This document shows, piece after piece, positions 1 to 64,000 of a stretch of 64,000 nt of DNA. The DNA is from an uncultured Alphaproteobacteria bacterium (lineage in GTDB: Bacteria; Pseudomonadota; Alphaproteobacteria; Pelagibacterales; Pelagibacteraceae). The notes below the pieces were generated by a model. The model was not told where the DNA came from and did no database searches. It worked only from the letters and a program-made list of their open reading frames with translations. Location of the stretch: assembly GCA_903869725.1 (NCBI GenBank), contig CAIQAD010000017.1, positions 1 to 64,000 of the forward strand, written 5' to 3'. Every line of letters starts with the position of its first letter. The first letter of the stretch is position 1. The position numbers and the translations under genes were made by a program.

Positions 1-2
1 AA

Positions 3-188
3 TTAATTATTAAAAGTAAAAATAAAAGTATATTTTTAGAAGAAATAAAAAAAATAGGCGTTAAAAAAATTGAATATTTAAAGACTTTTAATGTTTTTAC
101 TTTAAAAGAAACTAATACTCTTTCTTCGTATTCAAAAATTTTTATTGCATATTATTTAAACGGAGTAAGATTAATTGATAATCTTTAA
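3..188 (+). CDS. panC: C-terminal fragment of pantothenate synthetase (PanC), truncated by window start
   Basis: Open frame from base 3 to TAA at 186-188; C-terminus ...FIAYYLNGVRLIDNL* resembles the conserved PanC ending (xRLIDN). Confidence 0.65.
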   Translation, partial: LIIKSKNKSIFLEEIKKIGVKKIEYLKTFNVFTLKETNTLSSYSKIFIAYYLNGVRLIDNL

Positions 189-824
189 ATGGAAAATTTT
201 AAGATAATTTTTAAAATATCTAAATCTCCTATTGAATATAATCAAGCAATTAATTTTTTAGAAAAAAAAGTTGGAGAAGTATATCAAAATAAAAAAAAAG
301 AATTTGTATGGATTCTAGAACACCCCTCTATTTATACTAGAGGCATCAGTTCAAAAAATGGAGATCTATTAATTCCTGATTTATTTCCAGTAATAAATAC
401 TAACAGAGGAGGACAATTTACATATCATGGTCCAGGACAAATTGTTGTTTATTTTGCAATAAATTTAAATAATCGAGGAAAAGAAATTAAAAAATTTGTT
501 AGAATGGTTGAATTATGGATAATAAATATTCTTAAAGATTTTGACATCAAATCATACGCTGACCCAAAAAATATTGGAATTTGGGTTAAAAATAATAATC
601 TAGATAACAAAATTGCAGCTATCGGAATAAGAGTGAAAAAGTGGATCGCTTATCATGGATTTGCAATAAATATCAATGTACCAAAAGAAAATTATCGAGG
701 CATTGTGCCATGCGGCATTAAAAATAAAGGAATCGCTAACATTGCAGATTATACAAAAATACCTTCAAAATTTGATCTGGAAAACTCTATAAAAAAAAAT
801 TTTGAAAAATTATTCAAGAATTAA
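189..824 (+). CDS. lipB: octanoyltransferase (lipoyl synthesis)
   Basis: LipB motifs HPSIYTRG, TNRGGQFTYHGPGQIVVY, KIAAIGIRVKKWIAYHGFAIN. Confidence 0.95.
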   Translation: MENFKIIFKISKSPIEYNQAINFLEKKVGEVYQNKKKEFVWILEHPSIYTRGISSKNGDLLIPDLFPVINTNRGGQFTYHGPGQIVVYFAINLNNRGKEIKKFVRMVELWIINILKDFDIKSYADPKNIGIWVKNNNLDNKIAAIGIRVKKWIAYHGFAININVPKENYRGIVPCGIKNKGIANIADYTKIPSKFDLENSIKKNFEKLFKN

Positions 825-1735
825 CTGATTATCTTTACAGAAATTTAAAAAAATTAGAGGAGGATCAATTTTATAATTAATTTCCTTTTTATCTTGAAAA
901 AAAGAAATTTTATAAGCGTGAAGAAGTAAATTTATTTTTTTTGACTGCGTTAAAGATTTATTTGTATATTTTTTTTCTCCTACAATAGGGTGTTTTATAA
1001 AACTTAATTGCCTTCTTAACTGATGTTTTCTACCTGTTTCTGGGAATAAAGATAATAAAGAATAATTTTGATTTTCTGAAATAACTTTGTAATCTGTTAT
1101 TGCCAAATGTTTTCTTTCTTGATTATTTTCAACATAAATTAATTCATTTTTTAGTGTTCCACTTTTCTTTTCTATTATTCCATGCACAACAGCTAAATAA
1201 AATTTATTTATTTTTCGATTTTTAAATAGATCAGAAAAAAATTTTGCTGATTTAGAATTTTTAGCAATTATTAAAATTCCAGTAGTTTCTACATCTAATC
1301 GATGAACTAAATATGGATTTGAATATTCAGTATTTTCATAATTTTTTAAAATATCGAATAAATTCTTATTAGTTTTTGTACCTGATTGTACAGCTAAATT
1401 AGCTGATTTGTTAAAAACAAAGTAATCATTATTTTCAAAAATAATATTATTTTTTATCGATTGATAATCTTTTTTTGAAGGTAAATATGTAAATTTTACT
1501 TTTTCGTAAATTTGATTATTGTTTATATCTTTAAAAATTTCAACTAAATCATTATTTTGAATTTTGTAAGAACTTTTAATTTTTTTTTATTAACTAGTAT
1601 TTTTCCTTTTCTTAAAAAACGCTCTATTAATGATTGAGGTATAGATTTTATATTTTTTTTAAACCATTTATCAAATCTAATATTTTCAAATTTTTCTTCA
1701 ATATTAATTTTTATTTTAGGCTCCATTAAAAGCAC
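810..1735 (-). pseudogene. rluC: RluA/RluC-type 23S rRNA pseudouridine synthase, frameshifted at a 9-base homopolymer (1580-1588)
   Basis: N-terminal S4-like part (1544-1735) and catalytic part with HRLDVETTGILI and PETGRKHQLRRQL are in different frames; adding one A to the A9 run restores ...RKGKILVNKKKIKSSYKIQNNDLVEIFKDI... The tracked ORF 810-1187 is only an internal start of the second part. Confidence 0.8.
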
Positions 1736-2085
1736 TTATTACCTAGATAAAATAATAATAGTCCAAAAAAAACTGAAATAAAAACATATAAAAAAGCTAA
1801 AAAATAATAATTATTATTAAAAAGATTAAAAAAATCTGCTGAAAAGCCGGAAAAAGTCGTAAATCCTCCAAGAAAACCAATAGTAATATAATTTTTAACG
1901 TCACTGTCTACTTGTTGTGGAAACTTAGAAAATACAATCCCTATAATAAAACAACCTAATAAATTAATAAAAATAAGACTTATAGGAAATGTTGAAGAAA
2001 ATAATTTGTGAATAATTTTAGCTACAATATAACGCGCCCATGTACCTAGTCCACCGCAAAGGCCTATGAGCAAAAAAGATCTCAT
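1726..2085 (-). CDS. crcB: CrcB/FluC fluoride channel
   Basis: GGLGTWARYIV, LINLLGCFIIG, GFLGGFTTFSGFSAD motifs. Confidence 0.92.
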   Translation of the reverse strand: MRSFLLIGLCGGLGTWARYIVAKIIHKLFSSTFPISLIFINLLGCFIIGIVFSKFPQQVDSDVKNYITIGFLGGFTTFSGFSADFFNLFNNNYYFLAFLYVFISVFFGLLLFYLGNKCF

Positions 2086-2091
2086 TAATTT

Positions 2092-2532
2092 TTAGCTTGC
2101 TGTTTTTACTTCTTCTTTAGCTGGTTCTTGATTTTTTTTAATAACAGGTCCTGAATCTTGACCTTTTGCGTTGAAATCTTTTTCTATTAACTCTATATAT
2201 GCCATTGAAGAATTGTCACCAAATCTATTTTTGGTTCTAACAATTCTAGAATAACCACCTTTTCTAGATTCATATCTTTTTGATAAAACTGTAATTAGTT
2301 TTTCAGCTGATTTTTCATCTTGTAGTTTTGAAATCAAAGCTCTTCGAGCAGAAAGGCTTTTTTTCTTTCCAATTGTAATTACTTTATCAATTAAAACTTT
2401 TAGTTCTTTTGCTTTTGGAATAGTAGTCCTTATCTGTTCATGCTTTATCAATGAATTAAGCATGTTTTTAAACAGTGCTTTCCTGTGTTCAGAAGTTCTG
2501 TTTAGTTTACGATGAGCAATTTTATGTCTCAT
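2092..2532 (-). CDS. rplQ: 50S ribosomal protein L17
   Basis: MRHKIAHRKLNRTSEHRKALFKNML; directly follows rpoA. Confidence 0.97.
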   Translation of the reverse strand: MRHKIAHRKLNRTSEHRKALFKNMLNSLIKHEQIRTTIPKAKELKVLIDKVITIGKKKSLSARRALISKLQDEKSAEKLITVLSKRYESRKGGYSRIVRTKNRFGDNSSMAYIELIEKDFNAKGQDSGPVIKKNQEPAKEEVKTAS

Positions 2533-2539
2533 AACTTAA

Positions 2540-3553
2540 TTAATAATTATCTTCTAACTTTTTAGAAAGTTCGGCAATATTTTCAGGTGGCCAATTTGGA
2601 ACTTCCATTCCAAGATATAAAGACATTACTGTTAATACTTCTTTAATTTCATTTAAAGATTTTCTTCCGAAATTTGGAGTGCGTAACATCTCGCTTTCAG
2701 ATTTTTGAACTAAATCACCTATATAAATGATATTATCGTTTTTTAAACAATTCATAGATCGAACTGAAAGCTCTAGCTCATCAACTCTTCTAAGAAGATT
2801 TCTGTTAAATTCGGGTTCAGAAGGTTTTTTCTCTTGAACTGTTGCGACTGGTTCATCAAAATTTACAAACATAGCAAGTTGATCTTGTAAAATTCTAGCT
2901 GCAAAAGCAATGCTGTCTTCAGCTGTTACAGATCCGTTAGTTTCAACTTCCATTGTCAATTTATCGTAATCTAAGGTTAACCCTTCTCTAGCGTTAGCAA
3001 TATTATAAGAAACTCTTTTTACAGGACTAAACACAGCATCTATAGCAATTAAACCTAATGGCGCATTGTTAGATTTATTTCTATCTGCTGAAACATAACC
3101 TTTTCCGGTATTTACAGTCAATTCCATGTGAAATTTTGTCTTTTCATCCAAATTACATATTACTAATTCTGGATTAAGAATTTCAATATCAGGATTAGAA
3201 GTAATCATTTTAGCTTTAATTTCTCCAGGTCCTTTAGCATCTAAAATTAATTTTTTTGGACCAGGAACTTTAAGATTCAAAGCTAAAGATTTAACGTTAA
3301 GCACTATGTCAGTAACATCTTCTCTAACACCGTCTATTGATGAAAACTCATGGACTACACCATCGATTTGAATAGCTGTAACTGCTGTTCCCTGAACAGA
3401 TGATAACAGAACTCTTCTAAGTGCGTTTCCTAAAGTAAGACCAAATCCTTTTTCGAGTGGCTCAGCAATAACCTTTGCATGTCTTTTATCATCACTTTGA
3501 GTAACATTTAATTTAGATGGCTTAATAAGTTCTTTCCAGTTTTTATCTATCAA
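2540..3553 (-). CDS. rpoA: RNA polymerase alpha subunit
   Basis: [22 protein letters not shown]; alpha-[23 protein letters not shown]. Confidence 0.98.
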
Positions 3554-3584
3554 GATTTTCTCCTTTTATTTTTTTAAGTTAATA

Positions 3585-4058
3585 TTAAACTCTTCTCTTT
3601 TTTGGAGGCCGACAACCATTATGTGGCGTCGGACTCATGTCTTTAATAGAAGTGATTTTAAAACCTCTAGCTTGAAGCGCTCTTAGTGCTGTTTCCCTAC
3701 CAGATCCAGGTCCTTTAACTTCTACAGTAATATTTTTTAAACCATGTTCTAAAGCTTTTCCAGCCGCATCATCTGCTGCAACTTGCGCTGCATACGGTGT
3801 AGATTTTCTTGAACCTTTAAAACCTTTAGAGCCGGCTGAAGACCAAGATATTACGTTTCCTTGTTTGTCTGTAATCGTAACAATAGTATTATTAAAAGTT
3901 GCATTAACATATACATTTCCATTTATAACGTTTTTCTTTTCTTTTTTTTTAACTTTAATTTTTTTCTTAATTGCAGCAGAATCTTGCTTAACATCTTTAA
4001 TAGTTTGTGCTTTTTCAGTGTTAGTTTTTTTATTATCTTTAATTTTTTCTTCAGCCAT
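3585..4058 (-). CDS. rpsK: 30S ribosomal protein S11 with lysine-rich N-terminal extension
   Basis: [46 protein letters not shown]-term [12 protein letters not shown]. Confidence 0.97.
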
Positions 4059-4059
4059 T

Positions 4060-4440
4060 TTATTTTAAACTAGTTAATTTTTTTCCAGCAATTGCTATTG
4101 CTTTTCCTTTTCTTGTACGTGCATTTGAGTGTGTTCGTTGTCCTCTAACAGGTAATTTTTTTCTATGACGTGACCCTCTGTAAGTACCTAAGTCTCTTAA
4201 TCTTTTAATGTCTAAAGAAATTTCTCTTCTAAGGTCTCCCTCTACTTTATATTTGCTGTCTATAAATTCTCTAATTTTTAAAACCTCATCATCGGTAAGT
4301 GCATTTGTTCTTTTTGCCTTGTCAATTTTTAACTCATTACAAATATCATTAGCTGTTTTGTCACCAATTCCATAAATATATGTCAAAGCAGTTTTTACTA
4401 TTTTATTTTGAGGAATATTTACTCCAGCTATACGAGCCAT
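4060..4440 (-). CDS. rpsM: 30S ribosomal protein S13
   Basis: [40 protein letters not shown]. Confidence 0.98.
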
Positions 4441-4468
4441 AAATTAAATGTATTTTTGAAAAAATGCG

Positions 4469-4496
4469 ATTATATGAATGAAGCGCCTAAAGTCAA
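4469..4496 (-). promoter_or_regulatory. sigma70-like promoter for rpsM-rpsK-rpoA-rplQ
   Basis: Sense strand TTGACT - 16 nt - TATAAT, followed about 28 nt later by the rpsM ATG; the -35 overlaps the adk stop codon. Confidence 0.7.
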
Positions 4497-5146
4497 CTAC
4501 GTAAGGCTCTAATTACAGTAAATAATTGATCGCTAATTGCTGATATTTCCTGCATTCCGTCGACATTTTTTATAATTCCTTTTTTTAAGTAGTAGTCTAA
4601 AACTGGAAACGTTTTTTCGTCATATGTTTTTAACCTTTTTACAATAGTCTCTTCGTTATCGTCTGATCTTTGATTTAATTTACGCTTTGAACATTCTTTT
4701 ATTTCACAACTTTTAGGAGGATTAAAAAAAATATTAAAAGTTTTATTGCAAACTGAGCATATGACTCGGCCTGTAATTCTTTTGGTTAATATCTCGTTGT
4801 CAACTTTTAAATTAATAGCAAGACTCATTTTCTGATCATACTTTTCTAATAAAATATCTAATTTTTTTGCTTGATCCAAATTTCTAGGAAATCCATCAAA
4901 AATGATTTTATTTTTAAACTGAGGATCAGAAATTTTTTTTTCAATTAAGTTGTTAATAATATCATCCGAAACTAAACCTCCAGTCTTCATTATTTCTTCT
5001 ATTTGGTTTCCAAAATTTGTTTTTTTATTAACTTCATCTCGAAGCAAATCGCCAGTAGATAATTGTGATAAATTAAACTCCTTTACAAGCCTTAAAGACT
5101 GAGTTCCTTTTCCAGCTCCTGGAGGGCCAAAAATAACAATATTCAT
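4493..5146 (-). CDS. adk: adenylate kinase
   Basis: MNIVIFGPPGAGKGTQS, FDGFPRN, lid-domain cysteines. Confidence 0.97.
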   Translation of the reverse strand: MNIVIFGPPGAGKGTQSLRLVKEFNLSQLSTGDLLRDEVNKKTNFGNQIEEIMKTGGLVSDDIINNLIEKKISDPQFKNKIIFDGFPRNLDQAKKLDILLEKYDQKMSLAINLKVDNEILTKRITGRVICSVCNKTFNIFFNPPKSCEIKECSKRKLNQRSDDNEETIVKRLKTYDEKTFPVLDYYLKKGIIKNVDGMQEISAISDQLFTVIRALRS

Positions 5147-6456
5147 TAACGATTAAATTTAGTTTTTTTAATTAAACTTTCATATTGTTGGCTCATTAAA
5201 CGTGTTTGTATTTGAGCTACGGTATCCATTGCAACTACTACAACAATTAATAATGAAGTTCCTCCTAAGTAAAATGGTATCGGGTAATTAGAAATAATGA
5301 ATTCAGGCAATAGACAAATAACTACTAAATAAGCAGATCCGATAGCAGTTAATTTTAATAATAAATTATCTATAAATTGTTCCGTTTGTTCACCTGGTCT
5401 TATTCCTGGCACAAATCCACCATACTTTCTTAAATTTTCAGCTGTTTCTTTCGGATTAAAAATTACCGAAGTATAAAAGAAAGAAAAAAAAATAATTCCA
5501 GCTGCATAAATAATCATATATAGGGGCTTTCCATGTCCTAATAAGGATGTGATACTTACAATTACTGAATCTGAAGAAGCAAAATAATTAGAAATAGTTG
5601 TTGGTAATATCAATAATGCTGAGGCAAAAATTGCTGGTATTACTCCTGCTGTATTTATCTTTAAAGGCAAATGAGAAGCTTCACCACCATAAATTTTGTT
5701 ACCGACTTGTCTTTTTGGATAATGAATAAGTATTTTTCTTTGCGCTCTTTCTACAAAAACAATGAAACAAACGGCCCCTGTTAATATAAGTAATATTAAA
5801 AAAATAATTCCACCAGAAATAGCACCTGTTCTGCCTAATTCAAAAGTAGAAACGATAGCACTTGGAAGTTGGGCAACTATACCTGAAAAAATTATTAAAG
5901 AAATTCCATTGCCTATTCCTCTTGAAGTAATTTGCTCTCCTAACCACATTAAAAAAAGAGTTCCTGTAGTAAGTGTAATTGCTGTTGTTAATTTAAAATA
6001 TAACCCAGGTTCTAAAACAATACCTTGAGAATGCTCTAGACTTATAGCTACTCCGTAACCTTGTACTAATGCCAAAAAAAAAGTTCCGTATCTTGTATAT
6101 TGTGTAATTGCTCTACGACCAATTTCACCTGAATTTTTTAAATTTTTAAAATATTCACTAACGCCGGTTAACAACTGAATAATAATAGAAGAAGAAATGT
6201 AAGGCATAATACCAAGGGTCAATATTGCCATTCTAGAAACTGCTCCACCTGAAAAAACGTTAAACATCCCCAATAAAGTTCTTTCATTGTTGGATATTAA
6301 GCCTTTAAGTGCGTTTCCATCTATTCCCGGGATAGGAATATAAGTACAAAATCTGTAAATAATTAATATGAATAGAGTATAAAAAATTCTTTTTTTTAAA
6401 TCATCCAACGAAGAATTTGACTTAAGCGAGTCAGCAGAAGCAAAAGTGCTAGACAT
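5146..6456 (-). CDS. secY: preprotein translocase subunit SecY
   Basis: SecY motifs IPIPGID, GIMPYISSSIIIQLL; between rplO and adk. Confidence 0.98.
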   Translation of the reverse strand: MSSTFASADSLKSNSSLDDLKKRIFYTLFILIIYRFCTYIPIPGIDGNALKGLISNNERTLLGMFNVFSGGAVSRMAILTLGIMPYISSSIIIQLLTGVSEYFKNLKNSGEIGRRAITQYTRYGTFFLALVQGYGVAISLEHSQGIVLEPGLYFKLTTAITLTTGTLFLMWLGEQITSRGIGNGISLIIFSGIVAQLPSAIVSTFELGRTGAISGGIIFLILLILTGAVCFIVFVERAQRKILIHYPKRQVGNKIYGGEASHLPLKINTAGVIPAIFASALLILPTTISNYFASSDSVIVSITSLLGHGKPLYMIIYAAGIIFFSFFYTSVIFNPKETAENLRKYGGFVPGIRPGEQTEQFIDNLLLKLTAIGSAYLVVICLLPEFIISNYPIPFYLGGTSLLIVVVVAMDTVAQIQTRLMSQQYESLIKKTKFNR

Positions 6457-6461
6457 TATTA

Positions 6462-6938
6462 TTATTTACCAATTGTCGATTGTAATAAATTAATACTTCC
6501 GCCTAATTTTTCTATTTTTTCTTTTGCTGAAGCACTTATTTGATTAGCTTCAATTGTAATTTTAGATTTAATTTCACCATTTCCTAACACTTTTAATTTT
6601 TTGTAATTATTTTTTATATTTTTAACTTTTCTTAGAGACTCTAAATTAATTTTTCCAGATATATTTAGCTTCTTTTTTTCTATTAAATTTTGAATATCAT
6701 TTAAATTAATAATCATTTGATCGTAAGAAGTGTTTTTAATAATAGTATTAAAACCTCTTTTTGGAAGTCGTCTGTAAAGAGGCATTTGACCTCCTTCAAA
6801 ACTTTTTATAGTAACTCCAGATCTAGCTTTCTGCCCTTTTACACCACGTCCAGCTGTTTTTCCTTTTCCAGAACCTATGCCTCGTGCATATCTTTTGCCT
6901 TTTTTATACAATCGAATGTTTAATGTATTTAATTTCAT
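6462..6938 (-). CDS. rplO: 50S ribosomal protein L15
   Basis: GSGKGKTAGRGVKGQKARSG; FEGGQMPLYRRLPKRGF. Confidence 0.97.
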   Translation of the reverse strand: MKLNTLNIRLYKKGKRYARGIGSGKGKTAGRGVKGQKARSGVTIKSFEGGQMPLYRRLPKRGFNTIIKNTSYDQMIINLNDIQNLIEKKKLNISGKINLESLRKVKNIKNNYKKLKVLGNGEIKSKITIEANQISASAKEKIEKLGGSINLLQSTIGK

Positions 6939-6942
6939 AAAA

Positions 6943-7440
6943 TTATCTTCTCGCTACAACTTCACTAATTTTTTTTCCTCGCAGAATAGAAACATCTTTG
7001 GGTGATCTTTGCTTTTGCAAAGCAATCATACACGCTCTAACTACATTGTAAGGATTTGCTGAACCAATGGATTTTGCAACAACATCTTGCACACCTAACA
7101 TTTCACAAATTGCTCGAATGGCACCGCCAGCTATAATTCCTGTTCCAGCAGGAGCACTTCTTAAAACTACTTTTCCAGCTCCACTTTTTGCAGCGATATC
7201 ATGATGGATTGTTCTGCCTTCTCTTAATGGAATTTTTACTAATGAATTTTTAGCTTCATCAGAAGCTTTTTTTATAGCGTCTGGAACTTGTTTAGCTTTG
7301 CCGTGACCAAATCCAACCATTCCTTTTTGATTACCCACTATAACCAAAGCTGCAAAACCAAAACGTCTTCCACCTTTTACGACTTTTGTAATTCTATTTA
7401 TAGCAACTAATTTTTCTTTTAACTCTGAGGTAGTGTTCAT
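6943..7440 (-). CDS. rpsE: 30S ribosomal protein S5
   Basis: [27 protein letters not shown]. Confidence 0.98.
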
Positions 7441-7443
7441 AAT

Positions 7444-7782
7444 TTAAAATTTTAACCCTTCTTTCCTTGCTGATTCTGCCAAAGTTTTTACTCTTCCATG
7501 ATATTTATATTTACCTCTGTCGAAATAAACTTCTTTAATACCTTTATCTAAAGCTCTCTTAGCAATCAATTTTCCAACCTCGACTGATAATTCCATTTTT
7601 TTTTTATTTTCTAATGGCTTTTCTACTGAAGAAGCAGCAACCAATGTTTGATTTTTATTATCATCAATAACTTGGGCGTATATATTTTTCAAAGATCTAA
7701 AGACTGTCAAACGTAACCCCGTTGGGTTGTGTTTTTTCATTTTAGATCTAATTCTTGTTTGTCGTTTTAATGTATCAGCCAT
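7444..7782 (-). CDS. rplR: 50S ribosomal protein L18
   Basis: [44 protein letters not shown]. Confidence 0.97.
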
Positions 7783-7786
7783 TATA

Positions 7787-8323
7787 TTATTTCTTTTTAC
7801 CCTCTTTTCTTAAAACAAATTGATCTGAGGAAGTAATACCTTTTCCTTTGTAAGGCTCAACTGGTTTTAAAAATTTAATATCTGCACAAACTTTTCCTAC
7901 CAATTCTTTGTCAGTTCCTTTAACTTTAATTGAGGTTTGTTTATCAATAGCAATTTCAATTCCTTCTGGGATATCATAGTGTACATCATGACTAAAACCT
8001 AACTGAAATATAATTTTTTTACCTTGTAGTGTGGCTCTAAAACCAACACCAGTTAATTTCAAATCTTTTTCAAATCCTTTAGATACACCTATAATTCCAT
8101 TATTAATCAAACTTCTATGCAGTCCCCAAGTAAGTTTATTTATATTTTTTTTATCTACCGGGTTCAAAATTACTTTATTATCTTCAACGATAACTTTGAA
8201 AAAAAATGGATCTATTAATAATTCTTTTTTAGTTTTTATTCCTTGAATAGTAACTTTGTTATTTTCTACTTTAACAGTCACTCCAGCAGGTAAAATGATA
8301 GGTTTTTTTCCAATTTTAGACAT
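7787..8323 (-). CDS. rplF: 50S ribosomal protein L6
   Basis: [18 protein letters not shown]-term EPYKGKGI. Confidence 0.97.
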
Positions 8324-8328
8324 AAATA

Positions 8329-8724
8329 TTAACTAACCTTGCAAAGGATTTCTCCTCCTAATTTTTGCTCTCTAGCTTCATTGTCTGACAAAATTCCTTT
8401 GGATGTTGAAATAATAGAAATTCCAAGACCGTTTTGTATTTTTTTTATACTTTCAAATCGTGAATAAATTCTTCTACCAGGTCTAGAAACTCTCTCGATT
8501 TCTTTGATAACTGGATCTCCGTACATGTATTTTAAATTAATTTCTATATTTTCAAATTTAGCTTCTTTATTAACAACATAATCTTGAATGAAACCTTCTT
8601 TTTGAAGAACATCTAAAACAGCTTTTCTTAACCTAGAACTTGGCGCTGAAACTTTCTTTAGACCTCTCATTTGTCCATTTCTAATTCTTGTAATTAAATC
8701 TCCAATTGGATCTGTAATTTTCAT
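8329..8724 (-). CDS. rpsH: 30S ribosomal protein S8
   Basis: DPIGDLITRIRNGQM; SRPGRRIYS; GLGISIISTSKGILSD. Confidence 0.98.
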   Translation of the reverse strand: MKITDPIGDLITRIRNGQMRGLKKVSAPSSRLRKAVLDVLQKEGFIQDYVVNKEAKFENIEINLKYMYGDPVIKEIERVSRPGRRIYSRFESIKKIQNGLGISIISTSKGILSDNEAREQKLGGEILCKVS

Positions 8725-8733
8725 ATTTCTCCT

Positions 8734-9039
8734 TTACCAGCTAGCTTTTGTCATGCCAGGAATCTTTCCACTAGAGGCAAATTTTCTAAGTGCAATTCGA
8801 GACATTTTTAATTTTCTATAATAACCTCTTGATCTGCCAGTTATTTCACATCTGTTTCTTATTCTTGTCTTTGCTGAATTTCGTGGAACTTTACTTAATT
8901 TAAGACTAGCTAAAAATCTTTCATTCAAAGGTAATGTTTTATTCATTATAATTTTTTTTAATTTAGTTCTAGTAGCTTCTAAATTCTTAGACATTCTAAC
9001 TCTTTTTAAATTTCTTTCTATCCATGCAGTTTTTGCCAT
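8734..9039 (-). CDS. rpsN: 30S ribosomal protein S14
   Basis: [25 protein letters not shown]. Confidence 0.97.
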
Positions 9040-9660
9040 TTAATTTAGCTCCTTATCTTTTTCTTTGTTAATTTCTTTTTTTTTAGACTTCTTATCAATT
9101 CCAAAAACTTGTCCTTTAGCAAATGGAAAATTAAAACTATCAAGTAATAATTTAGCTTGTTGTTTTGTCTTGGCTGATGTTACCACTGTAATGTCCAATC
9201 CTCTGATTTTATCTACTTTGTCAAAATTTACTTCAGGAAAAATAATATGTTCTTTTATTCCAAAACTATAATTAGCTTCATTATCAAAGCTATTCGGATT
9301 CAAGCCTCTAAAGTCTTTAATTCTTGGCAATGCGATATTTATTAGTCGATCCAAGAAAAAATACATATTATCTTTTCTTAAAGTAACTTTTAAACCCAAC
9401 GGAATACCGACTCTTGTTTTGAAATTCGATATCGATTTTCTAGATTTAGTAATTTGTGCTTTTTGTCCAGCAATACTTCCTAGATCATCTTCAGCACTTT
9501 TTAAAATTTTATTATCAGTAGCATCAAGACCTAGACCCATATTTAAAACAATTTTTATAATTTTAGGCGCTTGCATTTTATTATTAAATGACATGCTTTT
9601 GCAAAGCAAAGGGACTATTTCCTTTTCGTACTTTTCTTTTAATCTCGGTACCAACTTCAT
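9040..9660 (-). CDS. rplE: 50S ribosomal protein L5 with charged C-terminal tail
   Basis: [46 protein letters not shown]. Confidence 0.97.
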   Translation of the reverse strand: MKLVPRLKEKYEKEIVPLLCKSMSFNNKMQAPKIIKIVLNMGLGLDATDNKILKSAEDDLGSIAGQKAQITKSRKSISNFKTRVGIPLGLKVTLRKDNMYFFLDRLINIALPRIKDFRGLNPNSFDNEANYSFGIKEHIIFPEVNFDKVDKIRGLDITVVTSAKTKQQAKLLLDSFNFPFAKGQVFGIDKKSKKKEINKEKDKELN

Positions 9661-9983
9661 TTTTTACCTTTTTTTATTTTTGCAATTTCTTTTTTTTCAT
9701 TTTTTAATTCTACTTTTTTTTCTACTTTTGTATCTTTTTTCTTTTCTACTGTTTTAGCTGAATTTAATTTAACTACATTTGAAATATCTATCGGTCTTTC
9801 AATTTTTACGATTCCACCTTTTTTTTCTTTTGTTGGTTTTTGATGTTTAGTTTTCTCATTAAGACCTTTTACTAAAATTTTTTTTAATTCTGGAAACACC
9901 TTAATAACATTTCCAGTTTTACCTTTGTCGTCACCAGTAATTACTTTAACAGTATCACCTTTTTTAATTTTTAATTTAATCAT
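9657..9983 (-). CDS. rplX: 50S ribosomal protein L24 with lysine-rich C-terminal tail
   Basis: [26 protein letters not shown]; position in spc operon. Confidence 0.96.
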
Positions 9984-10348
9984 AAAACCTCCGGGGCTAA
10001 CGAAATTATTTTCATAAAACTTTTGTTTCTCAACTCTCTTGTAACTGGCCCAAATATACGAGTTCCAATTGGCTCTCCATTTGGCTGAACTAAAACAGCT
10101 GCATTTGCATCAAACTTAATTGAAGTTCCGTCTAGTCTTTTAATTTCTTTTCTTGTTCTAACAATAACAGCTTTGTGAACGTCTCCTTTTTTAACTTTTC
10201 CTTTAGGAATAGCGTCTTTTATTGAAACAACAATTATATCACCAATTGTTGCATATCTTCTTTTAGACCCACCTAACACCTTTATACATTCAACTTTTCG
10301 AGCACCTGTATTATCAGCAACTAGTAGTTCAGTTTGTACTTGTATCAT
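9980..10348 (-). CDS. rplN: 50S ribosomal protein L14
   Basis: [27 protein letters not shown]. Confidence 0.98.
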
Positions 10349-10581
10349 TTTTTTTCCTCAATTAGTGTCCATCGCTTCAATTTGGAAATAGGTCTGCTCT
10401 CAATAATGGAAACTAAATCTCCGACTTTTGCAATTTCTTTTTCATCATGAGCATAATATTTTTTATTTGTAGTAATAACTTTTTTAAAAACTGGATGAGC
10501 AAATCTTCTGCTGACTTGAACAACTATAGTTTTTTTACCTTTATCACTTACTACTTTTCCTTTTAAAATTCTTTTAACCAT
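10345..10581 (-). CDS. rpsQ: 30S ribosomal protein S17
   Basis: [29 protein letters not shown]. Confidence 0.97.
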
Positions 10582-10585
10582 TTCT

Positions 10586-10774
10586 TTATTTTGTAAAATT
10601 AATAAATGTTTTAATTTTTGCGATTGTTCTTCTATTATTTTTTACGCTAGAAGTATCAGTTAATTGACCGCCTTTTTTCTTAAATCTTAAATTAAATTGT
10701 TCTTTTTTTAATTTTTCTAACTCAGAAAAAAGTTGATCTTTTGATAATTTTTTAATTTCTTTTATTTTTAGCAT
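10586..10774 (-). CDS. rpmC: 50S ribosomal protein L29
   Basis: [21 protein letters not shown]; position between rpsQ and rplP. Confidence 0.95.
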
Positions 10775-11190
10775 TACAATGTACCTAATCTTTTTACCAT
10801 TTGAGTTTTTATTGACAATTTTGCTTTTGCTAATTCAAAAGCTTCTTTTGCGACACTTTCTTCAACTCCATCTATTTCAAAAATGATTCTTCCTGGCTTT
10901 ACTCTAAATACGTAATATTCTAATCCGCCTTTACCTTTTCCCATTCGAACTTCAATAGGTTTTTTAGTGACAGGAATATTTGGGAAAATTCTAAGCCATA
11001 CACGACCAGCTCTTTTCATATGTCTAGTTAAAGCAACTCTCGCAGCTTCTATTTCCTTAGAAGTTACTCTGTTAGGTTCTATTGCTTTAAGACCAAAAGA
11101 ACCAAAATTTAAAGTAGACCCTCTATGAGCTATTCCATGTATTTTTCCTTTAAATGCTTTTCTGTATTTTGTTCTAGCTGGCTGCAACAT
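10774..11190 (-). CDS. rplP: 50S ribosomal protein L16
   Basis: [40 protein letters not shown]-like region. Confidence 0.98.
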
Positions 11191-11869
11191 TTTCTTTCTC
11201 TGTTAAAATTTTATTTTCTTCATCAATTTTTTTTCTGTCTTTTTCAAAAACAATTCCTTTATAAATCCATACTTTTACGCCAATAATTCCATATGTAGTT
11301 TCTGCTTCTGCTTCTCCATAATCAACGTCAGCTCTTAAAGTATGAAGCGGAATACTTCCTTCTCTTAACCATTCTGTTCTTGCAATTTCAGTTCCGGCTA
11401 ATCTCCCAGCTACTGTTACTTTAATTCCTTTTGCTCCTAACCGTAACGTTGACTGCATCGCTCTTTTCATTGCTTTTCTGTATGCAATCCTTTTTTCAAG
11501 TTGCTGAGCAACGTTTTCAGCTACCAGGTACGCGTCTAACTCTGGCTTTCTTATTTCTTTAATATTAACAGAAACATATGAACTTGAAATTTTATTCAAA
11601 TTATTTTTAATTTTATCAATATCCGAACCTTTTTTTCCAATTACAAATCCAGGTCTTGAGGTGTAAATTGTTACAATACATTTTTTAGTTGGTCTTTCGA
11701 TAAAAATTTTGGAAATACCAGAATTCTTTAAATTCTCCTGTATATATTTTCTAATTTTAAAGTCTTCTATTAAATATTGCCCATACTCTTTCTTTTTGGC
11801 AAACCACATAGAGTCCCAATTTTTATTTAAACCAAGTCTAAAACTAGTCGGATTAACTTTTTGTCCCAT
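11174..11869 (-). CDS. rpsC: 30S ribosomal protein S3
   Basis: [36 protein letters not shown]. Confidence 0.98.
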
Positions 11870-12249
11870 TATTTTGTTGCTTCAGTTAAATTTTTTTTAT
11901 TTTCGCTAACAACAATTGTTAGATTGCTAAAATGTTTCTTTATTCCAGCAGCTCTTCCTCTTGCTCTTGGCATAAAACGTTTTAGAGTAATACCTTTTCC
12001 AACATAAGCTTCTTTGATTATTAAATTATCGATATCTAATTGATTGTTATTCTCTGCATTTGCAATTGCAGATTTTAGTGTTTTTTTAATTTCTTTAGCT
12101 ACTCTCTTATTAGTAAACTCTAAATCTCTCATTGCAATATTTGCATTTTTTCCTCTAATGCTTTTTAAAATATTATTAATTTTACGAGGACTTGATCTTA
12201 AATTTTTATAAATAGCTTTAACTTGATTTAAATCTTTATTTTTTGACAT
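11869..12249 (-). CDS. rplV: 50S ribosomal protein L22 (start corrected to MSKNKDLNQ)
   Basis: [23 protein letters not shown]-track N-terminus extends into rpsS, so the internal Met is preferred. Confidence 0.93.
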
Positions 12250-12544
12250 CTTTTTTCTCACTTTCTGCTGGGGCTGCTTTCTTGTCAGCTGGTGTATGAC
12301 CAAAGAATTGTCTAGTTGCTGAAAACTCGCCTAATTTATGTCCAACCATTTCTTCTGAAATAGTCACAGGGAAAAATTTCTTTCCGTTATGAATTTCAAA
12401 AGTTAAACCTATAAATTCAGGAATTATTGTAGATTTTCTAGACCAAGTTTTAATAGGTTTTTTTATTCCTTGTTCTTTATGTTTTTGAGCTTTTTTCATC
12501 AAACTCATTTCGACAAAAGGCCCTTTCCAAACGGATCTACTCAT
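12236..12544 (-). CDS. rpsS: 30S ribosomal protein S19
   Basis: [42 protein letters not shown]. Confidence 0.97.
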
Positions 12545-12546
12545 AA

Positions 12547-13374
12547 TTAATTAATGTTCCTCTTTTTTTTTCTAGAAATAATATATTTGTTAGTATTTTT
12601 ATTTTTTCGAGTTTTTTTACCTTTAGTTTTTATTCCCCAAGGTGTAACTGGATGACGACCTCCATTAGTACGACCTCCGTGCGGGTGATCAACCGGGTTC
12701 ATTGCAATACCTCTTGTTTGCGGTCTAATACCTAACCATCTACTTCTACCTGCTTTACCAATTTTAATATTTTTTTGATCTGGATTAGAAACTGCTCCAA
12801 TTGTTGCCTTGCATAAACTTAGAACTTTTCTAACTTCGCCTGAGGCTAATCTTAAAGTCGTGTAATCTTGATCGTGGCTCATTATTTGAACTGATGAACC
12901 AGCAGATCTAGCTATAACTGCTCCATTACCAGGTATCATCTCAACATTATGGACAACAGTCGCTGGAGGAATATCAATCAAAGGCATACAATTTCCAATT
13001 TCAATGTCTTTTTTTCTTCCAGAATAGATTTTTGTACCGACTTTAATTTCCTGCGGCGCAATAAGATAACTTTGCGTTTTATCTTCATACTCAACTAACA
13101 TAATATTTGCAGTTCTATATGGATCATATTCAAATCTAATAACTGTTGCCGGCATATCAAATTTATTTCTCTTAAAATCAACAAATCTATATTTCTTTTT
13201 ATGACCAGCTGAACGGTGTCTAGATGTAATTCTGCCTAGATTATTTCTTCCATGAGATCCTCCGATTCCTGCTGTTAAAGACTTAACAGGTTTTCCTTTC
13301 CAAAGACCAGTTCTGTCTAAAATAATGGTTCCTCGAGTTGATTTTGTGTAAGGTTTATAAGTTTTAAGAGCCAT
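12547..13374 (-). CDS. rplB: 50S ribosomal protein L2
   Basis: [54 protein letters not shown]. Confidence 0.98.
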
Positions 13375-13376
13375 AA

Positions 13377-13673
13377 TTAAATTCCTGAAGTAATATCGAT
13401 TGATTGACCTTTTTTAAGAGTAACAATTGCTTTTTTATATCCAGAAGTACTAGCTGGTCTTCCTCTTACAGTTTTAAATCTAGGTTTAGAATTTATTGTA
13501 TTAACTTTAATTACATTCACCTTGTATATTTTTTCTATACTTTTTTTAATATTTGATTTGTTGGCAAAATCTGCAACTTTAAAAACAACTTTATTTAAAG
13601 AACTTAAGTTTGTCGATTTTTCTGTGACTATTGGTTCTAAAATAATATCGTAAGAATAATTAACAGCTTTCAT
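13377..13673 (-). CDS. rplW: 50S ribosomal protein L23
   Basis: ILEPIVTEKSTNLSSLNKVVFKVAD. Confidence 0.96.
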   Translation of the reverse strand: MKAVNYSYDIILEPIVTEKSTNLSSLNKVVFKVADFANKSNIKKSIEKIYKVNVIKVNTINSKPRFKTVRGRPASTSGYKKAIVTLKKGQSIDITSGI

Positions 13674-14302
13674 TATTTTATAAGTCTTTCTTCTAGTTTT
13701 TTAATAGATGAATGTGTAAATAAAATTGTATTATACTTTAACACATCATAAACATTTGTTCCTATTTCTGGAATATTTTTAAGATTAGGAATATTTTTAA
13801 TATTTTTAGTCAATTTTTCATTATCTTTTTTGTCGTAAATTATAAGAGTGCTTTTAGAATTAATTTTTTCTAAAAAGTTACTAAATTCTTTTGTCTTGAT
13901 GTTTTGAAAATCTTTGTCTGATAATATTTTAATTTTATTATCTTTTGTTTTTGTAGAAAGAGCATGTTTCAATCCTAATTTTCTAACTTTTTTATTAAGT
14001 CGTTTAACAGTGTGTTTCCCTTTAGCTTTTGGACCATGCGCAATACCACCGCCAACAAATATAGGCGCAGTAATATTTCCGTGTCTAGCTCCTCCAGAAC
14101 CTTTTTGTGGTCCAATTTTTTTTCTAGATCCTGCTACTTCTCCACGAGTTTTGGTATAACCTGTCTTTTTAGTAAATCTGCTGATTTGCCAATCAACAAC
14201 CATTTTAATTAAATCTTTTCTAGGTTTTAAAGAAAAAATACTATCAGCAAGCTCTATGCTGCCAATTTCTTTTCCGTCAATTCCAACTTCATGTATTTTC
14301 AT
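13673..14302 (-). CDS. rplD: 50S ribosomal protein L4 (start corrected to MKIHEVGIDG)
   Basis: TRGEVAGSRKKIGPQKGSGGARHGNITAPIFVGGG. Confidence 0.95.
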   Translation of the reverse strand: MKIHEVGIDGKEIGSIELADSIFSLKPRKDLIKMVVDWQISRFTKKTGYTKTRGEVAGSRKKIGPQKGSGGARHGNITAPIFVGGGIAHGPKAKGKHTVKRLNKKVRKLGLKHALSTKTKDNKIKILSDKDFQNIKTKEFSNFLEKINSKSTLIIYDKKDNEKLTKNIKNIPNLKNIPEIGTNVYDVLKYNTILFTHSSIKKLEERLIK

Positions 14303-14303
14303 A

Positions 14304-15068
14304 TTAGGCTTTTTTCTCCGGTGCTTTTGCTTGCTTAGTATCAGCACTTTTTTCTTTTTTAGTTGTTTTTTCTTTTAAACCTTCTGCTAAATCGTCTTTA
14401 AATGACTGAATTTTGTCTTTCATAGTTCTTTTTGATCTATCTTTTATAGCTTTATTAATTTCAACAATCGCATTTTTTGCACCAGGAACTGATCCTTTCA
14501 AAAATAATAAGTTTTTTTCAATATCTGTTTCAATAATTTCTAATCTTTGTATTGTTCTTGAACGATCACCCATATGTCCAGCCATTTTTTTTCCTTTAAA
14601 AACTCGTCCAGGATCTTGACGTTGACCGGTAGAACCGTGAGATCTATGAGAAACAGAAACTCCGTGAGTTGCTCTTAATCCTGAAAAATTATGTCTTTTC
14701 ATAACGCCCGCAAAACCTCTACCGATAGTTCTTGCTTTAACGTCAACAAAATTAATATCTTTAAAAATACTTAAGTTAACATCTGAACCTGGTTTTAAAT
14801 CACTATCTTTATCTAATCTAAATTCCTTTAAAATTTTTTTAGGTTCTAAAGATTTTTTTGCAAAAAAACCTTTCATTTGGTTAGTAACTTTAGAACTTTT
14901 GATATGTCCAAATCCAATCATAACAGCACTGTAACCTCTTTTTTCTTTTGTAATAATATCTACAACTTTACCTGGCTCAACATGAAGCACAGTTACCGGT
15001 ACAGATTGCCCGTTTTCATAAAACCTTCTGGTCATTCCTATCTTTTTTCCTATCAATCCTAGTGTCAT
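14304..15068 (-). CDS. rplC: 50S ribosomal protein L3 with charged C-terminal extension
   Basis: GLIGKKIGMTRRF; GRGFAGVMKRHNFSG; HRSHGSTGQRQDPGRVFKGKKMAGHMG. Confidence 0.98.
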   Translation of the reverse strand: MTLGLIGKKIGMTRRFYENGQSVPVTVLHVEPGKVVDIITKEKRGYSAVMIGFGHIKSSKVTNQMKGFFAKKSLEPKKILKEFRLDKDSDLKPGSDVNLSIFKDINFVDVKARTIGRGFAGVMKRHNFSGLRATHGVSVSHRSHGSTGQRQDPGRVFKGKKMAGHMGDRSRTIQRLEIIETDIEKNLLFLKGSVPGAKNAIVEINKAIKDRSKRTMKDKIQSFKDDLAEGLKEKTTKKEKSADTKQAKAPEKKA

Positions 15069-15077
15069 AAATTTATA

Positions 15078-15099
15078 TTTACATTTACATTTACATTTA
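15078..15099 (-). repeat. tandem hexamer repeat (sense TAAATG x3) between rpsJ and rplC
   Basis: Sense ATA TAA ATG TAA ATG TAA ATG TAA ATA TAA; starts at the rpsJ stop codon. Confidence 0.9.
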
Positions 15100-15405
15100 T
15101 ATTTTTATTTCAACATCAACACCTGAGGCCAAATCTAGTTTCATTAAGGCTTCAACTGTTTGTGGAGTTGGGTCTAAAATATCAATCATTCTTTTATGAG
15201 TTCTTGTTTCAAATTGCTCTCTGCTTTTCTTATCAATATGAGGAGAGCGAAGAACCGTAAAAATTTCTTTTCTAGTAGGAAGGGGTATCGGGCCTCTTAC
15301 TTGAGCACCAGTTCTTTTAGCTGTATTAACTATCTCTATTGTAGATTGATCTAAAATCTTATGATCGTATGCTCTTAATTTAATTCTAATATTTTGTTTT
15401 TCCAT
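15097..15405 (-). CDS. rpsJ: 30S ribosomal protein S10
   Basis: [51 protein letters not shown]. Confidence 0.98.
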
Positions 15406-15409
15406 TTAT

Positions 15410-17485
15410 TTAAGCCATCTTCTTAGTTACTTCATCCTGAACATTTTGAGGAACGCGATCATAATGATCAAATTGCATTGTATATTGAGCTCTACCTTGC
15501 GACATAGATCTTAAAGTATTTACATAACCAAACATGTTAGCAAGAGGAACCATTGCATTTATAACTGCTGCATTTCCTCTTTTATCTGTGGATCCTACTT
15601 GTCCTCTTCTACTGTTTAAATCTCCAATAACGTCTCCCATGTAATCTTCTGGGGTTACTACTTCAACTTTCATAATAGGTTCTAGTAATTTAGGATGTGA
15701 TTGTAAGCATAATTCTCTAAAACAGTATCTAGCAGCCAATTCAAATGCTAAAGGACTTGAATCCACTTCGTGGTGCAATCCGTCTAAAATTTGAACTTTG
15801 TAATCTAATAAAGGAAATCCTGCTAGCACTCCGGAATCAGCAACGCTTAAAATACCTTTTTCAACTCCAGGAATAAATTCACGCGGAATAGATCCCCCTT
15901 TAATTAAATTTTCAACTATTCTTCCTTCTCCTTGCGCTAGAGGTTCAACGCCAAGTTTAACTTTTGCAAACTGACCTGCTCCACCACTTTGTTTTTTATG
16001 CGTATATTCTAATTTTCCACTTGATGTAATCGTTTCTCTATAAGCGACTTGTGGTGCACCAATGTTTGCTTCAACTTTAAATTCTCTTTTCATTCGATCA
16101 ACAATAATTTCTAAATGCAATTCTCCCATTCCTTTAATGATTGTCTGACCAGACTCATTATCTGAAGAAACTCTAAATGATGGATCTTCTTTTGCTAATC
16201 TGTTAAGTGCCTCTCCCATTTTTTCTTGGTCGTTTTTAGTTTTAGGCTCAACAGCAATCTCTATAACTGGCTCTGGAAAATCCATAGATTCTAAAATAAT
16301 TGGATTGTTTTTGTCGCACAGAGTATGGCCAGTAATTGTATTTTTAAGACCTGCTAAAGCAACAATATCTCCTGCGCTTGCTTCTTTAATATCTTCTCTA
16401 TTATTTGCATGCATTAACAACATTCTACCAACGCGCTCTTCTTTTCCAGTTTTTGCATTAAGAACACCTGTTCCTGTGCTTAGAGTGCCGGAATAAATTC
16501 TAATAAAAGTTAACGAACCAACAAAAGGATCATTTGCAATTTTAAAAGCTAAAGCTGAAAAAGGCTCTGCATCAGAACATTTTCTAATCATCTCATCACC
16601 TGTATCTGGATTAGTTCCTTTAACTTGACCAACATCTTTAGGACTAGGTAAATAATCAACAACTGCATCTAAAATTAATTGTACACCTTTATTTTTAAAA
16701 GCAGCTCCGCATACTATCGGCACAAACACAAAATTAATTGTTCCTTTTCTAATGCAAGCTTTTAACTCTTCAATTGATGGATCTTTTCCATTCAAGTAAT
16801 TCTCCATTACTTTTTCATCCTGTTCTACAGCAAGTTCTACGAGTTCTTTTCTATATTTTGTTGCTTGTTCTTTAAGATCGACTGGAATTTCAACGTAATC
16901 GAATTTTGCTCCTAAACTTTCATCTTGCCAAACGACACCTTTCATAGAAACTAGATCCACAACTCCTTTAAAAGTGTTTTCTATACCAATTGGTAATTGA
17001 AGAACTAATGGCGTCGCTCCCAATCTTTCTCTAATCATATCAACGCACATGAAAAAATTTGCGCCTGTTCTATCTAATTTATTAACAAAACAAATTCTTG
17101 GAACTTTATATTTATCTGCTTGTCTCCACACAGTTTCAGATTGAGGTTCAACACCTGCTACACCATCAAAACATGCGACTGCTCCATCTAAAACTTTTAA
17201 TGATCTTTCAACTTCAATAGTAAAATCAACGTGACCAGGGGTATCAATAATATTAATTCGATGACCTTTCCAAAAACAAGTTGTTGCCGCAGAAGTAATT
17301 GTAATTCCTCTTTCTTGTTCTTGTTCCATCCAATCCATTGTTGCTGCACCATCATGCACTTCTCCAATTTTATGTGCTTTTCCTGTGTAATATAAAATTC
17401 TTTCTGTTGTAGTAGTTTTTCCAGCATCAATGTGAGCTGCGATTCCTATATTTCTATACTTTTCTATTGGATATTTTTCGCTCAT
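15410..17485 (-). CDS. fusA: elongation factor G (start corrected to [14 protein letters not shown])
   Basis: [39 protein letters not shown]. Confidence 0.97.
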
Positions 17486-17489
17486 AAAT

Positions 17490-17960
17490 TTACCATCTAA
17501 AATGAGCAAAAGCTTTGTTGGCTTCAGCCATTTTGTGAGTATCTTCTCTTTTTTTAATTGCAGCACCTTTATTTGCTGCAGCATCCATTAATTCTTTAAC
17601 TAATTTTTCTTGCATGCTCTTGTCAGTTCTTTTTCTTGATGCATCAATCAACCAACGAATTGCTAAAGCTTGCGCTCTATCCGCTCTAACATCTACTGGA
17701 ACTTGATATGTAGCTCCTCCAACTCTTCTAGATTTTACTTCTAAATTAGGTTTAGTATTTTTAATCGCTTCATTAAAAACTTTAATTGGATCATCATTAG
17801 TTTTTGATTTAATCAAATCAAATGAACTATATAAAATTCTTTCAGCAACTGTTTTTTTACCTTGGTACATTAAAGAATTCATGAATTTTGTAACAACTTT
17901 AGATTTGTAAACTGGATCTGGTGCCACATCTCTTTTTGTTTGTTTTCTTCTACGTGACAT
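17490..17960 (-). CDS. rpsG: 30S ribosomal protein S7
   Basis: [31 protein letters not shown]. Confidence 0.98.
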
Positions 17961-17962
17961 AA

Positions 17963-18334
17963 TTATTTAGGTCTCTTTGCTCCGTATTTAGATCTTTGCT
18001 GTTTCATTTTAGTAACGCCCTGCGTATCTAAAACTCCTCGAATTGTATGATAACGAACTCCAGGTAAATCTTTCACCCTTCCTCCTCTAATCATTACAAC
18101 AGAGTGTTCCTGTAAGTTATGTCCTTCTCCTGGTATGTAACTTGTAACCTCAAAACCATTTGAGAGACGTACGCGCGCAACTTTTCTTAATGCCGAATTT
18201 GGTTTTTTTGGAGTAGTTGTGTAAACTCTTGTACACACACCTCTTTTCTGAGGACATTCTTCTAGCGCTGGAACTTTATCCCTTACTTTTGGTTTAGTTC
18301 TTCCTCGCTTAACTAATTGATTAATAGTTGGCAT
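17963..18334 (-). CDS. rpsL: 30S ribosomal protein S12
   Basis: [45 protein letters not shown]-like region. Confidence 0.98.
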
Positions 18335-18434
18335 AATTTTTAAAAATTTATTTAAGGAAGCAACAAGGACTAGTTTTAAGTCTGTTGGTAGTGGTTTAAG
18401 TGCTCTAGGGCCTTACATACTACCTTAAAAAAGT
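18335..18434 (-). promoter_or_regulatory. structured 5' leader RNA of rpsL-rpsG-fusA (candidate)
   Basis: About 100 nt between predicted TSS and rpsL ATG; hairpin GGTAGT...ACTACC (18387-18424) with inner TAAG/CTTA and GC/GC pairs, and hairpin CAACAGACT-TAAAACT-AGTC(CT)TGTTG (18361-18387). Confidence 0.6.
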
Positions 18435-18440
18435 TTCCGC

Positions 18441-18468
18441 ATAATACTTAAATTAAACCAAAGGTCAA
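18441..18468 (-). promoter_or_regulatory. sigma70-like promoter for the str operon
   Basis: Sense TTGACC - 16 nt - TATTAT in the 187-bp rpoC-rpsL gap. Confidence 0.65.
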
Positions 18469-18521
18469 ATTTAAGTTGTATTAAAAATGCTTAATTTATC
18501 TTACGAATTGAATGATTTTAA

Positions 18522-21500
18522 CTACTTAGCGGCTTCAATTTTTTCTGGTTCTTTTATCTTGACGCTTTGAGCGTTTTGCAACTCAATATCTCTTTGTCTA
18601 GCAATTTTGGAATATTTAAAGGTACTATCTCCTGTTCCAGCAGGAATTAATCTTCCAACAATAACATTTTCTTTCAAACCGTGAAGAACATCTACTTTTC
18701 CTTTGATAGCCGCCTCAGTAAGAACTCTCGTTGTTTCCTGGAATGAAGCTGCAGAAATAAATGATTTAGTTTGTAATGAAGCTTTTGTAATTCCTAATAA
18801 CACAGGTTCAGATTGAGCAGGTTTTTTTCCTTCAGAGGATAATTTTTTATTTAATTCATCAAGATCTATCTTATCAACTAATTCACCTGCTAAATATGAC
18901 GTATCGCCTGAAGTTTTTATTTCAACTTTTCTTAACATTTGTCTGACGATAACTTCTATATGTTTATCGTTAATAATAACGCCTTGTAATCTGTAAACTT
19001 CTTGAACCTCATCTATAAAATAATTTGCTAACGCTTCAATACCTAAAATTCTTAAAATATCATGAGGAGCCGGGCTTCCGTCTAGTAAGTATTCTCCTTT
19101 TTTAATTTCTTCTCCAGGATTAAAATTAACTTGTTTGCCTTTTGGAATTAAATATGAAGATTCAACTCCATCTTTGGATTTAATTGTAATTTTTAATTTT
19201 CCTCTTACTTCTTTACCAAATTCAATTTTACCATCATTTTCAGCAATTATTGCTCCTTCTTTAGGTTTTCTTGCTTCAAATAATTCTGCAACACGAGGTA
19301 ATCCTCCTGTAATATCTTTTGTTTTAGAGGTAGCTTTTGGTAAACGAGCTAAAACGTCTCCTGCATTTACTTTATCTCCGTCTTCTACAGATAAAATTGT
19401 TTCCGGAACTAAATAATATCTTGCTTCATTGTCGTCAGCTTTTTTAACAACTTTTCCTTTATTATCTCTTAAAGTAATTCTAGGTTTAAGATCTAAATTT
19501 TTAGATTGTCCTCTCCAATCTAAAACTACTTTTGATGAAATTCCTGTAGTTTCATCAGTAACATCTGTGATCGAAGCACCATCAATTAAATCAACAAAAC
19601 TTACAACTCCTTCAGTCTCGGAAATTACTGGTAAAGTATATGGATCCCATTCACAAATTTTTTGGTTCTTTTTAACTGGTTGATCATTTTTTACAAAAAG
19701 TTTTGATCCATAAGGTATTTTGTATATCGCTACGTTAGTTCCGTTCTTTTCAATGATTAATTCTGTATTTCTTCCCATAACAATCAATTGCTTGTTAGAA
19801 TCTTCAATCAAATTATTATTAGAAATTTTTAAAATGCCGTCAGATGGAGATGTAATTGATGAATCTTGTTTAATTTGAGCTGTTCCTCCAACGTGAAAAG
19901 TTCTCATAGTAAGCTGTGTTCCGGGCTCACCAATAGATTGAGCGGCTATCATTCCAACGCACTCTCCAATTGCAACTGGTCTTCCTCTAGCTAAATCTCT
20001 TCCATAACAAGTAGCACAAATTCCATCTTTGGCCTCACATGTGATTGGTGAGTATACTTCTATAGATTTCACTCCTGCCGAGTCCATTAATTCACACTGC
20101 TTTTCTTCGATTAATTGTTTAGCTTTAACAATAACTTCTCCTGTATTTGGAGCTTTAATATCTTTTGCTGCAACTCTTCCTAGCGATCTCTCCGTTAAAC
20201 TGACGATAACATTTCCACCCTCAATAATTTCATGGACATTAATATGTTTTTTAGTGCCACAGAATTTTAATCTTACAATAACGTCTTGAGAAACATCGCA
20301 CAATCTTCGAGTCAAATATCCAGAGTTTGCTGTTTTTAACGCAGTGTCAGCTAAGCCTTTTCTTGCACCGTGAGTTGAGGTAAAATATTCAAGAACTGTT
20401 AATCCTTCTTTAAAATTAGAAATAATTGGGGTTTCTATAATCTCTCCAGATGGTTTTGCCATCAATCCTCGCATGCCAGCTAGTTGTTTCATTTGAGCAG
20501 CTGAACCTCTAGCCCCTGAATCGGCCATCATAAATATGGAATTTGTTTTAATTGATCCGTCAGCATTTGTTTTTGATGTAGAAATAATTTTCATCATTTC
20601 ACTTGCAATTTTATCAGTACATTTCGACCATTGATCGACTACTTTATTATATTTTTCACCTTTAGTGATTAGGCCTTCCGAGTATTGAGTTTCGTATTCT
20701 TCAACCATTTTCTTAGCGTCAGAAATAATATTAACTTTGGTGTCTGGAATAACTAAATCATCTTTTCCAAAAGATATTCCTGCTTTGAAAGCATGAAGAA
20801 AACCTAAACTCATTAGTTTATCGCAGAAGATAACTGTTTCTTTTTGTCCGCAATATCTAAAGATAATATCAATTAATTCAGAGATTTGTTTTTTAGTGAG
20901 AAGCTTATTAACTAAATCAAATGCAATCTTATGATGTTTTGGTAGAATACTAGATAAAATAAACCTTCCTACGCTACTCTGGTAGGTTTTTATAACTAAT
21001 TTATTTTTTTCATCTACTGTTTCAAATCTTGAAATAATTTTTGAATGAATATTAATAGATTTACTCTCAAGAGCTTGATTAATTTCATCTAAATTTAAAA
21101 AATATCCAACTGGCTTAGTTTCTATAGTACCAAAAAATTGCGACATGTAATAAATACCCAGAACCATGTCTTGTGATGGAACTATAATAGGCTTACCATT
21201 TGATGGACTTAATATATTGTTTGTCGACATCATTAAAACTCTAGCTTCTAACTGAGCTTCTAAGCTTAGTGGCACATGAACCGCCATTTGGTCACCATCA
21301 AAATCGGCATTAAAAGCAGCTGTTGTTAATGGGTGCAGTTGTATAGCTTTTCCTTCAATTAAAATTGGTTCAAAAGCTTGAATTCCTAATCTATGAAGCG
21401 TTGGTGCTCTATTTAAAAGAATAGGATGCTCTCTAACTACCTCTTCTAAAATATCCCAAACTTCAGATTTTTCTTTTTCAACTATTTTTTTAGCTTGCTT

Positions 21501-22688
21501 AATAGTTGTGGCTAATCCGAGTTTATCTAATTTCGCATAAATAAATGGTTTAAAAAGTTCCAAAGCCATTTTTTTTGGTAGACCACACTGATGTAATTTA
21601 AGCTCTGGACCAACAACAATTACAGATCGTCCAGAATAGTCTACACGCTTACCTAATAAATTTTGTCTAAACCTTCCCTGTTTACCTTTTAGCATATCAG
21701 CTAAAGATTTTAATGGTCTTTTTCCTGTTCCAGTAATTACTCGGCCTCTTCTTCCGTTATCGAATAATGCATCTACCGCTTCTTGCAGCATTCTTTTTTC
21801 ATTTCTTACAATAATATCTGGAGCTCTTAACTCCATTAATCTTTTAAGACGATTATTTCTGTTTATTACTCTCCTATATAAATCGTTAAGATCTGAGGTT
21901 GCAAATCGACCACCATCAAGAGGAACTAAAGGTCTAAGCTCCGGGGGAATAACTGGAATCACTGTTAAAATCATCCATTCTGGCTTATTTCCAGAATTAA
22001 TAAAATTTTCAACTAATTTTAATCGTTTAATTGTTCTCTCTTCAGCTACTTTAGAAGTTGTTGTTTTAAGAATTTCTCTTAATCTTTCTCTTTCAGTTGC
22101 TAAATCGATATTTGCTAGTACTTCACGAATTGCTTCAGCACCGATTCCAGCTGTAAATTGATCTTCGCCGTATTTTTCCTGTGCTTTAATTAATTCTTCT
22201 TCAGTAATTAATTGATTTTTCTTAAATTCAGTTAAACCAGGTTCAATAATAATAAAATTTTCAAAATATAAAACTTTTTCTAAATCTTTTAATTTCATAT
22301 CCATTGCCAAAGCAATTCTACTTGGTAATGATTTCAAAAACCAAATATGAGAAACTGGCGTTGATAACTCAACGTGACCCATTCTCTCTCTTCTTACATT
22401 TGCTTTTGTAACTTCAACACCGCACTTTTCGCAGATAATTCCTCTGAACTTCATTCGTTTATACTTGCCGCACAAACATTCATAATCTTTTACTGGACCA
22501 AAAATTCTTGAACAAAATAAACCATCTTTTTCAGGTTTAAATGTTCTGTAATTAATTGTTTCTGGCTTCTTAATTTCACCAAATGACCAGGATTTAATTT
22601 TTTCTGGACTTGCTAAAGAAATTTTTATGTTATTAAAATTATCTTTATTGATATTTTTTTTAAATAAATTAGTTAATTCTTTACTCAT
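18522..22688 (-). CDS. rpoC: RNA polymerase beta' subunit
   Basis: [41 protein letters not shown]. Confidence 0.99.
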
Positions 22689-22691
22689 AAA

Positions 22692-25600
22692 TTAATTTGT
22701 AAGTTCAATATTTAGTCCTAGAGATCTAATCTCTTTGATTAAAACGTTAAATGACTCTGGTACTCCAGATTCAAAGTCATCATCACCTTTTACTATTGTT
22801 TCATAAACTTTTGTTCTTCCTGCAACGTCATCTGATTTAATTGTCAAAATTTCTTGCAAAGTATATGCAGCTCCGTAAGCCTCTAGCGCCCAGACTTCCA
22901 TTTCACCAAATCTTTGTCCTCCGAATTGTGCTTTTCCACCTAATGGTTGTTGAGTTACTAAACTGTATGGTCCTGTTGAACGAGCATGGATCTTATCATC
23001 AACCATATGAGCAAGTTTCAACATATAAATAATTCCAACTGTAACTGGCCTATCAATTTTTTCTCCTGTTCTTCCATCAAATAATTCAGTTTGTCCCGAT
23101 TCAGGTAAACCACAGAATTTAAGCATATCTGTAACATCTTTAACACTTGCTCCATCAAATACTGGCGTAGCTATAGGCACACCATAAGAAAGATTGCCTG
23201 TTAATTCTTTAAACTCTTCATCAGATAAATTTTTCATATCATCTGAAATTTCACCTTTATAAATTTTAGAAAGATAAGTTTTTAACTCATCTCGCTTAGA
23301 GGAGTTCTTTTGCATTTCATCGACTAATTTTCTAATTTTTTCTCCCATTTCAGAGCACGCCCAACCTAAATGAGTTTCTAGAATTTGACCTACGTTCATA
23401 CGACTTGGAACTCCTAAAGGATTTAATACGATATCAACTGGTTTGCCATTTTGCATATAAGGCATATCTTCTGCAGGAACTATTCTGCTTATCACCCCTT
23501 TGTTTCCGTGTCTTCCTGCCATCTTATCGCCTGCTTGCAATTTTCTTTTCATGGCAACAAAAACTTTCACCATTTTCATTACGCCAGGCAAAAGATCATC
23601 TCCTTTTTGAATTTTGTCTACCTGATCTTCAAATCTTATTTGAATGTCTTTTTTTGCTTTAATAAATTGCTCTTTTAGAATAGCTAAATTTGACTGAACT
23701 TTTTTATCTTCAACAACTAATTTTAATAAATCGTTAGTTGATAACTCAGAAACGTTATCTTCGTTTATAATCGTACCCTGTTTTAAAGATTTCAAATTCT
23801 CTTCTGTTTTTGAACCGTTTAAAATACTTTTTGCTCTTGCTTTAATGTTAGACTCTAAAATTTCTTCTTCTGCTTGCTTATCATTTTGAACCGACTCAAT
23901 TTCTGCTCTTTCAATAGAAATAGCTCTCTCATCTTTTTCTATTCCATGTCTATTAAATACTCGAACTTCAACTACAACACCATTTGTTCCAGATGGCATT
24001 TTTAAAGATGTGTCACGTACATCAATAGCTTTTTCACCAAATATTGCTCTTAAAAGTTTTTCTTCAGCGTTTACTGGGGAGTCTCCTTTTGGAGTAACTT
24101 TGCCAACTAGAATATCACCAGGTTTAACTTCGGCTCCAACGTAAACAACGCCTGATTCATCAAGATTAATTAAATTTTCTTCAGCAGTATTTGGTATATC
24201 TCTTGTAATTTCTTCAGGTCCAAGTTTAGTATCTCTAGCCATAACACTATATTCTTCAATATGAATTGACGTGAATACATCATCTGTTACGCATCTTTCT
24301 GAAATTAAAATTGAATCTTCAAAATTGTAACCAAGCCAAGGCATAAAGGCTACCGTCACGTTTTTTCCTAACGCAAGTTCTCCAAACTGCGTAGATGGTC
24401 CATCTGCAATAACATCTCCTTTTTTAATTTTATCTCCAACTTTAACGAGTGGTCTTTGATTGATACAGGTATTTTGATTAGATCTTTGAAATTTACTTAA
24501 GTTATAAATATCTACACCTGATTTTGTTAAATCTTTTTCAGAAGTTACTCTAACAACAATACGTTTACCATCAATTTTATCAACAATTCCATCTCTTTTT
24601 GCGACTAATGTTGCTCCAGAATCAACCGCAACATCTTTTTCAATACCAGTTCCAACAAGAGGAGACTCGTTTTTAATTAAAGGAACTGCTTGACGCATCA
24701 TGTTTGATCCCATCAAAGCTCTATTGGCATCATCATTTTCTAAAAATGGAATTAACGCGGCGGCAACTGAAACAACTTGTTTTGGAGACACATCCATAAA
24801 ATCAACGTTCTCTGGTTTAGCTAATTCAAATCCTAAAGATTTTCTACAAGAAACAAGATCGTCAATAAAAGTATTGTCTTTACTTAAAGGAGAGTTTGCT
24901 TGCGCGATAGTAAATTTTCCTTCTTCCATTGCTGAAAGATAATGAATTTCTTTGCTAACTTTTCCATTAATAACTTTTCTATAAGGGCTTTCAATAAAAC
25001 CATATTTATTAATTCTTGAATAAGTTGCTAAGCTATTAATAAGTCCAATATTTGGACCTTCTGGTGTTTCAATTGGACAAATTCTTCCATAATGTGTTGG
25101 ATGAACGTCACGAACTTCGAATCCGGCTCTTTCTCTGTTTAAACCTCCTGGTCCTAAAGCCGAAACTCTTCGCTTATGAGTAATTTCTGCTAACGGATTT
25201 GTTTGATCCATAAACTGTGATAATGGAGATTGTCCAAAAAATTCTTTTAAACAAGCTGCGATTGGTTTTGCATTAATTAAATCTTGCGGCATTACGGAAT
25301 CTACTTCAACAGAAGCCATTTTTTCTTTAATAGCTCTTTCCATTCTTATTAAACCAATTCTAAATTGATTTTCTACTAATTCTCCAACAGAACGTAGTCT
25401 TCTATTTCCTAAGTGATCAATATCGTCAACTTCTCCTTTTCCATCTTTAAGATCTAACATGTACTTAATGATAGTAGTGATATCTTCTTTTCTTAAAACG
25501 GTAAGTTTTGGATCACAGTCTAATTCCATTCTCGCATTCATTTTTACACGACCTGTTTCTGATAAATCATAACGAGTATGATTAAAAAATAAATTTCCAA

Positions 25601-26771
25601 ATAAATTTTTAGCAGTTTCAATTGTTGGTGGCTCACCAGGTCTTAGGACTCTGTAAATGTCCATACTAGCTTCATCTTGGTTTAAATTTTTATCTATAGT
25701 TAATGTATTTCTTAAAAAAGGACCTTTGTTTATTCCATCAATATCTAATAAAAATATTGTTTTAATCTTTAAATCTGTAAGTTTTGTAATTAAATCATTA
25801 TTAATTTCATCTCCTGACTCAGCGATAACTTCTCCTGTTTTTTCATTAATAATGTCATTAGCTAAATATTTTCCAAATAAATCAGGAGTTTTAACTAAAT
25901 AATTGTTTAAACCCTCTTTTTTTAATTTTAACGCTAAAGGATAAAGTAATTTTGTGTCTTTTTTAGCAACTACTTTATCATTTTCAGCGTTTACAAGGTC
26001 TGTTTTTAATTTATAATTTTTAAAATTTTCAGGAATAAACTTAGTTTTCCAGTCTTCAACGTTTATCAAATCGTATCTAATATTTTCATAAAATAAATTT
26101 AAAATATCATCTCTGTTATATCCAAGCGCCATTAATAAAGTTGTAACTGGCAATTTTCTTTTTCTATCAATTCTAAAATTTAATATATCTTTTGTATCAT
26201 ATTCAAAATCTAACCAAGATCCTCTGTAAGGAATAACTCTGCAACTAAAAAGTAATTTTCCACTTGCATGCGTTTTTCCCTTATCATGATCAAAAAATAC
26301 GCCAGGACTTCTGTGCATTTGGTTAACAACTACTCGTTCAATACCATTAACAACAAAAGTTCCTCTTGAAGTCATAAGAGGAATGTCACTCATATAAACT
26401 TCTTGTTCTTTCGCGGACAAAACTTGTTTTGTTTGCTTTTCTTCGTTGATATCGTAAGCAACTAATCTAAGTGTTGCTTTTAATGCCGCAGAGTAAGTTA
26501 GGCTTCTTTGGTGACATTCTTCTACGGTGTATTTTGGTTTTTCAAAGCGATAGGAAAGATATTCAATTGTTGCTAAGCCAGAAAATTCTTCAATTGGAAA
26601 AACATCGTGAAATACTTTTGATATTCCGGAAACTGTACCGTGTTCAGAGTTTGCTTCTAGGAAGTTTTTATATGAATTAACTTGAACTTCTATTAAGTCA
26701 GGGATATTTAATATATTTTCTAATTTACCAAAACTTTTTCTAACTTTTTTTTTATCTGTAAAAGATAACAT
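22692..26771 (-). CDS. rpoB: RNA polymerase beta subunit
   Basis: [39 protein letters not shown]. Confidence 0.99.
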
Positions 26772-26780
26772 AGTTTAACT

Positions 26781-26804
26781 AACTAGATATTTTATTATCT
26801 AGTT
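26781..26804 (-). other. perfect 9-bp inverted repeat (6-nt loop) between rplL and rpoB
   Basis: AACTAGATA-N6-TATCTAGTT; no adjacent U-tract. Confidence 0.75.
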
Positions 26805-26821
26805 CTAAAATCTTAATAAAT

Positions 26822-27193
26822 TTACTTTAATTCTACTTTAGCGCCCGCTGCTTCAAGTTTTTTCTTAACATCTTCAGCGTCTTTTTTATTTACACCAGCC
26901 TTCAATTGTTTTGGTGCACCTTCAACAAGATCCTTCGCTTCTTTAAGACCTAAACCTGTGAATGCTCTTACTTCTTTAATAACACCTATTTTGTTATCTC
27001 CTGAAGAAACTAAATTAACTATAAAGTCATTTTTTTCTGCCACAGCTTCTCCTGCTACTGCTGCCGCTGGAGCTGCTGCAACTGGAGCCATTGCTGTCAC
27101 TCCCCATTTTTCCTCTAATGTTTTTGAAAGCTCAGCTGCCTCTACAACAGTAAGCTTAGATAACTCGTCTATAATTTTATTTAAATCTGGCAT
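26822..27193 (-). CDS. rplL: 50S ribosomal protein L7/L12
   Basis: [44 protein letters not shown]. Confidence 0.98.
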
Positions 27194-27211
27194 ATGAATA
27201 TTCCTAGTGGT

Positions 27212-27721
27212 TTAATTTTTTAAATTTTTAGCGTGCAATAAATTAACTATTTTAAGGCTTGGTGCAAGCAAAATACTTACAATTTTTTTGGCTGGAGTGG
27301 CTAAAATTCCCACTATTTTGACTCGCGCCTCATTTAATGTAGGTAAGGTAGCTATAAGAGCTACGTCTGAAGGTTCTAACACCTTCTCGTCCATCAATCC
27401 CCCTAATATTTTAAGTTTTTCGTTAGTCTTTGAAAAATTAACTAAGGTTTTAGATAAACTAACAGCATCTTTTGAATAAGCGATAGCCGTTGGACCTTTA
27501 AACAAATTTTCTAATTTTTCTGCTTTTGATCCTTTTAAGGCAATTTTTGTAATTCTATTTTTAGTAATTTGTAGAGCACCACCATTTTCTCTCATTTGAG
27601 CTCTTAGTTTCTCTAAATCTTTAACTGTAATGCCTTCGTAATGATAGACTAAAATCCCTTCGTGCGCAGCGATGACTGATTTTAGATCATTAACGTAAGT
27701 AGTTTTTTGCTCTTTGTTCAT
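27212..27721 (-). CDS. rplJ: 50S ribosomal protein L10
   Basis: HEGILVYHYEGITVKDLEKLRAQMRENGGALQITKNRITKIAL. Confidence 0.96.
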   Translation of the reverse strand: MNKEQKTTYVNDLKSVIAAHEGILVYHYEGITVKDLEKLRAQMRENGGALQITKNRITKIALKGSKAEKLENLFKGPTAIAYSKDAVSLSKTLVNFSKTNEKLKILGGLMDEKVLEPSDVALIATLPTLNEARVKIVGILATPAKKIVSILLAPSLKIVNLLHAKNLKN

Positions 27722-28413
27722 GATAAATTAGAAAGTTGAAGTTTCACTGAAGTTCCCATAGTTGTAGAGAGATATATTGAATTTATAAAGTTACCCTTAA
27801 TCCCAGCTGGTTTTTCTTTTGATACAATTTCATAAACACTTTTAAAATTCTGAGACAATTCTTGTTCTGAAAATTTTACTTTACCAATTGACAATGCAAG
27901 ATTTCCATCTTTGTCACATTTAATTTCGACACGTCCTTTTCTAATAGCATTAACAGTTCCTTTTATATCTTTTGCTACAGTTCCTAATTTTGGGTTAGGC
28001 ATTAAACCTTTTGGTCCCAAAACTTTTCCAAGCTTTCCGACTTTAGACATCATGTCTGGTGTTGAGATTAAAATATCAAAATTTATTTTTCCTGAATTAA
28101 TTTCATTAATTAAATCTTCAGATCCAACAACTTCTGCTCCAGAGGACTTTGCTTCATCAACTTTGTCCGCACTGCAAATAGCCGCTATTTTTATTTTTTT
28201 TCCAGAGCCGTTAGGTAAATCAACAATAGTTCTTAAATTTTGGTCTGTTTTAGATTTATCAATATTTAAAAAAAAGATAGCTTCCATTGATTCAGGAAAT
28301 TTTGTTGTAGATTTTGTTTTTAATAATTTAATAGCTTCCGACAAAGATTTTTCTGCTAACTTGTTATGACCTTTTACTAATTCTAAATATCTTTTAGAGT
28401 GTTTTTTTTTCAT
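27718..28413 (-). CDS. rplA: 50S ribosomal protein L1
   Basis: LISTPDMMSKVGKLGKVLGPKGLMPNPKLGTV. Confidence 0.98.
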   Translation of the reverse strand: MKKKHSKRYLELVKGHNKLAEKSLSEAIKLLKTKSTTKFPESMEAIFFLNIDKSKTDQNLRTIVDLPNGSGKKIKIAAICSADKVDEAKSSGAEVVGSEDLINEINSGKINFDILISTPDMMSKVGKLGKVLGPKGLMPNPKLGTVAKDIKGTVNAIRKGRVEIKCDKDGNLALSIGKVKFSEQELSQNFKSVYEIVSKEKPAGIKGNFINSIYLSTTMGTSVKLQLSNLS

Positions 28414-28838
28414 TACTCTTTAACCTCCACCCCCATTGATCTAGCAGAACCAGCTATAATTTTAATTGCTTGTTCTATGTCAAATGCGTTTAAATCTTTC
28501 ATTTTTATTTCAGCTATTTTTTTAAGTTGAGCTTTAGTAATTGAGCCAACAATGTTTCTTCCTGGCTCCTTTGATCCGCTTTTTAATTTTATTGCTTCTT
28601 TAATTAAAAATGAAGCAGGAGGTGTTTTAATTACAAAATCAAATTTTTTGTCTTTATATATAGTTATAACAACAGGAACTGGCTGACCCATTAACGATTT
28701 AGTTTTGTCATTAAAAGATTTACAAAACTCCATGATATTTACGCCTCGTTGACCTAATGCAGGACCAACTGGGGGAGCAGGATTTGCTTGTCCTCCTTTA
28801 ATTTGTAACTTTAAATATCCAGCAACTTCTTTAGCCAT
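28413..28838 (-). CDS. rplK: 50S ribosomal protein L11
   Basis: [30 protein letters not shown]. Confidence 0.98.
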
Positions 28839-28840
28839 AA

Positions 28841-29368
28841 TTAAATCTTTTCTACCTGACCGTACTCTAGTTCTACGGGTGTAGGTCTACCAAATATAGA
28901 AACGGAAACCTTTAGTCTAGATTTTTCTTCATCAACTCCTTCTACTAATCCGCTAAATGAAGCAAAAGGACCATCAGACACCCTTACTTGCTCACCGATT
29001 TCAAAGCTAATGCTAGTAGATGGTTTTAAAGCACCATCTTCGATTTTACCCATTATTTTTGCAACTTCTGCTTCAGATATTGGAGAAGGTTTTCCAGGCA
29101 ACCCCAGAAATCCTGTAATTCTTTTAATAGATTTTATTAAATGATAAATTTGATCATTCATATCTAATTTTGCTAAAAAATATCCCGGAAAATATTTTCT
29201 TTCTGATGTTGTTCTTTTTCCTTTTTTAACTTCTGTAACTTCATGAGTAGGTACTAAAGTTTTTTCAAAATGATGGCTCAACCCTTCTTTTTCTAATTTT
29301 TCAGGAATTAATTCTGCTACTTTTTTTTCAGAACCTGAATGCGCTTGAATTATATACCACTTCATCAT
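28841..29368 (-). CDS. nusG: transcription antitermination factor NusG
   Basis: [25 protein letters not shown]-like region; KOW domain [16 protein letters not shown]. Confidence 0.97.
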
Positions 29369-29370
29369 AA

Positions 29371-29556
29371 TTATATTCCTAACAAATATGCTAAACCAAA
29401 TTTAAAAAGTTGATCTAGTAGCAAAAAAAATATTGCTGCCACAATCGACATAATAAACACCGTAACAGCTCCAATTGCCGTTTCTTTACTTGTAGGCCAA
29501 GAAATTTTGAACACTTCCTGCTTAACAGATTTAAAGAATTGAATAGGATTTAACAT
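29371..29556 (-). CDS. secE: preprotein translocase subunit SecE
   Basis: FFKSVKQEVFKISWPTSKETAIGAVTVFIMSIVAAIFFLLLDQ; precedes nusG. Confidence 0.94.
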   Translation of the reverse strand: MLNPIQFFKSVKQEVFKISWPTSKETAIGAVTVFIMSIVAAIFFLLLDQLFKFGLAYLLGI

Positions 29557-29570
29557 AATCTATTAATCTG

Positions 29571-29646
29571 TGGCAGGAGTGGAGGGACTTGAACCCGCAA
29601 CCTCCGGTTTTGGAGACCGGCGCTCTACCAATTGAGCTACACTCCT
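29571..29646 (-). tRNA. tRNA-Trp(CCA)
   Basis: AGGAGTGTAGCTCAATTGGTAGAGCGCCGGTCTCCAAAACCGG...GGTTCAAGTCCC...CTCCTGCCA cloverleaf, anticodon CCA, encoded 3' CCA. Confidence 0.95.
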
Positions 29647-29651
29647 AAGAT

Positions 29652-30839
29652 TTATTCTATAATCTTAGTAACTACTCCAGCTCCTACGGTTTTACCACCC
29701 TCTCTAATCGCAAATTTTAAATTATTATCCATTGCAATTGGAGTTATTAAAGTGATTGTCATCTTTGCATCATCACCAGGCATAATCATTTCAACGCCCG
29801 CTGGTAAAGCAACCTCTCCTGTAACGTCTGTTGTTCTAAAATAGAACTGTGGACGATATTTTGTAAAAAATGGTGTGTGTCTACCACCTTCTTCTTTTTT
29901 CAGAATATAAGCTTGGGCTTCAAATTTAGTATGAGGTTTAATTGACCCTGGTTTTGCTAGAACTTGACCTCTTTCAACCTGATCACGCTCGATACCTCTT
30001 AAAAGAACACCAACGTTATCTCCTGCTTCACCGCTGTCTAGAAGTTTTCTGAACATCTCAACGCCGGTACATACTGTTTTCTGAGTAGCTTTAATTCCGA
30101 TAATTTCTAGTTCTTCACCAGTTTTAACTACGCCAGACTCAATTCTGCCTGTAACAACTGTACCTCTTCCTGAAATTGAAAATACATCTTCAATCGGCAT
30201 AAGGAATGGTTTGTCTTTGGGTCTGTTTGGCTGTGGAATAAAAGTATCTACTGCTTCCATTAACGCGAGAATAGGTTTGTCTCCTAATTCAACGTCACCT
30301 TCCATAGCTTTTAAAGCAGATCCTTTAATAATTGGAGTTTTATCTCCCGGATATCCATAGGAAGTTAAAAGCTCTCTTATTTCCATTTCAACTAAATCTA
30401 AAAGTTCTTTATCTTGAACAGTGTCAACTTTATTTAAAAAAACAACAAGCGCAGGAACTCCTACTTGTCTTGCCAAAAGAATATGCTCCCTAGTTTGTGG
30501 CATTGGACCATCTGCAGCATTCACAACAAGTATTGCTCCATCCATCTGAGCTGCTCCAGTAATCATGTTTTTTACATAATCAGCGTGACCTGGACAATCT
30601 ACGTGCGCGTAATGTCTTTTTGTAGTTTCATATTCAACGTGAGCTGTAGAAATAGTAATACCTCTAGCTTTTTCTTCTGGAGTTTTGTCAATTTGGTCGT
30701 AAGCAATAAATGTTGCTCCGCCAGTTTTAGCAAGAACTTTTGTGATCGCGGCCGTTAAAGTTGTTTTACCATGATCCACGTGACCAATAGTACCAATATT
30801 ACAATGTGGTTTCGTTCTCTGAAATTTTTCCTTAGACAT
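29652..30839 (-). CDS. tuf: elongation factor Tu
   Basis: [50 protein letters not shown]. Confidence 0.99.
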
Positions 30840-30880
30840 TTACTTTTTCTACACCTCTCAGTTATTATTAATTTTTAATA

Positions 30881-30954
30881 TGGAGCGGGTGAAGAGAATC
30901 GAACTCTCACAACCAGCTTGGAAGGCTGGAGTTCTACCATTGAACTACACCCGC
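30881..30954 (-). tRNA. tRNA-Gly(TCC)
   Basis: GCGGGTGTAGTTCAATGGTAGAACTCCAGCCTTCCAAGCTGG...GTTCGATTC...CACCCGCTCCA. Confidence 0.95.
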
Positions 30955-31018
30955 GTAACCAAACTTTACTCCTAATTACCTTTTGTTGCTAACAAATCTT
31001 TTCACAAACACTCCCTCA

Positions 31019-31104
31019 TGGTGGAGGGGGAAGGATTCGAACCTTCGTAGGCCGGAGCCAACGGTTTTACAGACCGTCACCTTTAACCACTCGGTCACCC
31101 CTCC
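31019..31104 (-). tRNA. tRNA-Tyr(GTA)
   Basis: GGAGGGGTGACCGAGTGGTTAAAGGTGACGGTCTGTAAAACCGTTGGCTCCGGCCTACGAAGGTTCGAATCCTTCCCCCTCCACCA; class II with variable arm. Confidence 0.95.
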
Positions 31105-31225
31105 AATTTTTCACAAAACTACGGAGGTTTTGTTTTGAGTGGCTTTCAAGTGTTCTAAAAAGAAAAAATTTACAACACAACTTAGTAACCACACTATTGT
31201 GATTATAAAGCTTAAAATTAGGCGG

Positions 31226-31254
31226 AATATAAATATACAAGTATATTAATGCAA
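31226..31254 (-). promoter_or_regulatory. candidate promoter for tRNA-Tyr/tRNA-Gly/tuf with a palindrome in the spacer
   Basis: Sense TTGCAT - 17 nt - TATATT; spacer carries AATATAC-AA-GTATATT inverted repeat (31232-31247). Confidence 0.45.
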
Positions 31255-31297
31255 TACATTTTTAAGCGAAATTGAGATACTTATAGTATTAAAATCA

Positions 31298-32035
31298 ATG
31301 AAAACAGGCTCATTTTGGATAGGTGGGAAACATAGTGTTTTATTAGCTCTCAAAAACCCAAAAAGGAAAATAAATAAAGTATATATAACAAAAGAAAATT
31401 CTGAAGAAATTAATCTTAAAACAATAAATAAAAAAATTAATATTGAAATCAAAGATAAAAAAGAAATAGAAAAAATTTTTGTTAATGAAAATATAGTTCA
31501 TCAAGGAATTGCTGCAGAGATTGAGCCTTTGGAAAACATATCTTTAAAAGACTACTTAAAAAACAACAAAACAAACCAATCTACTATCGTAGTGCTAGAT
31601 GACATTACAGATCAAAGAAATATAGGATCAATACTCAGAACTAGTACCGCTTTTAATGTGAATGCTGTTCTTATTCTAGAAAAAAATTATAATCCAAAAA
31701 GTAAAATACTTTATAAAAGCGCAAGTGGCGCAATGGAGTTAATAAATTTAATTTTAGTTTCAAATATAACAAATGCACTTCAATTACTTAAGAAAAACAA
31801 TTATTGGATTTATGGTTTGGATGGTTATGCATCTGAAACTCTTAATAAGCAAAAATGGTCAAAAAAAAATGTATTTGTTTTTGGATCTGAAGGCGAAGGT
31901 TTACGAAGACTTGTAAAAGAAAGTTGCGATCATTTAATAAAAATTGATATTAACAAAAATATAGAAAGTCTTAACGTTTCTAATGCTGTTTCAGCAACAT
32001 TAGGCATTTTTAGTTTGTTAAAAAATGAAAACTAA
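31298..32035 (+). CDS. rlmB: SpoU-family 23S rRNA (guanosine-2'-O-)-methyltransferase
   Basis: WIGGKHSVLLALKNPKR; DDITDQRNIGSILRTSTAFNVNAV; FGSEGEGLRRLVKESCDHLIKI. Confidence 0.93.
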   Translation: MKTGSFWIGGKHSVLLALKNPKRKINKVYITKENSEEINLKTINKKINIEIKDKKEIEKIFVNENIVHQGIAAEIEPLENISLKDYLKNNKTNQSTIVVLDDITDQRNIGSILRTSTAFNVNAVLILEKNYNPKSKILYKSASGAMELINLILVSNITNALQLLKKNNYWIYGLDGYASETLNKQKWSKKNVFVFGSEGEGLRRLVKESCDHLIKIDINKNIESLNVSNAVSATLGIFSLLKNEN

Positions 32036-32646
32036 ATACCAAAACTAGACTTAATTCCATTAATTATAAATTGAATAGCAAGAGCCGCTAATACTAAAGA
32101 AAAAACTCTTGAAAAAACATCAAGAATATTTTTTGCAGTATATTTTGCAATTTTGGTTGCAAAATACATGTGTATAAAAACCGATATCATTGCAAACGCT
32201 AAAGCTAACAGAACAGTAATGAGGTTCTCAGTGATATGAAAATTAGAGTTTACAAGTAAAAGAGTAGAAGTTAACGCGGATGGTCCTGCAATCATAGGAA
32301 TAGATAATGGATAAATTATAATTTCATTAATTTTTTTTTTTGAAAAAAAACTTTTACTTACAACTGTTCTTTTACCAAGTAGCATATTGATAGATGATAC
32401 AAATAATAAAATTCCACCAGCGATTTTTAATGAATCAATAGTTACACCAATAAATTTAAAGAAAAAATTTCCAATGATTGCAAAAATAATCAATACGATA
32501 AAAGCTACAAAACATGCTTCAGATGCAATATGATGCCGTTGTTTTTCATTAGCGCCTTCAGTTAAAATCAAAAATAAAGGACCTGATCCAACAACATCTA
32601 AAGCAACAAATAAAGCTGCAAAAGATTTTACAAAAACTTCTAACAT
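32032..32646 (-). CDS. MarC/NAAT family membrane protein
   Basis: FVKSFAALFVALDVVGSGPLFLILTEG; PLSIPMIAGPSALTSTLLLV. Confidence 0.88.
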   Translation of the reverse strand: MLEVFVKSFAALFVALDVVGSGPLFLILTEGANEKQRHHIASEACFVAFIVLIIFAIIGNFFFKFIGVTIDSLKIAGGILLFVSSINMLLGKRTVVSKSFFSKKKINEIIIYPLSIPMIAGPSALTSTLLLVNSNFHITENLITVLLALAFAMISVFIHMYFATKIAKYTAKNILDVFSRVFSLVLAALAIQFIINGIKSSFGI

Positions 32647-32689
32647 AAACTTATTTAAACATGATTTGCTTTAAATTTAAAACTTTTAG

Positions 32690-32767
32690 TGGCGGGAGTG
32701 ACGGGACTCGAACCCGCGGCCTCCTGCGTGACAGGCAGGCGCTCTAACCAAGCTGAGCTACACCCCC
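32690..32767 (-). tRNA. tRNA-Asp(GTC)
   Basis: GGGGGTGTAGCTCAGCTTGGTTAGAGCGCCTGCCTGTCACGCAGGAGG...GGTTCGAGTCCC...CACTCCCGCCA. Confidence 0.93.
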
Positions 32768-32855
32768 GAATAAAATGGCTCAGCTAGAATTACGCTGTCA
32801 CCATAATTAATTTTACTTGCATTTATTTTATATACTTTATTTTTTTAAATGTCTT

Positions 32856-33193
32856 TTAAAAATATTGTCGATTTTTATACTTATAGACATATGCATTTAT
32901 TCTTTTTGTACTGCTAATAAAGAATTCACTTTCTACACGCTGGTAATTGTTTCCTTCAAATTCATCTAATTGTTTCCATAAACACTTAAGCGCAAAAGAA
33001 GAAAATATATAACCAAAAATTTTTTACCTTTTATATCAAGAATTATACTTTTGTACTTTTCCTTTATTCCTAAATTAATTATTTTTAAATGACCGAATGT
33101 ATAAGCTTTTCTCCAGGTTCCATTTAATTTTTTTAAAATAAAATTATTTTTTTCATTAGGCATTAGGCTGCCGTAAACAAAAATTTTATCCAT
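32856..33193 (-). pseudogene. gamma-glutamylcyclotransferase/AIG2-like protein, frameshifted at A6/T5 run (about 33015-33025)
   Basis: MDKIFVYGSLMPNEKNNFILKKLNGTWRKAYTFGHLK...; the next frame continues FSSFALKCLWKQLDEFEGNNYQRVESEFFISSTKRINAYVYKYKNRQYF*; one extra A joins them as KGKKIFGYIFSSF. Confidence 0.75.
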
Positions 33194-33200
33194 GATATTT

Positions 33201-33276
33201 TGGTGGGCGATGAGAGACTCGAACTCCCGACCCTCTCGGTGTAAACGAGATGCTCTACCAACTGAGCTAATCGCCC
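33201..33276 (-). tRNA. tRNA-Val(TAC)
   Basis: GGGCGATTAGCTCAGTTGGTAGAGCATCTCGTTTACACCGAGAGGGTCGGGAGTTCGAGTCTCTCATCGCCCACCA. Confidence 0.95.
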
Positions 33277-33323
33277 TACTATTTCGAAGGCTTTATATAG
33301 CAATAAAAATATGAAGTTAAAAC

Positions 33324-34244
33324 TTAAACTTTTTTAAGTTCAAACTTAAGAAATTCTGCAATTGCTTTCATTCCTGAAAAGTTAGTCTTTTTCTCAGCAA
33401 TAGAATTGTAGTTTGTATTTGTGTTAACATCATACGTATAATTGATACCATTTGTATCTTTTACATATTCTATACCGGCGACTTCTACGTTATTTGCCTT
33501 TAAGAATTTTTCGTACTTTTCTAAAATTGTATCTCTATAATCTTTTACAATCATAAATTTATTACCATCAGGGTTTGTTGGACAAAACTGTTCTTCAATA
33601 TTACATGAATCTGCTGGGCATAATTGAAAACTGTCACTCGCATCAACTTGAACAGCATAATAAAATTTAGAATTAATAAATTCTATTCTAGTTATAACTT
33701 TAGGATCTGCCTCTATGTATTCTTGTAAAATTGTAATACCATCAATTGAATCTTCAAAATTTTTTCCTTTAACGTAAGTGTCTAATTCCTCCTTATTTTG
33801 AAACAATTTAACACCAAGACCACGTCCTGCTCTATTGTGTTTTGTAATAAATGGTTTTGTAAAATTATCCGCAGCTTTTAAAATCCCTTCAACGCCTGAA
33901 CAAAAAATAGATCGTGGAATTTTAATACCGTGCTCTTTTAATCTTTTGTATTGTAGAGATTTACTAATTTCTAAAGCTAAAGCATTTTCACCATTGATAA
34001 TTCTTTTTTTATAAGCAGATAACCAATTTAAAATTACAGCCGTATATTCAGGTGCAAACCTGTGTCCCCTTGCATGAGATGAAGCACTCATTCTATTATA
34101 AAATACACCAAGAGGTGGTTCTAAATCTGTATTCACTTTAACTTTATCCATGTGCCAATCTTCAAAGGGCACAGATAATTTTTGTAAATGTTCTTTTAAA
34201 GGGAGAGTCCAATCTTCATTTTCGTGAATAATATAAACTTTCAT
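33324..34244 (-). CDS. RimK-like ATP-grasp domain protein
   Basis: FITKHNRAGRGLGVKLF, ILQEYIEADPKVITRIEFI, VAGIEYVKDTNGINYTYDVNTNTNYN fit an ATP-grasp fold. Confidence 0.75.
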   Translation of the reverse strand: MKVYIIHENEDWTLPLKEHLQKLSVPFEDWHMDKVKVNTDLEPPLGVFYNRMSASSHARGHRFAPEYTAVILNWLSAYKKRIINGENALALEISKSLQYKRLKEHGIKIPRSIFCSGVEGILKAADNFTKPFITKHNRAGRGLGVKLFQNKEELDTYVKGKNFEDSIDGITILQEYIEADPKVITRIEFINSKFYYAVQVDASDSFQLCPADSCNIEEQFCPTNPDGNKFMIVKDYRDTILEKYEKFLKANNVEVAGIEYVKDTNGINYTYDVNTNTNYNSIAEKKTNFSGMKAIAEFLKFELKKV

Positions 34245-34254
34245 AAATTTCGAA

Positions 34255-34941
34255 CTAACCTAAATTTTTTTTTAAAAAACTTATAGTTCTAGACCATGCA
34301 ATTTTTTTTGCCTCAGCATTATATTTAAGGTAAGGAAGATGTTTTTCATCTGCCTCTTCATTAGCGAATGCATGTTTTGCATCATATCTAAAGAATTCAA
34401 AATTAACTTTAGCATCTTTTAATTTTTTTTCCAATTGATCAACTCCTTCTAGCTTAAAAGAATCATCATGAATTGCCCAATGTCCTATTAGGGGAATTTT
34501 AATCTTACTTGCATCTACTAATTCAAGTGGTGGATAGCCATACCAAATAACTCCGCAGTCAAGTTCTGGCACATGAACGGATGAAAGACATGTTAAGGCA
34601 CCCCCCATACAAAAACCAGTAACTGCAACTTTTTTAGAACCAGTGCTTTTTAAATACTGAACAGCACCTCGTATATCCTGACTTGCGGCATCTAAAAAAT
34701 TAAGTCCTGTCATTAAATGCTTAGCTTCATTAGCATCGAGTGCTAATTTTCCTTTATATAAATCAGGAACAAGTGCACGGTAACCTGCATCTTTCAAAGT
34801 ATCTGCAACTTTTTTGATTTGATCATTCATCCCCCACCATTCTTGTATGACAACGATGGCAGGTGCATCTTTTTTAGATTCCGTTAAATAACCTTTTGAA
34901 CTTTTGCCGTCTGGTCTTTTAAATTCAATTATATTTTTCAT
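34255..34941 (-). CDS. dienelactone hydrolase family protein
   Basis: VVIQEWWGMNDQIKKVADTLKDAGYRALVPDLYKG; VTGFCMGGALT; DAKHAF. Confidence 0.92.
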   Translation of the reverse strand: MKNIIEFKRPDGKSSKGYLTESKKDAPAIVVIQEWWGMNDQIKKVADTLKDAGYRALVPDLYKGKLALDANEAKHLMTGLNFLDAASQDIRGAVQYLKSTGSKKVAVTGFCMGGALTCLSSVHVPELDCGVIWYGYPPLELVDASKIKIPLIGHWAIHDDSFKLEGVDQLEKKLKDAKVNFEFFRYDAKHAFANEEADEKHLPYLKYNAEAKKIAWSRTISFLKKNLG

Positions 34942-35131
34942 AAATTTTAATTTAACTGATTTATACCTTTTGACTATCTAAATGAATAATTAAAGATACT
35001 CATTTTTAAGTAACCGTTCCAACTTAAACTAGTTTAATTTTTTTAGTATTCGGCTTTATAATTTTAAAATTTACTGACATATACTAGTATCGAGTTAAGA
35101 CAAATAATCATTATTATTTAAAATTTAATTA

Positions 35132-36283
35132 ATGGAAATTAGAGCGCAGGCATTAGAAAAACTTGAATATTTCTGTCTAAACCATCTTTCAAAATACTCA
35201 ACGCAAAGAAATTTTGATAATGGCCCAGAGTATAGAGAAAATGTAAGTGAATTATCAAAATATATCAGTCATCGTATTTTAGATGAAGTTGAGGTTTTAA
35301 AAACAAGCTATAAAAAATTTTCTTACCCAATCATTGAAAAATTTATTCAAGAAGTATTATGGCGGACTTATTGGAAAGGCTGGCTAGAGATGCGCCCGCA
35401 GTTATGGAAGAAATATAAGGCGGATTTAAATAAGTTAAAAGATGAAGTAAACAAAGAAGAATACCAAAATGCAACCATGGCTCAGACCAAAATTGAACCT
35501 TTTAACGATTGGGTCAAAGAATTAAAAGAGCACGGATATTTGCATAATCATGCACGAATGTGGTTTGCAAGTATTTGGATTTTTACTTTAAATTTACCTT
35601 GGCAATTAGGGGCTGATTTTTTTCTCAAACATTTACTAGATGGAGATCCCGCGTCCAACACATTAAGTTGGCGCTGGGTTGCAGGATTGCAAACAAGGGG
35701 TAAAAATTATCTGGCTACTAGTTGGAATATTAATAAGTTTTCAAAGAAAAAATATAATAATTTGAAGCTTAATGAAAATGCGGCACCTATTTTAGAAAGT
35801 GAAAACTTGACCATTCAGCCCTTACATTTTGATAAAGTTGATTTTAGTAATTCCTTACTGGTTATTCATAATTTAGATAGTGTATTTTTACAGAAATATA
35901 AAAATAAATTTCAATTTAATCACTGTGCACTTATGGATTTTAATACTGTTTTGGAAAATAATTTTTCAAAAAAAGTATTAGATTTTAAATCAGCAATCAA
36001 TATTGAGATTTTAACTGAATTAAAAAATAACTTTGGCTCTAATCTCATCATTAAAAATAAAGATGATCTGTTAAAAATAATAACCAATAGAAATATAAAA
36101 AATGTAATTATGCCTTATCTGACTTGCGGATATGAGAATGATTACATTAGTGAAATAAAGACTAAAATTAATATTTCATATTTAGTAAGAGAATATGATC
36201 AATTTTGTTTTCCATTTGCCAATAAAGGTTTCTTTGCTTTCAAAGATCAAATTCCTAAGATTTTAGCAAAATTTGTAATATAA
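35132..36283 (+). CDS. photolyase/cryptochrome-like FAD-binding domain protein lacking an N-terminal antenna domain
   Basis: EVLWRTYWKGWLEMRPQLW; YLHNHARMWFASIWIFTLNLPWQLGADFFLKHLLDGDPASNTLSWRWVAGLQTRGKNYL. Confidence 0.88.
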   Translation: MEIRAQALEKLEYFCLNHLSKYSTQRNFDNGPEYRENVSELSKYISHRILDEVEVLKTSYKKFSYPIIEKFIQEVLWRTYWKGWLEMRPQLWKKYKADLNKLKDEVNKEEYQNATMAQTKIEPFNDWVKELKEHGYLHNHARMWFASIWIFTLNLPWQLGADFFLKHLLDGDPASNTLSWRWVAGLQTRGKNYLATSWNINKFSKKKYNNLKLNENAAPILESENLTIQPLHFDKVDFSNSLLVIHNLDSVFLQKYKNKFQFNHCALMDFNTVLENNFSKKVLDFKSAINIEILTELKNNFGSNLIIKNKDDLLKIITNRNIKNVIMPYLTCGYENDYISEIKTKINISYLVREYDQFCFPFANKGFFAFKDQIPKILAKFVI

Positions 36284-36285
36284 AT

Positions 36286-38445
<2,160 letters not shown>

Positions 38446-38468
38446 TTAGTTAATGAAAGTTATTTTAC

Positions 38469-38492
38469 AATAGATTAATTAATTTATCTATT
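38469..38492. promoter_or_regulatory. near-perfect 24-bp palindrome between katG and the TauE/SafE gene
   Basis: AATAGATtAATTAATTtATCTATT, symmetric except one position pair; lies just downstream of a TATAAT (38498-38503) oriented toward katG. Confidence 0.5.
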
Positions 38493-38526
38493 ATTAAATT
38501 ATATCAAAGTTAAATAGTAATTATAA

Positions 38527-39366
38527 ATGTTAGGCAGTATTAGTTGGTATCAAATTATTGAATTGCTATTAGTTTTGTGCATTGCAGCTTCTGTAGCTGG
38601 GTTTATGGCTGGACTTCTAGGAGTCGGTGGTGGATTGGTAATGGTTCCTGCACTTTATTATGCTTTTTCTGTATTAGGTTACGATATTTCAAGCAGACAA
38701 CATATAGCTCTTGGAACTTCTCTTGCGATTATTATTCCTACTTCAATAATGTCTACTAGAACTCACATGAAATATGGCGCGGTTGATTTTGGACTTATCA
38801 AATCTTTTGGACTTTTTATAGTGTTCGGGGTTATTTGCGGTACAATTCTTGCGTCAAATCTTAGAACTGCAAATTTAATATTATTTTTTTCAATTTTTAC
38901 ATTTTTAGTGGCATTATTTTTTATTTTTCTTAAAAATAAATTAGAAGAAACGGAGAGAAATATTCCAAAAATTTATAAAATTATAATTGGAACTATTATA
39001 GGATTTATTTCGGTTCCGCTCGGAATTGGTGGAGGTTCATTGTCGGTACCTTTTATGAAATTATTTGGGTATGACATGAGAAAAGCTATTGGAACATCAG
39101 CAGCAATTGGATTTTTAATAGCAATCGCTGGAACAATAAGCATGATTTCTAGTGGCACATTATTTGCAGACATAAGCGCACCATTAACTTTGGGATACTT
39201 TAACTTACCAGGATTTTTAGTATTCGTTCCAGTAACTATGTTTATGGCTCCTTATGGAGCTAGAGCAGTTCAAAAAATTCAAAAATCTACCGTTAGTAAA
39301 GTATTTGGAATTTATTTGCTCGTTATTTCAGTTCAAAGTTATCTGCAATATTTAAAAATAAGATAA
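38527..39366 (+). CDS. TauE/SafE (TSUP) family sulfite/anion permease
   Basis: AGFMAGLLGVGGGLVMVPALYY; IGFISVPLGIGGGSLSVPFMKLFGYDMRKAIGTSAAIG. Confidence 0.92.
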   Translation: MLGSISWYQIIELLLVLCIAASVAGFMAGLLGVGGGLVMVPALYYAFSVLGYDISSRQHIALGTSLAIIIPTSIMSTRTHMKYGAVDFGLIKSFGLFIVFGVICGTILASNLRTANLILFFSIFTFLVALFFIFLKNKLEETERNIPKIYKIIIGTIIGFISVPLGIGGGSLSVPFMKLFGYDMRKAIGTSAAIGFLIAIAGTISMISSGTLFADISAPLTLGYFNLPGFLVFVPVTMFMAPYGARAVQKIQKSTVSKVFGIYLLVISVQSYLQYLKIR

Positions 39367-41778
39367 TTAATTTACAGGTAATTCGTTCTTATTTTCTTTT
39401 CCAGTCTGCGTTTGAGAAATATCAACTTCAACCCAGTTAATTGGTTTTAACTCTCTTACCAAGGCTACTTTTAATACTTCATCAACATTTTTAACTGGAA
39501 TAATTTTTAAACCTTCAATTACATTTTTTGGAATGTCCGCAAGGTCTTTTTCATTTTCTTCAGGTATTAAAACAGTTTTAATTCCACCTCTTAAAGCGGC
39601 AAGAAGTTTTTCTTTAAGACCACCAATAGGCAAAACTCTTCCTCTTAGAGTAACCTCTCCTGTCATTGCAACTTCTCTGTGAACTGGAATGCCAGTTAAT
39701 GAAGACACAATAGAAGTAACCATAGCTATTCCAGCTGATGGTCCGTCTTTTGGAGTTGCGCCTTCAGGAACGTGAATATGAATATCTTTTCTATCAAACA
39801 CTGGAGGTATAATTCCATACTCAAAACATCTTGATCTAACATAAGATTTTGCAGCTTTTACCGACTCTTGCATAACCTCACCTAATTTTCCTGTAATTTC
39901 CATTTTACCTTTTCCTGGCATTATTACAGATTCGATCGTCAACAATTCGCCGCCAACTTCTGTCCATGCAAGACCAGTTACTATTCCTGTGCCGTCTTTA
40001 TTTTCAATTTCACCGTATTTAAATTTTTGTACACCTAAATAATCTTTAAGATTATCTTTATTGACTTTTATTGTTTCTTTAGTTTTAGCAACAATATCTC
40101 TAACTGCTTTTCTAGTTAATTTTGAAATTTCTCTTTCTAAACTTCTAACCCCAGACTCTCTAGTGTAAAATCTTATAATATTTTTAATTGCCTCATCATC
40201 AATTGACCACTCGTTAGCCTTTAGTCCGCTTTCTTTAATTTGTTTTGGCACAAGATATTTTTTAGCGATTTCTGTTTTTTCATCTTCTGTGTAGCCAGAT
40301 ATTCTAATTATTTCCATTCTATCTAGTAATGGTCCTGGAATATTTAAAGTATTGGCAGTTGTCACGAACATCACATTAGATAAATCATAATCAACTTCTA
40401 AATAATGATCATTAAATGAAGCATTTTGTTCTGGATCTAAAGCTTCAAGCAAAGCAGAAGAAGGGTCACCTCTCCAATCAGTTCCGATTTTATCAATTTC
40501 ATCTAATAATATTAGAGGATTATTTTTTCCTGCTTTTTTCATCATATGTATGATTTTACCAGGTAAAGAACCGATATAAGTTCTTCTATGTCCTCTAATT
40601 TCAGCTTCGTCTCTAACTCCTCCTAAAGACATTCTAACAAATTCTCTTCCAGTAGCTTTAGCAATAGATTTTCCAAGAGAAGTTTTTCCAACACCTGGAG
40701 CTCCAACTAAGCATAAAATTGGTCCCTTAATTTTATTAATTCTACTTTGAACCGCTAAAAATTCTAAAATTCTATCTTTAACTTTTTCTAAACCAAAATG
40801 GTCTTCATCCAGTATTTTTTTAGCATTATTGATATCAGTATTTACTTTAGAAGTTTTTGACCAAGGAAGTGAGATCATCCAATCTAAATAATTTCTTACA
40901 ACTGTGGACTCGGCTGACATTGGGCTCATTGTTTTTAATTTTTTTAATTCAGCTAAAGATTTTTCTTCAGCTTCTTTTGACATTTTTGCCTTTTTAATTG
41001 CCTCTTCTAAATTTTGAACTTCGTCTTTTCCATCTTCGGATTCGCCCAATTCTTTTTGAATAGCTTTTAATTGTTCATTTAAATAATACTCTCTTTGAGT
41101 TTTTTCCATTTGAGTTTTTACTCTGCCTCTAATTTTTTTTTCAACAGACAAAACTTCTATCTCGCTGTCAATAAACGCAATAATTGATTCAAGTCTATTT
41201 TGAACTGGCAAAGTTTCTAAAAGTTTTTGTTTTTCAATAAGACTAATTTGCAACTGATTTGCTATTGCATCTGCAATCTTAGATGGTTCTTTTGTATCTT
41301 TTATAGCCTCTAGACTTTCATCAGAAACTTTTTTTGAAACTTTAATAAGCTTATCAAATTTACTTAGCGCTGCTTTTGCTAATAAACTTAGATCTTCTTT
41401 TCCTGGAACTTCGATTAGCACTGCTGCTTCTGCTAAAAGAAATTTTTTTTCTTCAACATTAAAATGCGAAACCTTAATTCTTTCTTTTCCTTCAACTAAA
41501 ATTTTAACTGTTCCATCCGGTAGTTTTAATAACTGCAAAATTTCACCGATACACCCAATTCCATAAAGTTCATTTTCTTTAGGGTCGTCAACATCATGAT
41601 TTTTTTGCGCTACAAGAATAATTTTTTTATATTTATCCATTACGGCATTAAGAGCGTTTATAGATTTTTCTCTTCCAACAAATAATGGAACAACCATTCC
41701 TGGAAATACAACAATATCCCTTAAAGGAAGCACTGGGTACTCGTTCAAAGCTGGACTTTTGGGATCTTTAAATTCCAT
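39367..41778 (-). CDS. lon: ATP-dependent protease Lon
   Basis: PVLPLRDIVVFPGMVVPLFVGREKS; GAPGVGKTSLGKSIA; PKDGPSAGIAM. Confidence 0.98.
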   Translation of the reverse strand: MEFKDPKSPALNEYPVLPLRDIVVFPGMVVPLFVGREKSINALNAVMDKYKKIILVAQKNHDVDDPKENELYGIGCIGEILQLLKLPDGTVKILVEGKERIKVSHFNVEEKKFLLAEAAVLIEVPGKEDLSLLAKAALSKFDKLIKVSKKVSDESLEAIKDTKEPSKIADAIANQLQISLIEKQKLLETLPVQNRLESIIAFIDSEIEVLSVEKKIRGRVKTQMEKTQREYYLNEQLKAIQKELGESEDGKDEVQNLEEAIKKAKMSKEAEEKSLAELKKLKTMSPMSAESTVVRNYLDWMISLPWSKTSKVNTDINNAKKILDEDHFGLEKVKDRILEFLAVQSRINKIKGPILCLVGAPGVGKTSLGKSIAKATGREFVRMSLGGVRDEAEIRGHRRTYIGSLPGKIIHMMKKAGKNNPLILLDEIDKIGTDWRGDPSSALLEALDPEQNASFNDHYLEVDYDLSNVMFVTTANTLNIPGPLLDRMEIIRISGYTEDEKTEIAKKYLVPKQIKESGLKANEWSIDDEAIKNIIRFYTRESGVRSLEREISKLTRKAVRDIVAKTKETIKVNKDNLKDYLGVQKFKYGEIENKDGTGIVTGLAWTEVGGELLTIESVIMPGKGKMEITGKLGEVMQESVKAAKSYVRSRCFEYGIIPPVFDRKDIHIHVPEGATPKDGPSAGIAMVTSIVSSLTGIPVHREVAMTGEVTLRGRVLPIGGLKEKLLAALRGGIKTVLIPEENEKDLADIPKNVIEGLKIIPVKNVDEVLKVALVRELKPINWVEVDISQTQTGKENKNELPVN

Positions 41779-41816
41779 AAAATATTAATACCATTATATA
41801 AGTTTATAATAATTTC

Positions 41817-41845
41817 TATATGGGTATACGCTTCAGTTATTTCAA
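41817..41845 (-). promoter_or_regulatory. candidate RpoH (sigma32)-type promoter for lon
   Basis: Sense GTTGAAA - 15 nt - CCCATATA, 39 nt upstream of the lon ATG. Confidence 0.5.
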
Positions 41846-41855
41846 CTGTGTATAA

Positions 41856-43136
41856 CTAGCCTATTTTACTCTCTTTAGTTGGAGAAACATTGTTATTTTG
41901 AGAGCTTTTCTTAGAATGAATTAATAAAGGTTTATTTTTACCATCCACTACTTCTTTATTTATGATTACTTCACTAATTGAAGATTGAGACGGCAATTCA
42001 AACATAGTTTCTAATAAAATATCTTCAAGTATTGATCTTAATCCTCTAGCGCCAGTCTTTCTAATTAAAGCTTTTTTAGCAATGCCGTTTAATGAATCTT
42101 TTGTGAACGTGAGTTTTGCACCTTCTATTTCAAAAAGTTTTGAATATTGCTTAATCAAAGCATTTTTTGGTTCTTGCAAAATTTTAATTAAAGCTTCTTC
42201 ATGTAAATCATCTAAGGTTGCAATTATAGGAAGTCTTCCTATAAACTCAGGGATCAAACCAAACTTCAACAAGTCTTCTGGTTCCAAATCTTTTAATATC
42301 TGTCCAGCACTCTTTGTATCATTTTCTCTTATTGTTGCACCAAAACCCATTGCTGTACCTTTGCTTCTCATGGAAACAATTTTTTCAAGTCCGCCAAAAG
42401 CACCACCGCAAATAAATAGTATATTTGTTGTATTAACTTGCAAAAATTCTTGTTGAGGGTGTTTTCTGCCTCCTTGTGGCGGAACACTTGCAACTGTTCC
42501 TTCCATTATCTTTAATAAAGCTTGCTGAACACCTTCTCCTGAAACGTCTCTGGTAATTGAAGGATTTTCAGTTTTTCTACTAATCTTATCAACTTCATCG
42601 ATATAAACTATTCCTCTTTGAGCTTTTTCAACATTGTAATCTGCTGCCTGTAATAATTTTAAAATAATATTTTCAACATCCTCGCCCACATAACCAGCTT
42701 CTGTAAGGGTAGTTGCGTCAGCCATAGTGAAAGGTACATCTAAAATTTTAGCAAGAGTTTGAGCAAGTAAAGTCTTACCACAACCTGTTGGACCAATCAG
42801 TAAAACGTTTGATTTTGAAATTTCTACATCTTTATTACTTTTTGAATCTTGATTTAATCTTTTATAATGATTGTGGACGGCTACTGATAAAACTTTTTTA
42901 GCTTTATCTTGTCCAATAACGTATTCATCTAAAACTTTACAAATTTCTTTTGGCGTTGGTATTCCTGTATCATCTTTTACAAAATTACTTTTGTTCTCTT
43001 CTTTTATGATGTCCATACATAACTCGACGCACTCATCACAAATAAAAACCGTAGGACCTGCTATAAGCTTTCTAACTTCGTGCTGACTTTTTCCACAGAA
43101 AGAGCAGTAAAGTGTATTTTTGTTATCTTTGACCAT
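41856..43136 (-). CDS. clpX: ATP-dependent Clp protease ATP-binding subunit ClpX
   Basis: [30 protein letters not shown] zinc finger; [19 protein letters not shown]. Confidence 0.98.
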
Positions 43137-43248
43137 AATAAAAAACTAACGAATCAGTTAAATTTATTAAAACAGGGTCTTAAGCTTAAAATCAAGCAAT
43201 AGTTGAATCTAACAATATATAATGTGGGCAAAAAAAATATAAACTCTA

Positions 43249-43863
43249 TTAGTCGATCTTTTTTTCAACAACTTTATCTATAATTCCAAAATCTTTTGCT
43301 TCTTCTGGACTCATAAATTTATCTCTCTCTAGAGCTTCTTGAATAGTTTTGTAATCTTTTCCAGTGTGCTTTGCATAAATTTCGTTCAGCCTTTTTTTTA
43401 CATAAATAATTTCATTGGCGTGAATTTGAATATCAGTTGCTTGTCCTTGAAAACCTGCTGAAGGTTGATGAACCATTATTCTAGCGTTTGGCAAAGAAAA
43501 TCTTTGTCCTTTTTCTCCAGCAGCCAATAAAAAAGATCCCATTGACGCTGCTTGACCAATGCAAATAGTTGATACTGGAGACTTAACATATTGCATCGTA
43601 TCGTAAATTCCTAAACCATCAGTTACAATTCCGCCTGGACTATTTATGTATAAAAAAATTTCTTTTTTTGGATTTTCAGATTCTAAAAAAAGTAATTGCG
43701 CACAAACTAAACTTGCAAGGTGCGAATTAACACCGCCTACTAAAAAAATAATTCTCTCTTTTAATAATCTTGAATATATATCGTAAGCTCTTTCACCTCT
43801 GGCTGTTTGCTCTATGACCATCGGTATCAGAGTGTTCATAGAAATTTCAATTGGGTCTTTCAT
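43249..43863 (-). CDS. clpP: ATP-dependent Clp protease proteolytic subunit
   Basis: [54 protein letters not shown]. Confidence 0.98.
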
Positions 43864-43889
43864 AGAGAATCAGATTTTACAGGTTTTAA

Positions 43890-45362
43890 TTATTTTTTAC
43901 TAATCTTTTTTAAAGGTTTTTTTAACGCATCTTTAGATTTCGTTTCTTTTTCAGGTTCAGTAGCGCTTGCTTTTTTCTCATTATTCTTAGTTTTTGATTT
44001 TATTTCAGAAGTTAAGTCTTTTACTAGTTCTTCTAATTGTTTTTTATTAATCTCTTTAACATTAATTTTTGCTTTTGATTTAATAAGATTAACAACTTTA
44101 TCTTCATAAATCGGTCCTCTTAGTCTCGTAATTTCACCAGGATTTTTTTGGTAAAATTCTCTAATTTGCTTTTCTTGTCCTGGATACATACTCATTTGTT
44201 TTTGTAATTCTGTTTGAAGCTCTTGAGCAGTGACAATAACATTATTATCATCACCTATTTTATTAAATACTAAAGCTAATTTCACTCTTCTTTTAGATAA
44301 ATCTAAAATCTCCTCTTCATCGTCTTTTGTGAGTTTTATATCTGAATGATCATGATGGCCATGCTTATGATTGTCGTGCTCTTCTCCTTGATGTGCTTTT
44401 TCATGAATAAAACTATGTTTAACAGACTCTTTTTCGCTATCTAAAAGATCTTGAGGCAATTCAAAATTAGTATTGGCATCTAAATAATCTAATATTTCTT
44501 TTCGCATGATCGATTCAGTGACAGATGACTGCTCTTTTGAAAGTTGCTTTTCAATTAAAGATTTTAAATCATTTAAATCTTTAGCTCCAAAATTTTTTGC
44601 AAACTGATCGTCAATTACTGCATCTTCAGATTTTTTAAGTTCAACAATTTTACAGCTAAAAACAGCAGGCTTTCCTGCGATTTCTTTTGCTGGATAATTT
44701 TCAGGAAGGTTAACCTTAACCTCTTTTTCTTCTCCGACTTTACAAGACAATAATTGACTATCAAATCCTTTGATAAACAATTCTTTGCCTAAAATAATTT
44801 GAACTTTCTCTCCTTTGTTTCCATCAAAAGCTTTACCGTCAACTTTAGCTTCAAAGTTAAATACTACAACATCTCCGTTTAATGACTTCTCTCCTGCTTT
44901 TTTATCTGTGTATTTTTTTTGGCCTTCAGCCAATAATTTAATTCTAGAATCAATATCTTCTTTTTCTACCTTTAATTTATAATCGGTGAGTGTTACTTTT
45001 TCTAAATCAATTTTTTTAATTTCAGGCGATTTTTCAACAATGATTATATATTCTAAATCCTTATCTACTCCTGAAGATTTAATTTCAATCTTTGGCTGAC
45101 CAGCAGGCTTTATTTTGTTTTCATTTAACGCTTGGTACGTACTATCTTGAAGAGTTTTTTCTACTACTTCTCCATAAAGCGCTTCGCCAAATTGTTTTTT
45201 TAACATTTGGATTGGAGCTTTTCCTGGCCTAAAACCTTTTAAGCTAATAGTTTTTTGTAATTCTATAGCTCTCTCTTCAATTTTTTTATCAATATCCTGT
45301 TTCTTAATTAAAACATTAAGACTTGTTTTTAGACCTTTTGTTTCTGCTACTGTTACTTTCAT
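43890..45362 (-). CDS. tig: trigger factor with His-rich insertion and Lys-rich C-terminal tail
   Basis: KGFRPGKAPIQMLKKQFGEALYGEVVE; FKBP-like domain; HEKAHQGEEHDNHKHGHHDHSD. Confidence 0.94.
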   Translation of the reverse strand: MKVTVAETKGLKTSLNVLIKKQDIDKKIEERAIELQKTISLKGFRPGKAPIQMLKKQFGEALYGEVVEKTLQDSTYQALNENKIKPAGQPKIEIKSSGVDKDLEYIIIVEKSPEIKKIDLEKVTLTDYKLKVEKEDIDSRIKLLAEGQKKYTDKKAGEKSLNGDVVVFNFEAKVDGKAFDGNKGEKVQIILGKELFIKGFDSQLLSCKVGEEKEVKVNLPENYPAKEIAGKPAVFSCKIVELKKSEDAVIDDQFAKNFGAKDLNDLKSLIEKQLSKEQSSVTESIMRKEILDYLDANTNFELPQDLLDSEKESVKHSFIHEKAHQGEEHDNHKHGHHDHSDIKLTKDDEEEILDLSKRRVKLALVFNKIGDDNNVIVTAQELQTELQKQMSMYPGQEKQIREFYQKNPGEITRLRGPIYEDKVVNLIKSKAKINVKEINKKQLEELVKDLTSEIKSKTKNNEKKASATEPEKETKSKDALKKPLKKISKK

Positions 45363-45370
45363 AAATTCTA

Positions 45371-45454
45371 TGGTGCGGAAGAAGGGATTTGAACCCTTAA
45401 CCCTTTCGGGGCTGGTTCCTAAGACCAGTGCGTATACCGTTCCGCCACTTCCGC
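45371..45454 (-). tRNA. tRNA-Leu(TAG)
   Basis: GCGGAAGTGGCGGAACGGTATACGCACTGGTCTTAGGAACCAGCCCCGAAAGGGTTAAGGGTTCAAATCCCTTCTTCCGCACCA. Confidence 0.95.
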
Positions 45455-45581
45455 AATAATATTAAAATATTAACGCAGCCGAATATAACTATATTATTAA
45501 AGGTTTCTAGGATTTATTTGCCAATAACTAGTGCAAAATAATTAATTTTACTTATATAAATGAGTTTCAAAGGTTAAATTT

Positions 45582-45821
45582 ATGCTTCGATACGCTGTAA
45601 TTTTTTGCTCAATTATATTACCATTTGCACTTTATTATTTAGTTCTTTTAATAACAGACAAAATTAACAGAAAATTTCCCTTAATAACTTTATCTCTAAT
45701 AAGTCTTATTTTACTAATATGTTCTTTAATTTATTTTCGCCTTAACACTCCTCAAGCAACAGGAACTTATATTCCTCCGCAGTTTGAAAATAACAAAGTA
45801 ATTCCCTCTAAAGTAAAATAA
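45582..45821 (+). CDS. small two-TM membrane protein of unknown function
   Basis: 79 aa; two hydrophobic segments (AVIFCSIILPFALYYLVLLI, LITLSLISLILLICSLIYF), then a Pro-rich tail. Confidence 0.6.
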   Translation: MLRYAVIFCSIILPFALYYLVLLITDKINRKFPLITLSLISLILLICSLIYFRLNTPQATGTYIPPQFENNKVIPSKVK

Positions 45822-45822
45822 A

Positions 45823-47310
45823 CTAATTATATTTGTTATCTAACTGTTCTAAAGCCTTTGGAAGATTTTTAATAATATCTTCAGCAATCAATCCTTTTTT
45901 TACTAATCTCGCTGCAAAGGAATGAAGCCAAACACCTGCGCAAGCACCATCAAATGATGACATTTTATTATTTCCAATAAGACTTACTATTATTCCACTC
46001 AAAACATCTCCTGAGCCAATAACTGCAAGTTCCTCAGTTGCGATAGTATTAACACAAACTCTGCCATCTGGAGAAGCTATTACTGTGTCTGGACCTTTAA
46101 AAATAACTACACAATTTGCTTTGTTTGATGCCATTAAAGTTTTTTCAATCTTATTTTTAATATTTTTTAAATGGGGAAAAATAGAATTAAATTCCCCTTC
46201 ATGCGGTGTGATAATTTTATTTTTATCTAAAATAGAAAATAATTGTTTAGGGTTTTTATTAAATGAAGTTATCGCATCAGCATCTACAACAACATTATCT
46301 ATGTACTTTAAAATTAATTTAACATTTTCAATTGTATCTTTACCAACACCAGCACCTGGACCTATAAGAAATGAAGTAATTACAGATTTTTTTAAAAAAT
46401 TTTCTAATTCTTTTTGCGAGTTAATTTCAATTTTTAACAACGAGAAAAAACTTTGATTGTATTTATCTATTGTATTCTTATTGGCAACAACGGTTACAGA
46501 TCCTGCTCCACACCGAATAGCAGCATTAGATGATAATAATGATGCGCCTATATAATTTTTTAAAGATCCGTATACATACACTCTTCCTCTAGAATATTTA
46601 TGAGAATTATACTGTTTCCATGGAAATCTTTTTTTAATCCATAAAGACGGGCAGTTTTCTTTGATTTTGCTTTTAACAATTTTATTTAAAGATTTTCGAA
46701 TACCAATTTTCAAAACTTTTACCAAACCTGAAAAATGAACCCCTGGAAACAGTACATGTCCTACTTTCTTACAATGAAGAGCTAAGGTTAAATTCGCTTT
46801 AATTGCTTCACCCATAATTGCCCCATTATCACTATTAATGCCTGTGGGCATATCTATTGAAATAACAAAAGTTTTTTTATGATTAATTAACTTAATTAAA
46901 TTTTTAATATTAGAATTAACGTTTCTGTCTAAGCCCGTTCCAAAAATACAATCAATAATTACAGGCTTTGAACTCTTTCTTAAATCTTTGTTTAGGTCGC
47001 TTAAATTAAAAATTTTAGAATTAAGTTGTGTTAGGGCTTTATAATTATCTTTTGTTTTATTTTTTACAGGAAGAACTAAAAAAAATTTAACTTTATATCC
47101 TTTTTTAATAAGATTTTTTCCAATTACAAAACCATCTCCGCCGTTATTTCCAGGGCCACAAATAATAAAAAAATCTTTATCTTTAGAAAAATTACTCGAT
47201 ATATAGTGTGCGCACTTTTCTCCTGCAGATTGCATTAAAGAAAATGAATTCTTTCTTAACCTAAATTCTTTTTGTTCAATCGCTTTAATTTCCTTTGAAT
47301 TTAAAATCAT
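45823..47310 (-). CDS. bifunctional NAD(P)H-hydrate epimerase / ADP-dependent dehydratase
   Basis: N-terminal FFIICGPGNNGGDGFVIGKNL (YjeF_N) and C-terminal LIGPGAGVGKDTIENV, VIGSGDVLSGIIVSLIG (carbohydrate-kinase fold). Confidence 0.92.
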   Translation of the reverse strand: MILNSKEIKAIEQKEFRLRKNSFSLMQSAGEKCAHYISSNFSKDKDFFIICGPGNNGGDGFVIGKNLIKKGYKVKFFLVLPVKNKTKDNYKALTQLNSKIFNLSDLNKDLRKSSKPVIIDCIFGTGLDRNVNSNIKNLIKLINHKKTFVISIDMPTGINSDNGAIMGEAIKANLTLALHCKKVGHVLFPGVHFSGLVKVLKIGIRKSLNKIVKSKIKENCPSLWIKKRFPWKQYNSHKYSRGRVYVYGSLKNYIGASLLSSNAAIRCGAGSVTVVANKNTIDKYNQSFFSLLKIEINSQKELENFLKKSVITSFLIGPGAGVGKDTIENVKLILKYIDNVVVDADAITSFNKNPKQLFSILDKNKIITPHEGEFNSIFPHLKNIKNKIEKTLMASNKANCVVIFKGPDTVIASPDGRVCVNTIATEELAVIGSGDVLSGIIVSLIGNNKMSSFDGACAGVWLHSFAARLVKKGLIAEDIIKNLPKALEQLDNKYN

Positions 47311-47355
47311 TTAATCAAACACAATCTATAGTTTAATTTCTAATACTCTTATTAT

Positions 47356-47404
47356 GCATAACTGGCATAACTAAAAGGCAATAGAATATTGTGTCATTAG
47401 TTAT
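47356..47404 (+). promoter_or_regulatory. glnA upstream repeat/hairpin element
   Basis: Two direct GCATAACT copies (47356-47363, 47365-47372), then inverted TTAGTTAT (47397-47404); nested CAATA-GAA-TATTG inside. Confidence 0.5.
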
Positions 47405-47453
47405 ATTAATTCTGTTATAAAAAACAAAAAATTTAATAACTTAGGAGCGATTA

Positions 47454-48860
47454 ATGAGCGCACAAGACATACTAAAACTGATTAAAGAAAAAGAAATAGA
47501 ATTTGTAGATCTTAGATTCACAGATCCCAGAGGAAAATTACAACACATGACTCAGGACTTGACAACTATTGATGAAGATTTTCTAAACGACGGAACTTTT
47601 TTTGACGGTTCTTCTATTGCTGGATGGAAAGCAATCAATGAATCTGACATGATTTTAAAACCAGATTTATCACGAGCATTCGTTGATCCTTTCACTTCGC
47701 ATAACACTTTAGTTATATTTTGCGACGTTATGGATCCGATTAAAAAAGATTATTACGAAAGAGATCCAAGATCGATTGCAAAAAAAGCTGAGGCTTATTT
47801 AAAAACAACTGGAATAGGAGATACAATTTATTTTGGACCAGAGCCAGAATTTTTTATTTTTGATGATGTTAAAATTTCTAACACTATGCAAAAAGTTTCT
47901 TTTCAAGTTGATAGTAATGAAGGCCCTTATAACGGTGACAAAGAATATCCAAACGGTAACTTAGGACATCGCCCAGTTGTTAAAGGTGGTTACTTTCCTG
48001 TACCACCAGTTGATAGCTGTCAAGATTTAAGAGCAGAAGCTTTAAAAGCAATGAAAGATATGGGTGTTAAAGTTGAAAAGCATCACCATGAAGTTGCGCC
48101 GTCTCAACATGAGTTAGGAACAATGTTTGACACAATGGTGCGTAACGCGGACAACATGCAAATTTATAAATATGCTGTTCAGATGGTTGCTCACTCTTTT
48201 GGAAAAACTGCGACGTTTATGGCAAAACCAATTAAAGGAGACAACGGATCTGGAATGCATTGTCACCAATCTATTTGGAAAGCAGGCAAACCTCTTTTTG
48301 CTGGCGATAAATACGCAGGTCTTTCGCAAGAATGCTTATATTACATCGGTGGAATTATAAAACACGCTAAAGCATTAAATGCGTTCACTAACTCTACTAC
48401 AAACAGTTACAAAAGATTAATTCCTGGATTTGAAGCTCCAGTTATTCTTGCGTACTCATCAAGAAATAGATCTGCAAGCTGCAGGATTCCTTTTAGCAAT
48501 AGTCCAAAAGGCAAAAGAGTTGAGGTTAGATTCCCAGATGCCGCAGGAAATCCATACTTAACTTTTGCTTCTATGTTAATGGCTGGTCTTGATGGAATTA
48601 AAAACAAGATTGACCCAGGTAAACCATTCGATAAGGATTTATACTCTTTATCTGCTGACGAGCTTAAAGGTGTGCCACAAGTGTGTGGATCTTTAAGAGA
48701 AGCTTTAGAAAACTTAAACAAAGATAGAGCTTTTTTAACAGCAGGCGGTGTGTTCACGGACGATCAAATTGATGCTTATATCGAGCTTAAAATGACCGAA
48801 GTGTATAATATGGAACATACTCCACATCCAGTTGAGTACCAAATGTATTACAGCTGCTAA
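47454..48860 (+). CDS. glnA: glutamine synthetase type I
   Basis: [34 protein letters not shown]; upstream AGGAG Shine-Dalgarno. Confidence 0.98.
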
Positions 48861-48878
48861 TTTAAATATTTAAAGTTT

Positions 48879-48913
48879 AAAACCCCGTATCTAAAAATAC
48901 GGGGTTTTTTTTT
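48879..48913 (+). terminator. Rho-independent terminator after glnA
   Basis: AACCCCGTAT-CTAAAA-ATACGGGGTT followed by a T-run. Confidence 0.93.
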
Positions 48914-48969
48914 ACCTAAAATAAAATTTACGTCTGTATTTTTTTTTAAATTAATCTAATGCTTAACAC

Positions 48970-50910
48970 GTGGTCAAAAAAAATAATAATTATTCAGCAA
49001 AAGACATTGAAATCCTAGAAGGCCTTGATCCTGTTCGTAAAAGACCTGGAATGTATATCGGTGGTACTGACGAAACTGCTTACCATCATCTTGCAACCGA
49101 GATTATTGATAACTCAATGGACGAGGTATCAGCGGGTCATGCTAAAAATATTTATGTTACTCTAAATAAAGATAAATCGTTAACTGTAATAGATGATGGT
49201 CGAGGAATACCTATAGATAAACATCCAAAAAAAAACAAAACAGCACTCGAGATTGTAATGACAACATTACATGCTGGTGGAAAATTTAAAGAAGGGTCCT
49301 ACTCTACTTCAGCTGGACTACACGGGGTTGGATTATCAGTTGTTAATGCCTTGTCTGATAAATTAAAAATAGAGGTATTTAATAATTCTAATATTTTTCA
49401 ACAAAATTACTCAAAAGGTAAACCATTAGATAAATTAATAAAAAAAGGTAAATCAAAATTAAAAACAGGAACAAAAATTACTTTTTTTCCAGATAAAGAA
49501 ATTTTTGGAAAAGAAATAAGTTTTCAACCAAATAAACTCTATCAACTTTGTAAAACCAAAGCTTATCTAGTTAAAGGGATTACCATTCATTGGGAATGTG
49601 ACAGATCGTTAATTAATAGAAAAGATGATACGCCAATAAATGCTAAACTTTTTTTTCCTGATGGAATTATTGAATATTTACAAAGTGAGACTAGAAAAAA
49701 TACAATTATAAACGATAAAGTATGTCATCATAAAAATAAATTTGAGGAGGATAAAGGAAACTTCGAATTTGCAGTGCAATGGCATAATGAAGCTTCTAAT
49801 TTTCAAACATCCTTTTGCAACTCTGTTTTAACTTCAAATGGTGGAACCCATGAACAGGGATTTAGATCTGGTATTTCAAAATCTATTAGAAAAATCGCTA
49901 AATTTAAAAATAACAAAATAGTCCAGAGTGCAAGTGCGGACGACATCTTATCTAACGCAAGTTATATTTTTTCAATTTTTATAAGCAATCCAGAATTTGA
50001 AGGTCAGACAAAATCGAGGCTTTCTTCAAGTTTTATTCAAAAATACTGTGATAACTCAGTATCAAAAGCAATTGAAGAGTGGTTCAATCAACATCCAAAA
50101 GCTGCAAACTCTATCCTTGAGTTCATCGAAGGAAAAATAAGAGAAAAAGATCTTCAAAATCAAAATTTAGACACAGGAAGACAAAGCGCAACTCGAAAAA
50201 TAAGATTGCCTGGAAAATTAGCTGATTGCAGTTCATCTAAAATAGAAGGCACAGAATTATTTATTGTTGAAGGAGATTCTGCGGGCGGATCTGCAAAACA
50301 AGCAAGAGATAGAAATTTTCAAGCAATTCTTCCTTTGCGTGGAAAAATTTTAAATGTAAAAAATTCTAATACCGCAAAGATTTTAGCAAACACTGAAATT
50401 TCAAATTTACTTCAAGCGCTTGGTTGCCAAAGACGAGAAAAATATAATGACAAAGATTTACGCTATGAAAAAATTATTATTATGACAGATGCTGATGTTG
50501 ATGGCGATCACATCGCAAGTTTATTGCTTACTTTTTTCTTCTGTGAAATGCCAAATCTAATTAAAAATGGACATTTATATTTAGCGGTACCCCCTCTTTA
50601 TAAACTTACGATCTCAAACCAAATCTATTACGTTCGAAATGATATAGATAAAGATAAATTGTTAAAAAATATTAAAAAAGGATCTAAAGTTGAGATAAGT
50701 CGATTTAAAGGACTTGGGGAGATGATGGCTCAACAACTAAAAGAGACAACTATGAACATAAATACAAGATCACTGATTAGAGTAAATGTTCCAAACACTG
50801 ATTTTAAAAAAACTAATAAATTGATTTCAAATATTATGGGCAAAAACTCTGAGCTAAGACTAAAGTTTATAGAAGAGAACGCGCCTAAAGTTAAAAATAT
50901 AGATTTATAA
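48970..50910 (+). CDS. parE: DNA topoisomerase IV subunit B (GTG start)
   Basis: GLDPVRKRPGMYIGGTDETAYHHLATEIIDNSMDE; FIVEGDSAGGSAKQARDRNFQAILPLRGKILNV. Confidence 0.92.
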   Translation: MVKKNNNYSAKDIEILEGLDPVRKRPGMYIGGTDETAYHHLATEIIDNSMDEVSAGHAKNIYVTLNKDKSLTVIDDGRGIPIDKHPKKNKTALEIVMTTLHAGGKFKEGSYSTSAGLHGVGLSVVNALSDKLKIEVFNNSNIFQQNYSKGKPLDKLIKKGKSKLKTGTKITFFPDKEIFGKEISFQPNKLYQLCKTKAYLVKGITIHWECDRSLINRKDDTPINAKLFFPDGIIEYLQSETRKNTIINDKVCHHKNKFEEDKGNFEFAVQWHNEASNFQTSFCNSVLTSNGGTHEQGFRSGISKSIRKIAKFKNNKIVQSASADDILSNASYIFSIFISNPEFEGQTKSRLSSSFIQKYCDNSVSKAIEEWFNQHPKAANSILEFIEGKIREKDLQNQNLDTGRQSATRKIRLPGKLADCSSSKIEGTELFIVEGDSAGGSAKQARDRNFQAILPLRGKILNVKNSNTAKILANTEISNLLQALGCQRREKYNDKDLRYEKIIIMTDADVDGDHIASLLLTFFFCEMPNLIKNGHLYLAVPPLYKLTISNQIYYVRNDIDKDKLLKNIKKGSKVEISRFKGLGEMMAQQLKETTMNINTRSLIRVNVPNTDFKKTNKLISNIMGKNSELRLKFIEENAPKVKNIDL

Positions 50911-50912
50911 AA

Positions 50913-51269
50913 TTATTTTGAAATTTCTATTTTCTTAAGATCGTTGCAGTCTACGGGTCTTACAAATTTTGCCTCTAAATTTACAGCCTCGCTTGGTTTA
51001 ACTTTGTCGCCAATAACATAGGCTTCGTATTTTTTATCATCGTATGAAACTGCGCTAACAGTAAATGAAGCTCTTTTATCAGTATTACTAATATTTTTAG
51101 CATTTAAAATAACTGAACAATAATTTCCAACATTTTTTAAAATATAAGTACCGTCGAATTGACCCTCTATATTTACATTGTTTGGTTTATTTTCTTTAGA
51201 CGTAAAAAGAATTTTTGTATTTTTAGAACAACCCAAAACTAAAACTAAAAAAATTAATAATATTCTCAT
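50913..51269 (-). CDS. small putative lipoprotein (start corrected to MRILLIFLVLVLGCSK)
   Basis: Signal peptide with lipobox VLGC; ORF-track N-terminus is tRNA-Leu read-through. Confidence 0.6.
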   Translation of the reverse strand: MRILLIFLVLVLGCSKNTKILFTSKENKPNNVNIEGQFDGTYILKNVGNYCSVILNAKNISNTDKRASFTVSAVSYDDKKYEAYVIGDKVKPSEAVNLEAKFVRPVDCNDLKKIEISK

Positions 51270-51278
51270 ATTTGTTAC

Positions 51279-51365
51279 TGGTGCCCTCGGCCGGACTTGA
51301 ACCGGCACTCCCAAAAAGGGCAAGGATTTTAAGTCCTTTGTGTCTACCAATTCCACCACGAGGGC
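51279..51365 (-). tRNA. tRNA-Leu(TAA)
   Basis: GCCCTCGTGGTGGAATTGGTAGACACAAAGGACTTAAAATCCTTGCCCTTTTTGGGAGTGCCGGTTCAAGTCCGGCCGAGGGCACCA. Confidence 0.95.
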
Positions 51366-51510
51366 CCTTTAAAATGCATTGGTTACCAACCTTTTTAATG
51401 ATTTAAAAATTTAGTGCAACCGAAAGTTAACTAATGATTAATTGCATAACAAATAATTTTAATTTAGTATTTTTTAAAATAATTCAATTAACTCAAATTA
51501 AAATTTACAA

Positions 51511-52044
51511 TTGAAACCCACTCTTAAAGAATTATTCCTTGGATTTCTAAAAATTGGCATGCTTGGATTTGGAGGGGTGGCTGCTGTTGGTCGTTATATT
51601 ATTGTAGAAGAACGCAAATGGTTAACTGAAGAAGAATTTGCAACTTATGTTGGTATGGGACAAATTTTACCTGGTCCAAATTATATCAATGTAAGTGTAA
51701 TGATTGGCAATAAGTATCATGGAAAATTAGGCGCATTTGTATCTGCGTTTGGTATTTATTTTATTCCAGCAGTGATCGTTGTTATTCTTGCAATATTATA
51801 TAATAAATTTTCGTTAATACCTGAAATTCATGTTCTGATGGTTGGCGCTGGAATAACTACTATTGGAATGATTATTGGTAACGGCATTAAAATGCTAACA
51901 AAATTAAAATATGATTTAAATAACTATTTGGTTATTCTTTTTGCGACAACATTAATTGTCATATTTCATTTTCGAATTGCACAATCATTATTTTTACTAA
52001 TTCCATTCTCAATTATTATTAATAAAATTTTTAAAAAACAATGA
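51511..52044 (+). CDS. chromate transporter family, half-size subunit 1 (TTG start)
   Basis: FLGFLKIGMLGFGGVAAVGRYIIVEERKWLTEEEF; GQILPGPNYINVSVMIG. Confidence 0.85.
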   Translation: MKPTLKELFLGFLKIGMLGFGGVAAVGRYIIVEERKWLTEEEFATYVGMGQILPGPNYINVSVMIGNKYHGKLGAFVSAFGIYFIPAVIVVILAILYNKFSLIPEIHVLMVGAGITTIGMIIGNGIKMLTKLKYDLNNYLVILFATTLIVIFHFRIAQSLFLLIPFSIIINKIFKKQ

Positions 52045-52592
52045 ACCAACTAATTTTATCTTTACAAATTTTGTTAACTTTCACTAAACTTTCTTTAATT
52101 TCTTTTGGTGGGATTGTTTCTTCATTAAGCGAATTACAACACGATGTGGTCAATAAATATCACTGGATGAGTCATTCAAATTTTATTCAGTTATATGCTT
52201 TAGCTCAAATGGCACCCGGTCCTAATGTAACGGTGGTTACTTTAATTGGTTGGCAGGTTGCTGGCTTACTCGGAGCAATTGCAGCAACCATAGGCATGTT
52301 GCTACCAGCTTCTATAGTAACTTATTTTGTAAGTAGATTTGCAAGTCAATTTGTAGGTACAGAAAACTATAAATTATTAGAAAGATCATTAATTCCTATT
52401 GCGATCGGTCTATTTATTGCAAGCGGTTTAAGCTTTGCCATAATTTCAGATCGAAGTGTATTCACGGTTATAGTGACAATGCTATCAATGCTTCTCATGG
52501 GATTTACTACTATAAATCCAGTTTGGATAATTTTAAGTGGCGCTATTGTAGCTTTTTTTGCAAATTTCTTTGGAATTTTTATGATTTCGTAA
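52041..52592 (+). CDS. chromate transporter family, half-size subunit 2
   Basis: FTKLSLISFGGIVSSLSELQHDVV; YALAQMAPGPNVTVVTLIGWQVAG. Confidence 0.85.
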   Translation: MNQLILSLQILLTFTKLSLISFGGIVSSLSELQHDVVNKYHWMSHSNFIQLYALAQMAPGPNVTVVTLIGWQVAGLLGAIAATIGMLLPASIVTYFVSRFASQFVGTENYKLLERSLIPIAIGLFIASGLSFAIISDRSVFTVIVTMLSMLLMGFTTINPVWIILSGAIVAFFANFFGIFMIS

Positions 52593-53136
52593 CTTTAGTT
52601 TTAAACTTAAGCATATCTTTTTTAGTAACCGCTACTTGAGCAGATTGTCTTAACAAATAAGCTGGATGGTAGATTGTAAACGCATCTAAATTCAACTCTT
52701 TAGATTTAATCCACTTGCCCCTAATGTCTGCTAATGGCGCTGAATGATTAAGAATAGCAAATGCAGCTGTCGATCCAACAAGAAGCAGAAATTTCGGATT
52801 TATAATTTGAATATGTTTAATTAAAAACTTTTTAAAAAAATAAATTTCATTTTCAGTTGGTTTTCTATTTTCATCAGGTCTAAAATTTACAACATTTGTA
52901 ATATAAACTTTTGATCGATCTAATTTAATATAAGATAATAATTCATTTAATATTTTTCCAGCTCTACCAACAAATGGGAGTTGAAGTTTGTCTTCAGTTC
53001 TTCCTGGAGCTTCACCAATTATCATGATTTTAGAATTACAATTTCCGTCTGCAAATACTAAATTTTTACCAGGAAATTTATTTTTAGCTTTTAGAATTGA
53101 TTTCTTTAATTTTTCTAAATCTTTAAGCTTACCCAT
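52579..53136 (-). CDS. uracil-DNA glycosylase (family 4-like), possibly starting upstream at 53184
   Basis: IMIIGEAPGRTEDKLQLPFVGRAGKILNELL; ITNVVNFRPDENRKPTENE; YHPAYLLRQ. Confidence 0.85.
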   Translation of the reverse strand: MGKLKDLEKLKKSILKAKNKFPGKNLVFADGNCNSKIMIIGEAPGRTEDKLQLPFVGRAGKILNELLSYIKLDRSKVYITNVVNFRPDENRKPTENEIYFFKKFLIKHIQIINPKFLLLVGSTAAFAILNHSAPLADIRGKWIKSKELNLDAFTIYHPAYLLRQSAQVAVTKKDMLKFKTKVTKS

Positions 53137-53879
53137 TAAGCGGTTTGAATTTTTTTTACAATTTTTTCTAATAATAATTTGCAACTGTTGATACGCTTTA
53201 AAGAGTATCCTCTGATTACTAAAGCAACTCCAACTTTTCCATCCTTAAAGAAAGGATAACTTCCTAAAATTAAATCTTTAAATTTTTTTTGTAAAAATTC
53301 AAAATCTTTTGCAATTTTGCTTTCTGGCTTACTGCACGTTACTGTTACACTGTGCATAGTTTGGCCGCCTACTAACAGTTGTTCTAAATTATACATCATT
53401 GATTTTAATATTGCTGGCACACCAGGAAGAGTGAAAACATTTTTCATGTAAAATCCTGGAGCTGCACTTGATGGATTATAAATTAATTTTGCACCTTTAG
53501 GCATTTTTGCCATTTTTTTTCTTGGATCATTGAAATTTTTTTGTCCGTAATGTTTTTCTAAGATCTGATAAGCTTCTTTATTGTATTCATACTTAACTTT
53601 AAAAGCTTTTGAGATTGCAAGTGCGGTAATATCATCGTGTGTTGGTCCTATTCCACCTGTAGTTAAAACATAACTATATTTTTTTCTAAGAACATTTAAG
53701 GTTTCAACTATCGTTTTTAAAATATCTGGGATAACTCTAACTTCTTTTACTTGAATTCCTCTTTCATTTAACCATTTTGCAAGAAAGCAGGTATTTGTAT
53801 CTTGTGTTCGGCCAGATAAAATTTCATCACCGATGATTAATATTGCAGCATAAATTCTGCTTTTTTTATTCACTCTCAT
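53136..53879 (-). CDS. CinA/MoaB-type molybdopterin-binding (MoCF) domain protein
   Basis: AAILIIGDEILSGRTQDTNTCFLAKWLNERG; VLTTGGIGPTHDDIT; VFTLPGVPAILKSM; start set at MRVNKKSR. Confidence 0.88.
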   Translation of the reverse strand: MRVNKKSRIYAAILIIGDEILSGRTQDTNTCFLAKWLNERGIQVKEVRVIPDILKTIVETLNVLRKKYSYVLTTGGIGPTHDDITALAISKAFKVKYEYNKEAYQILEKHYGQKNFNDPRKKMAKMPKGAKLIYNPSSAAPGFYMKNVFTLPGVPAILKSMMYNLEQLLVGGQTMHSVTVTCSKPESKIAKDFEFLQKKFKDLILGSYPFFKDGKVGVALVIRGYSLKRINSCKLLLEKIVKKIQTA

Positions 53880-53904
53880 TTTCTTTTTGATACTAATATA
53901 TTTA

Positions 53905-54600
53905 ATGAAATTTGACAGCCCTCTTATAAAAACTAAATTTATAAAAAGATATAAAAGATTTTTTGTAGACTGCGAAATAAATAAAGAGACGATAACAGCC
54001 CATTGTGCGAATTCAGGCTCTATGCTTGGGTTGTTAAATGAAGGTGAAAACGCCTGGGTTTCAAAATCTAAAAACCCAGAAAGAAAATTAAAATATACAC
54101 TTGAAATTTTAGAACATAAAAAACAACTGATTGGCGTTAACACTTTTTCAACAAATAAAATTGTAGAAGAAGCTTTAATAAATAAAAAAATTTATGAACT
54201 TAATAACTATTCAAAAGTTCAAAGAGAAGTGAAGTTTTCAGATAATACTCGTTTTGATTTTTTAATTTCAAATAACAAGCAACAAGCATTTGTTGAAGTT
54301 AAAAATGTAACTTTAAAACGCAAAGAGTTAATTGCTGAATTTCCAGATGCGCCTACCACCAGAGGTCAAAAACATCTTTTGCATCTTATTGATTCTATAA
54401 AAAAAGGTTATGAAGCTTATTTAATTTACTTAGTACAACGCAATGATTGTAAATATTTCAAAATCGCAGAAGATATCGACAAAGAATATTATAAATATTT
54501 TAAATTAGCGTATCAAAAAGGTGTGAAATTTATTTGTTATTCAAGTAAAGTGTCAGATAAAGAAATAATAGTTGATAAACAATTAGAAATTAAATTTTAA
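53905..54600 (+). CDS. sfsA: sugar fermentation stimulation protein SfsA
   Basis: TITAHCANSGSMLGLL; FVEVKNVTLKR; FPDAPTTRGQKHL. Confidence 0.93.
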   Translation: MKFDSPLIKTKFIKRYKRFFVDCEINKETITAHCANSGSMLGLLNEGENAWVSKSKNPERKLKYTLEILEHKKQLIGVNTFSTNKIVEEALINKKIYELNNYSKVQREVKFSDNTRFDFLISNNKQQAFVEVKNVTLKRKELIAEFPDAPTTRGQKHLLHLIDSIKKGYEAYLIYLVQRNDCKYFKIAEDIDKEYYKYFKLAYQKGVKFICYSSKVSDKEIIVDKQLEIKF

Positions 54601-55370
54601 TGAAAAGCACAGAAAATAATTTATCAGAAATTAAAATATATAACGAGACTGATTTTAAAGGACTAAAAAAAGCAGGTTCTCTTGCTGCCAGGACTTTGGA
54701 ATACTTAGAGCAATTTATTAAAGTTGGAGCAAGAACTGATTTGATAGATCAAAAGGCAAATGAATATTTAAACGAACATAAAGCATACTCTGCCCCACTA
54801 TATTACAGAGGTTTTCCAAAATCTGTTTGCACTTCTATAAATCATGTAGTGTGCCATGGCATTCCTGGAGACAAAATTTTAAAAGATGGTGATATTGTAA
54901 ATGTGGATATTACTGCAGTATTAGAGGGTTATTATGGTGATACCAGCAAAACTTATTGTGTAGGAAAAGTTTCTGTTAAAGCTGAAAAATTAGTAAATGT
55001 CACAAGAGAAAGTATGATGGAAGGAATTAAAATATTAAAACCAGGAATTACTTTAGGTGATATTGGTTATGCCATTCAAAATTATGCTGAAGCAAACGGA
55101 TTTTCAGTAGTGAGAGATTTCTGTGGTCATGGAATTGGAACTAGTTTTCATGAAGAACCAAATATCATGCATTACGGTAAAAAAGGTGAAGGTATTAAAA
55201 TAAAAAAAGGTATGGTTTTTACAATCGAACCGATGATTAATTCTGGAGATTTTGATACTAAAGTATTAGCTGATGGTTGGACCGCTGTGACAAGAGATAA
55301 ATCGTTATCAGCACAATTTGAACATACAATAGGTATAACTGATAATGGATACGAAATTTTTACTTTATAA
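54600..55370 (+). CDS. map: methionine aminopeptidase type I
   Basis: FPKSVCTSINHVVCHGIPGDKILKDGDIVNVDITAVLEGYYGDTSKTY; CGHGIGTSFHEEPNIMHYG. Confidence 0.97.
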   Translation: MKSTENNLSEIKIYNETDFKGLKKAGSLAARTLEYLEQFIKVGARTDLIDQKANEYLNEHKAYSAPLYYRGFPKSVCTSINHVVCHGIPGDKILKDGDIVNVDITAVLEGYYGDTSKTYCVGKVSVKAEKLVNVTRESMMEGIKILKPGITLGDIGYAIQNYAEANGFSVVRDFCGHGIGTSFHEEPNIMHYGKKGEGIKIKKGMVFTIEPMINSGDFDTKVLADGWTAVTRDKSLSAQFEHTIGITDNGYEIFTL

Positions 55371-55403
55371 AAAAATAGTGCTAACTAAATATATCGTATC
55401 TCA

Positions 55404-56705
55404 ATGATCCAAAGATATACACGAGAACATATCGCAAAAATCTGGAGCGCCGAAAATAAATATAAAATCTGGCTTGATATAGAAATTTACGCAGCAGAAG
55501 CAATGGAAAAATATAAAATTATTCCAAGAGGAATTGCTACAATTATTAGAAAAAAAGCAATTATAAATCCTAAACGAATTGATGAAATAGAAAAAAAAGT
55601 AAAACATGATGTAATTGCTTTTTTATCTTCGATTACTGAAAAAGTTGGTCCGAAAGCAAAATTTTTGCATCAAGGAATGACCTCTTCTGATGTTTTGGAT
55701 ACTTGTTTTAATATCCAACTCTATCAATCTGGAAAAATTATTTTAGAAGATTTAGACGAGCTTTTAAAAATTTTAAAAATAAAAGCTATTAAATACAAAA
55801 AAACAGTTTGTGTTGGTAGAAGTCACGGAATACACGCAGAGCCTATAACATTTGGCTTAAAACTTTTAACTTTTTATGCAGAGTTTAAGAGAAATAAAAA
55901 AAGAATGCAGCAAGCATTAAATGAAATATCAACCTGTGCTATTTCTGGCGCTGTTGGAACTTTTGCACACCTTAATCCTGGAATTGAAAAACACGTTGCA
56001 AAAAGATTAAAATTTAAAGCAGAACCAATCTCTACTCAAATTATTCCAAGAGATCGTCACGCTTATTATTTTAGTATACTTGGCGTAATCGCGTCATCTG
56101 TGGAAAGGCTTGCAACAGAAATAAGACACTTACAAAGAACAGAAGTGTTAGAAGTTGAAGAATTTTTCTCAAGCGGACAAAAAGGTTCCTCTGCTATGCC
56201 GCATAAAAGAAATCCAGTTTTGTCAGAAAATATTACAGGACTTGCAAGATTAGTAAGAAGTTACGTCACTCCTGCCCTTGAAAATGTAGTTCTATGGCAT
56301 GAAAGAGATATTAGCCACTCAAGTGTTGAAAGAAACATTGGCCCTGATGCTACAGTGACACTAGATTTTATTCTTTCAAGGCTTACAGGTATTATCAAAA
56401 ATTTAGTTGTTTACCCAAAAAATATGCAAAAAAATTTAGATAAATTTAATGGTCTTATATTTTCTCAAAACGTTCTTCTGCAATTAACTCAAAAAGGAAT
56501 GACAAGAGAAGTTGCTTATAAATTGGTGCAAAAAAATGCAATGAAAACGTGGAATTTAAATGAAAACTTTTTTGATAATTTAAATAACGACAAACAAATT
56601 AAATCTAAATTATCCACAGAAGAACTTAAAAAATTATTCAACATCAATTCTCATTTAAGATACATTAGCACTATCTACGGAAGGGTTTTTAAGGCTAATG
56701 GCTAG
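55404..56705 (+). CDS. purB: adenylosuccinate lyase
   Basis: [45 protein letters not shown]. Confidence 0.97.
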
Positions 56706-57480
56706 AGGTAAACAAATTTACGAAGGCAAAGCAAAAATTTTATACGAAGGTCCTGAAAAAGGAACTTTAATTCAATATTTCAAAGATGACGCTACTGCTT
56801 TTAATAATAAAAAAAAGGCAGTCATTGATGGAAAAGGTGTTTTAAATAATCGCATATCAGAATTTATTTTAACTCAATTAAATCAAATTGGTATTAAGAC
56901 ACATTTTATTAAACGTCTTAATATGCGTGAACAATTAATAAAATCTTTAGAAATTATTCCAATCGAAGTTGTAGTAAGAAACATTGCGGCTGGAACTTTT
57001 TCAACTCGGCTTGGAATTAGTGAGGGAACCGAACTTACAAAACCAATACTAGAGTTTTATTTCAAGAATGACGAATTAGGAGATCCTTTAGTAAATACAG
57101 ATCATATCTTAACTTTAAATTGGGCTAACCAAGATGAACTTAGTTTTATTTCAGAGCAAGCATTACGAATAAATGATTTTTTAGTTGGTGTATTCAGGGG
57201 TATAGGTATTAAGTTAGTTGACTTTAAACTAGAGTTTGGAAGATTTTGGAACGGAGAAGATTCAGAAATATATGTTGCTGACGAAATTAGTCCTGACAGT
57301 TGCAGATTATGGAATATTAAAGATGAAAAAAAATTAGACAAAGATCGTTTTAGAAGAGATCTTGGAGGACTAGTTGAGGCGTATCAAGAAGTTGCAAGAC
57401 GTCTTGGGATCATGCCTGAAGGCACAAATATTAAAGAAATTAAGACTGGAATCACAAAAATAACCTTAAAGAAAAAATAA
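56698..57480 (+). CDS. purC: SAICAR synthetase
   Basis: [43 protein letters not shown]. Confidence 0.97.
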
Positions 57481-57483
57481 AAA

Positions 57484-57729
57484 TTGAAGCTACAAGTTAT
57501 TGTTACACTTAAAAAGGATGTTTTAGATCCTCAAGGTTCAGCCATTAAAAATTCACTTGCAAACATGGGTTTTAAAAATGTCGAAAATGTAAGACAAGGA
57601 AAAATTTTTGACCTTGTCGTTAAAGAAAAAAACGAAAAAGAGGCAATATCTAAAGCTAAACAAATGTGCGAAAAATTACTCGCAAATCTAACTATCGAAG
57701 ACTACTCCATTAAAATTACCAAAGAATGA
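57484..57729 (+). CDS. purS: FGAM synthase subunit PurS
   Basis: VIVTLKKDVLDPQGSAIKNSLANMGFKNVENVRQGKIFDL; TTG start. Confidence 0.96.
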   Translation: MKLQVIVTLKKDVLDPQGSAIKNSLANMGFKNVENVRQGKIFDLVVKEKNEKEAISKAKQMCEKLLANLTIEDYSIKITKE

Positions 57730-58415
57730 AGGCTAGCATCATAGTTTTTCCAGGTTCAAACTGTGATCGAGACGTTAAAGTTGCCTTAGAGCAAGCAAAA
57801 ATAAAAACAACCATGACGTGGCACAATGACGCTACTCTTCCTAAAACGGACCTTGTTGTATTGCCTGGAGGTTTTTCTTATGGCGATTATTTACGATGCG
57901 GAAGCATTGCTTCAAAATCTAGAATTATGAAGGAAGTAATAAAACATTCTAAGCAAGGCAGATTAGTTATGGGAATCTGTAATGGTTTTCAAATTTTAGT
58001 AGAATCTGAGTTACTTCCTGGTGTTCTAATTAGAAATATTAATTTAAAATTTATTTGCAAAACTATAAATGTTAAAATTTTAAATAACAAAACCTATTTC
58101 ACGAAAGAGACTATTAAAAATAATGTTCTTAAACTTCCTATTGCTCATAATGAAGGAAATTACTTTGCGTCTAAAGATTTAATTAATAAACTAGAAGACA
58201 ATGAGCAGATCGTAATTAAGTACTGTGATGAAAATGGTAATATAAATTTAGAATCTAATCCTAACGGTTCACTGAACAATATTGCAGGTATTGTTAATAA
58301 ATCAAAAAATGTATTTGGTCTTATGCCACATCCAGAAAGAGCATCTGATATTATGTTAGAAGGCACTGATGGCTCTTTAATTTTTAACTCACTTACAAAT
58401 TATGCAAGAAGTTAA
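57726..58415 (+). CDS. purQ: FGAM synthase subunit PurQ
   Basis: [46 protein letters not shown]. Confidence 0.97.
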
Positions 58416-60594
58416 CGAAAAACTCGCAATTAAGCACGGACTAACTAAAGAAGAGTTTCAAAGAATTATTAAACTTATGGGAAGAAATCCAAATTTAGTT
58501 GAACTTGGAATTTTTTCAGCAATGTGGAATGAACACTGTTCATATAAATCTTCTAGAGTTTGGCTTCAAACGTTGCCTACAAAAAATAAATATGTAATTC
58601 AAGGGCCGGGTGAAAATGCTGGAGTTGTTGATTGTGGAGATGGTGACGTTGCAATATTTAAAATAGAAAGTCATAATCACCCCTCTTACATCGAACCCTA
58701 CCAAGGAGCAGCTACCGGCGTTGGAGGAATATTAAGAGATGTATTTACAATGGGTGCGAGACCAATTGCCAATTTAAACTCTATTCGTTTTGGATCACCA
58801 AATCATGAAAAAACAAAACATTTATTAAATGGCGTTGTCTCTGGAATAGGTGGTTATGGAAATTGTATTGGAGTGCCGACGGTAGGTGGCGAGACTGAAT
58901 TTGACGAATGTTATAATGGCAACATTTTAGTAAACGCTATGAATATTGGAATTGCCAAGAAAAATAAGGTGTTTTATTCAATAGCAAGCGGGATTGGAAA
59001 CCCGGTTGTGTATGTTGGTTCTAAAACTGGAAGAGATGGAATTCATGGAGCTACGATGGCATCAGCTGAATTTGATGAAGATTCTGAATCAAAAAAACCA
59101 ACCGTTCAAGTCGGCGATCCTTTTACTGAAAAATTATTATTAGAAGCATGTCTTGAATTAATGCAAAAAAATTCAATCGTATCAATTCAAGATATGGGTG
59201 CTGCAGGCCTTACATCTTCATCTATTGAAATGGCGTCAAAAGGAAATCTTGGAATTAAAATTAATCTAAATTTAATACCTTGCAGAGAAAACAATATGAC
59301 GCCTTATGAGATTATGCTCTCTGAAAGCCAAGAGAGAATGTTAATGATTTTAAAAAAAGGCAAAGAAAATGAGGCAAAAAAAATATTTGAAAAGTGGGGT
59401 CTTGATTTTGCAATTATTGGAGAGCTTACCAATTCAAAAAAATTAGAGCTTTTTTTTGATGAAGAAAATGTATGCAGCATTCCAATTCAAGCATTAGGAG
59501 ATAATGCTCCTAAATACAAAAGACCCTACGTAAATCATACTTATCCAAAAAATATAAATTTTGATAAAAAATTATCCAAATTGAATATTAAAGATTGTCT
59601 TACAAAAATTTTATCACACCATAACTATTCAAATAAATCTTGGGTATGGCAACAATACGATCATATGGTTATGGCTGATACAATTCAAAAACCAGGTGGA
59701 GATTCTGCTGTGGTTCGCTATCACGGAAAAGATAAAGCAATAGCAGCTACGGTTGATTGTGTTCCAAGATATTGCAAAGCACACCCTTATAACGGAGCAA
59801 TGCAAGCAGTATGTGAAACATGGAGAAATTTAATTTCTGTTGGAGCTAAACCAATTGCAATTACCAACTGTTTAAATTTTGGAAATCCTGAAAAGAAAGA
59901 AATTATGGGACAACTGGTTGATAGTATTAAAGGAATTAAAGATGCCTGCACTTATTTAGATTATCCGGTCGTATCAGGAAACGTGTCGCTTTATAATGAA
60001 ACGAATGGGGTTGCAATTTATCCAACCCCAACAATTGGTGGCGTTGGTATTTTAAATAAAATTAATCAGATGATGTCTTTTAATTTAAAACAAAATGACA
60101 GTCTAATTGTAGTTATTGGCAAAACTACTGGTCACATAAGTCAAAGCGCTTTGATGTATGATATTTTAAAAGATAAAAAAGGTCCTCCTCCTAAAATTGA
60201 TTTAAAAGAAGAGAAGAAAAATGGATTATTTGTAGCTGATCTAATTAAAAATAAATTAGCTCTTTCTGTGCATGACATTGCGCATGGTGGAATTATTGTA
60301 AGCCTAGCTGAAATGTGTATGGCGAGCGAAATAGGCGCTAAAATTCAGACCAACGTTCAAAATATTGATAAAATTAAATTCTTATTTGGAGAAGATCAGG
60401 CAAGGTATTTAATTGAAGTTAAAAATGAAAATTTTAATAAAATTAAAAAATTAGCCAAAACAAAGAAAATTCATCTAGAAATCTTTGCAAACACTCAAAA
60501 AAACTACTTTGAAGTTGAAAATAATTTTAAAATACCTATTAAAGAATTAATAAAAATGAACCACAATTGGTTTAAACAGTATAATAAAAATTAA
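58402..60594 (+). CDS. purL: FGAM synthase subunit PurL
   Basis: [55 protein letters not shown]. Confidence 0.98.
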
Positions 60595-60596
60595 TT

Positions 60597-60827
60597 ATGG
60601 CAATTAAACAAGAAGAAATTCATCAATTACTAAAAGAGGGTTTTCCTGATGCAGATATTGAGATTAACGATTTAGCAGGAGATGATAATCATTTTGCAGC
60701 AAAAGTCAGATCTTCAAAATTTAAAGGTAAATCAAGAGTTCAACAACATCAAATGGTATACGCTTCTCTAAAAGGAAAAATGGGAAATGAATTGCACGCT
60801 TTAGCATTAACAACAGAGGAAAAATAA
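60597..60827 (+). CDS. BolA family protein
   Basis: DDNHFAAKVRSSKFKGKSRVQQHQMVYASLKGKMGNELHALALTT; adjacent to grxD. Confidence 0.93.
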   Translation: MAIKQEEIHQLLKEGFPDADIEINDLAGDDNHFAAKVRSSKFKGKSRVQQHQMVYASLKGKMGNELHALALTTEEK

Positions 60828-60828
60828 A

Positions 60829-61134
60829 ATGTCAGATGTAGAAACTAAAATACAACAGATTATAAAACAAAACGATGTAGTCTTATTTATGAAAGGCACA
60901 CCTGATATGCCTCAGTGTGGATTTTCTATGACTGTAAGTAATATTTTAAAAGAGCTTAAAGTAAAATTTAATGGAGTAAATGTTTTAGCAGATCAAGAAA
61001 TTAGAGAAGGTGTTAAAGCATTTAGCAACTGGCCTACGATCCCTCAATTATATATCAAAGGCGAATTTATTGGTGGCTGCGATATAGTAAAAGAAATGTT
61101 TGAGTCTGGAGAGTTAAAAAATAAATTATCTTGA
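60829..61134 (+). CDS. grxD: monothiol glutaredoxin
   Basis: [48 protein letters not shown]. Confidence 0.97.
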
Positions 61135-61743
61135 GTAATACTCAACAACTAATTTAGGTTCCATTTGTACAGGATATGGAACTTGTTCGTACTTTGGAAC
61201 TTTATTAAATTGCGCTGTCATTTTTTTATGATCAGCAATAATATAATCTGGAACTTCTCTTTCTTTGCTTTGAGTAGCGCTTAAAATTGGTAATGATTGT
61301 TTAAAAGAATCTTTAATTTCAATTTGATCATTTTCGGAAACTAAAAAACTAGAAATTGTAACTTTTTTTCCATTCACTTTTACTTTTCCGTGATTAATAA
61401 TTTGACGTGCAGAAAATACTGTAATTGCAAATTTAGCTCTATAGATTACAGCGTCCAATCTTCTCTCTAGCAATCCAATTAGATTTTCTCCTGTATCACC
61501 TTTTTTCTTATAAGCTTTTCTGAAAAGATTTCTAAATTGTCTTTCACTAATATTTCCGTAATAACTTTTTAATTTTTGCTTTGCTTGTAATTGAATATTG
61601 TAATCTGAAGGTTTGCCTTTGCTACGCTGACCATGCTGACCAGGTCTATAAGCTCTAGTGTTGAAAGGACTTTTTGGTCGACCCCAAAGATTAACTCCTA
61701 ATCTTCGATCAACTTTGTGCGTAGAATTTACTCGTTTTGTCAT
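61126..61743 (-). CDS. rpsD: 30S ribosomal protein S4
   Basis: [57 protein letters not shown]. Confidence 0.98.
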
Positions 61744-61758
61744 ATTTAAAATTGCCCT

Positions 61759-61787
61759 GTTATAATAACACCAACCATTTTAGTCAA
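61759..61787 (-). promoter_or_regulatory. sigma70-like promoter for rpsD
   Basis: Sense TTGACT - 17 nt - TATAAC, -10 ending 15 nt before the rpsD ATG; -35 overlaps the trmJ 3' end. Confidence 0.65.
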
Positions 61788-62523
61788 TGCGCTTAGCGCT
61801 TTTATACTTGATAAAAGAACTTATAATTCCAGATAATGTTCTAATTTCCTGAGTAGATAGCAGACTTCGATGAAATATGTTTTTAATATTCATAATCATT
61901 AACTTGCGTTTCTCTTCTGGCTTTAAAAAACCAACTTTATCGAGATTATCTATTAAAAACTTTAAAAATATTTGAACTTCTTTTTTACTAGCATCATCAC
62001 TTCGATATAAATTTTTAAATGAGTAACTAGGCTTTTTAGCATAAACAAAAAGATTATAGGCAAATACCGAAATAGCATGTGAAAGATTTAAAGATTTGAA
62101 TTTAATATTTGTTGGGATATTTACTAAATAATTTGCATTTTCTAAATCTTGATTACTTAAGCCAGAAGACTCTGGACCAAATAAAATGCCAATATTTTTT
62201 TTATTACTAAAAGTATTTATTAATTTTAAAGCCTCATCTAAATTTAATATTTTTTTATTAACCGATCTACTTCTTGAGGTTGTTGCAAACACATAATGCA
62301 GATCTTCAACTGCTTGATCATTTTGTGTAAATATTTTCGCGTTATCAATTACATCTTTTGCTTCAACTGCAGTTGCACGAGCTTTTTTATTCGGCCAAGA
62401 ATCTCTTGGATTAATCAATCTTAAATTTTCACAATTAAAATTTTTCAAGACTCTAGCGCTAGCGCCAATGTTTTCACCAAGTTGTGGTCGTATTAAAACA
62501 AAATGAATATTTTTCAGCAGCAT
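61780..62523 (-). CDS. trmJ: SpoU-family tRNA/rRNA methyltransferase (TrmJ-like)
   Basis: HFVLIRPQLGENIGASARVLKNFNCENLRLINPRDSWPNKKARATAVEAKDVI; ILFGPESSGLSNQDL. Confidence 0.9.
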   Translation of the reverse strand: MLLKNIHFVLIRPQLGENIGASARVLKNFNCENLRLINPRDSWPNKKARATAVEAKDVIDNAKIFTQNDQAVEDLHYVFATTSRSRSVNKKILNLDEALKLINTFSNKKNIGILFGPESSGLSNQDLENANYLVNIPTNIKFKSLNLSHAISVFAYNLFVYAKKPSYSFKNLYRSDDASKKEVQIFLKFLIDNLDKVGFLKPEEKRKLMIMNIKNIFHRSLLSTQEIRTLSGIISSFIKYKSAKRID

Positions 62524-64000
62524 TACAAATTTGCTGGAGCTTTTTCCTTAAACAATTTGTAATCAATACTATCAATCAAGGCTTTAAACGAAGCATCTAT
62601 AATATTTGGAGAAACTCCGATCGTAAACCAAACCTCACCGCTATCATCTGTGCTTTCGATTGAAACTCTAGTAGTTGCATTTGTGCCAGTATTTAAAATT
62701 CTTACTTTATAATCTAAAAGTTTTAAATCTTTTAAATACTTTGCATATTTGCTGATATTGTTTGAATTGGAACGAATAGCATTATCCATAGCATTAACAG
62801 GTCCGTTTCCTGCTCCTTCGCATGTGATGTCTTTGTTATCAACTTGTAAAACCACTTTTGCAAATGATTGTATTTTTTCGTCATCTAATAATTTCTCAAC
62901 TTTAACTTCATATTTCTTAATTTTTAAATAATCAGGAACCTGTCCTAATAATCTTCTTGTTAACAATTCAAACGAAGCATCAGCGCCATCATAAGAATAA
63001 CCAATGAATTCGCGCTCTTTAACCTGATCTAATAATTTTTGAACCTTAGGATCGTTTTTATTAATTTTAATTTTTAGTTTTTCCAAACGTGCAAGAATAT
63101 TAGACTTTCCAGATTGATCGGAAACTACCACTGATCGCACATTGCCTACCGCTTTAGGATCAATATGCTCGTATGTTTTTGGATTTTTTTCAACTGCAGA
63201 CACATGTAGTCCACCTTTGTGAGAAAAAGCAGAAGCTCCAACATAAGCTGCATGATTATTAGGTTTTCTATTTAAAATTTCATCTAATAATCTTGAACAT
63301 TCAGTTAAATGTTTAATATTTTTTTCTTTAATAGAAATTTCAAACTTATCTTTAAAATAATTTTTAAATAATAAAGTTGGTATAATAGATACTAAATTTG
63401 CATTACCGCACCTTTCGCCAAGACCATTTAAGGTTCCTTGTACATGACGAACGCCAGCTTTTACAGCGGCTAAAGTATTAGCAACTGCATTTTCAGTATC
63501 ATTATGCGTATGAATGCCTAAATTTTTTCCAGGAATTACTTTTGTTACTCCCGTAACTATCTCTTCAATCTCAAAAGGTAATGTTCCACCATTAGTATCA
63601 CATAGAACAATCCAGCGAGCTCCATTGTCATAGGCTGCTTTTATGCATTGTAACGCATATTGTTTGTTATTTTTATAACCATCAAAAAAATGCTCTGCAT
63701 CAAATAAAAACTCTTTTTTATTTTTTACAAAATGTTTTGTTGTTTCAATGATATTTTCTAAATTTTCTGCTTTTGAAATTCCAAGAGCTACGTCCACATG
63801 AAAATCCCAAGTTTTACCTACGATGCAGACCGATTTAGTATTTGCATTTAATATTGCAGATAATCCAGGATCATTTGCAGCGCTTCTGCCTGATCGCTTT
63901 GTCATTCCAAAAGCAACTAATGTAGAATTTTTAAATTTTGGTGCATCATTAAAAAATTTAGTATCACTTGGATTTGCCCCAGGCCAACCAGCTTCGATGT
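62523..64000 (-). CDS. cimA: (R)-citramalate synthase / 2-isopropylmalate synthase-like, 5' end beyond window
   Basis: IEAGWPGANPSDTKFFNDAPKFKNSTLVAFGMTKRSGRSAANDPGLSAIL; NLGIHTHNDTENAVANTLAAVKAGVRHVQGTLNGLGERCGNANL. Frame stays open past the tracked start. Confidence 0.9.
   Translation of the reverse strand, partial: IEAGWPGANPSDTKFFNDAPKFKNSTLVAFGMTKRSGRSAANDPGLSAILNANTKSVCIVGKTWDFHVDVALGISKAENLENIIETTKHFVKNKKEFLFDAEHFFDGYKNNKQYALQCIKAAYDNGARWIVLCDTNGGTLPFEIEEIVTGVTKVIPGKNLGIHTHNDTENAVANTLAAVKAGVRHVQGTLNGLGERCGNANLVSIIPTLLFKNYFKDKFEISIKEKNIKHLTECSRLLDEILNRKPNNHAAYVGASAFSHKGGLHVSAVEKNPKTYEHIDPKAVGNVRSVVVSDQSGKSNILARLEKLKIKINKNDPKVQKLLDQVKEREFIGYSYDGADASFELLTRRLLGQVPDYLKIKKYEVKVEKLLDDEKIQSFAKVVLQVDNKDITCEGAGNGPVNAMDNAIRSNSNNISKYAKYLKDLKLLDYKVRILNTGTNATTRVSIESTDDSGEVWFTIGVSPNIIDASFKALIDSIDYKLFKEKAPANL

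Follow-up and report, generated by a model that had tools for sequence, protein, structure and literature searches.

A conserved leader RNA upstream of rpsL in SAR11 bacteria contains a core that resembles the S8-binding site of 16S rRNA

Introduction

What occupies the gap between rpoC and rpsL in SAR11 bacteria, and could it govern the long string of genes that follows? We addressed this question in a 64,000-nucleotide stretch of DNA, here called the window, from a genome assigned to SAR11 (Pelagibacteraceae) on the basis of its gene order and the work of Meyer et al. Both genes lie on the minus strand, with the end of rpoC at 18522 and the start of rpsL at 18334, in agreement with the 187-bp gap of an original prediction made for this DNA. 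The rpsG gene follows rpsL after only 2 nt, as had also been stated, and is succeeded by fusA, rpsJ and the S10, spc and alpha genes to rplQ at 2092; the minus-strand string from rpsL to rplQ contains about 29 genes. The original prediction placed in the gap a promoter and a candidate structured leader with two hairpins that could be mutually exclusive, and considered it plausible that a control element of the S7 type had been relocated there.

The element itself is not new. Meyer et al. (2009) described an "rpsL motif" in the same gap of 'Candidatus Pelagibacter ubique' and in >900 metagenomic sequences, with a bulged P1, a three-stem junction, a covarying P2, and a nearly identical junction between P2 and P3 (PMC2704228). 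No partner was assigned to the motif, which was detected only in Pelagibacter and marine metagenomes (PMC2704228). The element in the window is a member of this published motif; what is added here is its extension across the class Alphaproteobacteria and a candidate assignment to ribosomal protein S8.

Results

Promoter and fold of the leader in the window

The features of the locus that are used below are as follows.

22688-18522, minus strand: rpoC
18463-18468, minus strand: promoter -35 hexamer TTGACC; with the -10 hexamer, 10/12 consensus matches
18441-18446, minus strand: promoter -10 hexamer TATTAT, at 16 nt spacing from the -35 hexamer
18423-18432, minus strand: outer helix P1, 5' strand UUUUUUAAGG; complementarity to the 3' linker in relatives beats shuffled and swapped controls
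18419-18424, minus strand: P2 lower stem, 5' strand GGUAGU (fold and covariation)
18415-18418, minus strand: P2 core, 5' side A-U-G-U, equivalents of 16S 595-598
18398-18414, minus strand: P2 upper stem with its loop; 4 pairs show compensatory changes
18393-18397, minus strand: P2 core, 3' side A-A-A-C-C, equivalents of 16S 640-644
18387-18392, minus strand: P2 lower stem, 3' strand ACUACC (fold and covariation)
18361-18387, minus strand: P3 hairpin; folds in the window, sequence varies between genera
18351-18357, minus strand: outer helix P1, 3' strand CCUUAAA, 16 nt ahead of the rpsL start codon
17963-18334, minus strand: rpsL (S12), proposed first regulated gene, without a Shine-Dalgarno sequence
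8329-8724, minus strand: rpsH (S8), proposed ligand gene, in the same string as rpsL; its translation keeps the S-T-S motif

The promoter TTGACC-16-TATTAT, which the original prediction had called good, is the top promoter-like site within the gap; a GC-rich discriminator separates it from the predicted transcription start near 18433-18435. The minimum-energy fold of the window leader contains the two adjacent hairpins that had been described, P2 and P3, which have the single base C18387 in common. The fold of the window leader was no better than that of dinucleotide-shuffled sequences, with non-significant folding energies for the 106-nt and 71-nt leaders (z = -0.87 and -1.16, respectively), and comparison across genomes was therefore required.

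The Rfam search that had been suggested returned no match for the window leader. At gathering scores, Rfam 15 matched only tRNAs in the 64-kb window, and at lax thresholds the only additional matches were to miRNAs and sRNAs by chance; likewise, 12 leader loci of relatives gave no match at the gathering score. The rpsL motif has no family in Rfam 15. A second DNA match in the same genome (C17:85527) was rejected as an AT-rich chance match and not a second element.

Conservation of the leader in Pelagibacteraceae

RpsL was found in 163 of 196 Pelagibacteraceae genomes, and the DNA upstream was taken and parsed into 104 leaders, two of which were corrected by hand. Upstream of the P2 hairpin, the rpsL promoter is nearly invariant in these leaders, with TTGAC kept in 102-104 of the 104, and the 7 nt following the -10 hexamer are 62% GC compared to 27% regionally. 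A conserved promoter and GC-rich discriminator are thus seen both at 18441-18468 and in relatives across SAR11. The near invariance of this promoter with its discriminator suggests growth-rate (ppGpp-type, stringent) control of the promoter alongside the RNA leader.

The covariation check on SAR11 spacers that had been proposed brought out compensatory changes in P2. In an alignment of 79 SAR11 sequences, 88.3% of P2 cells were paired compared to 77.8% after shuffling, and double changes occurred at 7 pairs in 121 cells compared to 33.6 in shuffled alignments, a level reached by 0 of 500 shuffles. Covariation was far lower in slid controls. The upper stem is 98% paired in this alignment, with double changes at 4 pairs, and closes a variable loop. 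The core between the two stems hardly changes: its 5' side is GU in 104/104 leaders, and its 3' side is AAAC in all of them with the single exception of one AGAC. RNAalifold recovered the upper stem alone from the SAR11 P2 alignment, because the lower stem is offset by one base in one genus. A model of this form (R1) matched 175 of 248 genomes of the order and, at E 0.001, nothing outside Pelagibacteraceae.

Outer helix P1, which the original prediction had missed, is well supported by complementarity between its two strands in relatives. The longest P1 helix measured 7.0 between lineage-matched complements, compared to 5.1 with shuffled linkers and 5.9 with swapped linkers. Both this comparison and the minimum-energy fold have P1 enclose P2 and P3 at a three-stem junction. 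The P2-P3 junction starts with an invariant UAAAC, and P3 is lineage-specific in sequence. These results do not bear out the proposed mutual exclusion of the two hairpins, which have one common base and of which P3 varies between lineages. The true overlap is between P1, whose inner bases coincide with the outer bases of the P2 lower stem, and this foot of P2; therefore, P1 and the P2 lower stem may compete for the bases that they share.

In Pelagibacteraceae leaders, the median distance from the end of the P1 3' strand to the rpsL start codon is 14.5 nt. A Shine-Dalgarno sequence precedes rpsL in 1 of these 104 leaders, and an intrinsic terminator lies between leader and rpsL in 0/104.

Related hairpins in other Alphaproteobacteria

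In the sister family f30, the rpoC-rpsL gap is about 130-150 bp long. The promoter is retained there, together with a hairpin of smaller size, AGUAG-GCG-GU-AGA(GAAA)UCU-AAAC-G-CUACU, whose outer stem shows a compensatory change in another genus (AGAAG/CUUCU). A Shine-Dalgarno-like GGAG lies about 10 nt upstream of rpsL in 30/30 f30 genes (L206-L235). Since a Shine-Dalgarno sequence is absent from 103/104 Pelagibacteraceae leaders, a change in rpsL initiation seems to separate the two families.

A descriptor drawn from the core of the f30 hairpin, in which GU and A(A/G)AC were required, matched upstream of rpsL in 16 of 68 other alphaproteobacterial leaders, compared to 0-6 in shuffled sequences and 0 on the opposite strand. 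Model R2, built from 16 leaders, three of them from f30, recovered further members outside its building set, and its rebuilt version R3 matched 50 of 387 class genomes with one match per genome; these class-wide counts are minima, as strict filters drop weak members. The distance from the hairpin to rpsL was 21-274 nt for 61 of 63 aligned members. Beyond Pelagibacteraceae, the hairpin has the consensus GG-Y-N-GU-RG...CY-A-N-A-C-R-C. In alignment A4, which was fitted to the structure and is hence biased towards it, 89.4% of cells were paired compared to 75.7% after shuffling, and double changes filled 142 cells compared to 55 (0/500 shuffles). The upper arm is 20-40 nt longer, with an unchanged core, in some Alphaproteobacteria (L254, L244, L349, and L300).

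Outside the class, a single weak match (E 0.009) was obtained among 299 genomes of the phylum; therefore, the element appears essentially confined to Alphaproteobacteria. R2 and R3 fail to detect the Pelagibacteraceae form directly. The 30 f30 loci gave 28 matches to the alphaproteobacterial sequence consensus, all within the leader, and one large SAR11 genus has the letters GUAG...CUAAACGC in common with the alphaproteobacterial hairpin. Judged by these sequences, f30 links the Pelagibacteraceae form to the hairpin of other Alphaproteobacteria, and the two are probably homologous. In the open literature, we found no description of an rpsL leader across Alphaproteobacteria or of an S8 leader at this position.

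Of 61 A4 leaders, 26 have a terminator-like hairpin in the stretch from the conserved hairpin to rpsL, compared to 7-15 in shuffled sequences; L244, L265, L278, and L300 are among the examples. In L261, a complement to the 3' strand of the conserved hairpin's outer stem, noted by eye, also lies beside the downstream U-run. The difference between 26/61 A4 leaders and 0/104 SAR11 leaders makes attenuation a plausible mechanism for only some of the Alphaproteobacteria outside SAR11.

Resemblance to the S8-binding site of 16S rRNA

S8 contacts helix 21 of 16S rRNA at (G597-C643)-N641, with the invariant A642 stacking on the protein's S-T-S motif; the site also contains a base triple, 595-(596-644), for which E. 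coli has A-(A-U) and T. thermophilus has G-(C-G) (PMC4176348). By position-by-position sequence comparison, the internal loop of P2 (G-U opposite A-N-A-C) resembles this S8-binding core. Helix 21 of SAR11 16S rRNA reads AGU...AAAC-U, with A at 641 compared to U in E. coli, and AAAC is common to the SAR11 leader core and SAR11's own helix 21. All SAR11 leaders have G-C at the 597-643 equivalent and A at the 642 equivalent. The equivalents of G597, U598, A640, A642, and C643 are invariant in 63/63 alphaproteobacterial members, an invariance partly built in, A642 included, as GU and A(A/G)AC were preset in the first descriptor; members found by model only, including one AUAC, obey the same core rule. 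The 641 equivalent varies (G 37, A 25, U 1). The 596-644 equivalent is a standard Y-R pair in 63/63 (U-G 32, C-G 23, U-A 8, C-A 0; Fisher p = 0.02), and one extra base stands between the 596 and 597 equivalents in these leaders. At the 596-644 equivalent, the window has U opposite C, unpaired, and many SAR11 leaders have no Watson-Crick pair.

A strict S8 descriptor, picked after the leader had been seen, gave its sole match in the 64-kb window in the leader, at 18416. Simulated sequence gave about 0.7 matches per 64 kb, and a match inside the short rpoC-rpsL gap is therefore unlikely by chance. The strict descriptor catches 41 of 104 SAR11 leaders, because other genera have extra or mismatched bases. 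Searching rRNA with the whole-hairpin model R2 was uninformative, with best scores of 7 bits or less that did not single out helix 21. The rpsH gene is found downstream of rpsL and in the same orientation in 9/9 readable clusters of other Alphaproteobacteria, a position that is consistent with S8 but does not single S8 out.

The core of 16S helix 11 (GU opposite AGAC) also resembles the leader and helix 21 cores; within helix 11, changes of the 5' pyrimidine appear to be matched by changes of the third base on the 3' strand.

Discussion

The leader is very probably a conserved cis-regulatory RNA. Of the original interpretation, a structured leader ahead of rpsL holds, given the compensatory changes in P2, the nearly invariant promoter upstream, and the wide conservation; the exclusivity of the hairpins and the relocated S7 site are not supported, and the element is not new. 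Conservation, covariation, position, and the resemblance to helix 21 are established at the level of sequence, and we infer an S8 ligand, repression, and translational coupling.

We lean, by a narrow measure, towards S8 as the ligand of the rpsL leader: the core is like S8's rRNA site and rpsH lies in the string, and the operon therefore probably senses its own product. An autogenous leader with S8 as its most likely ligand is, on balance, the best explanation of the whole. According to this explanation, the gap would supply a promoter and a structured 5' leader for the rpsL-rpsG-fusA-S10-spc-alpha string, and the leader would be the version found in SAR11 of a cis-regulatory hairpin that precedes rpsL in many Alphaproteobacteria and whose internal loop mimics the core of 16S helix 21 to which S8 binds. 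When in excess over 16S rRNA, free S8, the product of rpsH, would bind P2 and in SAR11 stabilize the P1-P2(-P3) fold. The 3' strand of P1 would then sit inside the ribosome footprint of the rpsL start, which lacks a Shine-Dalgarno sequence, and rpsL translation would be repressed. Repression would spread by coupling to closely spaced or overlapping downstream genes. SAR11 would probably use translational occlusion, and some other Alphaproteobacteria perhaps attenuation with the same sensor. The broader proposal that one S8-sensing hairpin before rpsL governs str-S10-spc(-alpha) across much of Alphaproteobacteria, by a translation block in SAR11 and attenuation in other orders, is tentative, and we rate its chances slightly below even.

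Other readings of the leader were weighed against S8. The proposal that an autogenous S7 site has been relocated ahead of rpsL from the spacer between rpsL and rpsG draws on the place of rpsG as second gene of the string and on the regulation of E. coli str by S7 (PMC2704228, PMC2965389). Moreover, an E. coli-type S7 site is not possible between rpsL and rpsG, because the 2-nt spacer leaves no room for it. However, the invariant core matches the S8 site position by position, and Meyer et al. saw no likeness to the S7 regulatory motif (PMC2704228), and we consider relocation of S7 unlikely. The same authors saw no likeness to the S8 regulatory site either, which counts against S8 (PMC2704228). 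That another product of the string, such as L4, S12, L2, or S10, is the ligand gains from the choice offered by about 29 genes, among which Meyer et al. could not pick a partner (PMC2704228); we judge it improbable, as scans of 16S and 23S rRNA with leader-type descriptors found no resemblance that would point to such a protein.

S17, the product of rpsQ in the same string, contacts 16S helix 11, and mimicry of this helix by the hairpin would make S17 the ligand. A loose descriptor does match SAR11 16S helix 11 (L272:311, genome G005), where G-Y-U-N-GU stands opposite AGRC. However, in helix 11 the third base of AGRC varies together with the 5' pyrimidine, whereas the leaders always have A whatever the pyrimidine. 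To our knowledge, no autoregulation by S17 has been described, and we regard this assignment as very unlikely. Similarly small is the chance that no protein is sensed, and that the structure protects the 5' end or tunes initiation while control is exerted at the promoter. Conservation of the promoter and GC-rich discriminator to the same extent as the hairpin, and terminators in 0/104 SAR11 leaders, would fit such a role, but an invariant internal-loop core between two stems that both change, found across the class, is typical of a binding site.

The S8 assignment, if true, would supply the partner that has been missing for the rpsL motif since 2009, and would explain how some of the sea's most abundant cells balance about 29 genes from one site. 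Leaders of ribosomal-protein operons are described as usually narrow in distribution, with which a class-wide family would contrast.

The window element shares with the rpsL motif of Meyer et al. (2009) its place in the rpoC-rpsL gap, three stems, a covarying P2, the P2-P3 junction, and an enclosing P1; relatives beyond Pelagibacteraceae, a long P2 lower stem that overlaps P1, and a candidate ligand are additions of the present analysis. The S7 site of E. coli str acts on the same operon, and autogenous control is expected in both cases, but it lies between rpsL and rpsG and the leader described here before rpsL, and no structural likeness was reported (PMC2704228). Attenuators in rpsL leaders were predicted elsewhere by Naville and Gautheret (2010), with no sequence or structure feature in common and no match to the Pelagibacter motif (PMC2965389). 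They resemble the present element in belonging to the leader of the same operon and, in part of Alphaproteobacteria, in a terminator-like hairpin, and differ from the SAR11 leaders, which have no terminator. A further comparison is with the S8 sites of 16S helix 21 and E. coli spc mRNA, which have the same G597-C643 and U598-A640 pairs, variable 641, and invariant A642 (PMC4176348), and the 595/596-644 arrangement of alphaproteobacterial leaders, G-(Y-R), may correspond to the G-(C-G) of T. thermophilus (PMC4176348). By contrast with these sites, the 5' side is longer by one base in alphaproteobacterial leaders, and many SAR11 leaders pair poorly at 596-644. The spc site lies at rplE and the candidate site before rpsL; if the assignment is true, S8 control would have moved from the spc operon to a new position at the front of the whole string.
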